From Asticcacaulis machinosus (GTDB lineage Bacteria; Pseudomonadota; Alphaproteobacteria; Caulobacterales; Caulobacteraceae), in contig NZ_JAQQKV010000002.1 of NCBI RefSeq assembly GCF_028550435.1, positions 186,001 through 250,000 on the forward strand: a DNA stretch of 64,000 nucleotides, given 5' to 3'. Made by a program: the position numbers and the translations under genes. The notes under the pieces were generated by a model, which made no database searches, had not been told where the DNA came from, and worked only from the letters and a program-made list of their open reading frames with translations. Positions 1-64,000 of this stretch are shown here, piece after piece; within the stretch, counting starts at the first letter, position 1; every line of letters starts with the position of its first letter.

Positions 1-675
1 AAGCTGGCCCTTATTCTGGTACAGCGGCTCCCAGAAATCGCGCGGGTCGTGGCCATCGACATTATCAAGGTCGATCACCCCAGCATGTCTGCGGGCGCGG
101 TAGCCGACGAGGTCACCGGTCAGGTCAACGCCGCAATCGGACGTATAAAGCTTGGGCGCCGTCCCGCGCTTGACCCGAAGCTGGTTAAGGCGCGTGCCGG
201 TGCGGGCCAGAACGGAAAAGGTCTGGGGGGCGATTTCGACATAGATCGGCCCGCTATAGCCTTCGCGCACGTCATCAAAAGCATCGGAATAGTCCGACAG
301 AAGACGCACAAACACGTCACAACGGCCTGTCGAGGATTTCGGATTGGCCCGCGCACTTAAGCCCTGCGGCAGGCTCAGGCTTTCCTGAAGCTCGGCAATA
401 TAGACGCAGCCGGCCTCGAACACCGCCCCTTTGGACAGATCCATTTCGTGCATGACCACATCACGGAGGCGCTCAACAACCGTGCGCTTACGCGGCAGGT
501 AGGACGCCCTCACCCGCCAGGCGCGCGCGCCCAGACGCAAGTCAATACTGGCGGGCTGAATCTGGTCGGCATCAAGGGCCGATGTGCTCAGGACAACGCC
601 CTGATCCACCAGTTCCGACAGGGTTTGCAGGGGCAGGATGCCGTGACCGGCAGGCGTATCCTCAACAGGCGTCAT
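1..675 (-). CDS. dcd: dCTP deaminase, alphaproteobacterial type (3' part missing)
   Basis: The frame opens at an ATG at 675 and runs off the left edge, so only the first 225 residues are seen. It belongs to the dCTP deaminase/dUTPase fold: PASIDLRLG (about 41-49), the KSSTGR signature (113-118), a SGPIYVEI strand (141-148) and LNQLRVKRG (163-171) are visible. The family deaminates dCTP to dUTP, feeding dTMP synthesis in the cytoplasm. The alphaproteobacterial form is longer than the enteric enzyme, which fits the frame still being open after 225 residues. It is divergent from apaG. The shared spacer has a 12-base palindrome (AAACTTAAGTTT, 728-739) of unknown meaning. Confidence 0.88.
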   Translation of the reverse strand, partial: MTPVEDTPAGHGILPLQTLSELVDQGVVLSTSALDADQIQPASIDLRLGARAWRVRASYLPRKRTVVERLRDVVMHEMDLSKGAVFEAGCVYIAELQESLSLPQGLSARANPKSSTGRCDVFVRLLSDYSDAFDDVREGYSGPIYVEIAPQTFSVLARTGTRLNQLRVKRGTAPKLYTSDCGVDLTGDLVGYRARRHAGVIDLDNVDGHDPRDFWEPLYQNKGQL

Positions 676-800
676 ACGTATCTCTAAACTTATGGGGGCT
701 TTGTTTACGACATTTTTCAAAGCGCGCAAACTTAAGTTTTATGGCGAATGACCCTAATGACGGACTTTAAATCATCTGCGAAGCTGTTTAGATTGAAGCC

Positions 801-1211
801 ATGATCTATGAAGCCGTAAGTCAGGGCATCCGCATCAGCGTTGAGGTGGAATATATCCCGCCAGATGATGATCTTCCCGCCACCTCGCGGCGGCAGCGCG
901 CCTATGTATGGGCCTATCACATCACCATCGATAATGAGCGCGGCGATCAGGTGCAACTCATGACCCGCCACTGGACGATCATGGATGGCCTCGGCCGGAT
1001 CGAAATCGTCGAAGGCGATGGCGTGGTTGGCCAGCAGCCGATACTGGAACCGCAGGAAAGCTATAGCTATTCGTCCGGCTGCCCGCTGCCAACGCCGTCA
1101 GGTTCGATGAGCGGCTATTACATGTTTGAGGACGAAGACGGAAAACCGTTCAAAGCCACCATCCCGACCTTCTCGCTCGACCTGCCCGAAGCCCGCCGAA
1201 TACTTAACTAA
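801..1211 (+). CDS. apaG: ApaG family protein
   Basis: This 136-residue protein is a full-length ApaG, a single Ig-like beta-sandwich domain. The family core is clear: QLMTRHWTIMDGLGRIEIVEGDGVVG in two stretches (about 51-77), then LEPQESYSYSSGCPL and a GSMSGYYMFED strand. ApaG proteins are linked to divalent-cation homeostasis and diadenosine nucleotides, but the biochemical role is unsettled. The start is the ATG at 801. The gene stands alone, divergent from dcd, and is followed at once by an intrinsic terminator. Confidence 0.93.
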   Translation: MIYEAVSQGIRISVEVEYIPPDDDLPATSRRQRAYVWAYHITIDNERGDQVQLMTRHWTIMDGLGRIEIVEGDGVVGQQPILEPQESYSYSSGCPLPTPSGSMSGYYMFEDEDGKPFKATIPTFSLDLPEARRILN

Positions 1212-1226
1212 ATTGCATCCTGAATG

Positions 1227-1258
1227 AAAAACCCCGCCGTTTCCGGCAGGGTGTTTTG
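1227..1258 (+). terminator. Intrinsic terminator after apaG
   Basis: The stem ACCCCGCC (1231-1238) pairs with GGCAGGGT (1245-1252) with one mismatch, and a short T run (1254-1257) follows. It lies 20 bases past the apaG stop. Confidence 0.6.
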
Positions 1259-1396
1259 ATCAACATCCACGATACGTAAAATCGTGAGATTTGTGAGAGA
1301 TAATAGCCGGCAAGGGAAGCGGGTACATTTGAGTACCCGCAAACCGTAGACTGCGTATTAGCTCTCGGCACGGGCCGCCCCGCAAAGACCGCGATT

Positions 1397-1936
1397 TTAC
1401 AAGTAGCGGCGGAGTGAACGGGACAGGTCTACCCCGTCCTTTTTCTTCTTTTGCTGCGGCTGATAGGCGACGCGCGAATGTTCGACACAGTACGGAATAC
1501 CGTCATCGGCCCTGCGGCCGCAGAAGGTGAATTCATCGGATGACGGATCGCCGATGGGCCATTTGCACATCTTGGCGCCAAGCGTCAGGACGGTAGCCGT
1601 GCCCGGCCCTTCGATCACCGGAACGGCGGGCAGGCCATTTGAGGCCGAACCGGTGGTCTGACGGGCCACGACCGGCTCAACGCGGCGTACAGGCACGGAT
1701 GCGGTTTGCGGACGCGGCGCAGCCTCGGATGCGGCCTGACGCGCGGGCTTGGCGGGTTTATAAACCGGACGGGCAGGTTGCGACGGGGCGGCACGGCCTG
1801 AAAGGCCGAGACGATGCACCTTGCCGATAACGGCATTACGGGTGACTCCGCCCAGTTGTTTGGCGATCTGGCTGGCGGAATGACCTTCCTGCCAGAGCTT
1901 CTTGAGTGTTTCCACGCGTTCGTCTGTCCAGCTCAT
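1397..1936 (-). CDS. gcrA: GcrA cell-cycle transcriptional regulator
   Basis: The 179-residue product has the full GcrA layout. An N-terminal helix-turn-helix (1-45, starting MSWTDERVETLKKLW) is followed by a Pro/Ala/Arg-rich linker (about 48-110) and a conserved C-terminal block with MCKWPIGDP (123-131), FCGRR (138-142) and YCVEH (149-153). In Caulobacter, GcrA binds sigma-70 and promoters carrying CcrM-methylated GANTC sites, and drives genes of the swarmer-to-stalked transition. The gene is monocistronic on the minus strand with a long upstream region. Its presence is the best evidence for the taxonomic placement. Confidence 0.96.
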   Translation of the reverse strand: MSWTDERVETLKKLWQEGHSASQIAKQLGGVTRNAVIGKVHRLGLSGRAAPSQPARPVYKPAKPARQAASEAAPRPQTASVPVRRVEPVVARQTTGSASNGLPAVPVIEGPGTATVLTLGAKMCKWPIGDPSSDEFTFCGRRADDGIPYCVEHSRVAYQPQQKKKKDGVDLSRSLRRYL

Positions 1937-2110
1937 ATTCTAGCCTCCCATTCCCCGTGCAACACGGGACACCAACCACAAGATATAGACTGAGACCTTG
2001 GGAAATTCTTCCCGGCCACCTACATATCGTAAACAAAACGTTAAAAACCGCAATATTTAGTGGCGATAAGCCACAGGTCTGTCCACATGATTCTAGATAT
2101 GGTGTTCGCC

Positions 2111-2119
2111 TGTGGATAA
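2111..2119 (-). promoter_or_regulatory. DnaA box upstream of gcrA
   Basis: The minus strand reads TTATCCACA, the exact consensus DnaA box, in the same orientation as gcrA. Confidence 0.65.
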
Positions 2120-2122
2120 TGC

Positions 2123-2137
2123 TTAACAAGATGTTAA
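2123..2137. promoter_or_regulatory. CtrA-type box TTAA-N7-TTAA
   Basis: The plus strand reads TTAA, seven bases (CAAGATG), then TTAA. This is the CtrA recognition pattern of Caulobacterales, placed four bases from the DnaA box upstream of gcrA. Confidence 0.6.
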
Positions 2138-2343
2138 TTCAAGCAACGGGTGATCTTTCACCTGCGGCGGCATTGCGCTAGCTGCGCCTGATTCCCTGAA
2201 TCAGCGCCAGATCATCGCGCCCGGCGCTTAAACGCAAAGCTGCGGATAGTGTGTTTTTGGGCTTTGAGTCTGGCAGCGATTACGCTATGAACGCATCGCC
2301 TTAGCCGGTTCGCAGTTTATCAGGATCGTGCGCCATATATAGC

Positions 2344-2417
2344 GCGGGTGTAGCTCAATGGTAGAGCAGCAGCTTCCCAAGCTGACAACGAGGGTTCGAT
2401 TCCCTTCACCCGCTCCA
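2344..2417 (+). tRNA. tRNA-Gly (anticodon CCC)
   Basis: A full cloverleaf can be drawn. The acceptor GCGGGTG pairs with CACCCGC, the D stem is GCTC/GAGC around AATGGTA, the anticodon loop is TTCCCAA (anticodon CCC), and the T arm is AGGG-TTCGATT-CCCT. Discriminator T is followed by an encoded CCA (2415-2417). The first pair of the anticodon stem is a G-A mismatch. The anticodon-arm loop and T arm match the familiar bacterial tRNA-Gly(CCC). Confidence 0.95.
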
Positions 2418-2540
2418 ACGCCCGGCTTGACCTTTAAAGCCGCCCCAAGTCCAAGATTAAACGATAGGCTCCCAAGCGGCAATTTTGCTTGCGGTAACCG
2501 AGGCGCGCGATAATCTCAGGCCTTCACTCAGGGGATAATC

Positions 2541-3431
2541 ATGACAGGTAGCAAGACCCTCAAACTGGCCGGATTAGGTGTGGCGCTGGTCGCGCTAACG
2601 GCGGCGGACAAACCCGCGCTGTCGCCACAAGAGGTCATAGATGCAGCGCCCGCCAACGCATGGAAGGAGATCCCCGCAGAGGATATGGTGCTGATCCGCT
2701 TTCGCGACGGCACGTCATCTGTCCTGCAACTGGCTCCGGAGTTCGCGCCTGTTCATGTTGCCAATATCAAGACCTTGGTGAAAACCGGCTGGCTTAACAC
2801 GGCGGCGCTTATCCGGGTGCAGGACAACTATGTTACCCAATGGGGCTATCCCGATGCGGAAGAGGCGCCCCTGCCTGCCGGCGTGATCAAGACCCCGCCC
2901 GCCGAATATGAGCATGCGCGATCAAAAAATTTCAAGCCTCTGAAATATAAGGACAGCTTTGCCGCCAAGGTCGGTTATGTCGCGTCATGGCCTGTGGCGG
3001 CGGATGGTAAGAGCCAGTGGTTGACCCACTGCTATGGCATGATCGGCGTGGCACGCGATGTCGCCCCCGACACCGGTTCCGGCAGCCAGCTCTATACGGT
3101 CATCGGTCAGGCCCCGCGTGCGCTGGACCGCAATGTCACTTTGGTTGGGCGGGTAATTGCAGGTATGGAAAACCTCAGTGCCCGTCCGCGCGGCACGGAG
3201 GAGCTGGGCTTTTATAAAACCCCTCCCGAAGAGGGCCGGTTTACGTCCGTCACCCTCGCCAGCGATTTGCCGCAAGCTGAGCGCCCGAAGTTTCAGGTCA
3301 TGGATACCGATAGCCCGACCTTTGCCGACTGGGTAAAGGCGCGCGCCAACCGTTCCGGCACGTTCTTTGTGAAATCGGCCGGGGCGATCGACATCTGCAA
3401 TGCCACCGCCCCGATCCGTAAAGTGCCGTAA
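2541..3431 (+). CDS. Exported cyclophilin-type peptidylprolyl isomerase
   Basis: The 296-residue product starts with a short hydrophobic stretch (about 7-22) that looks like a signal peptide, followed by a divergent cyclophilin domain (about 45-240). The pattern of protecting an Ala/Pro-rich strand (LQLAPEFAPVHVANIKTLVKTGW) and then an NYVTQWG strand is typical of periplasmic cyclophilins. It would catalyse cis-trans isomerisation of proline bonds in envelope proteins. A C-terminal extension of about 55 residues follows the domain. It is convergent with the RND permease, and the two stop codons abut with no spacer. Confidence 0.8.
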   Translation: MTGSKTLKLAGLGVALVALTAADKPALSPQEVIDAAPANAWKEIPAEDMVLIRFRDGTSSVLQLAPEFAPVHVANIKTLVKTGWLNTAALIRVQDNYVTQWGYPDAEEAPLPAGVIKTPPAEYEHARSKNFKPLKYKDSFAAKVGYVASWPVAADGKSQWLTHCYGMIGVARDVAPDTGSGSQLYTVIGQAPRALDRNVTLVGRVIAGMENLSARPRGTEELGFYKTPPEEGRFTSVTLASDLPQAERPKFQVMDTDSPTFADWVKARANRSGTFFVKSAGAIDICNATAPIRKVP

Positions 3432-6400
3432 CTACTCTGCCGGTTGCGGGGCGGTGACTGTCTTTTTCCGCCCGTGGAACAGACGGTCCAGCGCCAGGTA
3501 TATGACCGGCGTTGAAAACAGCGTCAGCACCTGCGACACCAGCAGGCCACCGACCACCGCGACCCCCAGCGGCTGACGCAGTTCGGCGCCGGTGCCGTGG
3601 CCGATCATCAGCGGAATGGCCGCTAGCATGGCCGCAATCGTGGTCATGATAATGGGCCGGAAGCGGGTGATGGCGGCCTTATAGATCGCCTGATCTGCGG
3701 TCATTCCGCCATTGCGTTGGGCATCGAGAGCGAAATCGACCATCAGGATGCCGTTCTTTTTGACGATCCCGATCAGCAGGATGACCCCGATCAGCGCCAT
3801 GATTGAGAAATCAAGCTGGAATAACCACAGGAACAGCACGGCACCGATACCCGCCGATGGAAGGGTCGATAGAATGGTCAGCGGTGTCGAGAAGCTTTCA
3901 TACAGCACGCCCAGAATGATGTAGACCGCCAGCACTGCCGCCAGGATCAGCAGCGGCTGGCTCTTGAGCGAGTCCTGAAAGATGAGGGCCGCCCCCTGCG
4001 GCTCACCGGTAATGGTGTCGGGCATATTGATTTCCCCGCGCAGACGCTCAATGTCCGCAATGGCATCCCCCAGCGCCACCCCTTTGGGCAGGTTAAACGA
4101 TATGGTCACCGCCGGAAACTGACCGTAGCGGTTGATCGACACCGGACCGGAGGTCGGGGCTTCGCGGGTCGTCACCGCCGATAACGGCACCATTTCCTGC
4201 GTCAGGGGTGAGCGCAGATAGAAATAATCCATGCTGTCGACGCGCTTGGCCAGTTCGTCATCAATACCCAGAATGATCTTATACTGATTGACCTGAGTCT
4301 GGAATTCGTTGACCTGACGCTGGGCATAGGCATCGTATAGCGCCTGATCGATATCATCGACGTTGAAGCCATAGCGCGCTGCCGCCACCCGGTCGATGGT
4401 CAGGTTTTGCATCCGGGCCCCCAGTTGCAGATTATGGCGGACGTCACGAAAGCCGGGGCTGTCGCTCATAGCCTGCGTCATACGCTCGGACCACTGGGCC
4501 AGTTCGTTATAGTCCTGTCCTTTCAGCACATAAACATATTGCGCCGAACCGCCACCCGCGGACAGGTTGATATCCTGAGCCGAGCGCAGCGACAGATTGA
4601 TGCCGGGAATTTTCGCCGCCTGCGGACGGATGCGGTCGATGAATTCTTCGGACGAGACATCGCGGTCGTCGCGGTCTTTGAGCACGATGAAAAACCGCCC
4701 GTTGGACCAGCCGCCACCACCACCACCACCGATGATATTGTTAAAGCCGGAAACCGCCGGGTCCTTAGCGATGATATCCTGAATCAGCTTTTGCTTGGCC
4801 ATCATGTCTTCGTAGGAAATGTCATCCGCCGCCTGAGTTGAGCCCTGCACAAAGGCCGTGTCCTGCAACGGGAAGAAGCCCTTGGGTATCCACATATAGC
4901 CCGCAACCGCAATAGCTACGGTGATAAAGAAGGTGATCAGGGTCAGGCCCTGGTGGCGCAGAACGACCTTTAAGGCACCGTCATAGAGGTTTTGCAGACG
5001 GGTCGAGAAATCCTTTGAGCTGTCGTGATGTTTCGGCGTCTTCATAAAGCGCGCCGCCAGCATCGGTGCCAGCGTCAGGGACATGACCACTGAAATCAGA
5101 AGCGACACTGTGATCGTTACGGCAAATTCAAAGAACAGACGCCCGACAATGCCGTCCATGAACAGCAGCGGAATAAAGGCGGCGATCAGCGAGAAGGTGA
5201 TCGATAACACCGTGAAGCCAATCTCACCGGCCCCTTTCAGGGCGGCGGTCTTAGAGTCTTCGCCCAGCTCCATGTGGCGGTGGATGTTTTCGACCACGAC
5301 AATGGCGTCATCGACCACGAAGCCAACCGCAATCACCAGCGACACAAGGGTCAGGTTATTCAGGCTGAAACCCAGCACATACATGGCCGCAAAGGTCGCG
5401 ACCAGCGATGAGCCGAGCACCGCCGCCACGATCAGCGTCGCCGACACCTGACGCAGGAACAGGCCCATGACCAGCACAACGAGGATCAGGGTAATGACCA
5501 GCGTCAGCTCGACTTCGTGCAAAGAGGCGCGGATGGTGCGGGTACGGTCGTTGAGCACTTCGACCTTGGTCGTGGCGGGCAGGGCCTGAGTGAGAGTTGG
5601 CAAGGCGGCGCGGACCGTATCGGCGATCTTGACGACATTTTCACCGGGCTGACGGGTGATGGCAATGCCTAAGCCGCGCTGGCCATTCGGGAAAGCGGCA
5701 GAATAGAGATTTTCTGGCCCCAAGGTAACGGTCGCCACATCACGCATATAGACCGGCGTTTGGTCGCGATAGGCGATGATGACGTTCTGATAGTCCTCAG
5801 CAGAAAAAATCTGGTCGTTGGTGGCAAAGGTCGACAGGGTATTGCGCCCCGGCACCGTGCCCTTGGCGCGGTTGACCGAGGCTTCCTGCAAGGCGGTGCG
5901 CAGATCCTGCATGGTCAGGCCGTAGGAGGCCAGACGGTCAGGCTGAGCCCCGATGCGGATCGCCGGTTTCTGGGCCCCAAAGATGCGCACTTCGCCCACG
6001 CCCGGCAACTGATTGATCTGACGGGCCAGATTGACATCGGCCATGTCCGAAAGCTGGGTCAGATCCATGTACGGATCATTGATCGTCAGGATCAGCACCG
6101 GCGAGTCTGCGGGGTTGAGCTTACGCCAGGTCGGCAGGTTCGGCATGTCGTCAGGCAGACGTCCGGATACCGAATTGATCGCCGCCTGCACTTCCTGGGC
6201 GGCGCTGTCGATATCCTTGTTCAACTCGAACTGAAGCGTGATGTTGGTTGACCCGATCGAGTTGGACGAGGTCATTTCCGTAATGCCGGGAATAGCCGTA
6301 AAGGCCGTCTCCAGCGGCGTGGCAATGGCCGACGCCATAGTGTCAGGCGACGCACCGGGCAGGCCCGCGCTGATGCTGATGGTCGGGAAATCCGCTTGTG

Positions 6401-6560
6401 GCAAAGGGGCGACCGGCAGACGCGGGAAGGCAAATACGCCCAACAGCACAATGGCCAGTGTCAGAAGCGCGGTGGCGACAGGGCGATTAATAAACCAAGA
6501 CGAAAAGCTGGAATAACCGCTTTGGCCTGAGGTTTTTTCTTTCGGCTGCGGATGATCCAT
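3432..6560 (-). CDS. RND multidrug efflux permease (AcrB/MdtB-like)
   Basis: At 1042 residues it has the usual size of a hydrophobe/amphiphile efflux RND pump. It shows the first transmembrane segment near 25-45 and two large periplasmic loops. The TM4 Asp pair of the proton relay is in the FVVDDAIVVVENIHRH motif, and the TM10 lysine is in IGIVKKNGILMVDFA. The motif TFSLIAAFIPLLFMDGIVGRLF is also present. It would export drugs or toxic compounds from the periplasm and inner leaflet by proton antiport. A run of seven glycines sits in the second half of the first large repeat. It is the second gene of an operon: its ATG shares one base with the stop of the adaptor (TAATG). No outer-membrane TolC partner is encoded nearby. 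Confidence 0.93.
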   Translation of the reverse strand: MDHPQPKEKTSGQSGYSSFSSWFINRPVATALLTLAIVLLGVFAFPRLPVAPLPQADFPTISISAGLPGASPDTMASAIATPLETAFTAIPGITEMTSSNSIGSTNITLQFELNKDIDSAAQEVQAAINSVSGRLPDDMPNLPTWRKLNPADSPVLILTINDPYMDLTQLSDMADVNLARQINQLPGVGEVRIFGAQKPAIRIGAQPDRLASYGLTMQDLRTALQEASVNRAKGTVPGRNTLSTFATNDQIFSAEDYQNVIIAYRDQTPVYMRDVATVTLGPENLYSAAFPNGQRGLGIAITRQPGENVVKIADTVRAALPTLTQALPATTKVEVLNDRTRTIRASLHEVELTLVITLILVVLVMGLFLRQVSATLIVAAVLGSSLVATFAAMYVLGFSLNNLTLVSLVIAVGFVVDDAIVVVENIHRHMELGEDSKTAALKGAGEIGFTVLSITFSLIAAFIPLLFMDGIVGRLFFEFAVTITVSLLISVVMSLTLAPMLAARFMKTPKHHDSSKDFSTRLQNLYDGALKVVLRHQGLTLITFFITVAIAVAGYMWIPKGFFPLQDTAFVQGSTQAADDISYEDMMAKQKLIQDIIAKDPAVSGFNNIIGGGGGGGWSNGRFFIVLKDRDDRDVSSEEFIDRIRPQAAKIPGINLSLRSAQDINLSAGGGSAQYVYVLKGQDYNELAQWSERMTQAMSDSPGFRDVRHNLQLGARMQNLTIDRVAAARYGFNVDDIDQALYDAYAQRQVNEFQTQVNQYKIILGIDDELAKRVDSMDYFYLRSPLTQEMVPLSAVTTREAPTSGPVSINRYGQFPAVTISFNLPKGVALGDAIADIERLRGEINMPDTITGEPQGAALIFQDSLKSQPLLILAAVLAVYIILGVLYESFSTPLTILSTLPSAGIGAVLFLWLFQLDFSIMALIGVILLIGIVKKNGILMVDFALDAQRNGGMTADQAIYKAAITRFRPIIMTTIAAMLAAIPLMIGHGTGAELRQPLGVAVVGGLLVSQVLTLFSTPVIYLALDRLFHGRKKTVTAPQPAE

Positions 6561-7741
6561 TATTTGGCCCCTTGAGGTTGGGCCCCTTTGGCGGGAGCAG
6601 CCCCTTTGGCGGCAATATCCTCGCCACCGGGCTTGACGCGCTTGACGGGTGCATCCGGCTGCAGGCGTGAATGGCCGTCGGTGACGATCTCTTCGCCTGC
6701 CGCTACGCCCTTGGTGACCACCACATAGTCATCATTCTGATAGGCGGTCTCGACCGGCACGATCTGCGCCTTATCGGCCACGATTTTAATGACAAACGGC
6801 CCTTCAAGGCCCGGACGGACCGCCACCGTCGGCAGGGTCAGGGCGTTGGTGCTTTCGTTTAGGGAAATATCGGCGACCACGAACTGTCCCGGCCATAGCT
6901 TTTCACCGCCATTATCGAAGGTGGCGCGGATCTGCACCGTGCCGGTACCAGCCTGCACCACATTATCAAGCGCGCTAATCCGGCCCGTCGCCAGCACCTC
7001 ACCTTTTTCGCGGTCCACGGCCTTAACCGTAATGCCACCGGAACGCTTCATGCCCTCAATCAGATCGCCCTGCACCGTCTGCGGCACGGAAAAGACGACC
7101 GAGATCGGGTTGATCTGGGTGACGGTCGCCAGTCCCTCAGTCGACGAGGCACTGACCAGATTGCCCGGATCGACGCGGCGGATGCCGATGCGGCCTGAGA
7201 CGGGCGAGGTAATGCGGGTAAATGAGAGTTGTACGCGGGCGTTTTCAACGGCGGCCTCATCCATCTGCACCGCAGCCTTCGCCTGCTCGACCGCGGCCTT
7301 TTGCTGGTCAAGGGTCTGCTGCGGGATGGCGTTAATCTCGGCCAGGGTCTGATAGCGCTTGAGATCAGTCTCGGCGACCAGAAGCCGGGATTTATTTGTG
7401 GCCAGTTGGGCCTGTGCACTTTGCAGGGCGGCCTTATAGGTGCGGTCATCAATCACCGCCAGCAGCTGCCCCTTTTGCACAAACGCGCCTTCATCAAACA
7501 GCACCTGGGTCAGCACGCCGTCAACCTGCGGGCGCAGGGTCACAGAATTGAGCGAGGTCACCGAACCGACCACCTTAAGGTCATGGGCGATGGTGCGGGT
7601 TTCCGCGCGCACCGTCACGACCGGCACCGGCGGACGGCCCTTGCCCTTGTCATCACTCTCCCCCTTTGGCCACAAAAAGAACGCCGCGGCCGCGACAACA
7701 ACGACACCGGCAGCAATGGCCAAGGGGGCGGGTTTGATCAT
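6560..7741 (-). CDS. RND periplasmic adaptor (membrane fusion protein)
   Basis: The 393-residue protein has an N-terminal membrane anchor or signal (about 5-25), a lipoyl-like half (LNSVTLRPQVDGVLTQVLF), a coiled-coil hairpin (about 105-165, rich in Ala/Gln/Leu), the second lipoyl half (ITSPVSGRIGIRRVDPGNLV) and beta-barrel/membrane-proximal domains. It links the RND permease to an outer-membrane channel. It is the first gene of the two-gene operon. The C-terminal tail is rich in Ala, Lys, Gly and Pro. Confidence 0.92.
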   Translation of the reverse strand: MIKPAPLAIAAGVVVVAAAAFFLWPKGESDDKGKGRPPVPVVTVRAETRTIAHDLKVVGSVTSLNSVTLRPQVDGVLTQVLFDEGAFVQKGQLLAVIDDRTYKAALQSAQAQLATNKSRLLVAETDLKRYQTLAEINAIPQQTLDQQKAAVEQAKAAVQMDEAAVENARVQLSFTRITSPVSGRIGIRRVDPGNLVSASSTEGLATVTQINPISVVFSVPQTVQGDLIEGMKRSGGITVKAVDREKGEVLATGRISALDNVVQAGTGTVQIRATFDNGGEKLWPGQFVVADISLNESTNALTLPTVAVRPGLEGPFVIKIVADKAQIVPVETAYQNDDYVVVTKGVAAGEEIVTDGHSRLQPDAPVKRVKPGGEDIAAKGAAPAKGAQPQGAK

Positions 7742-7943
7742 AAGGGTCTCTTGAAAATCAGGCTGAACGCAAGGGGAGGTGAAATCGCAACCGAAGGTCT
7801 GACAATTTCGCTACCAAGCCTTTAACGTGGCACGTCTGAAAATCCTTCGCAAAATATGAATGGTATACAAAAAAATTCGCAGACACGAATTATCTAAACC
7901 GCGCTCTCATTTTACGCGTCTTATCCGCTTCCAGATCAGGATC

Positions 7944-7983
7944 AAAAAAAGCGCAGGCCTGCTGTATTTTTGCAAGCCCGCGC
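7944..7983 (-). terminator. Intrinsic terminator after the prolyl oligopeptidase
   Basis: Read on the minus strand, a 12-bp stem (7983-7972 with 7962-7951, two G-U pairs) encloses a nine-base loop and is followed by seven T residues (7950-7944). It lies 17 bases past the stop at 8000. Confidence 0.8.
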
Positions 7984-7999
7984 ACTTTTGAGGCAGAGC

Positions 8000-10165
8000 C
8001 TACTTATCCATCAGCTTTTGCATCAGATAGGTGTATTCAATGGCATTGCGCTTGGCGGTTTCACGCAGGTTAGCTGCCGCCGCATGGCCGCCGTCGATGT
8101 TTTCATAATAGAGGAACGGCAGGCCCATTTCCTGCATCTTCGCCGCCATTTTACGGGCATGGCCGGGGTGAACACGGTCGTCCTTGGTCGAGGTCACAAA
8201 CAACGGCTCCGGATATTTCACGCCGGCTTTCAGGTTGTGATAGGGCGAGATGGATTTAAGGAACGCGCCTTCAACCGGATCGGCCGGATCGCCATACTCA
8301 CCCATCCAGGACGCTCCAGCCAAAAGGGTATGGTAACGCATCATATCGAGCAGCGGCACCTGAATGACGACGGCGCTCCACAGGTCAGGGCGCTGGGTCA
8401 GTTGCACGCCCATCAAAAGCCCACCGTTTGAACCACCCATGATCCCTAAACGACGTGGCGAGGTCAGCTTTGCGGCAATCACATCTTCGGCCACAGCCTG
8501 AAAATCATCAAAGATGCGCTGACGGTTAGTTTTCAGACCCGCCTCATGCCATTGCGGCCCGAATTCACCCCCGCCGCGGATATTGGCCAACACATAGGCC
8601 CCGCCATTTTCCAGCCACAGCTTACCCATGCCGCCGGAATAGGACGGGGTCAAGGCAATCTCAAACCCGCCGTAGGCATAGAGCAAGGTCGGCGTATTGC
8701 CGTCCAGCTTGGTGTCTTTGCGCGCCACAACAAAGTACGGCACCTTGGTGCCGTCTTTGGAGGTCGCCCAGCGTTGCTCGACCTTAAGGCCCTCAGCATT
8801 AAAGCGCGCGGGGCTGGACTTGATCTTTTCGGCCTCACCCGTCGCGGCATCGGCACGGTAAAGGGTCGACGGCTGAATGAAGCCGGTTGAATAGGCGAAA
8901 ATCTTATCGGAATCGTCATCCGCCGACGATACCGACAGGGTGGCGTTTTCCGGCAGCTTAATGGCCTTATACGACCAGGCGCCGGCCTTATAGCTATAGC
9001 TCCTGACCTCACCCGTCACGTTCGATAGCAATTGCAGGACGATATGGTTTTTAGTCTGGGCAATGCCTTCGACCGACTGATGAGCATCGGGTGTGAACAC
9101 CGCCACCGGCTCGATATTTTTCGGATCGCTCAGCCCGGCCTTGAGGTCGAACGCAATCACGCTGCCGGAGGCGAATTTCGTGCCCTTGGCACTGGTCCAG
9201 TCATCTTTCAGGCTATAGACCGCCTGACCTTCATAATAGGCCGACATTTCCGAGGTCAGCGGCAGGGGGAAACTGACTGGGCCATCCGCCGTGATGAACT
9301 GATCGATCACCTCAAAAAAGGACGGACGGCGCGTCTGCATGTCCAGCACATAGTTGCCGTCGATGTCGCGCAGGACCGAGCGGTACGCCATCATGTCAGT
9401 CTTATCGCCGCGGAAAATTTCCTTGGCGTCTTCAAGCTTTTGGCCGCGTTTCAGTTCACGGGTGACAAAGGCGTAGCCCGATGGCGTGACCTCGCCCGGC
9501 GTCCATTCGCGCGAGACATAGAGCGTGTCCTTGTCCTTCCACACTACGACCTGCTTGCCTTCGGGCAGGTCGAAGCCGCCCGCAACAAACGACTTGGCGA
9601 CGGTGTCGTATTCGCGCACGGTGACAGCATCCTTGCCGCCGTTCGACAGGCTGATCAGGCAGCGGGTCTCTTCCGGCGGCAGGCAGTTTGAGCCCTTATA
9701 GACCCAGTTCTTGCCCTCGGCCTTCGACAGCGCGTCGATATCAAGAATGGTTTCCCACACTGGCTTATCGGCGGCATAGGCGCTCCAGTCCGTGCGCCGC
9801 CAGATACCGCGCACATGGTCGGTGTCCTGCCAGAAATTATCGACCTTGCCGCCTTTCGCAAAGCCCGGAGAGGCAATGCGGTCCTTGGCTTCAACGATTT
9901 TCAGCACCGCCTCACGGTTTTTTTCAAAGCGCGGGTCTTTCATCAACTGGGTAAGCGTCCGGTCGTTTTGGGCGCGCACCCAGTCGAGCGCTTTTTCACC
10001 CTCGACCTCTTCCAGATAAAGACGCGAATCCGAGGCCTCGGCAGCGGTGGTATTTTGCGTGGTCATTTCAGCCCTGAGAGTAGCGGGCGACAGCACGCCC
10101 ATCAGCATGCACAGGCCCAGAAACGCGCCCTTATGAGCGCCGGAGAGGAGTTCGGTCTTAGTCAT
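8000..10165 (-). CDS. Prolyl oligopeptidase family serine peptidase, exported
   Basis: The 721-residue product starts with a signal peptide (to about residue 32, ending ATLRAE). An N-terminal seven-bladed propeller domain comes next, then an alpha/beta-hydrolase peptidase domain (about 480-721). The catalytic triad is visible: Ser579 in GGSNGG, Asp663 in KDDRVHPGH and His694 in DGGHAAA. This is the S9A layout, which cleaves short peptides after proline or a related residue. The export signal suggests a periplasmic role in peptide use. It is a single gene with its own terminator. Confidence 0.92.
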   Translation of the reverse strand: MTKTELLSGAHKGAFLGLCMLMGVLSPATLRAEMTTQNTTAAEASDSRLYLEEVEGEKALDWVRAQNDRTLTQLMKDPRFEKNREAVLKIVEAKDRIASPGFAKGGKVDNFWQDTDHVRGIWRRTDWSAYAADKPVWETILDIDALSKAEGKNWVYKGSNCLPPEETRCLISLSNGGKDAVTVREYDTVAKSFVAGGFDLPEGKQVVVWKDKDTLYVSREWTPGEVTPSGYAFVTRELKRGQKLEDAKEIFRGDKTDMMAYRSVLRDIDGNYVLDMQTRRPSFFEVIDQFITADGPVSFPLPLTSEMSAYYEGQAVYSLKDDWTSAKGTKFASGSVIAFDLKAGLSDPKNIEPVAVFTPDAHQSVEGIAQTKNHIVLQLLSNVTGEVRSYSYKAGAWSYKAIKLPENATLSVSSADDDSDKIFAYSTGFIQPSTLYRADAATGEAEKIKSSPARFNAEGLKVEQRWATSKDGTKVPYFVVARKDTKLDGNTPTLLYAYGGFEIALTPSYSGGMGKLWLENGGAYVLANIRGGGEFGPQWHEAGLKTNRQRIFDDFQAVAEDVIAAKLTSPRRLGIMGGSNGGLLMGVQLTQRPDLWSAVVIQVPLLDMMRYHTLLAGASWMGEYGDPADPVEGAFLKSISPYHNLKAGVKYPEPLFVTSTKDDRVHPGHARKMAAKMQEMGLPFLYYENIDGGHAAAANLRETAKRNAIEYTYLMQKLMDK

Positions 10166-10300
10166 ATAGGATTGCCCAGCCTTACTGCAATGAACACCAT
10201 ACCCTTATCCGCAGAAATGGCGGACGGGTTCGTTAGCGATGAAACTAGAATGGCTTTTACGGGTTTGGCAAGATAACAAATCTGTAATTTCGCCCACACA

Positions 10301-10329
10301 AAAAGAACTTTACATTATAAAGTTCTTTT
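10301..10329. promoter_or_regulatory. Palindromic operator ahead of the membrane protein/regulator pair
   Basis: Perfect 12-base arms AAAAGAACTTTA (10301-10312) and TAAAGTTCTTTT (10318-10329) flank a five-base spacer. The site sits about 65 bases before the start at 10392. It is probably the autoregulatory operator of the winged-helix protein at 11019. Confidence 0.6.
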
Positions 10330-10391
10330 GAGATGATGAATCCATGCTCATGAATGAGCGGGAATTCATACGGTGAGGAGGCCGTGGGAAC

Positions 10392-11012
10392 ATGTCAGAT
10401 CCTTTGACGCTGAAAAACGATATCGATTACATGAAGGCCTTGGCTCAGGATGGGGGCCGCCGCCCGATCATCAACGGCGGGGCGCTGTTCTGGGCCGGCA
10501 TTATGTTTGGGGCCGCCAGCCTTATCCATTACGGATTCTGGACGCAAATGATCCCGTTACCTAATCCGTGGTTCCTGGCCGCTAACTGGCTGGTGGCCGG
10601 GCTGATTTATGGCGTTCTGGCGACTTTGAGCATCCGCAGCTCAATCAGAAAATACGGACATGGCGGCACCATGAATGTCGCTATCGGCAATATCTGGTCA
10701 GGTATCGGCTTTGCTATTTTTGTGATTGCCATGTGCCTGATCGTGGCTGGCACCCACATGGAGCAGATGGAAGCGACCATGTCGATGCTGGCCCCGGCGA
10801 TCCTTGTGCTATATGGCCTCGGCTGGTGGATCGTGTCAGCCATTTCCGGTCAGGGCTGGCTGAAGTTTGTCTGTTTTGGTGCGTTTCTGGGGGCCGCAGG
10901 CACCTCCTTTATGGCGGGTGAACCGGAGCAGTTTCTGGCCTATACGGCCTGTCTGATCCTGTTTGCGACCGTGCCGGGTATGATCATTATGTTACAGGCA
11001 AAAAAGGCGTAA
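10392..11012 (+). CDS. Integral membrane protein of unknown function
   Basis: The 206-residue protein has about five hydrophobic segments (near 40-60, 68-88, 108-130, 136-155 and 162-200), with a soluble N-terminal stretch of about 30 residues. I do not recognise a catalytic motif. The start at 10392 follows a GGTGAGGAGG ribosome site. It is the first gene of a pair with a winged-helix regulator that begins six bases after its stop, so it is probably the target and partner of that regulator. Small membrane proteins paired with such regulators are common, but no function can be read from the sequence. Confidence 0.7.
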   Translation: MSDPLTLKNDIDYMKALAQDGGRRPIINGGALFWAGIMFGAASLIHYGFWTQMIPLPNPWFLAANWLVAGLIYGVLATLSIRSSIRKYGHGGTMNVAIGNIWSGIGFAIFVIAMCLIVAGTHMEQMEATMSMLAPAILVLYGLGWWIVSAISGQGWLKFVCFGAFLGAAGTSFMAGEPEQFLAYTACLILFATVPGMIIMLQAKKA

Positions 11013-11018
11013 GCGCTG

Positions 11019-11324
11019 ATGGACGATTTTAATATCGAGCGTATTGATGACGTCATCCACGGGCGGTTAAGGCTGGGGGTCATGGCCTATCTGTCGACCG
11101 CTGGGTCTGCGGATTTCACCACGCTCAAGCAGAAAACCCAGTCCAGCGATGGCAATCTGTCGGTGCAATTGCGCAAGCTTGAGGAGGCTGGTTATGTCGA
11201 GATATCTAAGGCCTTTGTGGGTAAAAAACCGCAAACGACGGTGATCCTGACTGAGGCCGGACGCGCGGCCTTTGTGACCTACCTTGAGGCCATGCGTAAG
11301 CTGATTGATGAAACCTCTGCCTGA
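11019..11324 (+). CDS. Winged-helix transcriptional regulator (MarR/ArsR-like)
   Basis: The whole 101-residue protein is one winged-helix domain: ERIDDVIHGRLRLGVMAYL, then a recognition helix region (DGNLSVQLRKLEEAGYVEI) and a wing (GKKPQTTVILTEAG). It lacks any ligand or membrane domain. It lies six bases after the membrane protein gene and is probably cotranscribed from a promoter carrying the palindrome at 10301-10329, which it likely binds as a dimer. Confidence 0.82.
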   Translation: MDDFNIERIDDVIHGRLRLGVMAYLSTAGSADFTTLKQKTQSSDGNLSVQLRKLEEAGYVEISKAFVGKKPQTTVILTEAGRAAFVTYLEAMRKLIDETSA

Positions 11325-11360
11325 CAGCCCCTGCCCTGTGCCTGTCAGACGATGAGAAAA

Positions 11361-11385
11361 GCCCCGGTTCCCGCCGGGGCTTTTT
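11361..11385. terminator. Bidirectional intrinsic terminator
   Basis: GCCCCGG (11361-11367) pairs with CCGGGGC (11374-11380). It is followed by TTTTT on the plus strand and preceded by AAAA, so it serves both the regulator gene and the convergent GH43 gene. Confidence 0.85.
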
Positions 11386-11387
11386 AG

Positions 11388-13436
11388 CTACTTCGCCGTC
11401 CAGATAAAGCGCACGCCGTCCTTACCGTCAGATTGCGGGCCGGGGCTGTCGGCGGTGATAGCGCGGGTTTTTGGATCAAGGCGCAGGAAACGGTGATTGA
11501 CCAGAGACATCAGAGCCAGTTCACCAGTCGGGGTTTCGATCCACTGAAAGCTTTCGGACCTGGCGGGCTGACCGGTTTTTAGGCTAACCGAGCCATTATC
11601 CGCCACGCTGATATAGGCGTAGCCAGTTTTCAACGCGGCGCGGCCCAATCCCATATCGATGACGTCAAACGGCGCGGGTTTGCCGGAGGCCAGCTTGCCC
11701 CCTTTGACCGACAAACCCGATTGCGACTGATCGCTTTTCAGGGTGATCGTACGCCCATATGGGATGGGTTTCATCAAACCTTGCGGATAAGGCTCATGGA
11801 TGTCGATGGCGTCAAAATCGGCATGGCCACCCTCAATGCCTGATGTGTTGTAATTAAACAGGCTGTAGCGCACGCCCTGAAAGGTCTTGAGCTGAAAGAC
11901 CATCGTGAACTCATCGCCAATGGGCGTGAAGGTCTTACCATCCGTCGAATAGCTGAAACGGGCCTTTTCGGTCAGGAAATTACAGTCGGCCCTCAGCCAT
12001 ACGCGCGGGGTCGTGATTTTGACGCGGACAGCCTTACCTGTCTGCTGATCAAATTGCGCCAGCGTCAAACCCTCCGCCATTTTCTCCACGCCAATCCACG
12101 CATAAGGCCGGTTCAGAAGCGCCAGCCCCGCTACATCGCCGTCTTTCAACCCGTCGGTTTCCAGAGTAGCGGTGGGTGTTGACATCGGCCCGATAGCGCG
12201 CTGGGTCAGGCTGTTTTTGGCATCCCAGAACGAGGTCGCGGGCAGGGATTTCAGCCGCAAATAACCGGGCCGCTCAGTCAGCGACCATTTGCCATCGACC
12301 GGCACATGGTTCCATTGCCAGACGGGTTTCAGCGCCGTATCCGAGAACTCATCGCTGCGTTCATAAGGGGTACGGATGGGCTGAACGTCCTCCGTTTTCG
12401 GCTTGACCCAGGTGCGCGGATTGCGCCCCAGATTTCCGGGCAGACCAAAGTAAGGCCAGCCGTCCTTCCACGTAACCGGCGACAGGGCCAAAAGCCTTCC
12501 GACCGAATTATAATCCATCATCGAAAAGCCCCACCATTCGCCTTGCGGGGTCTGAACGATCCCGCCCTGATGCAGAGACATGCGGCCATTAGGGGCCAGA
12601 TTAGGCGGATTGATAGTAAAGGGCGGTGTGTCACCCCGCCCCCACATATCACTCAGACGATAGCCTTCCATCAGGCCGAAATCCTCATCAATACTGATGG
12701 CCGGATTAACCTCATAGGGCCCAAGAATGTGATCGGCACGGGCGGCCGGCATCTTCATGCGGCCTTCGTACCAGGCGCTGGTGATATAGTATTTGCCATC
12801 GAACTTATAGAAATGCACGCCTTCGCCCATGCCGGCATTGGGGGGAATAATCTCTCTCTCGGAACCCGGCACAATGTCGCTCAGATCATCGGTCAACTGG
12901 GCGATCTTGATGCCCTGATAGCCCCAGATGGCATAGACCTTGCCGTCATCATCGAACAACACCGACAGGTCGTGCATGGAACGCTTCATCTCGGTGCGCG
13001 TCCACGGCCCCTTTGGGTCGGTGGCGGTGAAAATCTGGGTTTTCTGACCGTTTACATTGCTGAAGATATAGAACGTGCCGTTGTGATAGCGAAAGCTGGG
13101 GGCCCAGATGCCCTGACCATAGATGCCTTTGCCGTCCTCAAGCCGGAATTGCGGGCCGAGGTCGAGTTTATCCATCGCATAGGTGACAAACTCCCAGTTG
13201 ACGAGGTCTTTTGAGCGCAAAATCGGCAGACCGGGCATGGTGTGCATGGTCGTGCCGGTCAGATAAAACCAGTCACCGACACGGATCATGTCGGGGTCTG
13301 AAAACTCATCGTAAAACAGAGGGTTGGTAAAGGTGCCGTTACCATTATCGGCCGTCCAGGTTTTGGACGTCTCAGCCCATGCAGATACCGCCATCCCGCT
13401 TAATAGCGCGGCGATGCACAACGATTTCCAGACCAT
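11388..13436 (-). CDS. Secreted glycoside hydrolase family 43 (beta-xylosidase/arabinofuranosidase-like)
   Basis: The 682-residue product has a signal peptide (1-21, cut after AWA). A five-bladed propeller GH43 domain spans about 35-345. The catalytic base Asp is in FSDPDMIRVGDWFYL, the middle Asp in LSVLFDDDGKVYAIWG, and the acid Glu in GMGEGVHFYK. A beta-sandwich domain typical of GH43 xylosidases follows (about 360-555). The last 120 residues have internal repeats (LKTG, SVADNGSVSLKTG, NHRFLRLD) that resemble a beta-trefoil carbohydrate-binding module. It probably trims arabinose or xylose from hemicellulose in the periplasm or outside. It is a single gene. Confidence 0.88.
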   Translation of the reverse strand: MVWKSLCIAALLSGMAVSAWAETSKTWTADNGNGTFTNPLFYDEFSDPDMIRVGDWFYLTGTTMHTMPGLPILRSKDLVNWEFVTYAMDKLDLGPQFRLEDGKGIYGQGIWAPSFRYHNGTFYIFSNVNGQKTQIFTATDPKGPWTRTEMKRSMHDLSVLFDDDGKVYAIWGYQGIKIAQLTDDLSDIVPGSEREIIPPNAGMGEGVHFYKFDGKYYITSAWYEGRMKMPAARADHILGPYEVNPAISIDEDFGLMEGYRLSDMWGRGDTPPFTINPPNLAPNGRMSLHQGGIVQTPQGEWWGFSMMDYNSVGRLLALSPVTWKDGWPYFGLPGNLGRNPRTWVKPKTEDVQPIRTPYERSDEFSDTALKPVWQWNHVPVDGKWSLTERPGYLRLKSLPATSFWDAKNSLTQRAIGPMSTPTATLETDGLKDGDVAGLALLNRPYAWIGVEKMAEGLTLAQFDQQTGKAVRVKITTPRVWLRADCNFLTEKARFSYSTDGKTFTPIGDEFTMVFQLKTFQGVRYSLFNYNTSGIEGGHADFDAIDIHEPYPQGLMKPIPYGRTITLKSDQSQSGLSVKGGKLASGKPAPFDVIDMGLGRAALKTGYAYISVADNGSVSLKTGQPARSESFQWIETPTGELALMSLVNHRFLRLDPKTRAITADSPGPQSDGKDGVRFIWTAK

Positions 13437-13567
13437 GTTTGCTCTCCCTGATGTTTTGCCTTTACGGCTTTTCAGGAGAGATTAAATGGCCGGAAACCGG
13501 CACGCAACTAAAAACTCAGACAATATAAGCAAGAACCCCCACCACCGCGCATAGTGCGCGCGGCCCC

Positions 13568-13589
13568 CCTCCCCGGCATGCCGGGGAGG
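13568..13589. repeat. Intergenic perfect palindrome
   Basis: A 22-base perfect palindrome is centred on CCCCGGCATGCCGGGG. It resembles the ends of the longer intergenic elements in the nitrate region (compare 52213-52230). The rest of the GH43-bdhA spacer shows nothing else. Confidence 0.5.
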
Positions 13590-13608
13590 TATAAATCTCA
13601 TGAGTTCC

Positions 13609-14388
13609 TTATGCGGTCCAACCGCCGTCGACGGATATATGGGTGCCGGTAATCGATTTGGCCGCATCCGAACACAGGAAGGCAAACGTTTCGGCGATGT
13701 CATCTTCCTCGACGAATTTCTTGGTCGGTTGCGCGGCCAGCAGCACGTTCTTGATGACCTCGTCTTCGGTGATGCCGCGGGCCTTGGCCGTGTCGGGAAT
13801 CTGCTTTTCGACCAACGGGGTCAGCACATAGCCGGGACAGACGCAGTTGCAGGTAATGCCGAACTCGGCCCCCTCAAGCGCAATCGTCTTGGTCAGGCCC
13901 AAAATACCGTGTTTGGCCGCGACATAGGCCGACTTGAATGGCGAGGCGACCAGCGCGTGGGCCGACCCCATATTGACGATCCGGCCCCAGCCCTTGGCCT
14001 TCATAGCCGCAAAGCTGTGGTGGATGGTGTGGTAGGCCGAGGTCAGGTTGATGGCGATGATAGCATCCCACTTGGCCGCCGGAAACTCCTCGATCGGCGA
14101 CACGAACTGGATACCAGCATTGTTGATCAGAATATCGACGCCACCCAGTTTCGATTGCGTGGTTTTCACCAGATCTTCGATCTGATCCGGCTTGGTCAGG
14201 TCGGCGCCATGAAACCCGACCTCGACACCGTAGTCTTTGGCGATACCGGCGCGAATGGCCTCGATCTCAGCGGCATCACCAAGCCCGTTGAGCATGACAT
14301 GAGCGCCTTTGGCAGCCAGCGTTTTAGCTACAGCCAAGCCGATGCCGCTGGTGGAGCCAGTCACCAGAGCGGTTTTACCTTTAAGCAT
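13609..14388 (-). CDS. bdhA: 3-hydroxybutyrate dehydrogenase
   Basis: This 259-residue classical short-chain dehydrogenase has the NAD-binding TGSTSGIG (10-17) and NNAG (89-92). The active-site Ser142 lies in GSAHALVAS, and Tyr155 and Lys159 in YVAAK. The SAHALVAS stretch and overall match are typical of D-3-hydroxybutyrate dehydrogenase, which oxidises hydroxybutyrate to acetoacetate in PHB breakdown. The phasin gene just upstream on the same strand (39-base gap) supports a PHB role. Confidence 0.93.
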   Translation of the reverse strand: MLKGKTALVTGSTSGIGLAVAKTLAAKGAHVMLNGLGDAAEIEAIRAGIAKDYGVEVGFHGADLTKPDQIEDLVKTTQSKLGGVDILINNAGIQFVSPIEEFPAAKWDAIIAINLTSAYHTIHHSFAAMKAKGWGRIVNMGSAHALVASPFKSAYVAAKHGILGLTKTIALEGAEFGITCNCVCPGYVLTPLVEKQIPDTAKARGITEDEVIKNVLLAAQPTKKFVEEDDIAETFAFLCSDAAKSITGTHISVDGGWTA

Positions 14389-14427
14389 GTGTAAGTCCTT
14401 TAAAATGGGGAGGTTGAGGACGGTAAA

Positions 14428-14817
14428 TTATTCTGGGGGCGTTTCGCCAGATGTGGCGTCAGGTGTAGCGTCTGGCAGATCACCCTTGACGATGGCCTTG
14501 GCGTTCGCTGCCGTATTAAGCGCCTGCTTGCCGCATTGTTCAACGAATTGCATAGTGGTGCGGGCCTGATTTTCGGAATATTTGACACAGGTTTGCGTCC
14601 ACTCTTTCTGCAGGTCGGTCAGGCCCTGCGGGTCACGCACGGCCGACGCCTCCTTCATCAGGCGCACGGCATCCTCGGCAAAGGCTGTGGTCTGAGAGGC
14701 GTAACGATGGGATGAGGCGCTGATCATCTCGATCAGGTTGAGCAGGCTGCGCGTCGCGAGTTGCTGCTGCGCCCCCATAAGCTTAAGGCCCTGCTCGAAC
14801 GGTCCGTGATTGGTCAT
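14428..14817 (-). CDS. Phasin family granule-associated protein
   Basis: The likely start is the ATG at 14817 (MTNHGPFEQG), which has a GGGGAAAGG ribosome site; the longer frame from 14919 lacks one. The 129-residue protein is almost all amphipathic helix (LATRSLLNLIEMISASSHRYASQTTAFAEDAVRLM), with an acidic Pro/Thr-rich tail. It matches the phasin_2 pattern. Phasins coat polyhydroxyalkanoate granules. It is probably cotranscribed with bdhA. Confidence 0.75.
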   Translation of the reverse strand: MTNHGPFEQGLKLMGAQQQLATRSLLNLIEMISASSHRYASQTTAFAEDAVRLMKEASAVRDPQGLTDLQKEWTQTCVKYSENQARTTMQFVEQCGKQALNTAANAKAIVKGDLPDATPDATSGETPPE

Positions 14818-14959
14818 GGCGCAACCTTTCCCCAAAGTGAAGCGAGTGCCCACCCTAAAGCGCAATCCGGGACGTGCCAAGAGTTTGTTGACGGTTCCCG
14901 TCTGTAAATTGTGTGACAAAGCCTATGGTAGCCAAAGGGCTTTTTCATGGCGGCCTAAA

Positions 14960-15373
14960 TCAGTTTATCAGCATCGTCCCCAGCAGGACCGTCGCCCCTG
15001 ATTTTTTAAGCACCTGATCGGTGGCCGCCTGAAGCTCACGGGTGATAAAGCCCGGATCGATCAGGCTGTTCTCGCGCAGGCGCAGGCCATAGGCCTGAAT
15101 ACGACTGACATAGGCATCACGCAGACGCGGGATATAGACCGGTATCAATTCGGCCAGCTTGGGGTCTTTGACATCCAGGCCCATCTCTATGGTCATGGTC
15201 GCATGGCGACCATCACGACGCGGAATATAGACGCTGATCATCGGGAACTGGGTGAAGCTGGGGCCGCCGCCCTTTTTCTTTTCCTTGGGCGCACCGCCGG
15301 CAAAGGCCTGCGGTACAACCGCACAGGCAAGGGCGGGCATCAGTAAAGCGGTGAGAAGGTGACGGCGTTTCAT
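14960..15373 (-). CDS. Exported FliL-like protein
   Basis: The ATG at 15373 gives 137 residues and begins MKRRHLLTALL, a signal peptide with paired arginines ending near AFAGG. The mature part carries a FliL-like pattern: an MTIEMGLDVKD strand, an acidic helix (PKLAELIPVYIPRLRDAYVSRI), a second helix and a final hydrophobic strand. FliL proteins sit at the flagellar stator, but no flagellar gene is near and the protein would be free in the periplasm. The family call is tentative. Confidence 0.5.
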   Translation of the reverse strand: MKRRHLLTALLMPALACAVVPQAFAGGAPKEKKKGGGPSFTQFPMISVYIPRRDGRHATMTIEMGLDVKDPKLAELIPVYIPRLRDAYVSRIQAYGLRLRENSLIDPGFITRELQAATDQVLKKSGATVLLGTMLIN

Positions 15374-15516
15374 GATGTTCAACCTAGATTAATCTGGTTT
15401 ATTTTGAGTAAGTCATCATGCTTAATTTCAATTAACCCTGATTTATCAAGGCTTAAAGCTTGAATTAACAGGTTTGCTGTAGTCTTTTTCGCATCGGCAC
15501 AAGATCATACGGGCGA

Positions 15517-16437
15517 ATGTCAAACCTGACCTATCAAACCTTGCGCGCGCAGCGAAAAATCAATCCGGCGGCGGTAAACATACTGGTCGTTGAGGATCAT
15601 GATGCCTCACGCCGCATGATCCTTGAGCTTCTGCGCGGCGCGGGCTTTACGCGGTTGCTGCCCGCTCGGTCCGCCGAAGAGGCGATCGGGTTCCTGATGT
15701 CGCACAATCCGGATCTGATGCTGCTCGACTGGGAATTGCCAGGCATGTCAGGCGTTGAACTGGTTCAGGCCCTGCGCCGGGCAGCCGTAGAAGACGACCC
15801 TCGTTTTCTCAATCCCAAAATGCCGGTACTGATGCTGACCGGACGGCAAAAATCCCAGGACGTTACCCATGCCCGCAACTGCGGGGTCGATGAGTTTGTC
15901 ATCAAGCCCTTCTCGACCGCGGGGCTGCTTAAGGCGGTGCTGGCGACCCTGACGCGCACGCGCAATTTCGTGATTTCACCGGCCTATATTGGCCCATGCC
16001 GCCGCCGCAAATCCCATACGACCTATCAGGGCGTATTGCGCCGGATCGACGATATCGAGCAGGCCGCCGATAAGGTTCAGCGCGACATGTTCCACCAAAC
16101 CTTATCGGTGGAGTTGAATTCCCTGCGCGTGCTGATGCAGGCGCGCGGTGGACTGGACCGGAAACTGCTCGACTATATGGTCGGACGGATCATGCAGACC
16201 GAGAAAAGGGCGCGGGAACTGCGCCTCGAGTTGATCGAGCAGACTACACATTCTTTAAACGATTATGCGGTATTATTTGGGGAAGACGTTGAACCCGAAG
16301 TGGTCAGTATACACATCGACACCCTGACGCGGCTGAATGAGATCGACGTGGACGATCACCGCGAAGCCCTCAAAACCGTGCAGCAGTTAGAGCGTCTCGT
16401 AACCAAGCGTAAAAAATCCCGAAAACTAGTCGCCTGA
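15517..16437 (+). CDS. Receiver-domain response regulator with helical C-terminal domain
   Basis: The 306-residue protein has a complete CheY-like receiver at about 20-140: acidic pair Glu26/Asp27, phosphoacceptor Asp71 (LMLLDWELPGMSG), Thr108 and Lys130 (VIKPF). The remaining 165 residues are predicted mostly helical with no DNA-binding or enzymatic motif. It is first in a three-gene run; the next start is 11 bases beyond its stop. No histidine kinase is adjacent. It probably relays a phosphorylation signal to the two following paralogs, which is an inference from context only. Confidence 0.85.
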   Translation: MSNLTYQTLRAQRKINPAAVNILVVEDHDASRRMILELLRGAGFTRLLPARSAEEAIGFLMSHNPDLMLLDWELPGMSGVELVQALRRAAVEDDPRFLNPKMPVLMLTGRQKSQDVTHARNCGVDEFVIKPFSTAGLLKAVLATLTRTRNFVISPAYIGPCRRRKSHTTYQGVLRRIDDIEQAADKVQRDMFHQTLSVELNSLRVLMQARGGLDRKLLDYMVGRIMQTEKRARELRLELIEQTTHSLNDYAVLFGEDVEPEVVSIHIDTLTRLNEIDVDDHREALKTVQQLERLVTKRKKSRKLVA

Positions 16438-16448
16438 GATTAACAAAA

Positions 16449-17621
16449 ATGAACGCGCTCGCCCGAAAAATGAATGAAACCCAGATGGCCGGCATGCAAA
16501 CGACCACCGGCCGCGATGTGCGCAATCTGGCCAGTCTGGGGGAAACCGCCTCGACCAGCCGGGTGCTCAACCTGTCGCAGGTCTATCTGAGCAGTTCAAA
16601 AGACAAAGATTATCTGATGAAGCCTTTCTTCAAGGACAGTCAGATGAACAAGGCGATCCTGGTCAAGCACACCCTGCGTTCCAATGAGCGCATGTTGTTC
16701 TCACGCCACCGCCGGACAGCGACCAAGGTGATTTTACCGTTCGACCCCAATGATCTGAAGCTGGGCGGGCGTTCGGTGTTCGTCAACCAGATCGGTTTTG
16801 ACAGCTTCGCCCGCACCTATTTCAACACCGATGACTTCAATCAGAACTACGATGTGCAGGTCTTAAAGCTTCTGGATGCCTTGCCGTCACTTGATCCGTT
16901 TCTGGTGCGTGAACACCTGTCACGCAGTGGCTACAAGCCGGCGACCTGTTACCTCAAAATTTCGCCGGTTGATGTCCAGCAGATGATCGGCTTTGCCAAT
17001 GCCGAGATTGAACGGCTGGTGATCACCGCCTTTGGTGAGGCTTTACAGTACCGTTCCGTCAAGCTGGCGGGCAAGATTTTGTCCAATGAACTCGACAAAG
17101 AACTGTGGCCGCTGAAATCGACCCTGCGCATGACCGATGAAGAGTTCTCGGACGGCATTTTCTCGTGGCGCGGCTTTCTCTATTTCAAGTGGCGTCACAT
17201 CGAGCTTCAGGACGAAATGCGCAAAGTGTTGGAGGGCCTGGGCAACTATCAGCCCTATAACACCTCCGAAGACAGCATCAAAGAATACCTCAAGGAGGGG
17301 CGGCCCCGTCTGGCGCGCGGTATCGCCGAAGCCATCAAACGCGTGGGTCGGACGCTGGCCGTCTATGATCAGGCCTATGCCGCGCTGGTCGAACAGAAAA
17401 ACCCCGGCCCCTTCCGCCGGTTCCTGCTGGATGGTCCCAGCCTGTTTTACGAACTGGGCGAAAACATCGGCATTTTAGGCCATATCGGCTCCTTCTGGAA
17501 ATACCGCATGGTTCAAAGTGGTCCGCATATGCGCCTGTCGGCCCCGGAATTTGCCGACATGCTTATGGATTTCGAAGATAGCCTCCTGAACATCACCCAT
17601 CATGACAGCGTGGCCTTTTAG
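16449..17621 (+). CDS. Conserved hypothetical protein, paralog A
   Basis: I do not recognise this 390-residue family. It is soluble, without a signal peptide or membrane segment. It shares long near-identical stretches with the next gene: VRNLASL...TSRVLNLSQVY, KVILPFDPNDLKLGGRS, LPSLDPFLVRE, FSWRGFLYFKWRH and EFADMLMDFE. More than half of aligned residues look identical by eye. Recurrent Asp/Arg/Lys-rich helices and a conserved DGIFSWRGFLYFKWRH core suggest a folded scaffold rather than a known enzyme. The position directly behind a receiver gene suggests a signalling partner. Confidence 0.8.
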   Translation: MNALARKMNETQMAGMQTTTGRDVRNLASLGETASTSRVLNLSQVYLSSSKDKDYLMKPFFKDSQMNKAILVKHTLRSNERMLFSRHRRTATKVILPFDPNDLKLGGRSVFVNQIGFDSFARTYFNTDDFNQNYDVQVLKLLDALPSLDPFLVREHLSRSGYKPATCYLKISPVDVQQMIGFANAEIERLVITAFGEALQYRSVKLAGKILSNELDKELWPLKSTLRMTDEEFSDGIFSWRGFLYFKWRHIELQDEMRKVLEGLGNYQPYNTSEDSIKEYLKEGRPRLARGIAEAIKRVGRTLAVYDQAYAALVEQKNPGPFRRFLLDGPSLFYELGENIGILGHIGSFWKYRMVQSGPHMRLSAPEFADMLMDFEDSLLNITHHDSVAF

Positions 17622-17659
17622 GATGGCCGTGCAATCATCCGAGTAACAAAGAGTACCCT

Positions 17660-18823
17660 ATGGCCGCGGTCGCAAAAGCCTTAACTCAGAGCCATTTCAA
17701 GACGACGCGCGAAGTGCGCAATCTGGGCAATCTGACCTTTACCTCGGCCACCAGCCGGGTGCTTAACCTCGCGCAGGTCTATGTCTGGTACGCGGATGAT
17801 CCGACCTACAAAGACCAGCCGTTTTTCGAGAACAGCCAGCTTAACCGTGCTATCATTTTAAAGCACAGTTTGCGGGTCAATGAACGCGGGCTTTATCACA
17901 ACCAGCGCCGTCAGGTGACCAAGGTCATCCTGCCGTTTGACCCCCACGATCTGCGTTTGGGCGGGCGTTCGTTTTTCATCGATCAGATCGGCTTTGATCA
18001 AACGCTTAAGACCTATCTCAACATGGACGATCCGGCCAAGAGCCCGGATGTGCGCATCCTGAAATATCTCGATCAGTTGCCGTCGCTCGACCCGTTTTTG
18101 GTGCGCGATACGCTTGCGCGCAAAGGCGTCAAGCCGGCGCTATGTTATCTGCGTCTGTCATCGGCCGACCTTACACGTATGGCCAGCTTCACCAGCGCGG
18201 AGATCGAGCGTCTGGTGCTGGAAGCCATTGGTGTCGATTCCGGCAAGGCCTCGCTGAAACTTGGCAACAAGATATTGTCGGATAAGCTCGACCTCGAACT
18301 GCGGCCGCTGCAAAAGGCGCTCGGCATGTCGGACGAAGAGTTCCGCGACGGCATATTTTCGTGGCGCGGTTTTCTTTATTACAAATGGCGCCATGTCGAG
18401 CTTCAGGACGAACTGCGCGAAGTGCTGACGGGGCTTGGTTCCTATCAGCCATCAGGCTCATTTGACGAGCTGACCAAGGACTATCTGCGCAAGGCCCGCC
18501 CGCGGATTGCGCGCGCCATCGTGGACACCCTGACCAGAGCGGGCCGCACCCTGCACAGCTACGATATGGCCTACAATTCGCTGGTTAAAAGCCGCGATCC
18601 GGCCCCGTTCCGCCGGTTCCTGTTTAATGGCCTGAGTTTGTTTGCAGAGCTTGGGGAATCGATCGGGACGCTGAACCACGTTTCATCGTTCTGGACATTC
18701 CGGATGCAGAAAACCCAGAATGGCCGCAAACAGCTATCGAGCGCAGAATTCGCCGACATAATGATGGATTTCGAGGCCAGCCTGGCCCACGCTATCAAGA
18801 ACCGTCATAGTCAGACCAACTGA
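17660..18823 (+). CDS. Conserved hypothetical protein, paralog B
   Basis: This 387-residue protein is a tandem duplicate of the previous gene and is collinear over its full length. It shares KVILPFDPHDLRLGGRS, LPSLDPFLVRD, AEIERLVLEAIG, DEEFRDGIFSWRGFLYYKWRHVELQDEL and PFRRFLFNGLSLF. The N-terminal 15 and the C-terminal 10 residues differ most. There is no signal peptide or membrane segment. The 38-base gap keeps it in the same transcription unit. Function is unknown; conservation of both copies implies they are not redundant. Confidence 0.8.
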   Translation: MAAVAKALTQSHFKTTREVRNLGNLTFTSATSRVLNLAQVYVWYADDPTYKDQPFFENSQLNRAIILKHSLRVNERGLYHNQRRQVTKVILPFDPHDLRLGGRSFFIDQIGFDQTLKTYLNMDDPAKSPDVRILKYLDQLPSLDPFLVRDTLARKGVKPALCYLRLSSADLTRMASFTSAEIERLVLEAIGVDSGKASLKLGNKILSDKLDLELRPLQKALGMSDEEFRDGIFSWRGFLYYKWRHVELQDELREVLTGLGSYQPSGSFDELTKDYLRKARPRIARAIVDTLTRAGRTLHSYDMAYNSLVKSRDPAPFRRFLFNGLSLFAELGESIGTLNHVSSFWTFRMQKTQNGRKQLSSAEFADIMMDFEASLAHAIKNRHSQTN

Positions 18824-18888
18824 GCCTGCAGCATTGTTGATAGGGTTGATGATCCGACTCGTCCAACCGGATCAGTGGAGTCCAACAT

Positions 18889-19155
18889 TTAGATAAGTCG
18901 CGGATTAAGCATTAAAGCCGCCAATCCAGATGCCGTGAAAACAGCAAGAAAGCACAACATAGATAGGCCTAAACACTTTCTGGCTTCACCAGAGGCGCGG
19001 CGGAAACTATGTCCGAAGGCCAGCAATATGAACCAATTCAGCAGGATAAAAGGCAGGATTGGGAAACTTTTGATGTAGACGGCACAAATCAGCATCACTG
19101 CCGAAACCGCCACGCCAAACACTAGTAACCATCTGTATTTATGAGATGAATCCAT
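18889..19155 (-). CDS. Small membrane protein coupled to the ABC exporter
   Basis: The start chosen is the ATG at 19155, whose A is also the last base of the upstream ABC exporter stop (TGATG), a typical translational coupling. This gives 88 residues with three hydrophobic segments (about 9-26, 30-47 and 63-82). I do not recognise a family. A longer frame exists upstream but would overlap the ABC gene by 70 bases. It may modulate or accompany the exporter. Confidence 0.55.
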   Translation of the reverse strand: MDSSHKYRWLLVFGVAVSAVMLICAVYIKSFPILPFILLNWFILLAFGHSFRRASGEARKCLGLSMLCFLAVFTASGLAALMLNPRLI

Positions 19156-21020
19156 CACTCCACCTGCGCTTCGACCTTGGCGAGGGTTTCGCGGGCTTCG
19201 TCGGCAGCGCGCTGACGCTCCCACATGCCATGATAGATGCCCTCAAGCCGCATAAGCTGGTGGTGGGTGCCGCGCTCGGCCACCACGCCATCTTTCAGCA
19301 CCAGAATCTCATCGGCACCCACAACCGTCGACAGGCGGTGCGCGATCACCAAGGTCGTGCGGTTTTGCGAAACTTCATCGAGAGACGCCTGAATTTCGCG
19401 CTCGGTATGGGTATCAAGCGCCGAGGTTGCTTCATCAAGGATCAGGATCGGCGGGGCTTTGAGCAAGGTGCGTGCAATGGCCACGCGCTGCTTTTCACCG
19501 CCCGACAGTTTCAAACCGCGCTCACCGACTTCGGTATCAAATCCCTTGGGCAAGGAGGTGATAAAGTTTGAAATCTGGGCCTTGTCCGCCGCCGCTTCGA
19601 TCTCGGCGCGTGACGCGCCCGCCCGGCCATAGGCGACATTATAAGCGATGGTGTCGTTAAACAGGACGGTATCCTGCGGCACCATACCAATAGCATGGCG
19701 CAGGGAGGCCTGATTGACGGTGCGGATATCCTGACCGTCGATTTCAATCGAGCCGCCCTTAACGTCGTAAAACCGGAACAGCAGCCGTGAAATGGTCGAT
19801 TTACCGGCACCCGAAGGCCCGACAATCGCGACGGTTTTGCCCGCCGGGACTTCAAACGACACCCCTTTCAGGATCGGCCGGTCGGCATCGTATGAGAACA
19901 CCACATCTTTAAACGCCACGGCTCCGGCAGCGATCTTAAGGTCGGCGGCATTGGCATCATCGACCACTTCGGCGGGCTCATCCAGCAGCTTGAACATCGA
20001 ATCCATATCGACCAGCGAGGTGGTGATTTCGCGGTAGAGCGTGCCGATGAAATTGAGCGGGATGGAAAGCTGCATCATGAAGGCGTTGATCATCACAAAA
20101 TGACCGACCGTCTGGGTGCCGCGCGACACTTCGTACGCCGACATCAGCATCACAATCGTCATGCCGATCGAGAAGATGATCGCCTGGCCCAGGTTCAGCC
20201 AGGCCAGAGACGTATAGGTCTTGATCGCGGCTTTTTCGTAATCGCCGGTGGCTTTGTTATAGCGGTTGGATTCGAGCGTCTCATTGCCGAAATATTTGAC
20301 GGTCTCAAAATTCAACAGGGAATCGACGGCCTTGGACATGGAGTCGGTGTCGGCATCGTTCATATCCTTGCGGATCTGAATGCGCTTATTCGACGCCCAG
20401 ACCGAGAACCAGACATAGATCACCACCGTGACCACGACGACGACCACATACATGACGCTGAACTGGTTGGCGATGATGGCCGAGGTCAGCACAAACTCGA
20501 TCAGGGTCGGAATGGCGATCATCATGGTCAGGCGGATGATGGTCTCAATGCCCGTCTTGCCGCGCTCAATCACCCGCGACAAACCGCCGGTGCGACGCTG
20601 CAGGTGGAAGCGCAGCGACAGATTATGCAAATGGACAAAGGTGCGGTTGGCCAGACCCCGCACGGCATGTTGGCCGACCGCCGCAAACAAAGCGTCGCGC
20701 ACCTGATTAAAGCCGTTGGACAGCAACCGCGCCACGCCATACGCCACCACCAGAATGATCGGTGAGGCAATCAAAAGCCCTAACACCTCCGGCGCCTCGC
20801 CTTCGCCGGATAAGGCGTTAGTCGCCCATTTATAGGTGTACGGAATAAAGACCGTCAGCACCTTACCCAGTAGCATGAACACCATCGCCAGCACGACCTG
20901 CATCTGAAGGTCGGCGCGGTCCTTTGGCCACAGATAGGGCTTCAAAAAGTCGATGGTGCCCTGAAAGCTGGCGTTGGGTCGCATCATAGGTGATTGCGGT
21001 GCAGAGTTAGGATCGGCCAT
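19155..21020 (-). CDS. Atm1/HMT1-type ABC exporter (fused membrane and ATPase domains)
   Basis: The 621-residue protein has a six-helix exporter domain (about 40-330) and an ATPase domain (about 365-600) with Walker A GPSGAGKST (401-409), signature LSGGEKQ (505-511), Walker B Asp529 in ILILDEATSALD and H-loop His561. Length, the N-terminal layout and the ATPase sequence fit the Atm1/HMT1 group, which exports glutathione-linked compounds and affects Fe-S and heavy-metal homeostasis. The group call is by general resemblance. A small membrane protein is coupled to its stop. Confidence 0.88.
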   Translation of the reverse strand: MADPNSAPQSPMMRPNASFQGTIDFLKPYLWPKDRADLQMQVVLAMVFMLLGKVLTVFIPYTYKWATNALSGEGEAPEVLGLLIASPIILVVAYGVARLLSNGFNQVRDALFAAVGQHAVRGLANRTFVHLHNLSLRFHLQRRTGGLSRVIERGKTGIETIIRLTMMIAIPTLIEFVLTSAIIANQFSVMYVVVVVVTVVIYVWFSVWASNKRIQIRKDMNDADTDSMSKAVDSLLNFETVKYFGNETLESNRYNKATGDYEKAAIKTYTSLAWLNLGQAIIFSIGMTIVMLMSAYEVSRGTQTVGHFVMINAFMMQLSIPLNFIGTLYREITTSLVDMDSMFKLLDEPAEVVDDANAADLKIAAGAVAFKDVVFSYDADRPILKGVSFEVPAGKTVAIVGPSGAGKSTISRLLFRFYDVKGGSIEIDGQDIRTVNQASLRHAIGMVPQDTVLFNDTIAYNVAYGRAGASRAEIEAAADKAQISNFITSLPKGFDTEVGERGLKLSGGEKQRVAIARTLLKAPPILILDEATSALDTHTEREIQASLDEVSQNRTTLVIAHRLSTVVGADEILVLKDGVVAERGTHHQLMRLEGIYHGMWERQRAADEARETLAKVEAQVE

Positions 21021-21176
21021 CTATTCAGGCACTTTCGGCAAAGGCTTTAGGAGTCACGCCTATATAGGGCGATGCGCTTTTAAAACCAAATCTTGCAGTG
21101 ATTTATTTTGAGCCTTTGAAATTTTATCCAGTTCCGATAATGTTTGATCATAAATAATCACATGGGAGACTGCCCG

Positions 21177-21983
21177 ATGCTGACCCGCCGTTTGTGTATT
21201 GCCGCCGCATTGGCCTGCCTGACCGCGCCGGCCTTCGCCACCGAGGCGCTTAAGCCGATCCGGGTGATACTGGTTGGCGATTCGACCATGACCGACAAAT
21301 CCGGCTACGGCAAAGGCTTCTGCGCCCAGTTCAAACCGGAAGCGGTGACCTGCGTCAATGCCGCCCGCGGCGGGCGTTCCTCCAAAAGCTACCGCGTCGA
21401 AGGCCTGTGGGATAAGGTCATGGCCGATCTGCCGGTCGGGAATTTCGATAAGACCTATGTGCTGATCCAGTTCGGGCACAATGACGGATCATGGCGGCCG
21501 GAGCGGCGCACCGACGTGGAAACCGAATTCGGCCCGAATATGCGCAACTATGTCTATGACGTGAAAAAGGCCGGGGCTGTGCCGGTGCTGGTCACACCGT
21601 TGACCCAACGCCATTTCAAGAATTTCAAGGTTCAGAACGACCTGCTGCCGTGGGCGCAGGTCACCCGCCTGATCGCCCGCACCACCGATACCACCCTGAT
21701 CGACCTCTATGCCGAAGGACAATCAAAAGTGCAGGACATGGGCATCGCGGAATCGCTCACGCTCGCGGGTCAACCGGTGCCGCAAAATGTGCTGGATGCG
21801 GCACCGTCCGGCACGACCGTGCCTGCGGTATTCACCGACGCCTCTCAGGGCCAAGGCAGCGCGCAGGCCTTTGATTATACCCACACAGGCCCCAAGGGAT
21901 CGGAATACTTCGGCAAGATGGTGGTCGACCTGTGGGTCAAGGCCGACCCGAAAATAGCCGCCTATGTGGGCGCCCCGAATTAG
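21177..21983 (+). CDS. Rhamnogalacturonan acetylesterase-like SGNH hydrolase (CE12)
   Basis: The ATG at 21177 follows GGGAG and opens a signal peptide (1-21, ending AFA). The 268-residue protein is a GDSL/SGNH hydrolase: Ser36 in VGDSTMTD, Gly in NAARGGRSS, Asn in QFGHNDGS, and the Asp233/His236 pair in DYTHTG. This set is typical of CE12 esterases that remove acetyl groups from pectic rhamnogalacturonan. It is secreted and fits the other plant-polymer enzymes of the window. It is a single gene, divergent from the ABC exporter. Confidence 0.88.
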   Translation: MLTRRLCIAAALACLTAPAFATEALKPIRVILVGDSTMTDKSGYGKGFCAQFKPEAVTCVNAARGGRSSKSYRVEGLWDKVMADLPVGNFDKTYVLIQFGHNDGSWRPERRTDVETEFGPNMRNYVYDVKKAGAVPVLVTPLTQRHFKNFKVQNDLLPWAQVTRLIARTTDTTLIDLYAEGQSKVQDMGIAESLTLAGQPVPQNVLDAAPSGTTVPAVFTDASQGQGSAQAFDYTHTGPKGSEYFGKMVVDLWVKADPKIAAYVGAPN

Positions 21984-22027
21984 GGCCCAAATTAGAAAGT
22001 GGTGGCAAATAACCATAGGCCAACCTT

Positions 22028-22151
22028 CTCCTCCCTACACAGTGGGGAGGTGCCGAGCCTGCCGAGGCGGAGGGGTACCTTGACGGGCGGTTATACCCCT
22101 CCGTCACATCGCTTCGCTCAATGACACCTCCCCATAAAATGGGGAGGAGGA
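22028..22151. repeat. Intergenic palindromic element
   Basis: Outer arms CTCCTCCC (22029-22036) and GGGGAGGAGG (22141-22150) are inverted. Inner segments GGAGGGGTA and TACCCCTCC are also inverted, and a TCGCTTCGCTCA motif lies between. It resembles the elements found inside the nitrate operons. It fills the gap between the CE12 gene and the P-loop kinase; no gene is present there. Confidence 0.6.
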
Positions 22152-22188
22152 AATATCGTGAACTGCAATCTTAAATTGTCACCACAGC

Positions 22189-22695
22189 CTAGGCCAAAGC
22201 CATAAGTTCGTGACGGATCACCTCAAAGCCCTCATCGGCATGAGGGGGTTCAAAAAACCCGCTGACAATGCCGAAATCGCGGCTGGTAGCGGCGAAGTTG
22301 TGCGCGCCGCTGAGGTTGCGGGCTTTCAGCCGCTGACGGCAGACCTCATCCGGCGTATCCAGAAAATGCAGTTCGTGAGCCGCATTGGCATTGACGCAGA
22401 GCTGGCGCATCCAGCGACGCTGATTACGGGTATTGGCCGGAAAATCAAGTACGACCGACAGCCCTGCCCGCAGCAGGTCCTCCACATGGGGGCCGACCAC
22501 ATCACGCAGCTTGGCCGAATAAAACACATAGTCATCAAGATTTGAGATCTGGTTCTTATAGAGCCGCGCCAGCCAGGCGTCTTCGCTGATCGCCACCGTG
22601 TGCGGGCGCGTGGCCAGCTTGGTCGACAGGGTCGATTTACCCGCGGCGATCTTGCCGCACAGCATGTAAAGTTTCGGCTGGGAATTTAGCGACAT
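22189..22695 (-). CDS. P-loop kinase-like ATP-binding protein (AAA_33)
   Basis: The start at 22695 (MSLNSQPKLYMLCGK) has an AAAGGA ribosome site and gives 168 residues. The Walker A motif GKIAAGKST is at 14-22. A DFPANTRNQRRW segment and a TPDEVCRQRLKARN lid region follow. This is the layout of small kinases and phosphotransferases such as gluconate kinase or zeta/chloramphenicol phosphotransferases. The substrate is unknown. The gene lies 43 bases beyond a strong terminator that follows an Ile/Val-rich leader peptide, so its expression may be attenuated. Confidence 0.75.
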   Translation of the reverse strand: MSLNSQPKLYMLCGKIAAGKSTLSTKLATRPHTVAISEDAWLARLYKNQISNLDDYVFYSAKLRDVVGPHVEDLLRAGLSVVLDFPANTRNQRRWMRQLCVNANAAHELHFLDTPDEVCRQRLKARNLSGAHNFAATSRDFGIVSGFFEPPHADEGFEVIRHELMALA

Positions 22696-22737
22696 GGTGG
22701 ATCCTTTAAGTAGATTGGTACTCAGGAAGCCAGGCAT

Positions 22738-22763
22738 AAAAAAACCCGCCTCCTGGGCGGGTT
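22738..22763 (-). terminator. Attenuator-type intrinsic terminator
   Basis: On the minus strand AACCCGCC (22763-22756), a CAGGA loop, and GGCGGGTT (22750-22743) form a perfect 8-bp stem followed directly by TTTTT (22742-22738). It lies 27 bases after the leader peptide stop and 43 bases before the start of the P-loop kinase gene. Confidence 0.88.
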
Positions 22764-22790
22764 GGCGACGGTTCTGACCTCAGACGCGCT

Positions 22791-22856
22791 CTATCCCACC
22801 ACCGGTTCGGTGATGATAATAATCGCGGCGGCTACGATGAAAGCGGTCTTGGTCAT
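22791..22856 (-). CDS. Putative Ile/Val attenuation leader peptide
   Basis: A 21-codon frame opens at ATG 22856 and stops at TAG 22791. It starts MTKTAFIV, continues with AAAIIIIT and ends EPVVG: five Ile, three Val and four Ala among 21 residues. The four consecutive Ile codons (ATT ATT ATC ATC) and the paired GTG Val codons are what a branched-chain amino-acid attenuator needs to stall ribosomes. A self-pairing CACCG-AAC-CGGTG stretch covers its last codons, and a strong terminator follows. No good ribosome site is visible. No ilv gene lies downstream in this window, only a P-loop kinase. Confidence 0.55.
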   Translation of the reverse strand: MTKTAFIVAAAIIIITEPVVG

Positions 22857-22895
22857 GGCTATCTGATTACAGGCTGAGGGGCTGGCTGTAAACCC

Positions 22896-23594
22896 CTATA
22901 TCGCACAGCCATCCGGCCCACACGCTTCACCCTCTGCGCTCTGAGGCGCAATGTCTTTCCATGCGGATTCCAATGCCTGCGCAAAGGCTTCCGGCGGCTG
23001 GGCCCCTGACAGGGCATAGCGGTTGTTCAGCACAAAGAACGGCACGCCCTGCGCCCCACGCGCAGTGATAAATTCCTGTTCTTCTCGTACCGTATCGGCA
23101 TAGCGGTCGGTTTTCAGAAACGCCGTCACGGCCTCAGCCTCAAGGCCGACCTCTGCGGCCAAAGCGACCAGCATCGCATCGTCAAACAGCGACTGTTCTT
23201 CGGTGAAATTGGCGCGGTAAAGCCGCTCAATCATCGCTTCGGCCAGGCCATGATCTTCGGCCAGCTTGATCAGGCGGTGGGCCTTCAGCGTATCCCCGTT
23301 CAGGGTGTTTTCCAAATGGTAGTCAAGCCCGACGCTTGCCGCCATCTGAACCACCCGCGCCTGATTTTGAACGACCTGCTCCGGGGTCATGCGGTATTTC
23401 AGTTGCAGCATGTCTTTGACCGGCGTCACCGGCTGATCCGGCGACAAACGAAAGGCATGGTGATGCACTTCGACCTGATCGTGGCCCGCGAAATCTTTCA
23501 GCGCGATCTCGAACTGGCGCTTACCGATCCAACAGAACGGGCAGATAATATCCGACCAGATATCAACACGCAGGGTTTCAGGGGCAACGGTCAT
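22896..23594 (-). CDS. FrnE/DsbA-family oxidoreductase
   Basis: The 232-residue protein is a thioredoxin-fold DsbA-like protein without a signal peptide. It has the CPFC active site at Cys18/Cys21, a helical insert, the cis-Pro strand GVPFFVLNNRYALSGAQ and a C-terminal CGPDGCAI tail. This is the FrnE/2-hydroxychromene-2-carboxylate isomerase-like group, cytosolic disulfide oxidoreductases linked to oxidative stress. The extra C-terminal Cys pair is notable. It is a single gene, 40 bases upstream of the Ile/Val leader peptide on the same strand. Confidence 0.87.
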   Translation of the reverse strand: MTVAPETLRVDIWSDIICPFCWIGKRQFEIALKDFAGHDQVEVHHHAFRLSPDQPVTPVKDMLQLKYRMTPEQVVQNQARVVQMAASVGLDYHLENTLNGDTLKAHRLIKLAEDHGLAEAMIERLYRANFTEEQSLFDDAMLVALAAEVGLEAEAVTAFLKTDRYADTVREEQEFITARGAQGVPFFVLNNRYALSGAQPPEAFAQALESAWKDIAPQSAEGEACGPDGCAI

Positions 23595-23669
23595 GGTTGA
23601 GCCTTTCGTTTCGGCTTATATCGGTGTGGGAGGCATTGCGTACAAGCAGGCAGGTTAAGGTAACTGCAC

Positions 23670-25724
23670 CTAAGGCCGGTCGGCCCGCACCAGTGACGGT
23701 ACGGGTGCGGACAACCGCCAGACGACCTTATCAGAGGTCTTGGGGCTTTCGGCGGTGACTTCGTTGATGCCTTCTTTAAGGATCACGGATTTAAAGATCA
23801 CGATCCCGCCCACCGGCTTTTGCGTGCCGATAACCGCGCCGTTAAGTTTCAGGGTCACACTCGGCTGATTGCTATAGACCTTAACGTCGGTCGAGGCGGC
23901 TTTGCGGTCAACATAGCGGCGTGAGGTGATGTAGACCAGCGGGGCCTGCGACCACTGGGCCTTGTAGAAATAAAACGCATCTTTCTTGACCCTACGATCA
24001 TAGGTGATCAGGCCCTTATCATTGATACCCGCCTGTTCGCCTTCGTTGCGGCTGTCTGATGCCGCATCAAAACCCTGCCAGACGAACTTGCCCCAGATGA
24101 AAGGGCGGCGCGACAGTTCGGCCCAATTCGCTTCGTGGTACAGGGTCTGATATTGCTCAGGGTGCCAGCCGGAGGTGGGATCAGTGCGCCCCGCCGGGTC
24201 CTGCTGATGGCCCGCGCTGCCGCCCGCGCCATACTCGGTAACGGCGAACGGCTTTTCCGGAAAAGCTTTGTGGAATCCATCGGCCCAGGTGCCCATTTTG
24301 GCGAAGTCATCAGCATACCAGCCGAAATAGCGATTAAAGCCAATCAACTGGCTCTGCATCGCCTTGGGGTCGTTATCGGCTTGGCAGCAGTGGGCATAGA
24401 TGGTCGGGCGGCTGTCGTCTTCTTCAATCGCTATATTGTTCAGTTCCATCAGGATATTGGCGACATGGGGCTCGGTGGCATAGACCTCATTGCCCAGCCC
24501 CCAGGCGATGATGCTGGGGTGGTTGATGTTCTGACGGATCAGTTCACGCACCTGCTGGGCAGCATTGGCGCGGAAGGCTTGCGTATCCGCCACGGTCGCA
24601 TTCACTGGCACTTCGGTCAGGATCAGTATGCCACGCCGGTCAGCCTCCTCATAGGCGCGCTGAGCGTGGGGATAGTGGACCAGCCGCACGCCGGTCACAC
24701 CCAGTTCATCCAACATATCAAAGTCTTCGGAAATATCGGTATTGCTCATCGCCGCCCCAACGCCTGAGCGGCTGGCGTGCAGGTTAACGCCGTGGACCGG
24801 ATAGGGTTGACCGTTTAGCAGCAGGCCACGAGTTGCATCAAACTCAACGGTACGTACGCCGAACGGGGTCACGACCCGATCGAGCAGGCCGCGGTCTTCG
24901 GACACCTCGGTGACTACATTATAGAGGTGCGGATCGACGCGGCCATTCCACAATCTGGGCCGTACGATAATGCCGGCCTGATTGAGTTGCACGGTTTGCC
25001 CGGCCCGCAAACGTGCCCCTTTGGACAGGGACAGAACCTCGCGCCCTTCGCTGAAGACACGGGTGCGAACAATCAGGTTAGCGTTGCCTTTGCGGCTATT
25101 GCGCAAAGATGTGACAATATTCAGTTGCGCCTCACGCCGGGCATTAAGCGTAGCCGTCACCGCCACCCCCGGCGATCCATGATCGAGCATATCAAACCCG
25201 GCATCGCTCGTCTGGATCAGCGACACACCGCGATACAGCCCGCCGAAGATGGTGAAATCCCCGCCCAAAGGCGCAATGTGTGGCCAGGCGGCATTATCGA
25301 CACGCACAGCAATAAGGTTTTGACCGGCCTTAACCGCCGGTGTGATATCAAAGCGGAAGGTCGAATAGCCGCCGTCATGGCGACCGATACGCGTGCCATT
25401 GACAAACACTTCGGTGACTAATGCCGCGCCGTCAAACTGCAGATAAAGCCGGTCGCGCGCCGTCAGTGGCTTAAGATCCAGCGTTTTGCGATACCACCCG
25501 GCCCCGCGGTAATAGGTTCCGCCATCGGCACCATCACCGGCATTGAAGGTGTGCGGCAAAGTAACCTTAAGCCATGCCTTATCGTCGAAACCGGCCCCTG
25601 ACGCGGCAGGAATGTCTTCGCGCTTGAACACCCATCCGGCATTGAGCGAGGACGTCTGACGCGCCTCGGCGGCGGGCCCCATGATCGTCAGAACGGCCAG
25701 CAGGGCCATAAGAAGTGCGCGCAT
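23670..25724 (-). CDS. Secreted glycoside hydrolase family 2 (beta-galactosidase-like)
   Basis: The 684-residue product has a signal peptide (1-21). It then has the GH2 order: jelly-roll sugar-binding domain (about 25-190), immunoglobulin-like domain (about 190-295), TIM barrel (about 300-600) and a short C-terminal sandwich. The acid/base Glu is in WGLGNEV and the nucleophile Glu in AVTEYGAGG. The family includes beta-galactosidase, beta-mannosidase and beta-glucuronidase; the substrate cannot be told. At 684 residues it is one of the compact members. It is divergent from the CE4 gene. Confidence 0.88.
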   Translation of the reverse strand: MRALLMALLAVLTIMGPAAEARQTSSLNAGWVFKREDIPAASGAGFDDKAWLKVTLPHTFNAGDGADGGTYYRGAGWYRKTLDLKPLTARDRLYLQFDGAALVTEVFVNGTRIGRHDGGYSTFRFDITPAVKAGQNLIAVRVDNAAWPHIAPLGGDFTIFGGLYRGVSLIQTSDAGFDMLDHGSPGVAVTATLNARREAQLNIVTSLRNSRKGNANLIVRTRVFSEGREVLSLSKGARLRAGQTVQLNQAGIIVRPRLWNGRVDPHLYNVVTEVSEDRGLLDRVVTPFGVRTVEFDATRGLLLNGQPYPVHGVNLHASRSGVGAAMSNTDISEDFDMLDELGVTGVRLVHYPHAQRAYEEADRRGILILTEVPVNATVADTQAFRANAAQQVRELIRQNINHPSIIAWGLGNEVYATEPHVANILMELNNIAIEEDDSRPTIYAHCCQADNDPKAMQSQLIGFNRYFGWYADDFAKMGTWADGFHKAFPEKPFAVTEYGAGGSAGHQQDPAGRTDPTSGWHPEQYQTLYHEANWAELSRRPFIWGKFVWQGFDAASDSRNEGEQAGINDKGLITYDRRVKKDAFYFYKAQWSQAPLVYITSRRYVDRKAASTDVKVYSNQPSVTLKLNGAVIGTQKPVGGIVIFKSVILKEGINEVTAESPKTSDKVVWRLSAPVPSLVRADRP

Positions 25725-25857
25725 TCCGTTTCCTCTTGTTTCTCATACGGTTGTAACGGCCACAAATTTCGAGTCAACCAACCGACATTGTCTCTGGCGG
25801 TTAGGCGGCTTTGCGGGCATAAAGATGGCCGCATAAAAATAAAACGGGGAAGTCTCT

Positions 25858-26586
25858 ATGAAGTTCGTACGCTTTGCGTTCGCGGCTATACTGATGGCCA
25901 GCGCCAGCCATGCTTACGCCTGCGGGCCTGATGCGCTGGGCACCACGCGCACGCTGACGATTTCAAACGATAAGGGGCAGGCCTATGGCACCGCCCAGCA
26001 CGGGCCCTTAGCCTTGGCGAAAGATGAAGTCGTCATCACCTTTGACGACGGCCCGCGCCCGGAAACCACCCCGCGCGTGCTGGCGGCGTTGAAAGACCAG
26101 TGCGTCAAGGCGACCTTTTTCATGCAGGGCAATAATATGATCGCCTATCCCGATCTGGCAAAGCAAGTCGTGGCGGACGGCCACAGCGCCGGTCTGCACA
26201 GCTATAAGCACGACCATATGAATAAGCTGTCGCCTGCCGATCAGGTTAAGGACTTTGATGCCACCCGCGAAGCTGCCACCAAAGTTCTGGGTAAATCCGC
26301 TGCGCCATTTTACCGGTTTCCTTACCTCGGTGAAACGCCGGATCTGATGAATGCCCTCAAGGTCAGCGGCTATACGGTCTTTTCGATCGATGCCGGCGCC
26401 AATGACTGGGAAGTTGGCGAAACCCCGCAAACGGTCACCGACCGGCTAATGAAAAATCTGGAGGATAAGGGCGGCATTATTTTGCTGCACGATGCGCAGG
26501 AAGTTACCGCTCAGGCCATGCCGCTCATCCTGAAAACCCTGAAAGACAAGGGTTATAAGGTGGTTCATATTGAGCCCGCCCCCTAA
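25858..26586 (+). CDS. Exported polysaccharide deacetylase (NodB/CE4)
   Basis: The start at 25858 has a GGGGAAG ribosome site. The 242-residue protein has a signal peptide (1-21) and the five CE4 motifs: TFDDGP (61-66), the metal-binding HSAGLHSYKHDH, RFPYL, DAGANDWE, and LLHD near the C terminus. It would remove N- or O-acetyl groups from a glycan such as peptidoglycan, chitin oligomers or xylan in the periplasm. It is a single gene. Confidence 0.9.
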   Translation: MKFVRFAFAAILMASASHAYACGPDALGTTRTLTISNDKGQAYGTAQHGPLALAKDEVVITFDDGPRPETTPRVLAALKDQCVKATFFMQGNNMIAYPDLAKQVVADGHSAGLHSYKHDHMNKLSPADQVKDFDATREAATKVLGKSAAPFYRFPYLGETPDLMNALKVSGYTVFSIDAGANDWEVGETPQTVTDRLMKNLEDKGGIILLHDAQEVTAQAMPLILKTLKDKGYKVVHIEPAP

Positions 26587-26623
26587 TCACGCCATCTGAA
26601 TTTAAGGCTGGACACACCAAAAA

Positions 26624-26638
26624 TGTTACAATATAACA
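26624..26638. promoter_or_regulatory. Second Zur-like half-palindrome ahead of merC
   Basis: TGTTA, five bases, TAACA is an imperfect match to the Zur pattern. It is centred 45 bases upstream of the better box at 26670-26682. Confidence 0.35.
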
Positions 26639-26669
26639 CAAACAAAGGGTGCCCGCACCCTTGAAAAAA

Positions 26670-26682
26670 GTTATGCTATAAC
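26670..26682. promoter_or_regulatory. Zur-type box ahead of merC
   Basis: GTTAT, three bases, ATAAC, within GTTATGCTATAACATA, closely resembles the alphaproteobacterial zinc-uptake-regulator box. It lies 40 bases before the MerC start. Confidence 0.5.
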
Positions 26683-26721
26683 ATATGTGCTGTGTTCAGT
26701 TACGATCAGGAATTCGCTTTC

Positions 26722-27108
26722 ATGGGTCAGAGCCACTTTCATAAACCGACCACCCAGATGCTGGATGCGGCCTCAATTGGCCTGTCGGGTCTGTGCCTGG
26801 CCCACTGTCTGGTTCTGCCCCTGCTGACCGCGGGACTGCCGGTGTTTGGTCAGTTCAGCGAAAGCGAACTGATCCACCAGATATTAGTGCTGATTGCCGC
26901 GCCGCTGAGCGTGTGGGCCTTCTGGCGTTCCGGCGGTTGGCGCGATTACCGTATTTCCGGGTTTGGTGGACTTGGCATTTTCCTGCTTGGGATCGCGGCT
27001 TTTTATCCGCCGCTCCTGCCTTATGAAGCGCCACTGAGCATAGTGGGCGCATTATTGCTGGCGGCCGCGCACCTGTTCAACGCTACCCGCAAAAAGGCTT
27101 TGCTTTAA
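26722..27108 (+). CDS. MerC-domain membrane protein
   Basis: The ATG at 26722 (MGQSHFHKPT) gives 128 residues; a GTG 30 bases upstream would add ten residues but sits against the putative Zur box. Four membrane helices are visible (about 18-40, 46-68, 75-93 and 97-117). The first carries the MerC metal motif CLAHC (Cys25, Cys29), preceded by His residues in the N-terminal tail. MerC proteins carry mercury or other soft metals. With Zur-like boxes upstream, a role in zinc homeostasis is more likely here. Confidence 0.82.
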   Translation: MGQSHFHKPTTQMLDAASIGLSGLCLAHCLVLPLLTAGLPVFGQFSESELIHQILVLIAAPLSVWAFWRSGGWRDYRISGFGGLGIFLLGIAAFYPPLLPYEAPLSIVGALLLAAAHLFNATRKKALL

Positions 27109-27137
27109 GGGTCTTGTGTTCGGGCGCTCAAGATTCT

Positions 27138-27461
27138 ATGACCTCAGCCATGATCAGACACATAGTCATGTTTAGCTGTAAAGACGGGATCGACCGTCTG
27201 ACCGTCCAAAAGGGTTTGAGTATCCTCACCCAGATTCCCCACGCCTCAAAGTTGGAGATCGCCCTCAATGAAAAGGTCGATCAGTTGGGTAATGTCGTCG
27301 ATGTGGTGGTTTACGGCGAATTTTCTGATCAGGCCGCGCTGGACGCCTATAAGGCCCACCCGCTTTATCAGCAATCGATCGATATCGTCCGCCCGATCCG
27401 CGAACTGCGGGTCGCTGCCGATTACGACACGGCCCACGCCGCTACTGAGGCGCTTGCCTAA
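27138..27461 (+). CDS. Dabb (stress-response A/B barrel) domain protein
   Basis: The protein of about 107 residues is a single Dabb dimeric alpha/beta-barrel domain, opening with MIRHIVMFSCKDG and holding LGNVVDVVVYGEFSDQAALDAYKAHPLY. The family has no fixed activity; plant members are stress-induced. The start is uncertain: ATG 27138 or ATG 27150, neither with a good ribosome site. The stop of merC is 30 bases upstream, so it may be read from the same transcript. Confidence 0.78.
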   Translation: MTSAMIRHIVMFSCKDGIDRLTVQKGLSILTQIPHASKLEIALNEKVDQLGNVVDVVVYGEFSDQAALDAYKAHPLYQQSIDIVRPIRELRVAADYDTAHAATEALA

Positions 27462-27513
27462 AATCGGTTTATAGATTTAGGCTGCCCAAAATTATAATTG
27501 GGGAGCTTACATC

Positions 27514-28374
27514 ATGTTCAGAACCGCCATCGTGTTCGCCCTGTGGGCGGGCCTTGCCATAAGCGCGCACGCCCAAACCGTTACCCATCTGTGGTCAGGC
27601 GGCGCGCCTGGGTTTGAAGCGCTGAAAGATGAGCCCGAAAAAGCTGCCGACTGGTGGGTGCGCAGCGTCCATAACCCGTCCGTCACCGTCTATTCCGCCG
27701 ATCCGGCCCACCATAGCCGCACCGCCATTATCGTCGTCCCCGGCGGCGGCCATGAAAATCTGGTGTTCAATTCCGAAGGTGTTAAGCCCGCGAAGTTTCT
27801 GCAAGGACTGGGCGTCACCGCCTTTGCGTTGAAATACCGGCTGGGGCGCGAAGACAACGGTAAAGCTGATTACGATATCGAAGCCCACGGGGCGGCGGAT
27901 CTCAGGCGGGCTATTCGTCATGTCCGCGCTCATGCCACGGACTATGGTATTGATCCCAACCGCATCGGGGTGATGGGCTTTTCCGCGGGCGGCGAACTGG
28001 TCCACATGGTCAGTTTTTCGGGCTTTGACGGCGACCCTAAAGCCGCCGATCCGGTGGAGCGGGTGAGCGCGCGTCCCGACTTTATTGTCGAAATCTATTC
28101 CGGTCCGCTGGGACTGCCCGCCAAGCTTGACACCGCTCCGCCGCCCGCGTTCTGGCTGACCGCCTATGACGATAAGGGGCCGGTTAAAACCTTCAACACC
28201 CTGCTTGATCTTTATACGCCCTATGATGTGCCGGTTGAGGTGCATTATTTCGCCCGCGGCGGCCATGCCTTTAATATGGGCGATCGCTCATCGCTTAAGT
28301 CGGTCCATGACTGGCCCGCGCGGTTGCGCGACTGGTTAAATGATAGTGGTTATCTCAACACTCCACCACATTGA
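27514..28374 (+). CDS. Secreted alpha/beta-hydrolase esterase (acetylxylan esterase-like)
   Basis: The 286-residue product begins with a signal peptide (1-20, ending SAHA). It has an oxyanion motif PGGGH (76-80), the nucleophile Ser157 in GFSAGG and a late His in FARGGHAFNMG. This is the esterase/lipase group that often accompanies xylanases. It probably removes acetyl groups from hemicellulose. The start at 27514 follows TTGGGGAGC. It overlaps the convergent serine ammonia-lyase gene by 20 bases at the 3' end. Confidence 0.83.
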   Translation: MFRTAIVFALWAGLAISAHAQTVTHLWSGGAPGFEALKDEPEKAADWWVRSVHNPSVTVYSADPAHHSRTAIIVVPGGGHENLVFNSEGVKPAKFLQGLGVTAFALKYRLGREDNGKADYDIEAHGAADLRRAIRHVRAHATDYGIDPNRIGVMGFSAGGELVHMVSFSGFDGDPKAADPVERVSARPDFIVEIYSGPLGLPAKLDTAPPPAFWLTAYDDKGPVKTFNTLLDLYTPYDVPVEVHYFARGGHAFNMGDRSSLKSVHDWPARLRDWLNDSGYLNTPPH

Positions 28375-29749
28375 CGGCCAAACCGCCTTGTGAAGTTTCC
28401 TTATATTTTGACGACATATCAAGGCCGGTCTGGCGCATGGTCTCGATGACCTGATCCAGCGTCACCTTATGTTCGCTGGAATCGCGCAAAGACAGACGCG
28501 CCGCATTGGCGGCCTTAACCGCGCCGATGGCATTACGCTCGATGCACGGGATCTGCACCAGACCACCGACCGGATCGCAAGTTAAGCCCAGATTATGCTC
28601 CATACCGATTTCCGCCGCGTGCTCGATCTGGGCCGCCGTGCCGCCCCATACCGCACACAGCCCCGCCGCCCCCATCGAGCAGGCCACGCCAACCTCACCC
28701 TGACAGCCCATTTCAGCCCCGGACAGTGACGCCCGCTGCTTATAGATCATGCCGATACCCGCCGCCGTCAGCAGGAACCGCCCGATCTTACCGTCTGCGT
28801 TCGTATCATCCTCCGTCCAGCCATCCTGTGCACAGTAATATCGGATCAGGGCCGGAATAATCCCCGCTGCACCGTTGGTCGGGGCCGTGACCACGCGGCC
28901 ACCGGCGGCATTTTCCTCATTCACCGCCATGGCAAACACGTTCAGCCAGTCAAACAGCCGCTCGGATTCCTGATTGTGGCTCTCACTCGTCAGGGTTTCA
29001 TAAAGACTGGAGGCGCGTCGGCGCACGCTTAAGCCTCCCGGCAAAATCCCTTCCATTCGCAAACCGCGATTAATCGCGCCATCCATCGCTTGCCAGATAC
29101 GCAGCAAGCCGGCATCAGTCTCAGCGCGCGGGCGCTTGGCGTCTTCGTTGGCCAGCACCACGTCATAGACATTTAGGCTATGCTGCGCACAATGTTCCAG
29201 CAATTGCGCTGCCGACCCAAACGGCAAAGCGCCCTTGCCCGCAATCCCAATCAGGTCATTTTCAGGGGGCCGCGATAACTGCTCACTTGAGGCAATAAAC
29301 CCGCCGCCGACCGAATAGAAGGTGCGCTCGAAAATAACCCCGCCGCCCACATCATAAAGGCGCACACACAGGCCGTTGGGGTGCAGGCGCGGCACTATAT
29401 CACCACGAAAATCCACATCCTGTCGGAAATTAAACGGCACCACCGGCCCGCCATAGAGGGCGATTTCGGTCGCGGTTTTAAGCTGAATAAAAGTCGCCTC
29501 GGCCCAGTCGGGATCGACCGTATCGGGCTCCGCGCCCAATAGCCCCAGCACCGCCGCCTTATCCGAACCGTGACCGATGCCCGTCAGGGCCAGTGATCCC
29601 TGAAGCTCAATGCGCACACGGGCGGCCTTATCCAAAACACCGGCGGCAGCCGCTTCGGCCAGAGCGCGTTTTGAAATGCGCATGGGGCCAACGGTGTGTG
29701 AACTGGAGGGGCCGATGCCGATCTTGAAGATATCGAGAACGCTTAACAT
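28355..29749 (-). CDS. sdaA: L-serine ammonia-lyase (single-chain, iron-sulfur)
   Basis: The 464-residue enzyme converts L-serine to pyruvate and ammonia and carries an oxygen-sensitive [4Fe-4S] cluster. The N-terminal beta domain holds [11 protein letters not shown] (13-23). The alpha domain holds [23 protein letters not shown] and the cluster region [21 protein letters not shown], with a later [12 protein letters not shown]. It is full length. An Rrf2 regulator with four cysteines lies 22 bases upstream on the same strand, which may tie its expression to Fe-S or sulfur status. Confidence 0.95.
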
Positions 29750-29771
29750 AAAGACCCAGCCGGTTTAAAAA

Positions 29772-30197
29772 TCAGGATACAGGTAAATTCGGTATCGGTC
29801 TGGCGATCGTCGCCCCTTCCAGTACCCGCGCCACCGCATCGCGGGCGGAGACCAGAATATTGCGCAACTGGCAATCTTCGGGGGTCGGGCAATCCTCGCA
29901 CTCAGCATAGGCGGTACGGCTGGCGCAGGTCGTCAGCGCCAGAGGCCCGTCGACCAGACGGATGAGATCAGCAATGGAAATCAGATCGGCGGGCTTGGCC
30001 AGAGCATAGCCCCCGGAGCGCCCTCGCCGCGAAATCAGCAGCCCTTCGCGGCGCAGTTCCAGCAATATGCCCTCAAGGAAATGCAGCGGCGCCTTGATGC
30101 GTTCGGCCAGTTCCCCGGCCTGTAAGGTCTCACCCGCCTGCGCCTTAGCCAATTCCTGCATGGCGCGGATGGTGTATTTTGCTCGCTGAGATAACAT
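29772..30197 (-). CDS. Rrf2-family transcriptional regulator
   Basis: The 141-residue protein has an N-terminal winged helix (1-75: SQRAKYTIRAMQELA, LAERIKAPLHFLEGILLELRREGLL, RGRSGGYALAKP). A cysteine cluster follows at Cys91, Cys100, Cys103 and Cys109. Rrf2 proteins such as IscR, NsrR and CymR use such cysteines to hold an Fe-S cluster, or act as sulfur sensors. It is upstream of sdaA on the same strand and divergent from the DszB/SsuA-like gene. It could regulate either. Confidence 0.88.
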   Translation of the reverse strand: MLSQRAKYTIRAMQELAKAQAGETLQAGELAERIKAPLHFLEGILLELRREGLLISRRGRSGGYALAKPADLISIADLIRLVDGPLALTTCASRTAYAECEDCPTPEDCQLRNILVSARDAVARVLEGATIARPIPNLPVS

Positions 30198-30398
30198 TAT
30201 CTGAGTATGGACGCCGTGGGTGAACTTTATGCTCCATAAGCCAGAATCTGCGTCGCCTCAAGGATTTAACTCAAATCCAGATCGCAAGCCCTGCGATTGT
30301 TCAAATTTTCTTAGGTTAAGGTTGAGTTTTTATCGTAATTAAAATTAAAACTAATATGATAGGAAATAATTATTGCCACCGAATTGAATAGTCCTGCC

Positions 30399-31487
30399 AT
30401 GTCCCATTCCCCGACACCGTCGCCCCCACGCCCACCAAAGCCCCACTCGGGCCCAGCTCAACTGGTGTGGTACGCACGCTGCCCGACCCTGACGGCGCTG
30501 GGACTGATCGCCAATCGCGGCATACTTCAGCGTGAGTTTTTACGCGAAAACATCAACGTCATTTCTGTACGTGAAAATTCGACGCCGGCGGTCCGTCAGG
30601 GCCATCTGGATCACACCCTGCCCAATCTGATCCGCGAAGCCGATGCGGCCACGGCTCTGTGGGCCTACGGCTTAAATGGCCGCAGCCGTCTGCTGGCGCT
30701 GGGGGCGACTTATCATTCCGTCAGCGTGGTCGTGCCTCAGAAAAGCCCGTTGCGATCTCTGCATGATCTTAAAGGGGTGCGTCTGTCGGTACCACGTGAA
30801 GCGGGCGCGTTTTCTCCGGCACGGGTGCGGGCCTTAAGGGCGTGGGAGACGATAACAGCCTTCGCAGGCTCTGGCCCGGAGGCCGTGGAATTTACCAATG
30901 TGGTGTCCGACCATCCATCCGTACCGTTTGGCGACATCGCGCGGCGTGAAATCGAAGCCCTGCTGGGCGGGCAAACCGATGCCTCCATTCTTTATGGCGC
31001 CAAGGGGATTGAGTTGGCGCGGGCCGCCGGTTTGCGCGAGCTGCACCGATTTTCCGCCGCCGATATTCGTCATGATGACAGACTGTCCGGACTTATCGAA
31101 CTGCGCGCCGTGACGGTCGATGATCCGTTCCTTGAGGCCGAACCCAATGTGGTGTCGCGTCTGTTGCGACAATTGGCACAAGCCCACCAGTGGGCTGAAA
31201 CCTTCCCGAAGGAAGCCCTCAACCAGATTGCGATCGAAGGCAAGGTCAGCGCTGATCTGGCGTCCGAGGCCTATGGCAATCTGTTCGTCGAAGGCGCTAA
31301 AATCGGCCTGGAATCATTCCGTCTGGCACAGCTCACCCACTTGGAACAGTGGCTGAAAGCGCGCGGCTTTATCGCCTCAAACCTGTCGGTCGATGACTGG
31401 CTGCGTCCGGACATACTTGAAAGTTTACAGTCCGCCCCTTCTTCGCAGACACGACTAAGGTCGCGAGCCATCATGTCATCGGTTTGA
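30399..31487 (+). CDS. Periplasmic-binding-fold protein without signal peptide (SsuA/DszB-like)
   Basis: The 362-residue product from ATG 30399 (a TTG at 30384 is possible) has the NMT1/SsuA-type bilobal fold pattern: LVWYARCPTLTALGLIANRGIL, LRSLHDLKGVRLSVPRE, EIEALLGGQTDASILYGAKGIEL. It has no signal peptide, only a Pro-rich lead of about 25 residues, and no ABC permease or ATPase is nearby. That leaves either a cytosolic sensor or an enzyme like DszB, a desulfinase with the same fold. The divergent Rrf2 gene makes a sulfur link possible. The function is open. Confidence 0.6.
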   Translation: MSHSPTPSPPRPPKPHSGPAQLVWYARCPTLTALGLIANRGILQREFLRENINVISVRENSTPAVRQGHLDHTLPNLIREADAATALWAYGLNGRSRLLALGATYHSVSVVVPQKSPLRSLHDLKGVRLSVPREAGAFSPARVRALRAWETITAFAGSGPEAVEFTNVVSDHPSVPFGDIARREIEALLGGQTDASILYGAKGIELARAAGLRELHRFSAADIRHDDRLSGLIELRAVTVDDPFLEAEPNVVSRLLRQLAQAHQWAETFPKEALNQIAIEGKVSADLASEAYGNLFVEGAKIGLESFRLAQLTHLEQWLKARGFIASNLSVDDWLRPDILESLQSAPSSQTRLRSRAIMSSV

Positions 31488-31542
31488 CAGTCAAGGCCTC
31501 AAACCTATATGTCTGACTTGTCTCCCATAACTGGTGCCCCTT

Positions 31543-32793
31543 ATGCTCAGCCTGCTCAATAAAATCCCGTTCTGGCTGCGCACCGTCATCGGCCTGATCG
31601 CGGGCATTGCTATCGGCGTAATTTATGGCGAGCAGGCCGTGCCCTATGTTCAGCCGATCGGGGATCTGTTTTTACGGCTGATCAAAATGCTGATCGTACC
31701 GCTGGTGTTTTTCACCATCGCCTCATCGATTGCCAAGCTCGGCCATCAGGATGGCGGTAAGGCGGTTAAGTTAGGCGTACAAACGATCCTGTGGTTTATG
31801 ATAACCTCAGCACTGGCCGTCACGCTGGGCCTTGGGATCGGCCATCTGCTTCAACCGGGGCTGGGCCTGACTGGCTTGCCGCTGGCCGAACTTAAGCCCA
31901 AGGAAATCCCCCCCGTCGTCGATGTATTTTTGGGGATTGTGCCTACCAATATCATTGACGCCTTTGCCAAGGGACAGGTGTTGAGCGTCGTGTTTGTCGC
32001 CATCATCGTCGGCGCCGCACTGGCCGCTCTACGCGATAAGACCGAAGCCTTAAGCCGCATCGTAGAGCAGGGCTCACAGGTCATGTTTCAGATCACGCGC
32101 TGGGTTATCCGCCTGACGCCCATCGGCGTATTCGGCCTGATCGGGTCCGTAGTCGGATCATATGGGCTGGAAAGCCTGACGCCATTATTAGGCTTTATCG
32201 GCGCGATTTACCTCGCCTGTCTGATCCATGTGTTTGTGATCTATCCCATATTGCTCAAGCTGCACGGTTTGCGTCTGAGCGGCTTTTATTCGGGTGTGTT
32301 TCAGGCTCAGCAGACGGCGTTTTTCACCTGCTCTTCGCTGGGGACCCTGCCCGTATCGCTCAATTCCGCGATCAATAATCTGAAACTGTCGCCGTCCTAC
32401 GCCGGTTTTGCTGTGCCGCTGGGGGCCAATATGAAGATGGACGGGTGCGGCGCGATTTACCCCGCCATAGCCTCAATCTTCACCGCCAACTATTTCGGGA
32501 TCGAACTGACACCCGCCCACATCGTCATTATCTATATCAGCTCTATTCTGGGCTCATTAGCCACGGCAGGTGTCCCGGGCGTGGCGACAGTTATGCTGAC
32601 CCTGACGCTGACGGCGGCTGGATTACCTTTGGAAGGGCTGGCGCTGCTGGCCGCGATCGACCGCATTATTGACATGGTCAGAACCGCCACCAATGTGACA
32701 GGCCAGATTCTAATCCCGACGCTGGTGGCACGCGAAAATGGCTTGATCGACAAGGAAAGCCCCCTGCTAATCAGGCCATCTAATCACGCGTAA
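31543..32793 (+). CDS. Dicarboxylate/amino acid:cation symporter (DAACS)
   Basis: The 416-residue protein has the DAACS pattern. Several membrane helices start at PFWLRTVIGLIAGIAIGV. There is a RLIKMLIVPLVFFTIASSI segment, the serine-rich re-entrant loop FFTCSSLGTLPVSL, the NMKMDGCGAIYPAIASIF motif and a late DRIIDMVRTATNVTGQ. The family imports glutamate, aspartate or C4-dicarboxylates with sodium or protons. A GTG at 31534 is an alternative start. Its stop abuts the convergent ohr stop. Confidence 0.92.
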   Translation: MLSLLNKIPFWLRTVIGLIAGIAIGVIYGEQAVPYVQPIGDLFLRLIKMLIVPLVFFTIASSIAKLGHQDGGKAVKLGVQTILWFMITSALAVTLGLGIGHLLQPGLGLTGLPLAELKPKEIPPVVDVFLGIVPTNIIDAFAKGQVLSVVFVAIIVGAALAALRDKTEALSRIVEQGSQVMFQITRWVIRLTPIGVFGLIGSVVGSYGLESLTPLLGFIGAIYLACLIHVFVIYPILLKLHGLRLSGFYSGVFQAQQTAFFTCSSLGTLPVSLNSAINNLKLSPSYAGFAVPLGANMKMDGCGAIYPAIASIFTANYFGIELTPAHIVIIYISSILGSLATAGVPGVATVMLTLTLTAAGLPLEGLALLAAIDRIIDMVRTATNVTGQILIPTLVARENGLIDKESPLLIRPSNHA

Positions 32794-33222
32794 TTAGGCG
32801 CGGGTCAAAGTTACTTCGATATTGCCGCGCGTGGCGTTGGAGTACGGGCAGACCTTATGGGCTTCGGCGATCAGGCGGTCGGCCACCTCGGCCTCAACGC
32901 CCGGCAGGGAAATCTTCAAGGTGACCTCAAGGCCAAAGCCGCCGGGGATTTGCCCGATACCGACCGACGAGTCGATGGCCGTATCCGCAGGGACGGAAAC
33001 CTTGTCACGCCCGCCAACGAATTTCAGCGCGCCGATAAAGCAAGCCGCATAACCGATACCGAACAATTGTTCCGGATTGGTGCCCTCACCGCCGGCGCCG
33101 CCCAACTCTTTGGGGGTGCTGAGTTTGACCGACACGCGGCCGTCGTCAGTGGAACCGGTGCCTTCGCGACCGCCGGTAGCGCGGGCATGGGCGGTATAGA
33201 GAGCGTTGATCTTCGTGGTCAT
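32794..33222 (-). CDS. ohr: Organic hydroperoxide resistance protein
   Basis: The ATG at 33222 has an AAAGGAG ribosome site and gives 142 residues, the usual Ohr size. The reactive Cys61 (YAACFIGAL) and Cys125 (KVCPYSNATRGN) are both present. The enzyme reduces lipid and other organic hydroperoxides using lipoylated proteins. It is divergent from its repressor ohrR, with palindromic operators between. Confidence 0.95.
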   Translation of the reverse strand: MTTKINALYTAHARATGGREGTGSTDDGRVSVKLSTPKELGGAGGEGTNPEQLFGIGYAACFIGALKFVGGRDKVSVPADTAIDSSVGIGQIPGGFGLEVTLKISLPGVEAEVADRLIAEAHKVCPYSNATRGNIEVTLTRA

Positions 33223-33279
33223 GATAGTCTCCTTTGGGTTTGATATAAACGCGATTACATTTCGATGATGGATAATTAA

Positions 33280-33318
33280 ATTGTGCACAATGTTTTGTCA
33301 ATTGAATTGCGCGCAATT
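33280..33318. promoter_or_regulatory. OhrR operator palindromes
   Basis: Three AT-rich palindromes are clustered: ATTGTGCACAAT (33280-33291), TCAATTGA (33298-33305) and AATTGCGCGCAATT (33305-33318). They lie in the divergent ohr-ohrR spacer, where OhrR is expected to bind both promoters. Confidence 0.75.
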
Positions 33319-33372
33319 TAATTGATTTTTCTGCAAGAATATGCTACTCATCTGATATCAAAGGATAAATAA

Positions 33373-33819
33373 ATGTCAGATAATCACGAAACCCCTGAAT
33401 TATGGCTACATAACCAGATTTGTTTTGCGGTTCATTCGACCGCCCATGCCTTTGCGGCGGCCTATAAGCCGCATCTGGACCCGCTTAATCTGACCTATCC
33501 GCAGTACCTCGTCATGTTGCTGTTGTGGGAAAAGGACGATCAGTCGGTCAGCGAACTGGGCAAGCCCTTGTTTCTCGACAGCGGCACCCTGACGCCGCTG
33601 CTGAAGCGCCTCCAGGCTACCGGCTATATCAACCGTACCCGTGACGTGAACGATGAGCGTGTCATGCGCATCACCCTGACCGACGCGGGTAAGGCACTTA
33701 AACAAAAAGCCATCTGCATCCCTCATGAGATGCTCGGCGCGATGGGCCTGAATGTCGAGCAGGTTATTGCGCTTGGCAAAGACGTGCGCAAACTGGGGCA
33801 GGCCCTGAGGCAGAACTAA
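33373..33819 (+). CDS. ohrR: OhrR, MarR-family peroxide-sensing repressor
   Basis: The 148-residue protein is a MarR winged helix with the OhrR signature start ELWLHNQICFAVHST. The peroxidatic Cys17 and a second Cys115 suggest the two-cysteine type that forms a disulfide on oxidation. The recognition region is LDSGTLTPLLKRLQATGYI with wing TRDVNDERVMRI. It represses ohr and itself until organic peroxides oxidise it. Confidence 0.94.
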   Translation: MSDNHETPELWLHNQICFAVHSTAHAFAAAYKPHLDPLNLTYPQYLVMLLLWEKDDQSVSELGKPLFLDSGTLTPLLKRLQATGYINRTRDVNDERVMRITLTDAGKALKQKAICIPHEMLGAMGLNVEQVIALGKDVRKLGQALRQN

Positions 33820-33880
33820 AGGCGGCAAAATTGGCTTTGACCGAAGCGCCAAAGCCGCCCTATCCTCGCCCAAACGAGAG

Positions 33881-35905
33881 ATGCCCGACATGACCCAGTC
33901 CGCCACCACCGCCTTTGCTGTCCCGTCTGCACGTGCCGGTGAGGTGGTCGCGCAGGCGGCGTCACCTGACGGGTCGATCACGGTCCAAATCCGCATCGGC
34001 AATGAAGGCCATGCCACCTATGCGATTTCACGTCATGGGCAAGAAATTATCTCACCATCGAAACTGGGCTTCCTGTTTGCCGATCAGCCCAAATGGGAGC
34101 GCAACCTGACCCTGACGGCACAGTCGCAATCCCAGCACGATGAGACCTGGGAACTGCCGTGGGGTGAGCGCCGGTTTGTACGCAATCACTATACCGAACT
34201 GCGCATTGACCTGACCGAGCGTAACCGGCTTTTGCGCAAAATCACTGTGGTGTTCCGGCTATTCGATAATGGCTTTGGCTTTCGTTATGAGTTCCCGGAT
34301 CAACCGCAGTTAAAAACCGTCAATATCGTTGAGGAGCAGACCGAGTTTGCCATCACCGAGCCGGCCACCGCCTGGTGGATTCCGGCCGGGGAATGGAGCC
34401 GTTACGAATTTCTTTACAACAAAACCCCTCTGGCCGAGGTTTCACAGGCCCACACCCCAATCACCCTGCGCACAGCCTCCGGCCTGCATTTGGCCCTGCA
34501 TGAAGCCGCGCTCGTTGACTATTCGGCTATGTGGCTGCGCCGGTCGACCGGTCAGGTCTTAAAGGCCAATCTGTCGCCGTCCGGCATAGGCCCTAAGGTC
34601 GTGCGCGAGGCGCCGTTTAACACACCGTGGCGGACAGTGCAGATTGCCGATACAGCGGGCGGGCTGATCGAAAACGATCTGGTGCTTAATCTCAATGACC
34701 CCAATGTTTTGGGCGATGTCTCATGGGTCGTGCCGCACAAATTCATCGGTATCTGGTGGGAGATGCACTTAGGGCTGGCGACGTGGGGGTCAGGCGACAA
34801 ACATGGCGCGACCACGCAACGCGCCAGGGCCTATATCGACCTTGCGGCGGAACACGGCATCCGCGGCGTCCTGATCGAAGGCTGGAATATCGGCTGGGAT
34901 TCTGAATGGTTTGCCGACGGCAGCACCTTTGATTTCACCACCGCCTATCCTGATTTTGATCTGGAGGCCGTCTGCGCCTATGCCAAAGCCAAAGGCGTGC
35001 GCATTGTCGGACACCACGAAACGGCGGGCAATGCCGCGCTTTATGAATCCCAGCTTGAGGCCGCCCTTGATCTTTATCAGCGGCTGGGTGTCGATTCCGT
35101 CAAGACCGGCTATGTGTCGGACGCGGGCGGGTTTCGCACGGTTGATGCGCAAGGCCACGACTACTATGCCTGGCACGACGGTCAGGCCGCCTCGCGTCAT
35201 CATCTTAAGGTCGTACAGGCAGCCGCCAAACGCAGGATCGCTATCAATGCCCATGAGCCGATCAAGGACACCGGCCTGCGGCGCACCTACCCCAACTGGA
35301 TCGCCCGCGAAGGGGCGCGCGGCATGGAATATAACGCTTGGGGCAATCCCCCCAATCCGCCGGAGCATGAGCTTAATCTGGTGTTCACGCGTCTGCTGTC
35401 AGGGCCGATGGATTTCACGCCCGGGGTTTTGAGTTTAGAGGGCGTGAACCAGCCGCTCAATTCGACCGTCGCCAAACAACTGGCGCTCTATGTGGTCATC
35501 TACTCGCCGGTGCAGATGGCCGCCGATACGATCGAGAACTATCAGAAACATCTTGCGCCATTTCAGTTTATCAAGGACGTGCCGACCGACTGGTCCGACA
35601 CCCGTGTGCTGAATGGCGAGGTCGGGGAATTTATCACCATCGCCCGCAAAGATCGCGCATCGGATGACTGGTATCTGGGGGCCGCCACCAATGAGCAGCC
35701 GCGCCACCTAACCATAGCGCTCGATTTTCTGGATGCGGGCACAACCTATGCTGCGACTATTTATCGAGACGCTGACGATACCGACTACCGGCTCGACACC
35801 CGCCACCACTATGTCATTGCGACACGCACCCTGACCGCACATGACACCCTCACCCTGAACCTTGCCCCCGGCGGCGGTCAGGCGATCCGGTTTTCGCCTC
35901 TATGA
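33881..35905 (+). CDS. Glycoside hydrolase family 97 (SusB-like alpha-glucosidase)
   Basis: The 674-residue protein (or 671 from the second ATG) has the GH97 order: N-terminal super-sandwich (about 25-280), catalytic barrel (about 285-560) and C-terminal sandwich. The retaining-type Asp is absent: the site reads SVKTGYV. Glu residues are kept in HHET, INAHEP and RGMEYN, as in inverting SusB-type enzymes. No convincing signal peptide is seen, which is unusual for the family. Its stop overlaps the start of a sodium:solute symporter (ATGA), suggesting uptake of an oligosaccharide followed by internal hydrolysis. Confidence 0.88.
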   Translation: MPDMTQSATTAFAVPSARAGEVVAQAASPDGSITVQIRIGNEGHATYAISRHGQEIISPSKLGFLFADQPKWERNLTLTAQSQSQHDETWELPWGERRFVRNHYTELRIDLTERNRLLRKITVVFRLFDNGFGFRYEFPDQPQLKTVNIVEEQTEFAITEPATAWWIPAGEWSRYEFLYNKTPLAEVSQAHTPITLRTASGLHLALHEAALVDYSAMWLRRSTGQVLKANLSPSGIGPKVVREAPFNTPWRTVQIADTAGGLIENDLVLNLNDPNVLGDVSWVVPHKFIGIWWEMHLGLATWGSGDKHGATTQRARAYIDLAAEHGIRGVLIEGWNIGWDSEWFADGSTFDFTTAYPDFDLEAVCAYAKAKGVRIVGHHETAGNAALYESQLEAALDLYQRLGVDSVKTGYVSDAGGFRTVDAQGHDYYAWHDGQAASRHHLKVVQAAAKRRIAINAHEPIKDTGLRRTYPNWIAREGARGMEYNAWGNPPNPPEHELNLVFTRLLSGPMDFTPGVLSLEGVNQPLNSTVAKQLALYVVIYSPVQMAADTIENYQKHLAPFQFIKDVPTDWSDTRVLNGEVGEFITIARKDRASDDWYLGAATNEQPRHLTIALDFLDAGTTYAATIYRDADDTDYRLDTRHHYVIATRTLTAHDTLTLNLAPGGGQAIRFSPL

Positions 35906-37497
35906 CCGACTTTCAGCTATCTTGGGTCGACGGCGTTATCATCGCGGGTTACCTTATCGGGCTGGTCACACTGGCGCTGATGGCCCGCCGCGGTGCCTTA
36001 AGCCCCGATGCGGCGCGGGATCATTTTCTGGCTGGCCGGTCGGCCCCCTGGTACATGATCGGCTTTGCGCTGTTTGCCTCCAACATGACCGCCGTCGGCA
36101 TGATCGGCCTGCCCGGATCGGCCTATGCGCACGGCATCAATGTCCATAATTATGAGTGGATGGGCACGTTGGTTCTGCCGCTATTTTGTGCGTTTGTGTT
36201 GCCGACCTATCTGTCCTCGAATGTGTTCACCGTGCCAGAATTCCTTGAGCGGCGTTATTCACGGTTTGCGCGCACCTATCTGTCCGGACTGACTATTTTC
36301 CTGTGTGTGCTCGCCGATACCGCAGGCGCATTGTTTGCGGGCGGCGTGCTGCTGCAAATCCTGATGCCCGATGTCGCGCTATGGCAGATATCGTGCGTGC
36401 TGGCCTTGTGTGCCGGCATATTCCTGATCATCGGCGGCCTTCGTGCCGTCATGGTAACCGAAGCCATTCAGGCCGTGATCCTGCTGATCGGTGGGGTGAT
36501 TGTCGCCGTGTTGACCGTCAATGCGGCGGGCGGTTGGGAGGCGATTAAAAACGGCGTGCCCGCCTCACACCTCAGCCTGATCCGGCCAGACAGCGATCCG
36601 GTTATGCCGTGGACCGGGCTGGTCACCGGCGGGCTGATCATCGGCTTTTATTTCTGGTGCACCAATCAGTTCATGGTGCAGCGGATGCTGGCGGCACGGT
36701 CGCTCGACCACGGTCGCTGGGGCGGCCTGTTTGCGGGTTTGCTGAAACTTAGTTCGCTGTTCTTACTGTGCATCCCCGGTGTGGCGGCTCTGCTGATCTT
36801 CCCGAACCTTGCGCGCCCCGATCAGGTCTTCCCCAGCTTGATCCTGACCCTTTTGCCAACGGGCATTTTGGGCATACTGATAGCCGCCTTTCTGGCCACT
36901 ATTATCTCGACGCTCGCGGCCAATTACAATGCAGCCTCGACCCTGGTGACCATGGATTTCGTACAGCGGTTCCGGCCATCCATGAGCGACACGGCCCTGA
37001 TCCGTGTGGGCCGGATCACGGTCGTTATCCTCATGCTTTTGTCTATGCTGTGGGTGCCGATGATCGGGGCCATGCGTGACAGCCTGTGGCAATATTTGCA
37101 GGCGATCTTAAGTTATTTCGTGCCGCCGGTCGCCGCGGTGTTTTTTGCGGGCCTGTTCTGGCGGCGGGCCAATGATGCGGGAGCAAAGGCAGGGCTGACT
37201 CTTGGCACCATATTGAGCGTGGTGTTTTTCATAAACGTGGAAATCACCCACGCCGTTGATCTACATTTCCTGAAAGCCGCATTTGTGATCTTTACAGTTA
37301 GCCTTGGGGCAACAGCCATCGCCAGTTTGATGACGCACCCACCGGATTCGATGCGCGTCAATGCAATGACCTTTTCCGGCGATCTGTGGCACAAGGAAAC
37401 GATTGCGTTGAAGTCCGTGCCGTGGTGGCAGAACTACCGGATATTATCGCTGGCCCTGATTGCGGTCACGGCCATCATGGTGTGGGTTTTCAGGTAA
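35902..37497 (+). CDS. Sodium:solute symporter family transporter (SSS)
   Basis: The 531-residue protein has about 13-14 membrane helices and the SSS motifs: HFLAGRSAPWYMIGFALFASNMTAVGMIGLPGSAYAHGI near the start, FLERRYSRFARTYLSG, and the core FLATIISTLAANYNAASTLVTMDF. The family imports sugars, amino acids or other solutes with sodium. It is translationally coupled to the GH97 gene through ATGA, so a gluco-oligosaccharide or glucose is a reasonable substrate guess. The 3' end overlaps the convergent GNAT gene by eight bases. Confidence 0.9.
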   Translation: MTDFQLSWVDGVIIAGYLIGLVTLALMARRGALSPDAARDHFLAGRSAPWYMIGFALFASNMTAVGMIGLPGSAYAHGINVHNYEWMGTLVLPLFCAFVLPTYLSSNVFTVPEFLERRYSRFARTYLSGLTIFLCVLADTAGALFAGGVLLQILMPDVALWQISCVLALCAGIFLIIGGLRAVMVTEAIQAVILLIGGVIVAVLTVNAAGGWEAIKNGVPASHLSLIRPDSDPVMPWTGLVTGGLIIGFYFWCTNQFMVQRMLAARSLDHGRWGGLFAGLLKLSSLFLLCIPGVAALLIFPNLARPDQVFPSLILTLLPTGILGILIAAFLATIISTLAANYNAASTLVTMDFVQRFRPSMSDTALIRVGRITVVILMLLSMLWVPMIGAMRDSLWQYLQAILSYFVPPVAAVFFAGLFWRRANDAGAKAGLTLGTILSVVFFINVEITHAVDLHFLKAAFVIFTVSLGATAIASLMTHPPDSMRVNAMTFSGDLWHKETIALKSVPWWQNYRILSLALIAVTAIMVWVFR

Positions 37498-37987
37498 GCC
37501 GCAGCACGTTTTCGCGGATGGCGGTTTTACGAGCTTCGGCATAATAGCGGTCATGGCCCACCATATTAAACCCGCATTTTTCCAGCACACGCTGAGAGGC
37601 CAGATTGTCAAAGGCGATGCGCGCAAACAACGGGCGCTTCGGCTCGACCTCCAGAAACTGCATGAGGGCCTCGGTGGCAATACCATGCCCCCAGAATTCC
37701 CGCCCCAGCCAATAGCCGACACAGCGCACGCCCATGCAATCAAAGCTGACGATGCTGCCGGCGATCTGGCCTTCCCACAGTATGGTGCGGCGAAGGATGG
37801 TCGGGTCGGTGCGGATGTGGGTCCAGAACTTATCAAAAGCTGCGCGATCGGACGGATTGCGCGGCGTAAAGGCGGCCATATGATTGGCCTCGGCATCCTG
37901 CTGCTGCGCGAAAAAGATATTGAGATCGCTGTGACCGACGTCGCGTAAGCTGATCTCGGCGGGTTTTGTTTTAAAACGCGCGAGCAT
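37490..37987 (-). CDS. GNAT acetyltransferase (RimJ/RimL-like)
   Basis: The 165-residue protein has the GNAT pattern of the RimJ/RimL group: an N-terminal ISLRDVGHSDLNIFF strand-helix, then GSIVSF, the acetyl-CoA site in YWLGREFWGHGIATEAL and a final SQRVLEKCGFNMVG. It would acetylate a protein N-terminus or a small amine; the substrate is unknown. It is a single gene, convergent with the symporter. Confidence 0.85.
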   Translation of the reverse strand: MLARFKTKPAEISLRDVGHSDLNIFFAQQQDAEANHMAAFTPRNPSDRAAFDKFWTHIRTDPTILRRTILWEGQIAGSIVSFDCMGVRCVGYWLGREFWGHGIATEALMQFLEVEPKRPLFARIAFDNLASQRVLEKCGFNMVGHDRYYAEARKTAIRENVLRLT

Positions 37988-38132
37988 ATTGTAAAGACCC
38001 TTTATGAGGGGTCGATACTGACTAAAAAAGGGTTAGCAAAAAGTTACCAACAGCCCATCAATGCGGTAAAATTTAACACTTTGATAGTTAACCTTACCTG
38101 TAAATAAAAATACCATAAGTCCAAACACCGAG

Positions 38133-39296
38133 ATGTGCATGAACCCAGTCTTTCGTGATCTAAAGACCTCGATTTTTGAAACCATGTCCTTGCGCGCGCG
38201 GGAACTGGGGGCGGTCAATCTGGGGCAGGGTTTTCCGGAAAGCGACGGGTTTGAAGATGTCAGACGTGCCGCGGCTGAGGCTTTGATTGACCAGTCGAAC
38301 CAGTATCCACCCATGCGCGGGTTGATGGAACTGCGTCAGGCTGTGGCGGATTTCTATGGCCGCACACAAAACCTCAATCTTGATGCGGCTGACAATGTAC
38401 TAATTACCTCCGGGGCGACCGAAGCCATCTGTGCCGCTCTGTTGTCGCTGATCACCCCAGGCGATGAGGTGGTGGTGTTTGAGCCGATGTACGACGCCTA
38501 TATCCCGTTGATTGAGCGCGCGGGCGGTGTGCCGAAAATCGTGCAGCTTAAGCCGCCGCACTGGCGCTTTGACGATGAGGATCTGAAAGCCGTCTTTTCG
38601 GACAAGACCAAGTTAGTCATGATCACCACGCCCAACAACCCGACCACGCACGCCTTGACGCGGGACGAACTGGAAAGCCTTGGCCGATTTTGTGCGCAAT
38701 ATGACGCCGTAGTCATCAGTGATGAGGTGTGGGAAAATGTGGTTTTCGAGCAGCCCCACCTCAGCGTTCTGCATATCGACAGCCTCAAAGATCGGGCGTT
38801 GAAGATCGGATCGGCGGGTAAGTTGTTTGCCCTGACCGGCTGGAAAGTCGGCTTTGTCTGTGGGCCGCAAGCCCTGATTGAACAGGTCGCCCGCGCCCAT
38901 CAGTTCATCACCTTCACCACCCCGCCCAACCTGCAATATGGGGTGGCTTACGGTCTTGGTTTGCCTGCCGAGCGGTTTGACGAGGCACGGGAAGAACTGC
39001 GGATCGCCCGCGGTTATATGACAACCCGTCTCAGTGATGCCGGATTTGAGATATTGCCTGCTGGTGGCAGCTATTTCCTGAACATCGACCTGACGCCTCT
39101 GAACCTTAAGATGGACGGACTGGCCTTTGCGCACCATGCGCTGGAGACCTGCGGCGTGGCGACGATTCCACTACAGGCCTTCTGCCCGACGGGGCGTGAA
39201 CTGCCCATCCTGCGGCTGTGCTTTGCCAAGTCTCTTACTACGCTCGATAAGGGGATCGAAGGCCTGATCAGGGCCGCCGCCACAGCCAAAACCTAA
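38133..39296 (+). CDS. Class I/II PLP aminotransferase (methionine/kynurenine type)
   Basis: The 387-residue protein is a fold-type I aminotransferase. It shows NLGQGFPESDGF near 29-40, TSGATEAI (92-99), PNNPT (167-171), the Asp of ISDEVW, the PLP Lys230 in SAGKLFALTGWKVG and a late Arg in LPILRLCFAK. This profile is closest to the YbdL/kynurenine-glutamine transaminase group, which uses methionine, aromatic amino acids and keto acids. An ATG two codons further (38139) is an alternative start. The stop overlaps the convergent GGDEF-EAL gene stop by four bases. Confidence 0.88.
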   Translation: MCMNPVFRDLKTSIFETMSLRARELGAVNLGQGFPESDGFEDVRRAAAEALIDQSNQYPPMRGLMELRQAVADFYGRTQNLNLDAADNVLITSGATEAICAALLSLITPGDEVVVFEPMYDAYIPLIERAGGVPKIVQLKPPHWRFDDEDLKAVFSDKTKLVMITTPNNPTTHALTRDELESLGRFCAQYDAVVISDEVWENVVFEQPHLSVLHIDSLKDRALKIGSAGKLFALTGWKVGFVCGPQALIEQVARAHQFITFTTPPNLQYGVAYGLGLPAERFDEAREELRIARGYMTTRLSDAGFEILPAGGSYFLNIDLTPLNLKMDGLAFAHHALETCGVATIPLQAFCPTGRELPILRLCFAKSLTTLDKGIEGLIRAAATAKT

Positions 39297-42115
39297 GCCG
39301 ATTTCGCTCTTCTGATCTCTTCACTAGACATGGGCGCCGGACGGCCCAGCAGGTACCCTTGCGCCTCATCGCAGCCCTCTGACCGCAGCAAACCAAGCTG
39401 GGCCTCCGTTTCAACCCCTTCGGCCAGCACCGGCACATTCAGGCTCTTACCCAGCGCCAGAATGGCCTTGATGATCGCCAGAGATTGCGGGCTTTGCTCC
39501 GCCTCCATCAGGAACGACCGGTCGATCTTGATCTTATCGAACGGGAAGGAATTGAGCGTATCGAGCGACGAATAACCGGTGCCGAAATCATCGATGGCGA
39601 TAGTCACGCCAAGCGCCTTGATCTGACGCAGGATGTGCAGGGCGCGGGTCTTGTCACCGATGATGGTCGATTCCGTAATTTCAAGCTCAAGCCGCTTGGG
39701 CGACAGTCCGGTATCAATCAGAATCTCATGCACCACCTGCACCAGATTGACATTACCTAACTGCACCGGCGACAGATTGACGGCGATTTTGGCGTCATTA
39801 TCCCAGCTTGCCGCCTCACGGCAGGCCGTTCTCAACACCCACTCCCCGATATCGAGGATCGCGCCGCACTCTTCGGCGACAGGAATGAAATCGACCGGAG
39901 ACACAAACCCGCGCGTCGGATGTATCCAGCGCAGCAGGGCCTCATAGCCGGTCGTCTCGCCCGTCATGACGGATTTCTGGATCTGGTAATAGATCTGGAA
40001 TTCATCATTTTTGATGGCTTCCCACAGATCCTTGGCGATGGCGCGGCGATCACGGGCCGCCTCATCCATACGCGCCTCATAGAAGCAGAAACGTTCGCCG
40101 TGGGTCGATTTAGCCCGATACAGCGCCAGATCAGCATTGTTCATCAGCGGATCACGGCTGTCGGCATCCTGCGGGAAGATAGCGACCCCAAGGCTACCTT
40201 CAGGCGTCAGTTCATAGCCATCAAGGTCGATGACTTCACTTAACGCCCCTGACAGGCGGGCGATGAAATCGGTAAGCTCCCCATCGTTTTCAAAGCGCTT
40301 GGCCGCACTGAATTCGTCGCCACCAAAACGGGCCACAAACTCATCTCCATGCAGCACATTCTGCATACGTGCGGACAGGGCTTTCAGCACCTCATCGCCC
40401 GCCGCATGGCCGCGTGTGTCGTTAATTTCCTTGAAGCGATCAAGGTCGATCGCGATGACCGCGACCTTAGACTGGTGACGGCGCGCCCACTCCAGTTCCT
40501 GATCGAGGTAGTCCGTAAAATGCTCACGATTGGGCAGGCCAGTCAGGCCATCATGCCGTGCCATATGGGCGATGCGCGCTTCATCCATACGCCGGTCCGT
40601 GATGTCTTCATAGGTCGCCACCCAGCCACCGTGCGGCATGGGCCGGTAGGTCATGGAGATAATGCAGGTCGGCGACAGTTCGACCACCAGAGTGCTGCCT
40701 TCAGGCTTATAAAGAGCAGCCTTGTGCTTGGAATAGGCTTCGCGCACGGTCGCCTCATCAGGCACCTTACCATCGCGGGCGGCCATGCCCTGCTCAATCA
40801 GAAAGCGGAAACTGGCACCTTCAAATACCGCCTCAACCGGCAGGTTGAACATCTCGGTAAAGCGCTGATTACTCAGCACCAACCGCTCGTTCTTATCGAA
40901 CAGGCACAGGCCATGCGACATGTGGCTAAGCGCCATGTCGAGATTGGCCGACATATTAATCAGGTGTTCGCGATCGGCCCGCAGCACGGTGACATCACGG
41001 GTAATCTTGGCAAAGCCCATCAGATTATTCTGTTCATCGCGCACCGGCGTAATAATGACGTGCGCCCAGAACGGCTCACCGTTTTTGCGAAGACGCCGCC
41101 CTTCTTCTTCATAACGGCCGGCTTCCAGCGCGATCTGCAACGCCCGTGCCGGCGCCCCGGCTTCGCGAGCTTCCGGCAGATAGAAACAGGAAAAATGCTT
41201 GCCCACAATTTCAGGGGCCTTGAACCCTTTGATCCGCTCAGCACCGGCGTTCCAGTTATTCACATGGCCATGCTCATCCAGCATGTAGATGGCATAGTCC
41301 TTCACGCCTTCGACCAGAATTTTGAAGGTTCGCTCAGACGCCGCCACCGCCGCTTCCATACGCCGCCCCTGAACCGCCGCCGACAAACAGACCGCCAGCA
41401 CCGACATGGCCGCAACCGCGATGGCCAGCGACATGCTGTCCGGCTTAAGCATCAGTCCGCCAATGACCCGCGCCGGATCGGGTGTGATGACGACGCCGCC
41501 CATAGCGGTAAAATGGTGGGAAACAATGGCAAGAACCAAAAGCCCGGTCGCGGCCGCGATCCCTTTCCAGGTCTTTGCGCGCGCTGCCACCATCAGGGCC
41601 ACAGCCCCAAACACCATGCCCAGAACGATCGAGGCCAGAACCAGATCCAGTTGCCAGGAAATATAGCCCGGCATCTGCATGGCGGTCATGCCCATATAGT
41701 GCATGCAGCCGATACCCGCCCCGACCAGGGCGCCACCCGCAGCCTGAGCGCCCTTAAACTCCGCCGTCACCGCCAGAGCAATCCCGGCCCCGGTCACGAC
41801 AATCGCCATCACCAGAGACAAAACAGTCAGATTAAGGTCATAGCCCGTCGCCACTCCCGGATCATAGGCCAGCATGGCAATAAAATGCGTGGCCCAGATG
41901 CCAAAGCCGGTCGCCATCCCTGCGGTCAGCAGCCATTTCAGGCGCGATTTGCCATCGGTGGCTGTCGCTCGGTGCATGAGGTTCACCGCCGCGAATGAGG
42001 AGACAAGGCAAACTATGGCGGCCAATGCGACCAAAACCCAATCGTGCTGATCGGTCAGGCAGGAAATAACGCGGAACATTCTGGCTCCAAAAAATCCATA
42101 AGTTGAATTCATCAA
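39293..42115 (-). CDS. MHYT-PAS-GGDEF-EAL cyclic-di-GMP protein
   Basis: The 940-residue protein starts with a seven-helix MHYT sensor domain (about 20-250) holding ATHFIAM, MHYMGMTAM and SHHFTAMG. Such domains are proposed to bind copper and sense oxygen, CO or NO. A PAS domain (about 260-385, ending in a FAKITRDVT motif), a second PAS-like segment (about 390-505), GGDEF (about 510-675, intact RFGGDEF) and EAL (about 685-935, intact GYEALLRW) follow. Both c-di-GMP synthesis and hydrolysis sites look intact. The gene is alone and divergent from modA. Confidence 0.94.
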   Translation of the reverse strand: MMNSTYGFFGARMFRVISCLTDQHDWVLVALAAIVCLVSSFAAVNLMHRATATDGKSRLKWLLTAGMATGFGIWATHFIAMLAYDPGVATGYDLNLTVLSLVMAIVVTGAGIALAVTAEFKGAQAAGGALVGAGIGCMHYMGMTAMQMPGYISWQLDLVLASIVLGMVFGAVALMVAARAKTWKGIAAATGLLVLAIVSHHFTAMGGVVITPDPARVIGGLMLKPDSMSLAIAVAAMSVLAVCLSAAVQGRRMEAAVAASERTFKILVEGVKDYAIYMLDEHGHVNNWNAGAERIKGFKAPEIVGKHFSCFYLPEAREAGAPARALQIALEAGRYEEEGRRLRKNGEPFWAHVIITPVRDEQNNLMGFAKITRDVTVLRADREHLINMSANLDMALSHMSHGLCLFDKNERLVLSNQRFTEMFNLPVEAVFEGASFRFLIEQGMAARDGKVPDEATVREAYSKHKAALYKPEGSTLVVELSPTCIISMTYRPMPHGGWVATYEDITDRRMDEARIAHMARHDGLTGLPNREHFTDYLDQELEWARRHQSKVAVIAIDLDRFKEINDTRGHAAGDEVLKALSARMQNVLHGDEFVARFGGDEFSAAKRFENDGELTDFIARLSGALSEVIDLDGYELTPEGSLGVAIFPQDADSRDPLMNNADLALYRAKSTHGERFCFYEARMDEAARDRRAIAKDLWEAIKNDEFQIYYQIQKSVMTGETTGYEALLRWIHPTRGFVSPVDFIPVAEECGAILDIGEWVLRTACREAASWDNDAKIAVNLSPVQLGNVNLVQVVHEILIDTGLSPKRLELEITESTIIGDKTRALHILRQIKALGVTIAIDDFGTGYSSLDTLNSFPFDKIKIDRSFLMEAEQSPQSLAIIKAILALGKSLNVPVLAEGVETEAQLGLLRSEGCDEAQGYLLGRPAPMSSEEIRRAKSA

Positions 42116-42358
42116 CTAAAATCACAACCAAATGGCGAATACTTCCGTCATAGGCCCGAATTCATTGGTCTTTTTATGAAATAATGATTTTTTTGGAGTT
42201 AACCGGACGGCGTTGTTTAAAAATACTTTCAAGTTTACGTAAGGTAAGAAATTACACCTATTGCGTCACATAAAATGATAAACGGTTGTGGTGCCGCGCG
42301 CCTGCCTTTACAGTTTCAAAAGACCTAAATTACAAAAGGCTAAAGACAGGATAGTCCC

Positions 42359-43102
42359 ATGTTATTACGTCTGCTGCTGTGCCTGATGCTGGTTCTGCCC
42401 ATAACGGCGGTAAGTTATGCCGGTGAGGTCAAGGTGGCGGTCGCCGCCAACTTCACGGAACCCGCCAAGGATATTGCCGCCGCCTTTAAGGCCCGTACCG
42501 GCCATGAGGCGAGTTTGAGCTTTGGGCCGTCAGGTCAGTTCTATACCCAGATCATGAACGGCGCGCCCTATGAGGTTTTCATGTCCGCCGATGCTGAGCG
42601 CCCCCTTAAGGCCGAAGCCGAAGGACTTGGGGTCAAAGGCACGCGCTTTGTCTATGCTTACGGGGCGCTGGTGCTGTGGAGCGCTGATCCAAAGCTGATT
42701 GACGCGAAAGGCGCGGTTCTCAAAAGCGGAAAGTTTAATAAGCTGGCCATCGCCGATCCGGGTACGGCGCCTTATGGCGTGGCTGCCGTTGAGACGCTCA
42801 GAAAACTGGGTGTTTATGACGCGGTAGCCCCCAAAATCGTCAAGGGCACGTCAATCGCCCAGACCTATAATTTCGTCTCAACCGGATCGGCGGAGCTTGG
42901 GTTTGTGGCCTTATCACAGATTTACCGCTCTAAAGACGGATCACGTTGGATTGTGCCGAAATCCTATTATACACCCATAGACCAACAGGTCATCCTGCTC
43001 AAAACCGGTGATAAAAACCCAGCCGCAAAGGCGTGGATGGCGTTTCTTAAATCACCCGAAGCGATCAGGATTATCCGCTCATATGGCTATGAGGTGCGTT
43101 GA
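42359..43102 (+). CDS. modA: Molybdate ABC transporter substrate-binding protein
   Basis: The 247-residue product has a signal peptide (1-21) and the ModA pattern: VKVAVAANFTEPAKDIAAAF, LSFGPSGQFYTQI, GAPYEVFMSADAERP, KLAIADPGTAPYG, STGSAELGFVALSQIY. It captures molybdate in the periplasm, supplying the cofactor of nitrate reductase encoded downstream. Its stop overlaps the modB start (TTGA). Confidence 0.95.
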   Translation: MLLRLLLCLMLVLPITAVSYAGEVKVAVAANFTEPAKDIAAAFKARTGHEASLSFGPSGQFYTQIMNGAPYEVFMSADAERPLKAEAEGLGVKGTRFVYAYGALVLWSADPKLIDAKGAVLKSGKFNKLAIADPGTAPYGVAAVETLRKLGVYDAVAPKIVKGTSIAQTYNFVSTGSAELGFVALSQIYRSKDGSRWIVPKSYYTPIDQQVILLKTGDKNPAAKAWMAFLKSPEAIRIIRSYGYEVR

Positions 43103-43779
43103 GCGTGGCAAGCGAAGGCCTTCTTGACGCAATCCATATCACCCTGTCGCTGGCGGCGGTGACGACGGTTCTGCTGCTGTTGATCGCCACGCCACTGGCC
43201 TGGTGGCTGGCGCGTGGACATAGTGTATTTAAGGATGTGGTCACCGCCATCACCACCCTGCCCATCGTTCTGCCGCCGACCGTGCTGGGGTTTTATTTGC
43301 TCGTGGCGATGGGGCCCAACAGTCCGCTGATGGTACTGTTTGAGCCGTTCGGCATCCGCACGCTCAATTTTACTTTCACCGGATTGGTCATCGGGTCAGT
43401 ATTCTATTCCCTACCATTCGCGGTACAACCGATCCGCAATGCCTTTGCCGCGATTGATCCTAAACAACTGGATGTCGCCTCATCCCTAAGTGCGTCACGT
43501 CTGCGTACCTTTTTTGAGGTGGCCCTGCCCCAGTCGCGGCGCGGCTTTATCACTGCCGCCCTGTTGGTGTTTGCCCATACCATCGGTGAGTTTGGCGTCG
43601 TGCTGATGATCGGCGGGTCAATCCCCGGCAAAACCGAAGTGATATCAATCCGCATCTATCAACTGGTCGAACAACTGCGCTGGGAGGAGGCCCACCAACT
43701 GGCGGCGGGGCTGGCCGTGTTTGCCTTTGCGATCATCATGACCCTGCTGTGGATGGATCGGCACCGGACAAAGCCATAA
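43099..43779 (+). CDS. modB: Molybdate ABC transporter permease
   Basis: The 226-residue protein has five to six membrane helices, the ModB opening LLDAIHITLSLAAVTTVLLLL and the permease coupling loop ASSLSASRLRTFFEVALPQSRRGFITA. Start is TTG 43099 (overlapping the modA stop) or GTG 43105. The ATPase gene modC does not follow. The next 245 bases hold only a terminator and a tandem repeat, so the ATPase must come from elsewhere. Confidence 0.93.
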   Translation: MSVASEGLLDAIHITLSLAAVTTVLLLLIATPLAWWLARGHSVFKDVVTAITTLPIVLPPTVLGFYLLVAMGPNSPLMVLFEPFGIRTLNFTFTGLVIGSVFYSLPFAVQPIRNAFAAIDPKQLDVASSLSASRLRTFFEVALPQSRRGFITAALLVFAHTIGEFGVVLMIGGSIPGKTEVISIRIYQLVEQLRWEEAHQLAAGLAVFAFAIIMTLLWMDRHRTKP

Positions 43780-43782
43780 AAA

Positions 43783-43812
43783 ACAGGCCCGCGAGGGGGT
43801 ACGCGGGCCTGT
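43783..43812 (-). terminator. Intrinsic terminator at the modB-narK junction
   Basis: Perfect 11-base arms ACAGGCCCGCG (43783-43793) and CGCGGGCCTGT (43802-43812) form a strong hairpin. The T run lies on the minus strand side (A run at 43778-43783), so it best serves transcripts coming from narK, though it sits four bases past the modB stop. Confidence 0.75.
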
Positions 43813-43877
43813 AAAGTTTCATCCGGATATCGGATAGTTTCAGATCGGATACGCAACGCTTACTAACACTTTTTAAG

Positions 43878-44001
43878 AGTCCCTCGCCGGGCGATGGCTC
43901 CGCCATCTTGGCCGCCGCCGCAATGGCGGCTTGAAGTTTAGTCCCTCGCCGGGCGATGGCTCCGCCATCTTGGCCGCCGCTGTAATGGTGGTTTAGGTGA
44001 A
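43878..44001. repeat. Two tandem copies of a 62-base hairpin-forming unit
   Basis: Units start at 43878 and 43940. The first 41 bases are identical, including GATGGC-TCC-GCCATC, which can form a hairpin. The ends differ by transitions in and around the second stem (CCGCC/GGCGG in unit 1, CCGCT/GGTGG in unit 2), so that the stem is kept by G-U pairs. The unit fills the gap beyond modB and was not seen elsewhere in the window. Confidence 0.75.
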
Positions 44002-44024
44002 AGACTGCCCCAAATCATCCAACT

Positions 44025-45236
44025 CTAAATCCGCGCATCGGCAATGGCCGCGCCCCAGGTGGTGCGCCAGCGACGCTTGATCAGGGTCAGGCCGCCGAAC
44101 GCAATCACCGCCAGCACCGCAAAGCCGATCAGGCCCGGCTGATAACTGCCCAGTGCCTGTTTCGAGACCCCAAGGCTGGCCGCCAGATAAAAGCCGCCAA
44201 TGCCGCCGAACATACCCACCAGCCCCGTCATGACGCCGATTTCACTGCGGAAACGCTGCGGCACCAGTTGGAACACCGCGCCATTGGCCATACCGAGCGC
44301 GCTCATGCCGATGATCAACACAAACAGAGTGGCATAGGCACTGGGTAGCTTGACGCTCATAATCACCAGAGCGATTGCCGCCACCACATACATGATCGAC
44401 AGGGTACGGATGCCACCGATCTTGTCGGCCAGACCGCCACCGATCGGGCGCACCAGAGAGCCTGCAAAGACACATGCCGCCGTAAAGAAGCCTGCAATAA
44501 CGGGCCCCAGACCATATTCGACGTTGAAATAGATGTTGAGCGAGGAACTCAGGCCCACAAACCCGCCAAAGCTGACGCCGTAAAACAGCATGAACCACCA
44601 CGCATCGGGCTCTTTCAGGATGCTCAGATATTGCTCAAGCTTTTTGGGCGCGGGCTGATCCGGCGCATCCTTGGCAAAGAGCATGTAGATGACAAAGGCG
44701 ATGATCAGCGGAATGGTCGCCAGACCAAACACAGTCGACCAGCCAAACATCTTGGCCAGGGACGGCGCAAACAAGGACGCGAACACGGTGCCGGAATTGC
44801 CGGCCCCGGCGATACCCAGCGCAATGCCCTGATACTGCGGCGGATACCAGCGCGACGCCAGCGGCAGGGCCACAGCAAACGACGATCCGGCAACCCCCAG
44901 CACAACGCCAAGTGCCAGAATGCCTTCATAGCTGCTGACATTCAAAAGCCAGGCCAGCAATAGGCCGGAAATCACGATCATCTGGCTGATGGCGCCGGTC
45001 ATTTTCGGGCCGATACGGTCAACCAGCACACCATTGACCATGCGCAATAATGCACCGGTCAGGATCGGCACGGCAACCATAAAGCCTTTTTCGGCAGGTG
45101 TCAGGCCCAGATCGGCGGCAATCTGCACACCGAGGGCGCCCAGCAATACCCAGACCATGAAGCTCATGTCGAAATAGAGAAAGGCGGAAAACAGGGTCGG
45201 GGCGTGCCCGGCCTTAAGGAACTCTTTGGATATCAT
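44025..45236 (-). CDS. narK: Nitrate/nitrite MFS transporter
   Basis: The start chosen is ATG 45236 (MISKEFLKAGHAPTL), giving 403 residues, the normal NarK/NasA size. A longer open frame to 45581 lacks family sequence. Twelve membrane helices are visible, with the nitrate signatures GxxNxG-like AGAGNSGTVFASLF and GMFGGIGGFYLAA, and an MFS loop VDRIGPKMTGA. It moves nitrate in and probably nitrite out. It is divergent from nasT, and its leader can form hairpins like the NasT targets of the other two operons. Confidence 0.93.
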   Translation of the reverse strand: MISKEFLKAGHAPTLFSAFLYFDMSFMVWVLLGALGVQIAADLGLTPAEKGFMVAVPILTGALLRMVNGVLVDRIGPKMTGAISQMIVISGLLLAWLLNVSSYEGILALGVVLGVAGSSFAVALPLASRWYPPQYQGIALGIAGAGNSGTVFASLFAPSLAKMFGWSTVFGLATIPLIIAFVIYMLFAKDAPDQPAPKKLEQYLSILKEPDAWWFMLFYGVSFGGFVGLSSSLNIYFNVEYGLGPVIAGFFTAACVFAGSLVRPIGGGLADKIGGIRTLSIMYVVAAIALVIMSVKLPSAYATLFVLIIGMSALGMANGAVFQLVPQRFRSEIGVMTGLVGMFGGIGGFYLAASLGVSKQALGSYQPGLIGFAVLAVIAFGGLTLIKRRWRTTWGAAIADARI

Positions 45237-45304
45237 GACGAACCTGCGATGACATGACGTGCGTAAGCACGCGTGTGGGGGAATGTAAGGTTGAGTTACG
45301 ACTG

Positions 45305-45382
45305 TCCGGTTCGTCCCGGAACACTGACCCTCGTTGGCCAGTTCCCCAATCGCTGTTATCTCTATCCATAAGCGATATGGCC
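45305..45382 (-). promoter_or_regulatory. Structured narK leader with ANTAR-like hexaloop hairpins
   Basis: Read on the minus strand, ACTGGCC-AACGAG-GGTCAGT (45342-45323) is a 7-bp stem with a six-base loop having A1 and G4. It is followed two bases later by TCCGG-GACGAA-CCGGA (45320-45305), a hexaloop with G1 and G4. Upstream, GGCCA (45382-45378) can pair with TGGCC (45340-45336), enclosing ATCGCT/AGCGAT, which would compete with the first hexaloop. No terminator T run follows. Confidence 0.4.
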
Positions 45383-45510
45383 CCCTCGCGTCAAGATGGC
45401 CTGATTTTTTTGTCACACAAGCGTCATTTGGTGAACCGTACCCTCTTGCGCAACGCAGCATTTTTAGCATAGCCCTAAGGGGCGATTCACGCCTCCCCGA
45501 AGTGCCGCCG

Positions 45511-46098
45511 ATGAATGTTCTGATTATCGATCCCGATGATGCCCGCGCGGCCCTTGTGGCCGAAGGCATACGCGCGGACACGGCTCATCAGGACGCCACC
45601 ATCCATCACTGGCCGCGGTTCGAACTGGCGCGCCTTAAGGACATCAACCCGGAGATGGTGATCATCGCCTGCGAGAGTCCTGATCGCGATACGCTTGATG
45701 CGCTCCAGATCGCCCATGAGCAGGCCCCGCGACCGGTGGCTATGTTCGTTGACCGCTCAGACGCCAACACGACGGCTGAGGCACTGGAGGCAGGCGTCGC
45801 CGCCTACATCGTCGATGGCTATTCACCGAACCGGGTCGCCTCGATCCTGACGGTCGCGACCCATCGCTTTAACCTGATGCAGACCCTTCGCAATGATCTG
45901 ACCAAGGCTAAGGCCGACCTAGCCGCGCGCAAGAGCATCGACCGCGCCAAGGGAGTTTTGATGACCTCACGCGGGATCAGCGAAGACGACGCCTATAAGA
46001 TTTTGCGCAAGCATGCCATGGATACCGGCCGGCCGATGGCGGCCGTCGCCGCCGATATTCTGGCTATATCCGGCCTTTTGAAACCGGGAGAAGGATAA
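45511..46098 (+). CDS. nasT: NasT, ANTAR-domain transcription antiterminator
   Basis: The start at ATG 45511 (MNVLIIDPDD) gives 195 residues; an upstream extension lacks family sequence. The N-terminal pseudo-receiver keeps the fold, but the phosphoacceptor region reads IIACESPDRD, with no Asp at the usual place as far as I can align. The C-terminal ANTAR domain (about 125-190) shows KSIDRAKGVLMTSRGISEDDAYKILRKHAM. NasT binds hexaloop hairpins in nitrate operon leaders and prevents termination when released by NasS. Its stop overlaps the nasS start (TAATG). Confidence 0.94.
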   Translation: MNVLIIDPDDARAALVAEGIRADTAHQDATIHHWPRFELARLKDINPEMVIIACESPDRDTLDALQIAHEQAPRPVAMFVDRSDANTTAEALEAGVAAYIVDGYSPNRVASILTVATHRFNLMQTLRNDLTKAKADLAARKSIDRAKGVLMTSRGISEDDAYKILRKHAMDTGRPMAAVAADILAISGLLKPGEG

Positions 46099-47237
46099 TG
46101 GTTCTAAGCCTGAAGATCGGTTTCAGCCCGCTCAACGACTCAGCCCTTGTGCTGCTGGGCGAGGCGCTGGGTTATTACACCGCCGAAGGACTGGATGTAA
46201 CGCTCAGCCGCGAAGCCAACTGGTCGAACATTCGCGACAAGATGTCTTACGGCCTGCTCGATGCGGCCCATGTGCTGGCGCCCATGCCATTGTCGCGCGG
46301 GCTGGGCCTTGGGCCTACTTTGGGCAAGATCATCGCCCCGATGGCGCTGGGCGCCAATGGCAACAGCGTGGTGGTATCGTCACGTCTGATGAACGCGCTG
46401 ATCCACGACGATAAAACGAGATTGCTGGATACTGCCCGCGCCCTTCGTGATGAGATTTCCAGGCGCCGTGCGGTCGGTGCACCCAAGGTCGTTCTGGCCA
46501 TGCCCTTTGCCTATTCGCCCCACCATTTCGTGCTGCGTCACTGGGTGGCCGCCGGCGGCATTGATCCTGACCGTCAGGTGCAGTGGGTGGTTTTGCCGCC
46601 GTCGCGGATGGCCGATGCCCTGCGCGACGGGGTGATCGACGGCTTCTGCTCCGGCTCACCCTGGCCGCAGATGGCACAGCTTAATGGCGACGGGCAGGTA
46701 CTGTTTTCCGACCCCGATTTCTGGACGCTCAAGCCCGAAAAGGTGTTAGGGGTGCGTGAACCGTGGGCCAATGAGAACCCTGATGGCGTGATTGCCCTGG
46801 TGCGCGCCTTGCTGAGGTCAGCACAGTGGGCAAAGGATGCCAGCACGTCCGATCTGGCTCAAATTCTGGCGCAACCGGGCTATGTCGGGGCACCGCTGGA
46901 GGCCATTGAGTTGGCCCTATCAACCGAAGGGGCCGGCCTGCTGCTTGACCCGCAAACCACGACCTTCCCGTGGATCAGTCATGCCAAATGGTTCATGGGG
47001 CAGTTCGTCCGCTGGGGGCTTACGACGCCGGAGCATGACTTTGACACCATTGCCCGCCAGATCTACCGGCCCGACCTGTGGCGACAGGCAGCAGCGTCTC
47101 TGGGGCTCGATATTCCTGCCACCGATGAAAAAACCGAAGGCGGTGAGCCCGTGCCGTGGACGCTGAACGCCACACCTAACCCCATTTTAATGCCCGCAAA
47201 TGAGCTGTTTGACGGTGGTATTTTCCGCAGCGCCTGA
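46098..47237 (+). CDS. nasS: NasS, cytosolic nitrate/nitrite sensor
   Basis: The 379-residue protein is a paralog of the nitrate-binding protein NrtA without a signal peptide: LKIGFSPLNDSALVLLGEALGYYTAEGLDVTLSREANWSNIRDKM, AAHVLAPMP, GANGNSVVVSS, FCSGSPWPQ, GVREPWANENP. In other alphaproteobacteria NasS holds NasT inactive until nitrate or nitrite binds. It shares one base with the nasT stop, so the two are made together. A weak AAAGGC/GCCTTT hairpin follows at 47286-47303. Confidence 0.93.
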   Translation: MVLSLKIGFSPLNDSALVLLGEALGYYTAEGLDVTLSREANWSNIRDKMSYGLLDAAHVLAPMPLSRGLGLGPTLGKIIAPMALGANGNSVVVSSRLMNALIHDDKTRLLDTARALRDEISRRRAVGAPKVVLAMPFAYSPHHFVLRHWVAAGGIDPDRQVQWVVLPPSRMADALRDGVIDGFCSGSPWPQMAQLNGDGQVLFSDPDFWTLKPEKVLGVREPWANENPDGVIALVRALLRSAQWAKDASTSDLAQILAQPGYVGAPLEAIELALSTEGAGLLLDPQTTTFPWISHAKWFMGQFVRWGLTTPEHDFDTIARQIYRPDLWRQAAASLGLDIPATDEKTEGGEPVPWTLNATPNPILMPANELFDGGIFRSA

Positions 47238-47430
47238 GCGATTAAGTCGGTAATTTCAAACGTAACCATTTTCCCCGCGCGCCCGTAAAGGCCCCAAAGC
47301 CTTTGAAACGGCGGTTTTGATGACCCTTTCGTGACATTTTTGCTGCACCGCATCGTCCCATATGAAAAATATTTCGCAAATGCACGAATTCCCATTGACG
47401 AAATACAAATTCGGGATGAGGCTCTAAGTA

Positions 47431-47505
47431 TAGCCAAGGACGGCTAAAGCGTTTTTATTCGCCAAGGGCGGCGTTTAAACCTCCACCATAAAGACATCGA
47501 CGTCT
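47431..47505 (+). promoter_or_regulatory. NasT (ANTAR) target RNA with three hexaloop hairpins, nitrate uptake operon
   Basis: Three consecutive stems carry six-base loops with A1 and G4: TAGCC-AAGGAC-GGCTA (47431-47446), CGCC-AAGGGC-GGCG (47460-47473) and AGAC-ATCGAC-GTCT (47492-47505). The last overlaps the 5' arm of the terminator at 47503-47560. This fits the known ANTAR antitermination design, with one extra hexaloop in the middle. Confidence 0.8.
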
Positions 47506-47560
47506 CAAGTTTTTATCGCACCGGTTTTCGATGCGAAAAATTCTTGAGGCGTTTTTTTTT
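47503..47560 (+). terminator. Leader terminator of the nitrate uptake operon
   Basis: CTCAAG (47504-47509) pairs with CTTGAG (47543-47548). An inner stem pairs TTTTTATCGCA with TGCGAAAAA, and a run of nine T residues follows (47552-47560). Two bases of the 5' arm belong to the third hexaloop hairpin, so the two structures exclude each other. Confidence 0.85.
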
Positions 47561-47584
47561 GCTCACACATTGGGGATATTGAAA

Positions 47585-48832
47585 GTGGCAAAACTTAAGC
47601 CTACCGGAAAACTGCGCCTTTTTTTCTGCGCAACCACTGCATTGACATGCAGCATCATCTCAAATTCATCTTTCGCCCAAGAGACAGTTGCTGAAGCTTT
47701 ACAGGCGTCAAAGCCTATACTCGAATCCCGCCTGAGATTTGAGAACGTGACGCAAGCTGGCCTGCGTGAAACCGGCGCCTTAACGTGGCGCAACCGCGTC
47801 GGTTTTCAGTCCGGTGAGTTCAAGGGTCTGAAACTGCTGGCCGAAATTGAAGATGTTCGCGCCCTTGATGGCGACTATAACTCAAACCTGAACGGCAAAA
47901 CCGCCTATGCGGTCGTGGCCGATCCGGAAGTGACTGAAATTAACCGCCTGCAACTGATCTGGACGCCGTCAGCCTTTACAACCGTAACCGTTGGCCGTCA
48001 GCGCATCGCCCTTGATGATCAACGCTTTATCGGCTCGGTCGGCTGGCGTCAGGATGAGCAGACCTTTGATGCCGCCCGCATCGACACGGCTGTTGGTAAG
48101 CTGAAACTGACCTATGCCTATATCACCGGCGTTAACCGGATCCTCGCCGAAGCCCGCGACTGGGATTCACAATCCCATGTCCTGAATGCCACCTACTCGA
48201 TATCTGAAGCCTTGAAAGTTCAGGCGTTTGACTACGCGCTTGAGTTCGATAATGCCGCGGCCAACTCGACCAATACTTACGGGGTACGTGCCACCGGCAG
48301 CCTGTGGGCATCGATGTTCAAGCTGGCCTATGCCGCCCAGTACGCCGAACAAAAGGATTACGCCAACAATCCGGCTGACTTTAAACTGGCGCAGTATTCG
48401 GCTGATTTCAGCGCGACCTACGACATCTTTACCGCCAAATTGAACTACGAAGTGCTTGAGGGCAACGGCACGCAGGGCTTCATCACGCCACTGGCCACTG
48501 TCCATGCGTTTCAGGGCTGGTCGGATGTCTTCTCGGCCAACGGCGGCAACAAAACCCACGTTAACGGCATCAAGGACATGAATTTCAGCCTGATCGCGGC
48601 CACCCACACCAAGGTGCCGTGGCTGATCAACCCGACCTTTACCGTCATTTACCGCGACCTTGAGACCGAACGTACCGGTCAGGCACTGGGCACCGAATGG
48701 GATGCGCTGGCCACAGCCGGCCTGACCAAAAACCTCAGCCTGATGCTGAAATATGCTGACTTTGAGCGCGCCAATACGGCGGCCCCCGCCTCCCGCACCA
48801 AGGTGTGGGTCGGCCTTGAATATAAACTTTAA
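47585..48832 (+). CDS. Outer-membrane channel of the nitrate operon (alginate-export-like porin)
   Basis: The start chosen is GTG 47585, 12 bases after a GGGGA ribosome site. An ATG at 47531 is inside the leader terminator and cannot be the start. The 415-residue product has a signal peptide ending SSFAQ, then alternating beta strands with aromatic girdles (GVRATGSLWASMFKLAYAAQYAEQKDY) and a final strand ending VWVGLEYKL, all typical of a 16-18-strand outer-membrane barrel. It resembles alginate_exp-type porins. First in the operon with the nitrate ABC importer, it probably lets nitrate through the outer membrane. Confidence 0.82.
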   Translation: MAKLKPTGKLRLFFCATTALTCSIISNSSFAQETVAEALQASKPILESRLRFENVTQAGLRETGALTWRNRVGFQSGEFKGLKLLAEIEDVRALDGDYNSNLNGKTAYAVVADPEVTEINRLQLIWTPSAFTTVTVGRQRIALDDQRFIGSVGWRQDEQTFDAARIDTAVGKLKLTYAYITGVNRILAEARDWDSQSHVLNATYSISEALKVQAFDYALEFDNAAANSTNTYGVRATGSLWASMFKLAYAAQYAEQKDYANNPADFKLAQYSADFSATYDIFTAKLNYEVLEGNGTQGFITPLATVHAFQGWSDVFSANGGNKTHVNGIKDMNFSLIAATHTKVPWLINPTFTVIYRDLETERTGQALGTEWDALATAGLTKNLSLMLKYADFERANTAAPASRTKVWVGLEYKL

Positions 48833-48861
48833 CCGCGAAGACTTTGAAGGACTTAACCACC

Positions 48862-50148
48862 ATGACCGATATTAAATCCAAAGCTGTCGCGGCCGAAATC
48901 CAGCCCTCACGCCGCACGCTGTTGACGGGCGCGGCGCTTACGCTGGCCGCCGCCAAGCTGGCCCTGCCCTCAGGGGCCTGGGCCGCCGGAAAGGGGCCGG
49001 AAGTCGCCTCGGCCCGCCTGGGCTTTATAGCGCTTACCGACGCCTCCCCGCTCATCATCGCCAAGGAGCGCGGCCTGTTCGCCAAGTACGGCATGCCCGA
49101 TGTTGAGGTACTGAAACAGGCCTCATGGGGCGCCACCCGCGACAATATCGTGCTGGGTTCAAAGGGCGGCGGCATAGACGGGGCCCATATCCTGTCACCG
49201 ATGCCGTACCAGTTTACGCTCGGCGTGGGTGCGCGCCCGACGCCGATGTATATTCTGGCCCGCCTCAACACCAACGGTCAGGCGATCAGCGTCGGCAACG
49301 ACCTGAAGAGCGTCTCCGTTGGCCTGAATGCGGCAGGCCTCAAGGCCAAGTTCGCCCAGATGAAAGCCGCCGGTAATATGGCCAAGGTCGCCATGACCTA
49401 TCGCGGCGGCACCCATGACCTGTGGGTGCGTTACTGGCTGGCAGCAGCAGGCGTGAACCCCGACACCGACTGCTCGACCATCGTCATTCCGCCGCCTCAG
49501 ATGGTCGCCAATATGAAGGCCGGAACCCAGGATGCCTTCTGCGTCGGCGAGCCGTGGAACGGCCAACTGGTCAATCAAAAGATCGGCTATACCGCCACCA
49601 CGACGTCTGAAATCTGGATGAACCATCCGGAAAAGGCGCTGGGGATGCGTGCCGATTGGGTTGATAAATATCCTAACGCCGCCAAGGCCTTGATCGCCGC
49701 CTGCATGGAAGCGGCCCAATGGTGCGACGCCAACCGTCAGGCCATGTGCGCTATCGCGGCCGGTCGTCAGTACATCAACGTACCGATCAACGACATCGTC
49801 CCGCGCCTACAAGGCAAGATCAATTACGGCGATGGTCGCAATGTCACCGGCTCTCCACACCTGATGAAGTTCTGGGCCGATTTCGCCGCCTTCCCGTTTA
49901 AGTCGCACGACGCCTGGTTCGTCACCGAGAACAAGCGCTGGGGCATCATCGATGATGCCGTGAATACGCAGGCGCTGGTGAATAAGGTCAACCGTGCCGA
50001 CCTGTGGCGCGAAGTCGCCAAACAGTACGGCATCAAAACGCCAGCTTCCGATTCACGCGGTGTTGAGAAATTCTTCGACGGCAAGGTCTTCGATCCGGCC
50101 AACCCTGCCGCCTACCTCAACAGCCAACCGATCAAGAAGCTCAGCTAA
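48862..50148 (+). CDS. nrtA: Nitrate ABC transporter substrate-binding protein (Tat-exported)
   Basis: The ATG at 48862 follows GAAGGA and gives 428 residues. A twin-arginine signal SRRTLLTGAALTLAAAKLALP leads the protein. The mature part matches NrtA/NasF: ARLGFIALTDASPLIIAKERGLFAKYGMPDVEV, ASWGATRDNIVLGS, GIDGAHILSPMPY, FCVGEPWNGQLV, WVDKYPNAAKALIAA. It binds nitrate in the periplasm and hands it to the permease. The cytosolic sensor NasS is its paralog. A palindromic element separates it from nrtB. Confidence 0.95.
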   Translation: MTDIKSKAVAAEIQPSRRTLLTGAALTLAAAKLALPSGAWAAGKGPEVASARLGFIALTDASPLIIAKERGLFAKYGMPDVEVLKQASWGATRDNIVLGSKGGGIDGAHILSPMPYQFTLGVGARPTPMYILARLNTNGQAISVGNDLKSVSVGLNAAGLKAKFAQMKAAGNMAKVAMTYRGGTHDLWVRYWLAAAGVNPDTDCSTIVIPPPQMVANMKAGTQDAFCVGEPWNGQLVNQKIGYTATTTSEIWMNHPEKALGMRADWVDKYPNAAKALIAACMEAAQWCDANRQAMCAIAAGRQYINVPINDIVPRLQGKINYGDGRNVTGSPHLMKFWADFAAFPFKSHDAWFVTENKRWGIIDDAVNTQALVNKVNRADLWREVAKQYGIKTPASDSRGVEKFFDGKVFDPANPAAYLNSQPIKKLS

Positions 50149-50149
50149 T

Positions 50150-50268
50150 CCCCCTCTCCCTGCGTGCGGGGAGAGGGCGGGGTGAGGGGCATTTTGATCG
50201 CAGGACTTGCCCCTCATCCGGCCTCGTTCCACTCGGCCACCTTCTCCCCGCTCTCGGGGAGAAGGGAT
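50150..50268. repeat. Palindromic element between nrtA and nrtB
   Basis: CCCCTCTCCC-TGCGTG-CGGGGAGAGGG near the left end and CTTCTCCCCG-CTCT-CGGGGAGAAG at the right end are two hairpins. The middle holds GGGGTGAGGGGC and its inverted partner GCCCCTCATCC. It fills the whole intercistronic gap. Confidence 0.75.
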
Positions 50269-50287
50269 AAAAACAAAGGTTTTACTC

Positions 50288-51202
50288 ATGCCATTCGAAG
50301 TGCAGAAAATGCCTGATCCAGCGTCCACCTCTACACACCCGACCGCCGCCGCCCGCGCAACCATCCGTGATCCGATCGCGGTGGCCCAGCAAAAGCAGAT
50401 CAACGCCGCCAAACTGCGTAAGTTTGCGGATAAGGTCGCGACCTGGCTGATGCCGGCCCTGACCATCGCCGCGTTCCTGCTGATCTGGGAGGTCATCTCC
50501 AATGCCTTTCCGGGCGGGTTACCCGCGCCGTCAATGGTGTTGCTGGAATCGCAGGAACTGATTTTCAACCCGTTCTATGATCGCGGCGGGGTCGATAAGG
50601 GCCTGTTCTGGCATGTGATGACCTCACTCAGCCGGGTCGGGATCGGCTTTGGTCTGGCGGCCATTGCGGGCGTGCTTCTGGGTGCGTTCATCGGTACGGT
50701 CGATCTGGCCCGTAAGGGTCTTGATCCGATCTTTCAGGTCTTTCGCACCGTGCCGCCGCTGGCCTGGCTGCCGATTTCGCTGGCGGCCCTGCGTGAAGCG
50801 GAACCTTCGGCCCTGTTTGTGATCTTCATCACCTCGATCTGGCCGATTGTGATCAATACCGCGGTCGGCGTGCGCAATATCCCGCAGGACTATCTCAATG
50901 TCGCCAAGGTGTTGCGCCTGCATCCGGTCGAGTTCTTTTTTCAGATCATGCTGCCGGCCGCCACCCCGCATATCTTTACGGGTCTGCGCATCGGGGTCGG
51001 CATGAGCTGGCTGGCCATCGTCGCCTCGGAAATGCTGCTGGGCGGGGTCGGCATCGGCTTCTTCATCTGGGATCAGTACAATTCGTCACGCATGTCCGAC
51101 ATCATCGTCGCCCTGATGTGGGTTGGCATGGTCGGGTTTATTCTCGACCGTCTGGTGGCCATGATCGGTCAATATGTGTCGCGTGGCACGACGGCGGATT
51201 AA
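50288..51202 (+). CDS. nrtB: Nitrate ABC transporter permease
   Basis: The ATG at 50288 with AAAGG upstream gives 304 residues; a longer frame begins inside the repeat element and is not used. After a soluble lead of about 55 residues there are six membrane helices. The permease motifs LFWHVMTSLSRVGIGFGLAAIAGVLLG, VFRTVPPLAWLPISLAAL and the coupling loop YLNVAKVLRLHPVEFFFQIMLPAATPHIFTGLRIGVGMSW are present. It forms the inner-membrane channel of the NrtA-dependent importer. Confidence 0.93.
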   Translation: MPFEVQKMPDPASTSTHPTAAARATIRDPIAVAQQKQINAAKLRKFADKVATWLMPALTIAAFLLIWEVISNAFPGGLPAPSMVLLESQELIFNPFYDRGGVDKGLFWHVMTSLSRVGIGFGLAAIAGVLLGAFIGTVDLARKGLDPIFQVFRTVPPLAWLPISLAALREAEPSALFVIFITSIWPIVINTAVGVRNIPQDYLNVAKVLRLHPVEFFFQIMLPAATPHIFTGLRIGVGMSWLAIVASEMLLGGVGIGFFIWDQYNSSRMSDIIVALMWVGMVGFILDRLVAMIGQYVSRGTTAD

Positions 51203-51211
51203 CGCAGTTAG

Positions 51212-51370
51212 AACCTCCCCTCTTGCCAAAAGTTTGGGAAGGGGAGGATACCCCCGCAGGGGGTGGTGGGGTAACCACCCGTTCGGTTTGCAGCCGAGTG
51301 GGAAATTAACCCCCTCTTGAGGCGCAGATTAAATCTTTGCCTCAAGCTCCCCCTACATCAGGGGGAGTTC
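51212..51370. repeat. Palindromic element between nrtB and the ATPase gene
   Basis: CCTCCCCTCTTGCC pairs with GGGAAGGGGAGG at the left. Inner segments include ACCCCCGCAGGGGGT and a GGGGTAACCACCC stretch. CTCCCCCTACATCAGGGGGAG is a hairpin at the right end. No gene lies within. Confidence 0.75.
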
Positions 51371-51393
51371 TCAAGAAAACAGGAGCCCTCCTC

Positions 51394-52203
51394 ATGCAAA
51401 AACCCATTCTTTCCCTTGAAAACATCTATGTCGATTTTGAGCGCGACGGGGTCATTTCCCATGTGCTCGATAATGTGTCCTTAAGCGTTAAGGCCGGCGA
51501 GTTTATCTCGATCATCGGCCATTCCGGCTGCGGGAAATCGACCCTGCTCAACGTGGTGGCGGGGCTCGTGCCCGTCACGATGGGGGCCGCGTTGCTTGAG
51601 AATAAAGAAATCACCGGCCCCGGCCCGGAGCGCGCGGTGGTATTCCAGAACCATTCCCTGCTGCCGTGGATGACGGTCTATGAAAACGTCAAGCTGGCCG
51701 TCAACAAACTCTATGGCCACACTGAGAGCATGAAAAAGGTTCATGAGCGCGTCATGAATAATCTCGATCTGGTCAAGATGACCCATGCCAAGGATAAGCG
51801 TCCCGGCGAGATTTCCGGCGGCATGAAACAGCGCGTCGGCATTGCCCGCGCGCTCAGCATGGAGCCCAAGGTGCTGCTGCTGGATGAACCGTTCGGTGCA
51901 CTTGATGCCCTGACCCGCGGCCATCTTCAGGATACGGTCATGGAACTGCACGACCGCATCAAGGCTACCGTCCTGATGATTACCCACGATGTCGATGAAG
52001 CCGTGCTGCTGGCAGATCGGGTGGTGATGATGTCGAATGGCCCCAAGGCCACGATCGGTAAGATTGTTGACGTCACCTCACCGCGTCCGCGCGTCCGCCG
52101 CGAACTTTATGATGACCGCAGCTTTATGTCCTGCCGTCAGGAGATCGTCAGCTTCCTTGAGGAACATGACCGTGTGGTCAAGTTCGAGCCGGTACCTGCA
52201 TAA
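51394..52203 (+). CDS. Nitrate ABC transporter ATPase (NrtD/NasD type)
   Basis: The ATG at 51394 has AGGAG upstream and gives 269 residues. Walker A is GHSGCGKST, the Q-loop is [10 protein letters not shown], the signature is ISGGMKQR, Walker B is [16 protein letters not shown], and the H-loop His is in ITHDVDEA. It lacks the C-terminal NrtA-like domain of cyanobacterial NrtC, so it is the short NrtD type. It is the last gene of the porin-nrtA-nrtB operon. Confidence 0.93.
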
Positions 52204-52210
52204 TATTTAT

Positions 52211-52364
52211 ACCTCCCCGGCTTGCCGGGGGGGGCCATGAGCGGAGCGAATGGTGGTGGGGGCTCTTTGCTGTTTTTACCTGACAAGTCCAAGCGACTTG
52301 CTCGCTGGCTTCCCCCCTCCGTCACGCCTCCGGCGCGCCACCTCCCCCAGCAAGCTGGGGGAGT
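52211..52364. repeat. Palindromic element after the nitrate ABC operon
   Basis: CCTCCCCGG-CTTG-CCGGGGGGGG at the left and CTCCCCCAG-CAAG-CTGGGGGAG at the right are hairpins. Between them lie GAGCGGAGCGAATGG and GAAGCCAGCGAGCAAG-like segments (reverse strand). It fills the gap between two convergent genes and may end both transcripts. Confidence 0.7.
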
Positions 52365-52393
52365 ATAATTAATTCACCTAATCTTTGAACACC

Positions 52394-54142
52394 TCACCCC
52401 AGCCTATCGAGCAAACTGCGCATCAGTTCCGGGGTGATTTGCAGCCCGCTGCCCAGCACCAGCAGCAGAACAATAAACAGGATCAGCGTCGTCAACTGCC
52501 AGAAACGCTGCGGATAGCGCTCAAAATAGCGCTGCTTAAGCGAAGTCGGGGCCGCCGCATAGGCCCCGCTTTCCAGCTTGAATGCCATCTCGAACCCATC
52601 CTGAAAGCGCTCGGTGGCATCAGGGGCCAGAGCCTGCACGATCAGGCTTTCCAGCCAGGCCGGCAGGTCTTTACGCTTTTTCAGCAATGAATCCGGACGG
52701 GTCAGGTTAGGTTTGGTGAACGGCTCCGATTCGCCATAAGGAAACGCCCCGCCGGAGAACATGCGGTAGATGGTAACGCCGAGCGCGAAAATATCGGATT
52801 GTTCATTACCCCATTCGCCGTCGAACATTTCCGGCGACATGTAGTTGGCCGTGCCCGGTGGAATAATGCCTATAGGCTGATCCAGCAGCGGCAAGCGTGC
52901 AAAGCCGAGATCGAGCAGTTTCAGACCACCGTCCTTCAGCAAAATAATATTATCGGGCTTAACATCGCGGTGGATGACGCCTGCGCGGTGCAGAGACCCC
53001 AGCGCCTTGGCGAGTTTAATGGCGATATCGAGCCCTTCGGACAGGGACACCACTGGCTTGCGCGACAGGCGTTTTTCCAGGGTTTCGCCCTCATAATAGG
53101 GCTGCGCCACATAGAGGCAGGTCTGACGCTTGGGCGGGAGCAACAGCACCGAACCGATCCAGATATGCTGCACACGGCTGGCCACCCAGGTCTCACGCAC
53201 AAAGGCCTGCCGGGCCGAGGTATCGGCCTGAAGATTGTGGGGCTTGGGGAACTTGAGGATGACCGTGCGCGGCTCATTCAGATCACGGGCGCGGAAGACG
53301 CGGCTGTAGATGCCGTCCGACAACATGGCCTCTAATTTGAAACCATCAACCTCTTCGCCCACTTCCGGCGGGTCGCGCATGGGCAGGCGGGCTATAAAGG
53401 CATCAAGGTCTTTGACGGTCGCGGGCGGCAACTCGAAAATATCGATGACCAGCGCGGTCGTATTGTCATCCCCGCCCAGTTCCATCGCCAGATCGATCAG
53501 TTTTTTGGCCGTCTCATCCGGAGATAAGCGCTGCGCCAGAATATTACCGATCTGGGTATCGTTGAGCTTACCATGCACGCCGTCCGAGCAGAGCAAGAGC
53601 CGGTCATGAGGCATGACATCGTGGACACGGTAGTCAATCCGAACCGCTTCATCAAACCCGATAGCGCGGGTGATGAAGTTCGAGGTTTCCGCTCCGTCGG
53701 GCTTATGGTCGCGCGTCAAAAGCCCCATCGCCCCTTCGCGCAGACGATATAGGCGGGTGTCGCCGATATGAAAGCTGTGCAGCCTGCGCCCCTTGATGAC
53801 AATGCCGGTAAAGACACAGGCCATGCCTTTCAGGTTTTCGTCCTTGATCCCTTGCAGGTGAATCCAGTGGTTGATGCTCTCCAGCGCCCGACCGGCGGTC
53901 TTTTGCGGCGACAGGGCCTCAGACTGGCTGAGATAGTCATCGATAAAGGAACGAACGGCCAGTTCGGCGGCCACACGCCCGCCCTTGCGGGAACCAACGC
54001 CGTCCGCCACGGCGGCGACCAAACCGTGGTGGGAGCGTGCATCAGCCAGACACGCCGCGGCGAAATCCTGATTTTCGGTGCGCCGGCCAATATGGCTGCT
54101 ATAGCCTATGGCAGCCTTAAGACGTGTGGTGGCAACGACCAT
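52394..54142 (-). CDS. PP2C phosphatase-Ser/Thr protein kinase fusion, membrane anchored
   Basis: The 582-residue protein has an N-terminal PP2C phosphatase (about 10-240: RTENQD, VADGVG, HIGDTRLYRL, LCSDGVHG, GGDDNTT). A Hanks-type kinase domain (about 262-530) follows, with HRDVKPDN and LLDLGFA, where Leu replaces the Phe of DFG. One membrane helix is near the C terminus (about 552-572). Both active sites look complete, so it could add and remove phosphate. It lies inside the nitrate region but faces the other way, between the uptake and reductase operons. Fused proteins like this are seen near nitrate genes in other proteobacteria; the target is not known. Confidence 0.92.
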   Translation of the reverse strand: MVVATTRLKAAIGYSSHIGRRTENQDFAAACLADARSHHGLVAAVADGVGSRKGGRVAAELAVRSFIDDYLSQSEALSPQKTAGRALESINHWIHLQGIKDENLKGMACVFTGIVIKGRRLHSFHIGDTRLYRLREGAMGLLTRDHKPDGAETSNFITRAIGFDEAVRIDYRVHDVMPHDRLLLCSDGVHGKLNDTQIGNILAQRLSPDETAKKLIDLAMELGGDDNTTALVIDIFELPPATVKDLDAFIARLPMRDPPEVGEEVDGFKLEAMLSDGIYSRVFRARDLNEPRTVILKFPKPHNLQADTSARQAFVRETWVASRVQHIWIGSVLLLPPKRQTCLYVAQPYYEGETLEKRLSRKPVVSLSEGLDIAIKLAKALGSLHRAGVIHRDVKPDNIILLKDGGLKLLDLGFARLPLLDQPIGIIPPGTANYMSPEMFDGEWGNEQSDIFALGVTIYRMFSGGAFPYGESEPFTKPNLTRPDSLLKKRKDLPAWLESLIVQALAPDATERFQDGFEMAFKLESGAYAAAPTSLKQRYFERYPQRFWQLTTLILFIVLLLVLGSGLQITPELMRSLLDRLG

Positions 54143-54210
54143 AGCGACATATCCCCCTGTCTTTTTTCAGTCCCTAAGACGCCGGGCACCGCCATCCGGC
54201 GGTTTGGCTC

Positions 54211-54294
54211 CTCACGTAAGTTCGGGCGGGCAGTCGCCCTTGCCAGATTTCGTGACTAGCCCTCACGTAATTTGGGCCCTCACGCAATCTGGAA
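54211..54294 (+). repeat. Three direct repeats upstream of nirB
   Basis: CTCACGTAAGTTCGGG (54211-54226), CTCACGTAATTTGGGC (54262-54277) and CTCACGCAATCTGGAA (54279-54294) share CTCACGYAA. Offsets are 51 and 17 bases. They lie 46-129 bases before the putative -35 and could bind an activator. Confidence 0.4.
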
Positions 54295-54339
54295 TTTGAC
54301 GCCATCTAAACCGAAAACAACGCGCCGCACAATTTCAGT

Positions 54340-54370
54340 TTGACATTTTTGCAAAAGACAGGCGTAATAA
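54340..54370 (+). promoter_or_regulatory. Candidate sigma-70 promoter of nirB operon
   Basis: TTGACA (54340-54345) and TAATAA (54365-54370) are spaced 19 bases. This is slightly long, but it would start the RNA near 54377, exactly where the first hexaloop hairpin begins. Confidence 0.4.
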
Positions 54371-54376
54371 AACCAC

Positions 54377-54454
54377 AGACCAATGAGGGTCTAACGAAAT
54401 TCGCCGTTTCCCGTCAATGATGACAGGTGATGGCTCCATAGGACAAAGATGTCC
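54377..54454 (+). promoter_or_regulatory. NasT (ANTAR) target RNA with three hexaloop hairpins, nirB operon
   Basis: Three stems with A1/G4 six-base loops follow one another: AGACC-AATGAG-GGTCT (54377-54392), GTC-AATGAT-GAC (54413-54424, extendable to CC/GG with a bulged A) and GGAC-AAAGAT-GTCC (54441-54454). The third overlaps the 5' arm of the leader terminator. The layout parallels the leader at 47431-47505. Confidence 0.82.
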
Positions 54455-54501
54455 CGCAACCCGTAAAGGCTCCGCGCCCCAAGGGTTGCGGGATTTTTTT
54501 T
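54453..54501 (+). terminator. Leader terminator of the nirB operon
   Basis: CCCGCAACCC (54453-54462) pairs perfectly with GGGTTGCGGG (54483-54492), then A and eight T residues (54494-54501). The first two bases of the 5' arm are also the last two of the third hexaloop hairpin. Confidence 0.9.
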
Positions 54502-54540
54502 GGCCAAAACGCAACCTTTCACCCCTTGAGGGCCGCCGTT

Positions 54541-57021
54541 ATGGACAACAAACAACGCATCGTGGTGATCGGAGCCGGCATGGCCGGTGGCCGCATCGTC
54601 GAGGAAATCTTAAAGCGCGACTCGTCGAGCTTTGACATTTCGATCATCGGTGCCGAAGCCTGCGCCACCTATGACCGTATTCAGTTGTCGCCGGTTCTGG
54701 CCGGTGAGAAAAGCTTTGACGATATCGTCACCCACTCTCAGGAATGGTACGACTCCAACGGCGTTAAGACCCACTTCGGCTACTGGGTGCAACAGGTCGA
54801 CCGTGAGGCCAAACAGGTCATCCTGCACGACGGTCAGGCCATCGGCTATGACTATCTGATCCTGTCGACCGGCTCCGATCCGATCCGCCTGCCCTTGCCC
54901 GGTTCTGACCTTCAGGGCGTAGTCGCCTTCCGCGATCTGCACGATGTCGATTTGATGCAAAAGGCTGCGGAGCGTGGCGGCGAAGCGGTTGTGATCGGTG
55001 GCGGTCTGCTGGGGCTGGAGGCCGCCTACGGTCTGGCCAAGCGCGGTATGAAATCGACCGTTATTCACCTTGTCGATGTGCTGATGGAACGGCAACTCGA
55101 TGAGGCCGCAGGCCGCCTGCTGGAAAAAGCCCTGCTGGAGCGTGGTGTGATCTCGGTCCTCAGCGCCCAGTCCGAAGCCATTGTCGGGGAAACCCATGTC
55201 GAGGGACTGAAACTCAAAGACGGCCGCATCATTCCGGCCTCATTGCTGGTTATGGCCGTCGGCATCCGCCCGCACGTTGAACCGGCTAAATCAGCGGGTC
55301 TTACGGTCGAGCGCGGCATTGTGGTCGATGACCAGATGCGCACCTCAGACCCCAGCATCTTCGCGGTTGGTGAATGCGTGCAGCATCGCGGCGCCTGCTA
55401 CGGCCTTGTGGCCCCGATCTGGGATATGTGCCGCACCTTGGCCGATGTGCTGACGGGCAAGAACCCGGACGCCGCCTATTACGGCTCAGAGCTTGCCACC
55501 CGCCTTAAGGTTTCCGGCGTCGATCTCTATTCCGCCGGTCAGTTCAATGGCGGCGAAGGCTGCGAGGACATCGTCTTCCGCGATCCGGGCCGCGGCGTCT
55601 ATAAGCGCGTGGTCGTTAAAGACAATAAGCTGGTCGGCACCGTCCTGTTCGGTGAAGCGGCTGACGGGGCGTGGTATTTCGACCTGATCAAGAAGGGCGA
55701 AACCATAGAGGGTATCCGCGACACCCTGATCTTCGGTCAGGCGGTGACGGAGGCCCTGGCCGGCGTGGACCCTAATGCCGCCGTTGCAGCATGGCCCGAC
55801 GACACAGAAGTGTGCGGCTGCAACGGCGTTACCAAGGGTACAGTGGTTGAAGCGATCTGTGGAGGCGCAGACAATCTCGATAAGGTGCGCGGCTGCACGA
55901 AGGCTTCGGCGTCGTGCGGGTCATGTACCGGCATTGTCGAGCAACTGCTGAAGGTGACGCTGGGTGATGCGTTTAAGGCCCAGACCGGCCCCAAGCCGAT
56001 GTGCAAATGCACCGAGCACGGCCACCAGCATGTCCGCAAAGCGATCGTGGAACAAGAACTGAAAACCATCCCCGACGTCATGCAGGCCATGAAGTGGTCG
56101 ACGCCCGATGGCTGTTCCTCATGTCGTCCGGCGCTGAACTATTACCTGCTGTGCGCCTGGCCGCGCGAATATCACGATGATCCGCGCTCACGCTTCGTCA
56201 ATGAACGCAACCACGCCAACATCCAGAAAGACGGCACCTATTCGGTCGTGCCGCGCATGTGGGGGGGCGTGACCTCCGCCAAGGAACTGCGCGCCATCGC
56301 CGATGTCTGCGATAAGTTCGATGTGCCGATGGTCAAGGTCACCGGCGGTCAGCGGCTTGATTTGTTTGGTATCAAAAAGGCCGACCTGCCTGCCGTTTGG
56401 GCCGATCTCAATGCCGCAGGCATGGTCTCCGGCCACGCCTATGCCAAGGCGTTGCGGACGGTGAAGACCTGCGTTGGCTCCGAATGGTGCCGGTTCGGGA
56501 CGCAGGATTCAACCGGGCTAGGCATCAAGCTGGAGCAGGATACCTGGGGCTCATGGATGCCGCACAAGTTCAAGATGGCCGTGTCGGGTTGCCCGCGCAA
56601 CTGCGCCGAAGCCACCATCAAGGACTATGGCGTGATCTGTGTTGACTCTGGCTATGAACTGCATGTCGGCGGCAATGCCGGTATCCATCTGCGCGGCACC
56701 GATTTGCTGTGCAAGGTGGCCACCGAAGCCGAAGCGCGCGACTATTCGATGGCCTTTGTTCAGCTTTACCGCGAAGACGCGTGGTATCTGGAACGCACCG
56801 CCCCGTGGATCGAACGCGTCGGGCTGGAGTTCGTCAAGACGCAGTTGTTTGACGAAGAAACGCGGGCTGACCTCAAGGCCCGTTTCCTGGAATCCCAAGC
56901 CGTGTTTCAGGTTGATCCGTGGGCGGAACATGCCCCGAAATCAGAACCGGCCAAGGTCTTTTCGCCACTGGCTGACCTGCGCGAAGGCGTCGATCAAGGC
57001 GCTCTCAAGGAGAATGTGTGA
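54541..57021 (+). CDS. nirB: Assimilatory nitrite reductase, large subunit
   Basis: The ATG at 54541 (MDNKQRIVVIGAGMAGG) gives 826 residues. In order: FAD domain with IGAGMAGGRIVEE, NAD domain with VVIGGGLLGLEAAYGLAKRG, a BFD-type [2Fe-2S] segment with CGCNGVTKG and CGSCTG, a ferredoxin-like sulfite/nitrite reductase half-domain, and the siroheme/[4Fe-4S] site (CVGSEWCRFG and GCPRNCAEA). It reduces nitrite to ammonium with NAD(P)H in the cytoplasm. It is first in the operon with nirD, nasA and cobA, and is controlled by a NasT-type leader. Siroheme is supplied through cobA. Confidence 0.97.
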   Translation: MDNKQRIVVIGAGMAGGRIVEEILKRDSSSFDISIIGAEACATYDRIQLSPVLAGEKSFDDIVTHSQEWYDSNGVKTHFGYWVQQVDREAKQVILHDGQAIGYDYLILSTGSDPIRLPLPGSDLQGVVAFRDLHDVDLMQKAAERGGEAVVIGGGLLGLEAAYGLAKRGMKSTVIHLVDVLMERQLDEAAGRLLEKALLERGVISVLSAQSEAIVGETHVEGLKLKDGRIIPASLLVMAVGIRPHVEPAKSAGLTVERGIVVDDQMRTSDPSIFAVGECVQHRGACYGLVAPIWDMCRTLADVLTGKNPDAAYYGSELATRLKVSGVDLYSAGQFNGGEGCEDIVFRDPGRGVYKRVVVKDNKLVGTVLFGEAADGAWYFDLIKKGETIEGIRDTLIFGQAVTEALAGVDPNAAVAAWPDDTEVCGCNGVTKGTVVEAICGGADNLDKVRGCTKASASCGSCTGIVEQLLKVTLGDAFKAQTGPKPMCKCTEHGHQHVRKAIVEQELKTIPDVMQAMKWSTPDGCSSCRPALNYYLLCAWPREYHDDPRSRFVNERNHANIQKDGTYSVVPRMWGGVTSAKELRAIADVCDKFDVPMVKVTGGQRLDLFGIKKADLPAVWADLNAAGMVSGHAYAKALRTVKTCVGSEWCRFGTQDSTGLGIKLEQDTWGSWMPHKFKMAVSGCPRNCAEATIKDYGVICVDSGYELHVGGNAGIHLRGTDLLCKVATEAEARDYSMAFVQLYREDAWYLERTAPWIERVGLEFVKTQLFDEETRADLKARFLESQAVFQVDPWAEHAPKSEPAKVFSPLADLREGVDQGALKENV

Positions 57022-57353
57022 TGAACGCCAATGTTACACTTAACTGGATCGATGTGGGTGCAGCCATTGATGTGCCCTATCAGGGTGCGCGCCGCGTCGA
57101 TACCGACCTTGGGGCTATCGCGGTCTTTCGTACGGTTGATAACGAATACTACGCCGTGATGGACAAATGCCCGCATAAGGGCGGGCCTTTGTCCGAAGGC
57201 ATAGTTCACGGCCGCCATATCGCCTGCCCGCTGCATAACTGGTCGTTCAGCCTGCAAACCGGCGAAGCGGTTGGTGCCGATGCCGGTAAGGGCTGCACCC
57301 CGACCGTTCCGCTCAAAATCGAGAATGAGCGGATATTGTTGGGGATGCGCTGA
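57021..57353 (+). CDS. nirD: Nitrite reductase, small subunit (Rieske-type)
   Basis: The ATG at 57021 shares its A with the nirB TGA stop (TGATG). The 110-residue protein is a Rieske-like domain with both cluster pairs, CPHKGGPLSEG and CPLHNWSFSL. It is the partner subunit of NirB. Confidence 0.94.
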   Translation: MNANVTLNWIDVGAAIDVPYQGARRVDTDLGAIAVFRTVDNEYYAVMDKCPHKGGPLSEGIVHGRHIACPLHNWSFSLQTGEAVGADAGKGCTPTVPLKIENERILLGMR

Positions 57354-57357
57354 TGAG

Positions 57358-57528
57358 AACTCCCCCTGCGGGGCCGCCCGCGCGGTGCAGGGGGAGCTGT
57401 CTGTGAGCGAAGCGAACGACAGAGGGGGTAAACCCCACCTTCCGGTCTGATAATCAGACCTCCCCATGACTGACAAACGATTCACTGGATCGTTTGTTGG
57501 CGTCAAACCCCTCCATCAGGGGAGGTTC
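57358..57528. repeat. Palindromic element between nirD and nasA
   Basis: CTCCCCCTGC pairs with GCAGGGGGAG at the left. GAGCGAAGCGAACGA is followed by GGTCTGA-TAA-TCAGACC, then CAAACGATTCACTGGATCGTTTG, and CCCCTCCATCAGGGGAGG at the right end, each self-complementary. It fills the 187-base gap except for the last 12 bases before nasA. Confidence 0.75.
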
Positions 57529-57540
57529 TGAGAGGATAAA

Positions 57541-60198
57541 ATGACCACCTTTCCCCAATCGACAACCTGCCCCTACTGCGGCGTCGGCTGCGGGGTTAAG
57601 GCGGTCGTAAATAATCGTCAGATGACGGTGACCGGCGATGAAACCCATCCCGCCAACCAGGGCCGGTTGTGCTCCAAAGGCACGGCACTCGGCAACACCT
57701 TTGGCCTTGAGGGCCGGTTGCTGGAGCCGCGTATTCGCCGCAATGGGCAGATGGAAACGGCGACATGGGATGAGGCGCTTACGACAGTTGCCGCCAAATT
57801 TGCGCAGGTTATCCGCGACCACGGCCCCGATGCGGTGGCGTTTTATGTCTCAGGACAGTTGCTGACCGAGGATTATTACGCCGTCAACAAACTGGCCAAG
57901 GGCTATATCGGTACGGCCAATGTCGACACCAACTCACGGCTGTGCATGTCGTCCGCTGTTGCCGCCCATAAGCAAGCGTTCGGGGCCGATCTGGTGCCCG
58001 GCACCTATGACGACCTGACCGAGGCCGACATGCTGGTATTCTCAGGTCACAACGCCGCCTGGACCCATCCGGTGCTGTACCGCCGGATAGAGACGCGGGA
58101 AAACCAGTTCCGCGTCTGCATCGATCCTAAGCGTACCGATACGGCTAAGGCGGCCGATCTGCACCTGATGATCAGACCGCAAACCGATATCCGCCTGTGG
58201 AACGGATTGTGTGCGCATCTGATTGCCCGCGATGCACTCGATCATGATTTCATTGATCAGCATACGGAGGGCTATTCGCGCCTGATGGCGGCGTTGAGCA
58301 CCGACGATCAGAGCCTTGATGCCATAGCCGACGACTGCGGCATTTCGGTTGCTGATCTTAAGCGCTTTTACGACGGCTTTTTGCACACGCCCAAGGTGGT
58401 CAGCCTGTTTTCGATGGGTTCAAACCAGTCATCGCAGGGCGTGCATAAGGGGCTCAGCCTGATCAATGCCCACCTGCTGTCGGGTAAGATCGGTAAACCG
58501 GGCGCGGCACCGTTTTCGATCACCGGTCAGCCCAACGCAATGGGCGGCCGCGAAGTTGGTGGCCTCGCCAACATGCTGGCTGCCCATATGGATTTTGATG
58601 AGGCGTCCAAATCCCTTGTCCAGCGTTACTGGGGATCGCCAACCATCGCCCCCAAGGCCGGACTGAAAGCCGTCGATATGTTCGAGGCGGTGCGCACGGG
58701 CAAGGTCAAAGCGATCTGGATCATGGCGACCAACCCGATGGTGTCCATGCCCGACACTAATAAGATTCATGAGGCCCTGTCGGGCTGCGAACTGGTGGTG
58801 GTGTCGGACGTCATCGCCCGCACCGATACGATGGACATGGCCCATGTTCAGCTTCCCGCAGCCGCGTGGGGCGAAAAGGACGGCACGGTCACCAACTCTG
58901 AGCGCGTTATATCCCGTCAGCGCAATCTGGTGCCTCTGCCGGGTGACGTGCGCCCTGACTGGGCGATTATCGCTGAGGTCGCCCGCCGCATGAATACTGA
59001 CTGGGTGTCGGCATTTAATTGGGCAGGGCCGGATGAGGTCTTTGCCGAACATGCCGGCCTGACCGCCTTTGAAAATGATGGCAAACGCTTCCTTGATCTG
59101 GGCGGCCTCACCGGCATGTCCAAGGCCGAATATGACGCCCTCCAGCCGGTGCGTTGGCCGTTCAAATCCGATGGCCTGCCCTCAGATCGTCTGTTCGCCG
59201 ATGGTCAGTTCAACACCCCCAACGGCCGCGCTCGTCTGATCGCGCCGATTGTACGCTGCCCCGCCAATCAGACCACACCCGAATTTCCATTCCACCTCAA
59301 TTCGGCCCGCGTGCGCGATCACTGGCACACCCTGACCCGCACGGCCTTAGCGCCGGAACTGAACCGCCACCTGACCGAGCCACTGCTCGATATCCACCCC
59401 AAAGACGCCCGTCGCCTGCACATCAAGGACGGACGGCTGGTGGTCGTGACGACGGCCTGGGGTGAGGCCATCCTGAAAGCCCGCGTGACCGATGATGTGC
59501 GCGAGGGATGCTTATCGGTGCCGATGCACTGGACGAAGCAGTTCGCACCGTTTGGCCGCTCGAACCAGCTTATCAATCCGGCGGTTGATCCCATATCAGG
59601 TCAGCCGGAATTCAAGCACACCCCGGCCAATGTGCGCGCCTATAACGAAGCCTGGCACGGCTTTGTCATGGCGCCGCGCGACTTTGACGGTGAGTTGCCG
59701 ATTTGGCCTGATGACACCATCTGGCGGCGTACCACCCATGCCCATGCCGACTGCTTTGAAATTGCCGGGATTGCTCCGGTCGATATCGCATCGGTTGAGG
59801 CCAATCTGATCCTTGAGGATGCGACCACCGGCCTGACGCGGCGGGTGCGGGTTGAGGATGGGCGAATTACACGGGCGATATTCCTGGCCCCGATCCATAA
59901 AAAGCTGCCCCCGCGCGACTGGCTGCTGGAACGCTTTGGCGATGCCGAACTGAACCCTGCCGACCGCGCCGCCCTGCTGATCGGGCGGCTGCCGGGGATG
60001 CAGGACAAAGGCCGGATCATCTGCGCCTGCCGGTCTGTCGGCGAAAAAGTCATTCTGGCGGCCATCGAAGACGGCGCAAAAACCGTCGATGAGATCGGTG
60101 AAATCACCACCGCTGGCACGTCATGCGGGTCGTGCAAGGGCGAACTGAAACAATGCCTGCTGAAACACGCCATCAAAAAGGAGCCGGTTCATGCGTAA
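57541..60198 (+). CDS. nasA: Assimilatory nitrate reductase catalytic subunit
   Basis: The 885-residue enzyme has the N-terminal [4Fe-4S] motif with Cys10, Cys13, Cys17 and Cys44 (CPYCGVGCGVK, GRLCSKG), the molybdopterin oxidoreductase core with MSSAVAAHKQAFG and GQPNAMGGREVGG, a dinucleotide-binding domain (about 590-710), and a C-terminal BFD-like [2Fe-2S] domain (CACRSVGE, CGSCKGELKQC). It reduces nitrate to nitrite at bis-MGD molybdenum. No separate NADH-linked small subunit gene is present, so electrons may come from ferredoxin, flavodoxin or another partner. mobA, moeA, moaB and moaA nearby make its cofactor. Confidence 0.96.
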   Translation: MTTFPQSTTCPYCGVGCGVKAVVNNRQMTVTGDETHPANQGRLCSKGTALGNTFGLEGRLLEPRIRRNGQMETATWDEALTTVAAKFAQVIRDHGPDAVAFYVSGQLLTEDYYAVNKLAKGYIGTANVDTNSRLCMSSAVAAHKQAFGADLVPGTYDDLTEADMLVFSGHNAAWTHPVLYRRIETRENQFRVCIDPKRTDTAKAADLHLMIRPQTDIRLWNGLCAHLIARDALDHDFIDQHTEGYSRLMAALSTDDQSLDAIADDCGISVADLKRFYDGFLHTPKVVSLFSMGSNQSSQGVHKGLSLINAHLLSGKIGKPGAAPFSITGQPNAMGGREVGGLANMLAAHMDFDEASKSLVQRYWGSPTIAPKAGLKAVDMFEAVRTGKVKAIWIMATNPMVSMPDTNKIHEALSGCELVVVSDVIARTDTMDMAHVQLPAAAWGEKDGTVTNSERVISRQRNLVPLPGDVRPDWAIIAEVARRMNTDWVSAFNWAGPDEVFAEHAGLTAFENDGKRFLDLGGLTGMSKAEYDALQPVRWPFKSDGLPSDRLFADGQFNTPNGRARLIAPIVRCPANQTTPEFPFHLNSARVRDHWHTLTRTALAPELNRHLTEPLLDIHPKDARRLHIKDGRLVVVTTAWGEAILKARVTDDVREGCLSVPMHWTKQFAPFGRSNQLINPAVDPISGQPEFKHTPANVRAYNEAWHGFVMAPRDFDGELPIWPDDTIWRRTTHAHADCFEIAGIAPVDIASVEANLILEDATTGLTRRVRVEDGRITRAIFLAPIHKKLPPRDWLLERFGDAELNPADRAALLIGRLPGMQDKGRIICACRSVGEKVILAAIEDGAKTVDEIGEITTAGTSCGSCKGELKQCLLKHAIKKEPVHA

Positions 60199-60205
60199 AG
60201 CCCTT

Positions 60206-60350
60206 AGAACCTCCCCTGTTGTAGGGGAGGGTGGATGCGAGCGTAGGGAAGCAGACGGGTGGGGTAATACCCCCCTCCGGCCTTTCTTAGACACTAACGC
60301 TTCGCTATTTGAGTGCTGGCCGGTTTCCCCCCTGCATCAGGGGGGATTCT
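60206..60350. repeat. Palindromic element between nasA and cobA
   Basis: AACCTCCCCTG-TTGT-AGGGGAGG at the left and CCCCCCTG-CATC-AGGGGGG at the right are hairpins, with GGGTGGGGTAATACCCCCC in the centre. It reaches to the base before the cobA start, so it may supply the cobA ribosome-binding context (GGGGGGATTCTA). Confidence 0.7.
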
Positions 60351-60351
60351 A

Positions 60352-61131
60352 ATGACCGGTTTTGTATCCTTAGTCGGCGCAGGCCCCGGCGATGCCGATC
60401 ACCTGACGCTGGGGGCGCTGAAAGCCCTGCAATCAGCGCAAGCCGTGCTTTATGATGCCCTCGTCAGCGAAGACATCATCGCCTTGGCCCCCGCCAAATG
60501 CGTCAAGATCTGCGTCGGAAAGCGCGGTGATCGTCTGTCTGTGCCGCAGGATAAAACCAATGCCCTGATGGTTCGGCTGGCGAAAAAAGGCCTGCATGTG
60601 GTGCGCCTCAAAGGCGGCGACCCGTCAGTATTTGGTCGCGTCGAAGAAGAACGCGACTACCTTGAGGCCCACAATATTGCGCACAAGACCCTGCCCGGCG
60701 TGACCGCAGCCTCAGCCGCAGCGGCGCAGTTTGCCTTTCCGCTCACCCATCGCGGTGAGGCCCGTTCGGTCACGTTTCTGACCGGCCGCACCAAGGACGG
60801 TTCGATCGACCTGAAGGAAACCGCCGTCTGCGATCCGCAAACCTCATTAGTGTTTTACATGTCGTCGCATAATGCGGCTCATATCGAGGCGCGCTTGATC
60901 GCGGCGGGCCGTAGCGCCAACACCCCCATTGTCATCGTCGAAAATGCCGGACGGGCTCATGCCCGCGCCTTAAAATCCACTCTAAGCCAACTGGCCACAC
61001 AGGTATCTGACGCCGCCTATGAAGGCCCCGTCCTGATCGGTGTCGGTGAGGCTTTCCGCTTTGCGCGGCTGGACGCATCCGCTACACTTAACGCATGTCA
61101 GAAACTTCAGATGCAAGCGCAGACAGCATGA
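60352..61131 (+). CDS. cobA: Uroporphyrinogen-III C-methyltransferase
   Basis: The ATG at 60352 gives 259 residues, the size of a single-domain SUMT. Signatures are VGAGPGD (8-14), LYDALVSEDI, VRLKGGDPSVFGR, the PGVTAASAAAA loop and an NAGRAHARALKSTL region. It makes precorrin-2, the precursor of siroheme used by NirB. No siroheme synthase chelatase domain is fused or adjacent. The 3' end overlaps mobA by 37 bases. Confidence 0.94.
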   Translation: MTGFVSLVGAGPGDADHLTLGALKALQSAQAVLYDALVSEDIIALAPAKCVKICVGKRGDRLSVPQDKTNALMVRLAKKGLHVVRLKGGDPSVFGRVEEERDYLEAHNIAHKTLPGVTAASAAAAQFAFPLTHRGEARSVTFLTGRTKDGSIDLKETAVCDPQTSLVFYMSSHNAAHIEARLIAAGRSANTPIVIVENAGRAHARALKSTLSQLATQVSDAAYEGPVLIGVGEAFRFARLDASATLNACQKLQMQAQTA

Positions 61132-61721
61132 TTTTGGGGGTGGTCCTGGCGGGGGGAAAGGGCCAGCGGATGGGCGGCAATAAGCCGTTTGCCATCTATG
61201 ACCACGCGCCCCTGATCAGCCATGCCATAGCCGCCCTTACCCCGCAGGTATCGCAGCTTCTGGTCAATGCCGGTGAACCAATATCGCCAGTCGCGACGCA
61301 GTTGCGCACCCTGAAAACACCGCTGATCTATGACGATCCGGCCATAACGAACCTTGGGCCCTTAAGCGGCATCCACACGGGGTTGAAAGCCGCCATCCGG
61401 CTCAAGGCCAAGTCGCTGATTAGCCTGCCGTGCGACATGCCCCATATTCCGGACACGATGGTCAAGTCGCTGATCACCGCCCAGATGGTGTCGGGCGCGG
61501 ATATTGTCTATATCAAGGGCCAGCGCGACCACCCCTTATGCGCTTTGTGGCAACCGTCAGTGTTTGCGGCCCTTGATGGTGCCCTGCGTAGAGCCGATGG
61601 CGGACTGGGTGTGCTGCGATTTTTGAGCACTCAAAAGGTCAGCACGCTCACGCCGATCGATGAGCGCGCCTATACCAACATCAATACCTTGACAGATCTC
61701 GACTTACTGCGCGCGCTCTAA
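61095..61721 (+). CDS. mobA: Molybdenum cofactor guanylyltransferase
   Basis: The 208-residue protein has the MobA nucleotide motif LAGGKGQRMGGNK (18-30), the GPLSGIHTGLKAA loop and SLPCDMPHIP. It attaches GMP to molybdopterin to make MGD for nasA. The start at 61095 overlaps cobA by 37 bases. An internal ATG at 61128, which overlaps the cobA stop as ATGA and starts MILGVVLAGG, is an equally good choice and gives 197 residues. It is convergent with moeA, overlapping by 18 bases. Confidence 0.92.
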   Translation: MSETSDASADSMILGVVLAGGKGQRMGGNKPFAIYDHAPLISHAIAALTPQVSQLLVNAGEPISPVATQLRTLKTPLIYDDPAITNLGPLSGIHTGLKAAIRLKAKSLISLPCDMPHIPDTMVKSLITAQMVSGADIVYIKGQRDHPLCALWQPSVFAALDGALRRADGGLGVLRFLSTQKVSTLTPIDERAYTNINTLTDLDLLRAL

Positions 61722-62933
61722 TGGCAGGATTTGCACCAGATCACCGGCTTTAGAGGAAGGCGCATCAGCCAGACGACGCAGTAGGGCATTGGATTGTGCG
61801 AACACCGTCACCAGCGACGAATCCTGGTCACGCAGAGCCGTGACCTTAAGCTGGCCCTTATCGTCATGGCTCATCACCGCCCTGAGCCAGCTTTCACGCG
61901 GGCCATTGGCCGGGATTGCGGCGGTAAGTTTGGCGGCAAGCAGCGATCGCGGTTCATACCGTCCCAGAGCCGCCTCGATATAGGGCCGCAAAAATAGCTG
62001 CGCACAGACCATAGCCGAGGCCGGATTGCCGGGCAGACCGAGCACGCGCTGCCCGCCCTCAAGACTACCCAGCCAGGTCGGCTTACCCGGTTTGATATTG
62101 ATACTGGCAAAATCGATCTGAAGTCCCATCTGTTCCAGCGCCGGTTTGACCAGATCGTAATCGCCGACACTGGCCCCGCCGATGGTCACGATCAGATCGG
62201 CTTTCACGTTTTTGAGCGCCTTGTGGATGGCTTTGATGCTATCTCCCGCCGCCCCGATAAATTTGGCCTTAGCCCCCCATTGTTCGATCAGCCCGATCAG
62301 GGCGTGGGAGCCGGATTCAAAAATCTGATCGGCTTTGGGCTTACCGCCCACTTGCACCAGTTCATCACCATTGGACAGGATGGCCACCACCGGTTTTTTG
62401 CGCACAATAACCTTATCGTACCCCGCCGCTGCGACCAGCGACAGCGACCACGGATCAAGGATTTGACCGGCCTCAAGCAGCACATCGCCCGCCTTGAAGT
62501 CACCACCGCGCGGACGGATATTATCGCTTTTCGAGGCCCAGCCATCGGGCTGGACGAAAATCAGATCACCCTGCTGATCGACATTTTCCTGAATGATAAC
62601 GGCGTTTGCGGCTTCTGGTACCGGCGCGCCGGTAAAGATACGTAACGCCTCACCGGCAATCAGGTCGCCCTTGAAGCGCCGGCCGGCCAGACTGTCACCG
62701 ACCACGGTCAGAGGCTCATTTTGCAGGGTTTCATCGCTAATCAGATCAACCACCGCATAGCCATCCATGGCCGAGGCATTGAACGGCGGCTGATCGCGGG
62801 TGGCGAGCACATCTTCGGCCAGCACCCGGCCGCGCGCTTTTTCCAGCTTGACCTTTTGGGTGCGCGGTTTCGGCGCCACCATACGCATAAAGTCGGCAGC
62901 CTGATCGACGGTTATCCCTTTGAGCGCGGCCAT
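61704..62933 (-). CDS. moeA: Molybdopterin molybdenumtransferase
   Basis: The ATG at 62933, preceded by AAAGGA and sharing a base with the moaB stop (TAATG), gives 409 residues. MoeA signatures are PPFNASAMDGYAVVDL, the GDELVQVGG motif, TIGGASVGDYDLVKPALEQ and VLGLPGNPASAMVC. It inserts molybdenum into adenylated molybdopterin. It is the third gene of a moaA-moaB-moeA run on the minus strand. Confidence 0.95.
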   Translation of the reverse strand: MAALKGITVDQAADFMRMVAPKPRTQKVKLEKARGRVLAEDVLATRDQPPFNASAMDGYAVVDLISDETLQNEPLTVVGDSLAGRRFKGDLIAGEALRIFTGAPVPEAANAVIIQENVDQQGDLIFVQPDGWASKSDNIRPRGGDFKAGDVLLEAGQILDPWSLSLVAAAGYDKVIVRKKPVVAILSNGDELVQVGGKPKADQIFESGSHALIGLIEQWGAKAKFIGAAGDSIKAIHKALKNVKADLIVTIGGASVGDYDLVKPALEQMGLQIDFASINIKPGKPTWLGSLEGGQRVLGLPGNPASAMVCAQLFLRPYIEAALGRYEPRSLLAAKLTAAIPANGPRESWLRAVMSHDDKGQLKVTALRDQDSSLVTVFAQSNALLRRLADAPSSKAGDLVQILPLERAQ

Positions 62934-63502
62934 TAGCGTTCCTTTAATCTGGGCATGAGTTCGACCATGTTGCACGGCCCGTGACGGCTATCCAGTTGCC
63001 AGCGGATGACCTTGTCCCAGCCGTCCTTACACGCGCCGTTAGACCCCGGCAGGCAGAACACAAACACCCCGTCAATCAGTCCCGCCAGAGCCCGCGATTG
63101 CAGGGTCGATAGGCCGACCGTCTGAAAACTGACCATATGGAAAATAGTCGAAAAGCCTTCAATACGTTTATCGAACAGCGGCTCAACCGCTTCGGGCGTG
63201 ACATCGCGACCGGTAATGCCGGTGCCACCGGTGGTGATGATGACCTCGATCTCTTTCGACTTGATCCAGTTGCGGATAATGGTGCGGATATGGTCAATAT
63301 CGTCGCGCACAATATTGCGCGCCGCCAGATGATGCCCCGCCTCGGTGATCCGCCGCGCCAGTACATCGCCGGAGGTGTCATTTTCCGCCGTGCGGGTGTC
63401 GGATACGGTGAGCACCGCGATATTGACGGATTTGAACGGGCGGTCTTCATGGATACGACCCGCCCCGATATAGGCGCGGTCAGTGTCGGTAAGGGGCAGC
63501 AA
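62933..63502 (-). CDS. moaB: Molybdenum cofactor biosynthesis protein B
   Basis: The 189-residue protein is a MoaB/Mog-type domain: VNIAVLTVSDTRTAENDTSGD, the TTGGTGITGRDVTPEA motif and FCLPGSNGACKDGWDKVI. It adenylates molybdopterin or has a related role in cofactor maturation. It is one base from moaA and overlaps moeA by one base, so all three are cotranscribed. Confidence 0.93.
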   Translation of the reverse strand: MLPLTDTDRAYIGAGRIHEDRPFKSVNIAVLTVSDTRTAENDTSGDVLARRITEAGHHLAARNIVRDDIDHIRTIIRNWIKSKEIEVIITTGGTGITGRDVTPEAVEPLFDKRIEGFSTIFHMVSFQTVGLSTLQSRALAGLIDGVFVFCLPGSNGACKDGWDKVIRWQLDSRHGPCNMVELMPRLKER

Positions 63503-63503
63503 T

Positions 63504-64000
63504 CTATCCTCCGGTGACGGACATGGTACGGTTACCTACGCCGCGCACGGTACCCGATTCGATCAGGAATTCATGGCGGCGGGGTTTGTGGTTGAGGGCC
63601 TCGGCATAGGCGGCATCAAGGCCAGCATCGGTCGGATCAGCCCGTAACGCAGCCGCCAGATCGACATGATCGTCCTGACCCAGACACATATAAAGCTTAC
63701 CCGTTGCAGTCACCCGCACCCGGTTGCAATCATCGCAGAAATTGTGGCTGAGCGGCGTGATCAGCCCCAGCTTGCCGCCGGTTTCCGCCACACGGAAATA
63801 ACGTGCGGGCCCGGCTGTTTTTTCCGTTAGCGGCGCAAGGCTCCAGAACGATGACAGGTCGGCCACAACATCGCGCAAAGACACAAACTGATCTTCACGG
63901 CCGGCAATATCGTCCCCCAGCGGCATGGTCTCAATCAGCGAGACATCGATACCGCGCCCGTGCGCCCAGCTTATGATTTCCGGTATTTCCGAACGGTTAT
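63504..64000 (-). CDS. moaA: GTP 3',8-cyclase MoaA (5' part missing)
   Basis: Only the C-terminal 165 residues are seen; the frame stays open to the right edge (NRSEIPEIISWAHGRGIDVSLIETMPLGD). The second Fe-S cluster motif FCDDCNRVRVTATGKLYMCLG and the C-terminal diglycine (SVTGG), both hallmarks of MoaA, are present. The enzyme starts molybdopterin synthesis from GTP. It is upstream of moaB with a one-base gap. Confidence 0.95.
   Translation of the reverse strand, partial: NRSEIPEIISWAHGRGIDVSLIETMPLGDDIAGREDQFVSLRDVVADLSSFWSLAPLTEKTAGPARYFRVAETGGKLGLITPLSHNFCDDCNRVRVTATGKLYMCLGQDDHVDLAAALRADPTDAGLDAAYAEALNHKPRRHEFLIESGTVRGVGNRTMSVTGG

Follow-up and report, generated by a model that had tools for sequence, protein, structure and literature searches.

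Candidate three-hexaloop ANTAR-target leaders upstream of nirB and the porin-nrt genes of Asticcacaulis machinosus

Introduction

The region upstream of nirB in Asticcacaulis machinosus raises the question of whether an ANTAR-target leader is limited to two hexaloop hairpins. The target of ANTAR proteins is defined as a dual motif in PMC3369931, PMC8934654, PMC8164766 and PMC7496416. The minimal site is redefined as one hexaloop in PMC8934654, where the model of Walshe 2022 has the ANTAR dimer move from a first hairpin (P1) to a second (P2). An ANTAR dimer seems to contact one hexaloop at once, and the need for two is unsettled. Leaders that carry three hexaloops at similar gaps, with a middle stem that varies, offer a way to tell a relay from independent docks or spares. 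Here we describe such leaders in a window of 64,000 nucleotides (the whole stretch of DNA that was analysed) and in related genomes.

Results

The predicted nirB promoter (54340..54368, + strand) consists of TTGACA at 54340-54345, a 17-nt spacer and a weak -10 hexamer, CGTAAT, at 54363-54368. The first hairpin, H1 (54377-54392, +; AGACC-AATGAG-GGTCT), begins 8 nt past this hexamer, has 5 bp and an A1/G4 hexaloop, and is predicted to lie at about +1. Further A1/G4 hexaloops are carried by the tip of H2 (54413-54424, +; GTC-AATGAT-GAC) and by the 4-bp H3 (54441-54454, +; GGAC-AAAGAT-GTCC), which overlaps the 5’ base of an intrinsic terminator (54451..54501, +) made up of a 10-12 bp stem and eight T (54494-54501). 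The 10-bp stem pairs CCCGCAACCC with GGGTTGCGGG (54453-54462 and 54483-54492). H3 shares two bases with it, or four if the stem is extended to 12 bp by the outer U-A and G.U pairs, and the terminator base and H3 are mutually exclusive. Folding of the segment 54360-54520 gave a z score of -5.25. The three hexaloop hairpins, the two bases shared with a perfect 10-bp stem before eight T, and a start-to-start distance from H1 to H3 of 64 nt here and 61 nt in the uptake leader had all been proposed in the initial annotation, and the sequence agrees with it on each. Its description of the middle hairpin, as having only three uninterrupted pairs, holds for the tip, but this tip caps a longer stem (54403-54434, +) of GCCGTT/GATGGC followed by CC/GG, which in folding amounts to 6 + 2 + 3 bp separated by 1x1 mismatches. 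Between H1 and H2, the motif ATT(C/T)GC (54399-54404) is kept across 17 aligned nirB leaders; in the window all but its last two bases are unpaired, and it may be another contact or a pause site.

The leader of the porin-nrt (uptake) genes has the same order, three hexaloops and then a terminator. A predicted -35 element, TTGACG (47395..47400, +), lies 36 nt upstream of H1 (47431-47446, +; TAGCC-AAGGAC-GGCTA). H2 (47454..47479, +) has its tip, CGCC-AAGGGC-GGCG, at 47460-47473 and an outer stem that is weak, with four pairs (z -1.35), and H3 (AGAC-ATCGAC-GTCT) lies at 47492-47505 (+). The terminator (47499..47560, +) pairs GACGTCTCAAG with CTTGAGGCGTT and ends in a run of nine T (47552-47560). 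The first ATG of the porin frame (47531) falls within the terminator, and translation probably starts instead at the GTG at 47585, directly before an apparent signal peptide.

For each leader, none of 200,000 dinucleotide shuffles reproduced the cluster, taken as three A1/G4 hexaloops within 90 nt, all with stems of at least 3 bp and two of them of at least 4 bp. When the window was scanned on both strands, two such clusters were found on the + strand, exactly the nirB and porin-nrt leaders, and none on the - strand. The same two leaders were the strong matches (E 9.8e-15 and 3.0e-13) of a genome search with a three-hexaloop model derived from Asticcacaulis leaders, R1, in which 150 of 2,169 first-look candidates were scored; the third-best match had an E value of 0.98. 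Rfam at its gathering thresholds gave no match at either leader. Elsewhere in the window, at 22741-22826 (-), Rfam matched the Pseudomonas sRNA P9 (RF00624; 51.7 bits, cut-off 43), which is unexpected in Asticcacaulis.

Compared with published ANTAR targets, both window leaders have stems of at least 3 bp with hexanucleotide loops, A1 and G4 in all three loops, an intrinsic terminator overlapped by the last hexaloop and, counting the outer H2 stem, gaps between neighbours near 5-12 nt. Each loop is closed by a C:G pair, as in the NasR SELEX consensus (C:G closing pair, A1/G4; PMC7496416), and so are 72 of 72 loops in selected leaders. The genome encodes one cognate ANTAR protein, NasT, whose gene adjoins nasS (NMT1-like), the arrangement of NasS-NasT regulation. 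Where the published dual motif has exactly two hexaloops, three are present here. The nirB leader thus has every tested feature of an ANTAR antiterminator except the number of hexaloops.

The surrounding genes point to nitrate. A narK-type MFS transporter gene (44025..45236, -) is divergent from nasT (45511..46098, +), the sole ANTAR protein gene found in the genome, and nasT is followed by nasS (46098..47237, +), which encodes an NMT1-like putative nitrate sensor. Downstream of the uptake leader on the same (+) strand, protein matches identify an Alginate_exp-type porin and an NMT1-like nrtA, and two more open reading frames among the nitrate genes read as a putative ABC permease and ATPase. 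nirB (54541..57021, +) encodes the large-subunit type of an NADH-dependent nitrite reductase; downstream of it lies a gene for a nasA-type nitrate reductase (57541..60198, +), a molybdopterin oxidoreductase with a C-terminal BFD-like [2Fe-2S] domain. NasT is known also from Azotobacter and Pseudomonas. The NasT of the window is 99% identical to that of Asticcacaulis sp. UBA2476, and among 25 Asticcacaulis genomes exactly one ANTAR match was found in 21 and none in 4. When NasT is aligned with EutV (6wsh), the RNA-contact residues R142, K143, K149, E160, Y164, R168 and M172, as named in PMC8934654, fall on identical residues by our own reading of the alignment, in which positions are shifted by two; EutV K147 aligns with R and N173 with D, and R175 and R177 are unmatched, with G and P in their places. 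That two operons belong to one regulon under NasT was part of the initial annotation. With a sole ANTAR protein encoded beside NasS and two strong R1 sites, a single NasT regulon of nirB and porin-nrt is the best reading of the sequence, and narK, which the initial annotation of this leader does not name, probably belongs to it as well.

The narK gene has a 5’ leader with a dual hexaloop (45305..45341, -), a probable further target. Its first hairpin (45324-45341, -; CTGGCC-AACGAG-GGTCAG) and its second (45305-45320, -; TCCGG-GACGAA-CCGGA) are 3 nt apart and lie about 70 nt upstream of the narK start, and no U-tract terminator was seen at this leader. The R1 match here is partial (7.1 bits), since R1 models three hairpins. 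A narK-type hexaloop pair was found at 14 of the 30 loci that were scanned for it (L001-L010, L132-L151). These pairs represent 11 distinct sequences, and every one of them precedes the start motif seen at the window narK; the loops are variable and retain G4 together with A1 or G1. The narK leader is a probable NasT target with a different output. Conserved GGGGA and TCCCC flanks in this leader could pair. A pairing of its 5’ end, GCGATT, beside the ribosome-binding site was considered and rejected, as it is not kept in L010, L137 and L140.

Conservation was assessed at nirB loci located by NirB homology in 149 genomes, which yielded 55 places in 54 genomes; 50 of these were examined, leaving G059, G115, G008, the second G043 place and the G099 fragment. 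All three hexaloops were present in 17 of 19 same-genus nirB upstream regions, the window's included, which were chosen by protein homology only; a twentieth same-genus NirB match (G099), a fragment lacking the gene start, is outside the count. The nirB leader of locus L095 has an H1 loop of 7 nt, and at L094 nirB has no leader because a coding sequence lies directly upstream. No three-hexaloop leader was found before nirB at 31 loci of other genera. One of these other-genus loci, L105, has two A1/G4 hairpins close together and a third, G-C-closed, 83 nt further upstream; a terminator was looked for there and none was found. Twenty stretches were read for additional leaders and 14 of them contained one or more; 17 non-nirB leaders, the window's included, were located for alignment. 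Where downstream genes were checked in relatives, they were nirB, a porin or a NarK-type MFS gene.

Alignment A2 comprises 24 leaders, 12 from nirB and 12 others, mostly porin- or narK-type. Its nirB rows are 12 of 18, the near-duplicates L084, L085, L091, L098 and L099 and the 7-nt-loop L095 having been left out, and its other rows are 12 of 17, without the near-duplicates L154, L157, L159, L164 and L004. Across A2, G4 occurs in 72 of 72 loops and A1 in 71 of 72 (24/24 in H1 and in H3, 23/24 in H2, the exception being L155 with G1 in H2), and the closing C:G pair and G4 are invariant across all three loops, an invariance that is partly due to selection because the porin- and narK-type rows were picked by a hexaloop detector and L095 was excluded. 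The same-genus nirB count of 17 of 19 is free of this effect.

The stems of A2 covary. Pairing was possible in 93.4% of 335 cells against 80.8% in shuffled alignments, 61 cells changed on both sides against 21.4, and the covariation score was 0.472 against 0.224 for shuffled and 0.067-0.110 for slid versions. Pairs with double changes were in mild excess (9 against 6.9; 34 of 500 shuffles reach 9), and further pair types showed no excess (20 against 20.1). Four of the five H1 pairs changed on both sides, and H3 is nearly constant, with three of four pairs fixed, as would be expected of a hairpin that must also pair within the terminator. Read along the alignment, stem sequences differ in a compensated way from species to species, and also among the operons of a single genome; A1 and G4 are kept.

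Single folds of 29 distinct leaders placed hairpins at the H1, H2 and H3 positions in all; in one, L160:1577-1649, H1 is drawn through a mismatch and the common type of outer H2 stem is absent. Where a loop ends in T, a pair between A1 and U6 is often predicted, leaving a tetraloop. In most H2 domains, the inner stem with its hexaloop sits on an outer stem, from which a small internal loop separates it, and outer-stem sequences vary among leader groups. Column counts from a MAFFT alignment, A1, were discarded as a measure of this outer stem, as some rows are one column out of register; it was therefore judged by per-sequence folds and shuffled flanks. With the inner hairpin fixed, the H2 domain had z < -1 against shuffled flanks in 22 of 24 leaders and z < -2 in 15 of 24, with a mean of -2.47. 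Counting the outer stem, the H1-H2 and H2-H3 gaps are 10 and 6 nt in the nirB leader and 7 and 12 nt in the uptake leader; without it they are 20 and 16 nt and 13 and 18 nt. Across 24 leaders, the H1-H2 gap is 9-10 nt in 14 (range 3-16) and the H2-H3 gap 6-7 nt in 15 (range 1-13). In the Enterococcus faecalis eut system, the linker is 5-12 nt long and lengths of 3 or 14 nt impair induction (PMC3369931), and 20 extra nucleotides in the linker end antitermination in vitro (PMC8934654). By shortening the gaps, the outer H2 stem thus appears to bring the loops within the working range of EutV.

All 24 leaders tabulated, the two of the window and 22 others, have a TTGAC element 36-39 nt ahead of H1; with a 17-nt spacer, this would place H1 at about +1, in keeping with the RNA start near 54377 considered in the initial annotation. 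Because their -10 hexamers are poor, these promoters may require an activator.

The picture outside the genus was drawn from the best 80 NasT loci of a longer list, scanned with a strict detector (A1 or G1, G4, a closing C:G and at least 4 bp) and assigned to groups by hand. Rhizobial-type leaders, a few unplaced records included, had one such hexaloop upstream of H3 in 57 of 63 cases and two in 6; the corresponding counts were 7 and 1 of 8 for Rhodobacterales, and all three Methylobacterium leaders had one. In Asticcacaulis, two were found upstream of H3 in 10 of 14, the other four failing the detector by a 3-bp tip or a mismatch. The detector found no leader at 11 of the 80 loci. R1 did not recover the rhizobial or rhodobacterial leaders of this sample, its strong matches being in Asticcacaulis only and the rest having E values of at least 0.066; the distribution outside the genus therefore rests on motif detectors and on loci read individually. 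Directly upstream of many rhizobial NasT leaders (e.g., in L018 before 12046 and 15541) there is a TGGCAC...TGC element, which we take to be sigma-54-like. The leader promoters of Asticcacaulis, unlike these, are of the TTGAC type.

Inspection of 29 of the loci matched by R1 (L200-L228), the weaker remaining matches aside, yielded 14 leaders from other genera, 4 more from Asticcacaulis and 11 non-leaders, which were coding sequence or had no terminator. In the other genera of the family, an A1/G4 H1 of 7-9 bp lies upstream of H3, itself located by pattern, in all 14 leaders. The middle hexaloop has G4 with A1 or G1 in 12 of 14 (G1 in 10 of these 12), although 8 of the 14 leaders share an identical middle hairpin sequence and are thus not independent; in the exceptions, the middle loop has 7 nt (L203) or lacks G4 (L217). 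The replacement of A1 by G1 with G4 kept agrees with a structure in which G4 makes the only base contact. In the five leaders folded in register (L200, L203, L205, L206 and L207), H1 and H2 are separated by one more small hairpin. The gene downstream was an Alginate_exp porin in five of six other-genus leaders tested and a NarK-type MFS gene in one. ANTAR proteins were found in 12 of the 14 genomes and none in G053 (80% complete) and G018. The leader of G018 (L217), where H1, H3 and the T run are kept, the middle loop has no G4 and no ANTAR protein was found, is perhaps decaying.

The rhizobial counts bear on whether all three hexaloops are sites for NasT. If only H2 and H3 worked as a dual motif, as in rhizobia, H1 would be a 5’-end hairpin that protects the RNA. 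This is in keeping with the single hexaloop upstream of H3 in most rhizobial-type leaders, with the non-hexaloop hairpin that several of them, read by eye, carry closer to the presumed 5’ end, with the predicted position of H1 at about +1 and with the 7-nt H1 loop of L095. A protective hairpin, however, would need neither A1, G4 nor a closing C:G, and H1 keeps all of these in 24 of 24 selected leaders while four of its five pairs change on both sides; the A1/G4 H1 is also kept throughout the other-genus leaders. We consider this explanation unlikely. A second alternative, with H1 and H2 as the functional dual motif to which NasT is recruited and H3 as no more than a displaced piece of the terminator base, is less likely still. 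The H1-H2 gaps of the two window leaders do fall inside the EutV range of 5-12 nt (PMC3369931), but H3 has A1, G4 and a closing C:G in 24 of 24 selected leaders, and in eut, loop changes in the terminator-overlapping hairpin lower both induction and binding (PMC3369931). A reading of the inverted repeats as DNA operators, bound by a repressor or activator at the promoter, rather than as RNA hairpins is hardly credible. In its favour, the predicted start coincides with an interrupted palindrome (H1), some forms of which read GATC-N6-GATC, but compensating stems with fixed loop positions 1 and 4 are the opposite of what a DNA operator would be expected to show, and the third inverted repeat overlaps the terminator.

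Folding of the full leaders gave the terminator state an advantage over H3 of 4.7 kcal/mol (nirB) and 6.0 kcal/mol (uptake), and RNA ending at H3 folded as three hairpins, which fits the needs of a kinetic switch. With H3 enforced in the nirB leader, an 8-bp stem remained, set back from the U tract. As modelled by these folds, the relation between terminator and H3 matches that described for EutV and NasR.

Discussion

The nirB leader is very probably a nitrate-responsive attenuator under NasS/NasT that has three hexaloops, not two, and the porin-nrt genes very probably carry the same switch. From the sequence, we infer the start site, NasT binding, the order of binding and the response to nitrate. 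Without nitrate, NasT would be held by NasS; H1, H2 and H3 would form successively, and the 12-bp terminator, whose stem includes the 3’ arm of H3, would win and stop transcription at the U tract. With nitrate, released NasT would bind the exposed hexaloops with G4 flipped into the ANTAR pocket. By holding H3 it would keep the terminator base beside the U tract open, allowing read-through into nirB-nasA, and porin-nrt would respond to the same NasS/NasT switch. H1, at the 5’ end, would catch NasT first and pass it to H2 and then to H3.

A wider reading, which we put forward tentatively and regard as somewhat short of probable, is that the NasT target in Caulobacteraceae-type genomes is a true three-site RNA, in which H1 at +1 would load the NasT dimer on emerging from the polymerase, the elongated H2 would relay it and H3 would fire antitermination, and that the terminator-free narK dual hexaloop would be a second NasT output with a mechanism other than intrinsic termination. 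H1 could be dispensable. For this family of ANTAR-target leaders, the two-hairpin model appears too narrow, and the sites described here outline a compact nitrate regulon for Asticcacaulis. We found no description of a three-hexaloop ANTAR leader in searches of the open-licence literature, nor, among the matches listed there, any mention of Asticcacaulis.

The proposed switch shares its protein components with the NasS-NasT systems of Paracoccus and Bradyrhizobium. In Paracoccus, nitrate dissociates NasS-NasT and NasT binds the nas leader (PMC3795266), and in both, nitrate-freed NasT binds a leader and brings about read-through (PMC3795266, PMC5424462, PMC6759348). The leaders are presented there as hairpins HI and HII, as a series of hairpins or as ‘NasT-interaction hairpins’, with no three-hexaloop description in the available parts of these papers. 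The Klebsiella nasF leader, the target of NasR, likewise serves nitrate genes by attenuation and has A1/G4 hexaloops closed by C:G (PMC7496416). NasR itself senses nitrate and acts on a two-hairpin target (PMC7496416), whereas here NasS and NasT would split these roles and the leader has three hairpins. The EutX/Rli55 RNAs are alike in combining a dual hexaloop with one extra G4 hexaloop within one RNA, but each is a separate RNA that sequesters EutV and not a leader before a target operon (PMC8934654). The eut leaders regulated by EutV in E. faecalis resemble the nirB leader in their short stems, their A1/G4 hexaloops and the overlap of the last hexaloop with the terminator (PMC3369931, PMC8934654), and NasT carries most of the RNA-contacting residues of EutV. 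They differ in having two hexaloops, where the nirB leader has three, with H2 raised on an outer stem and H1 at the predicted 5’ end.
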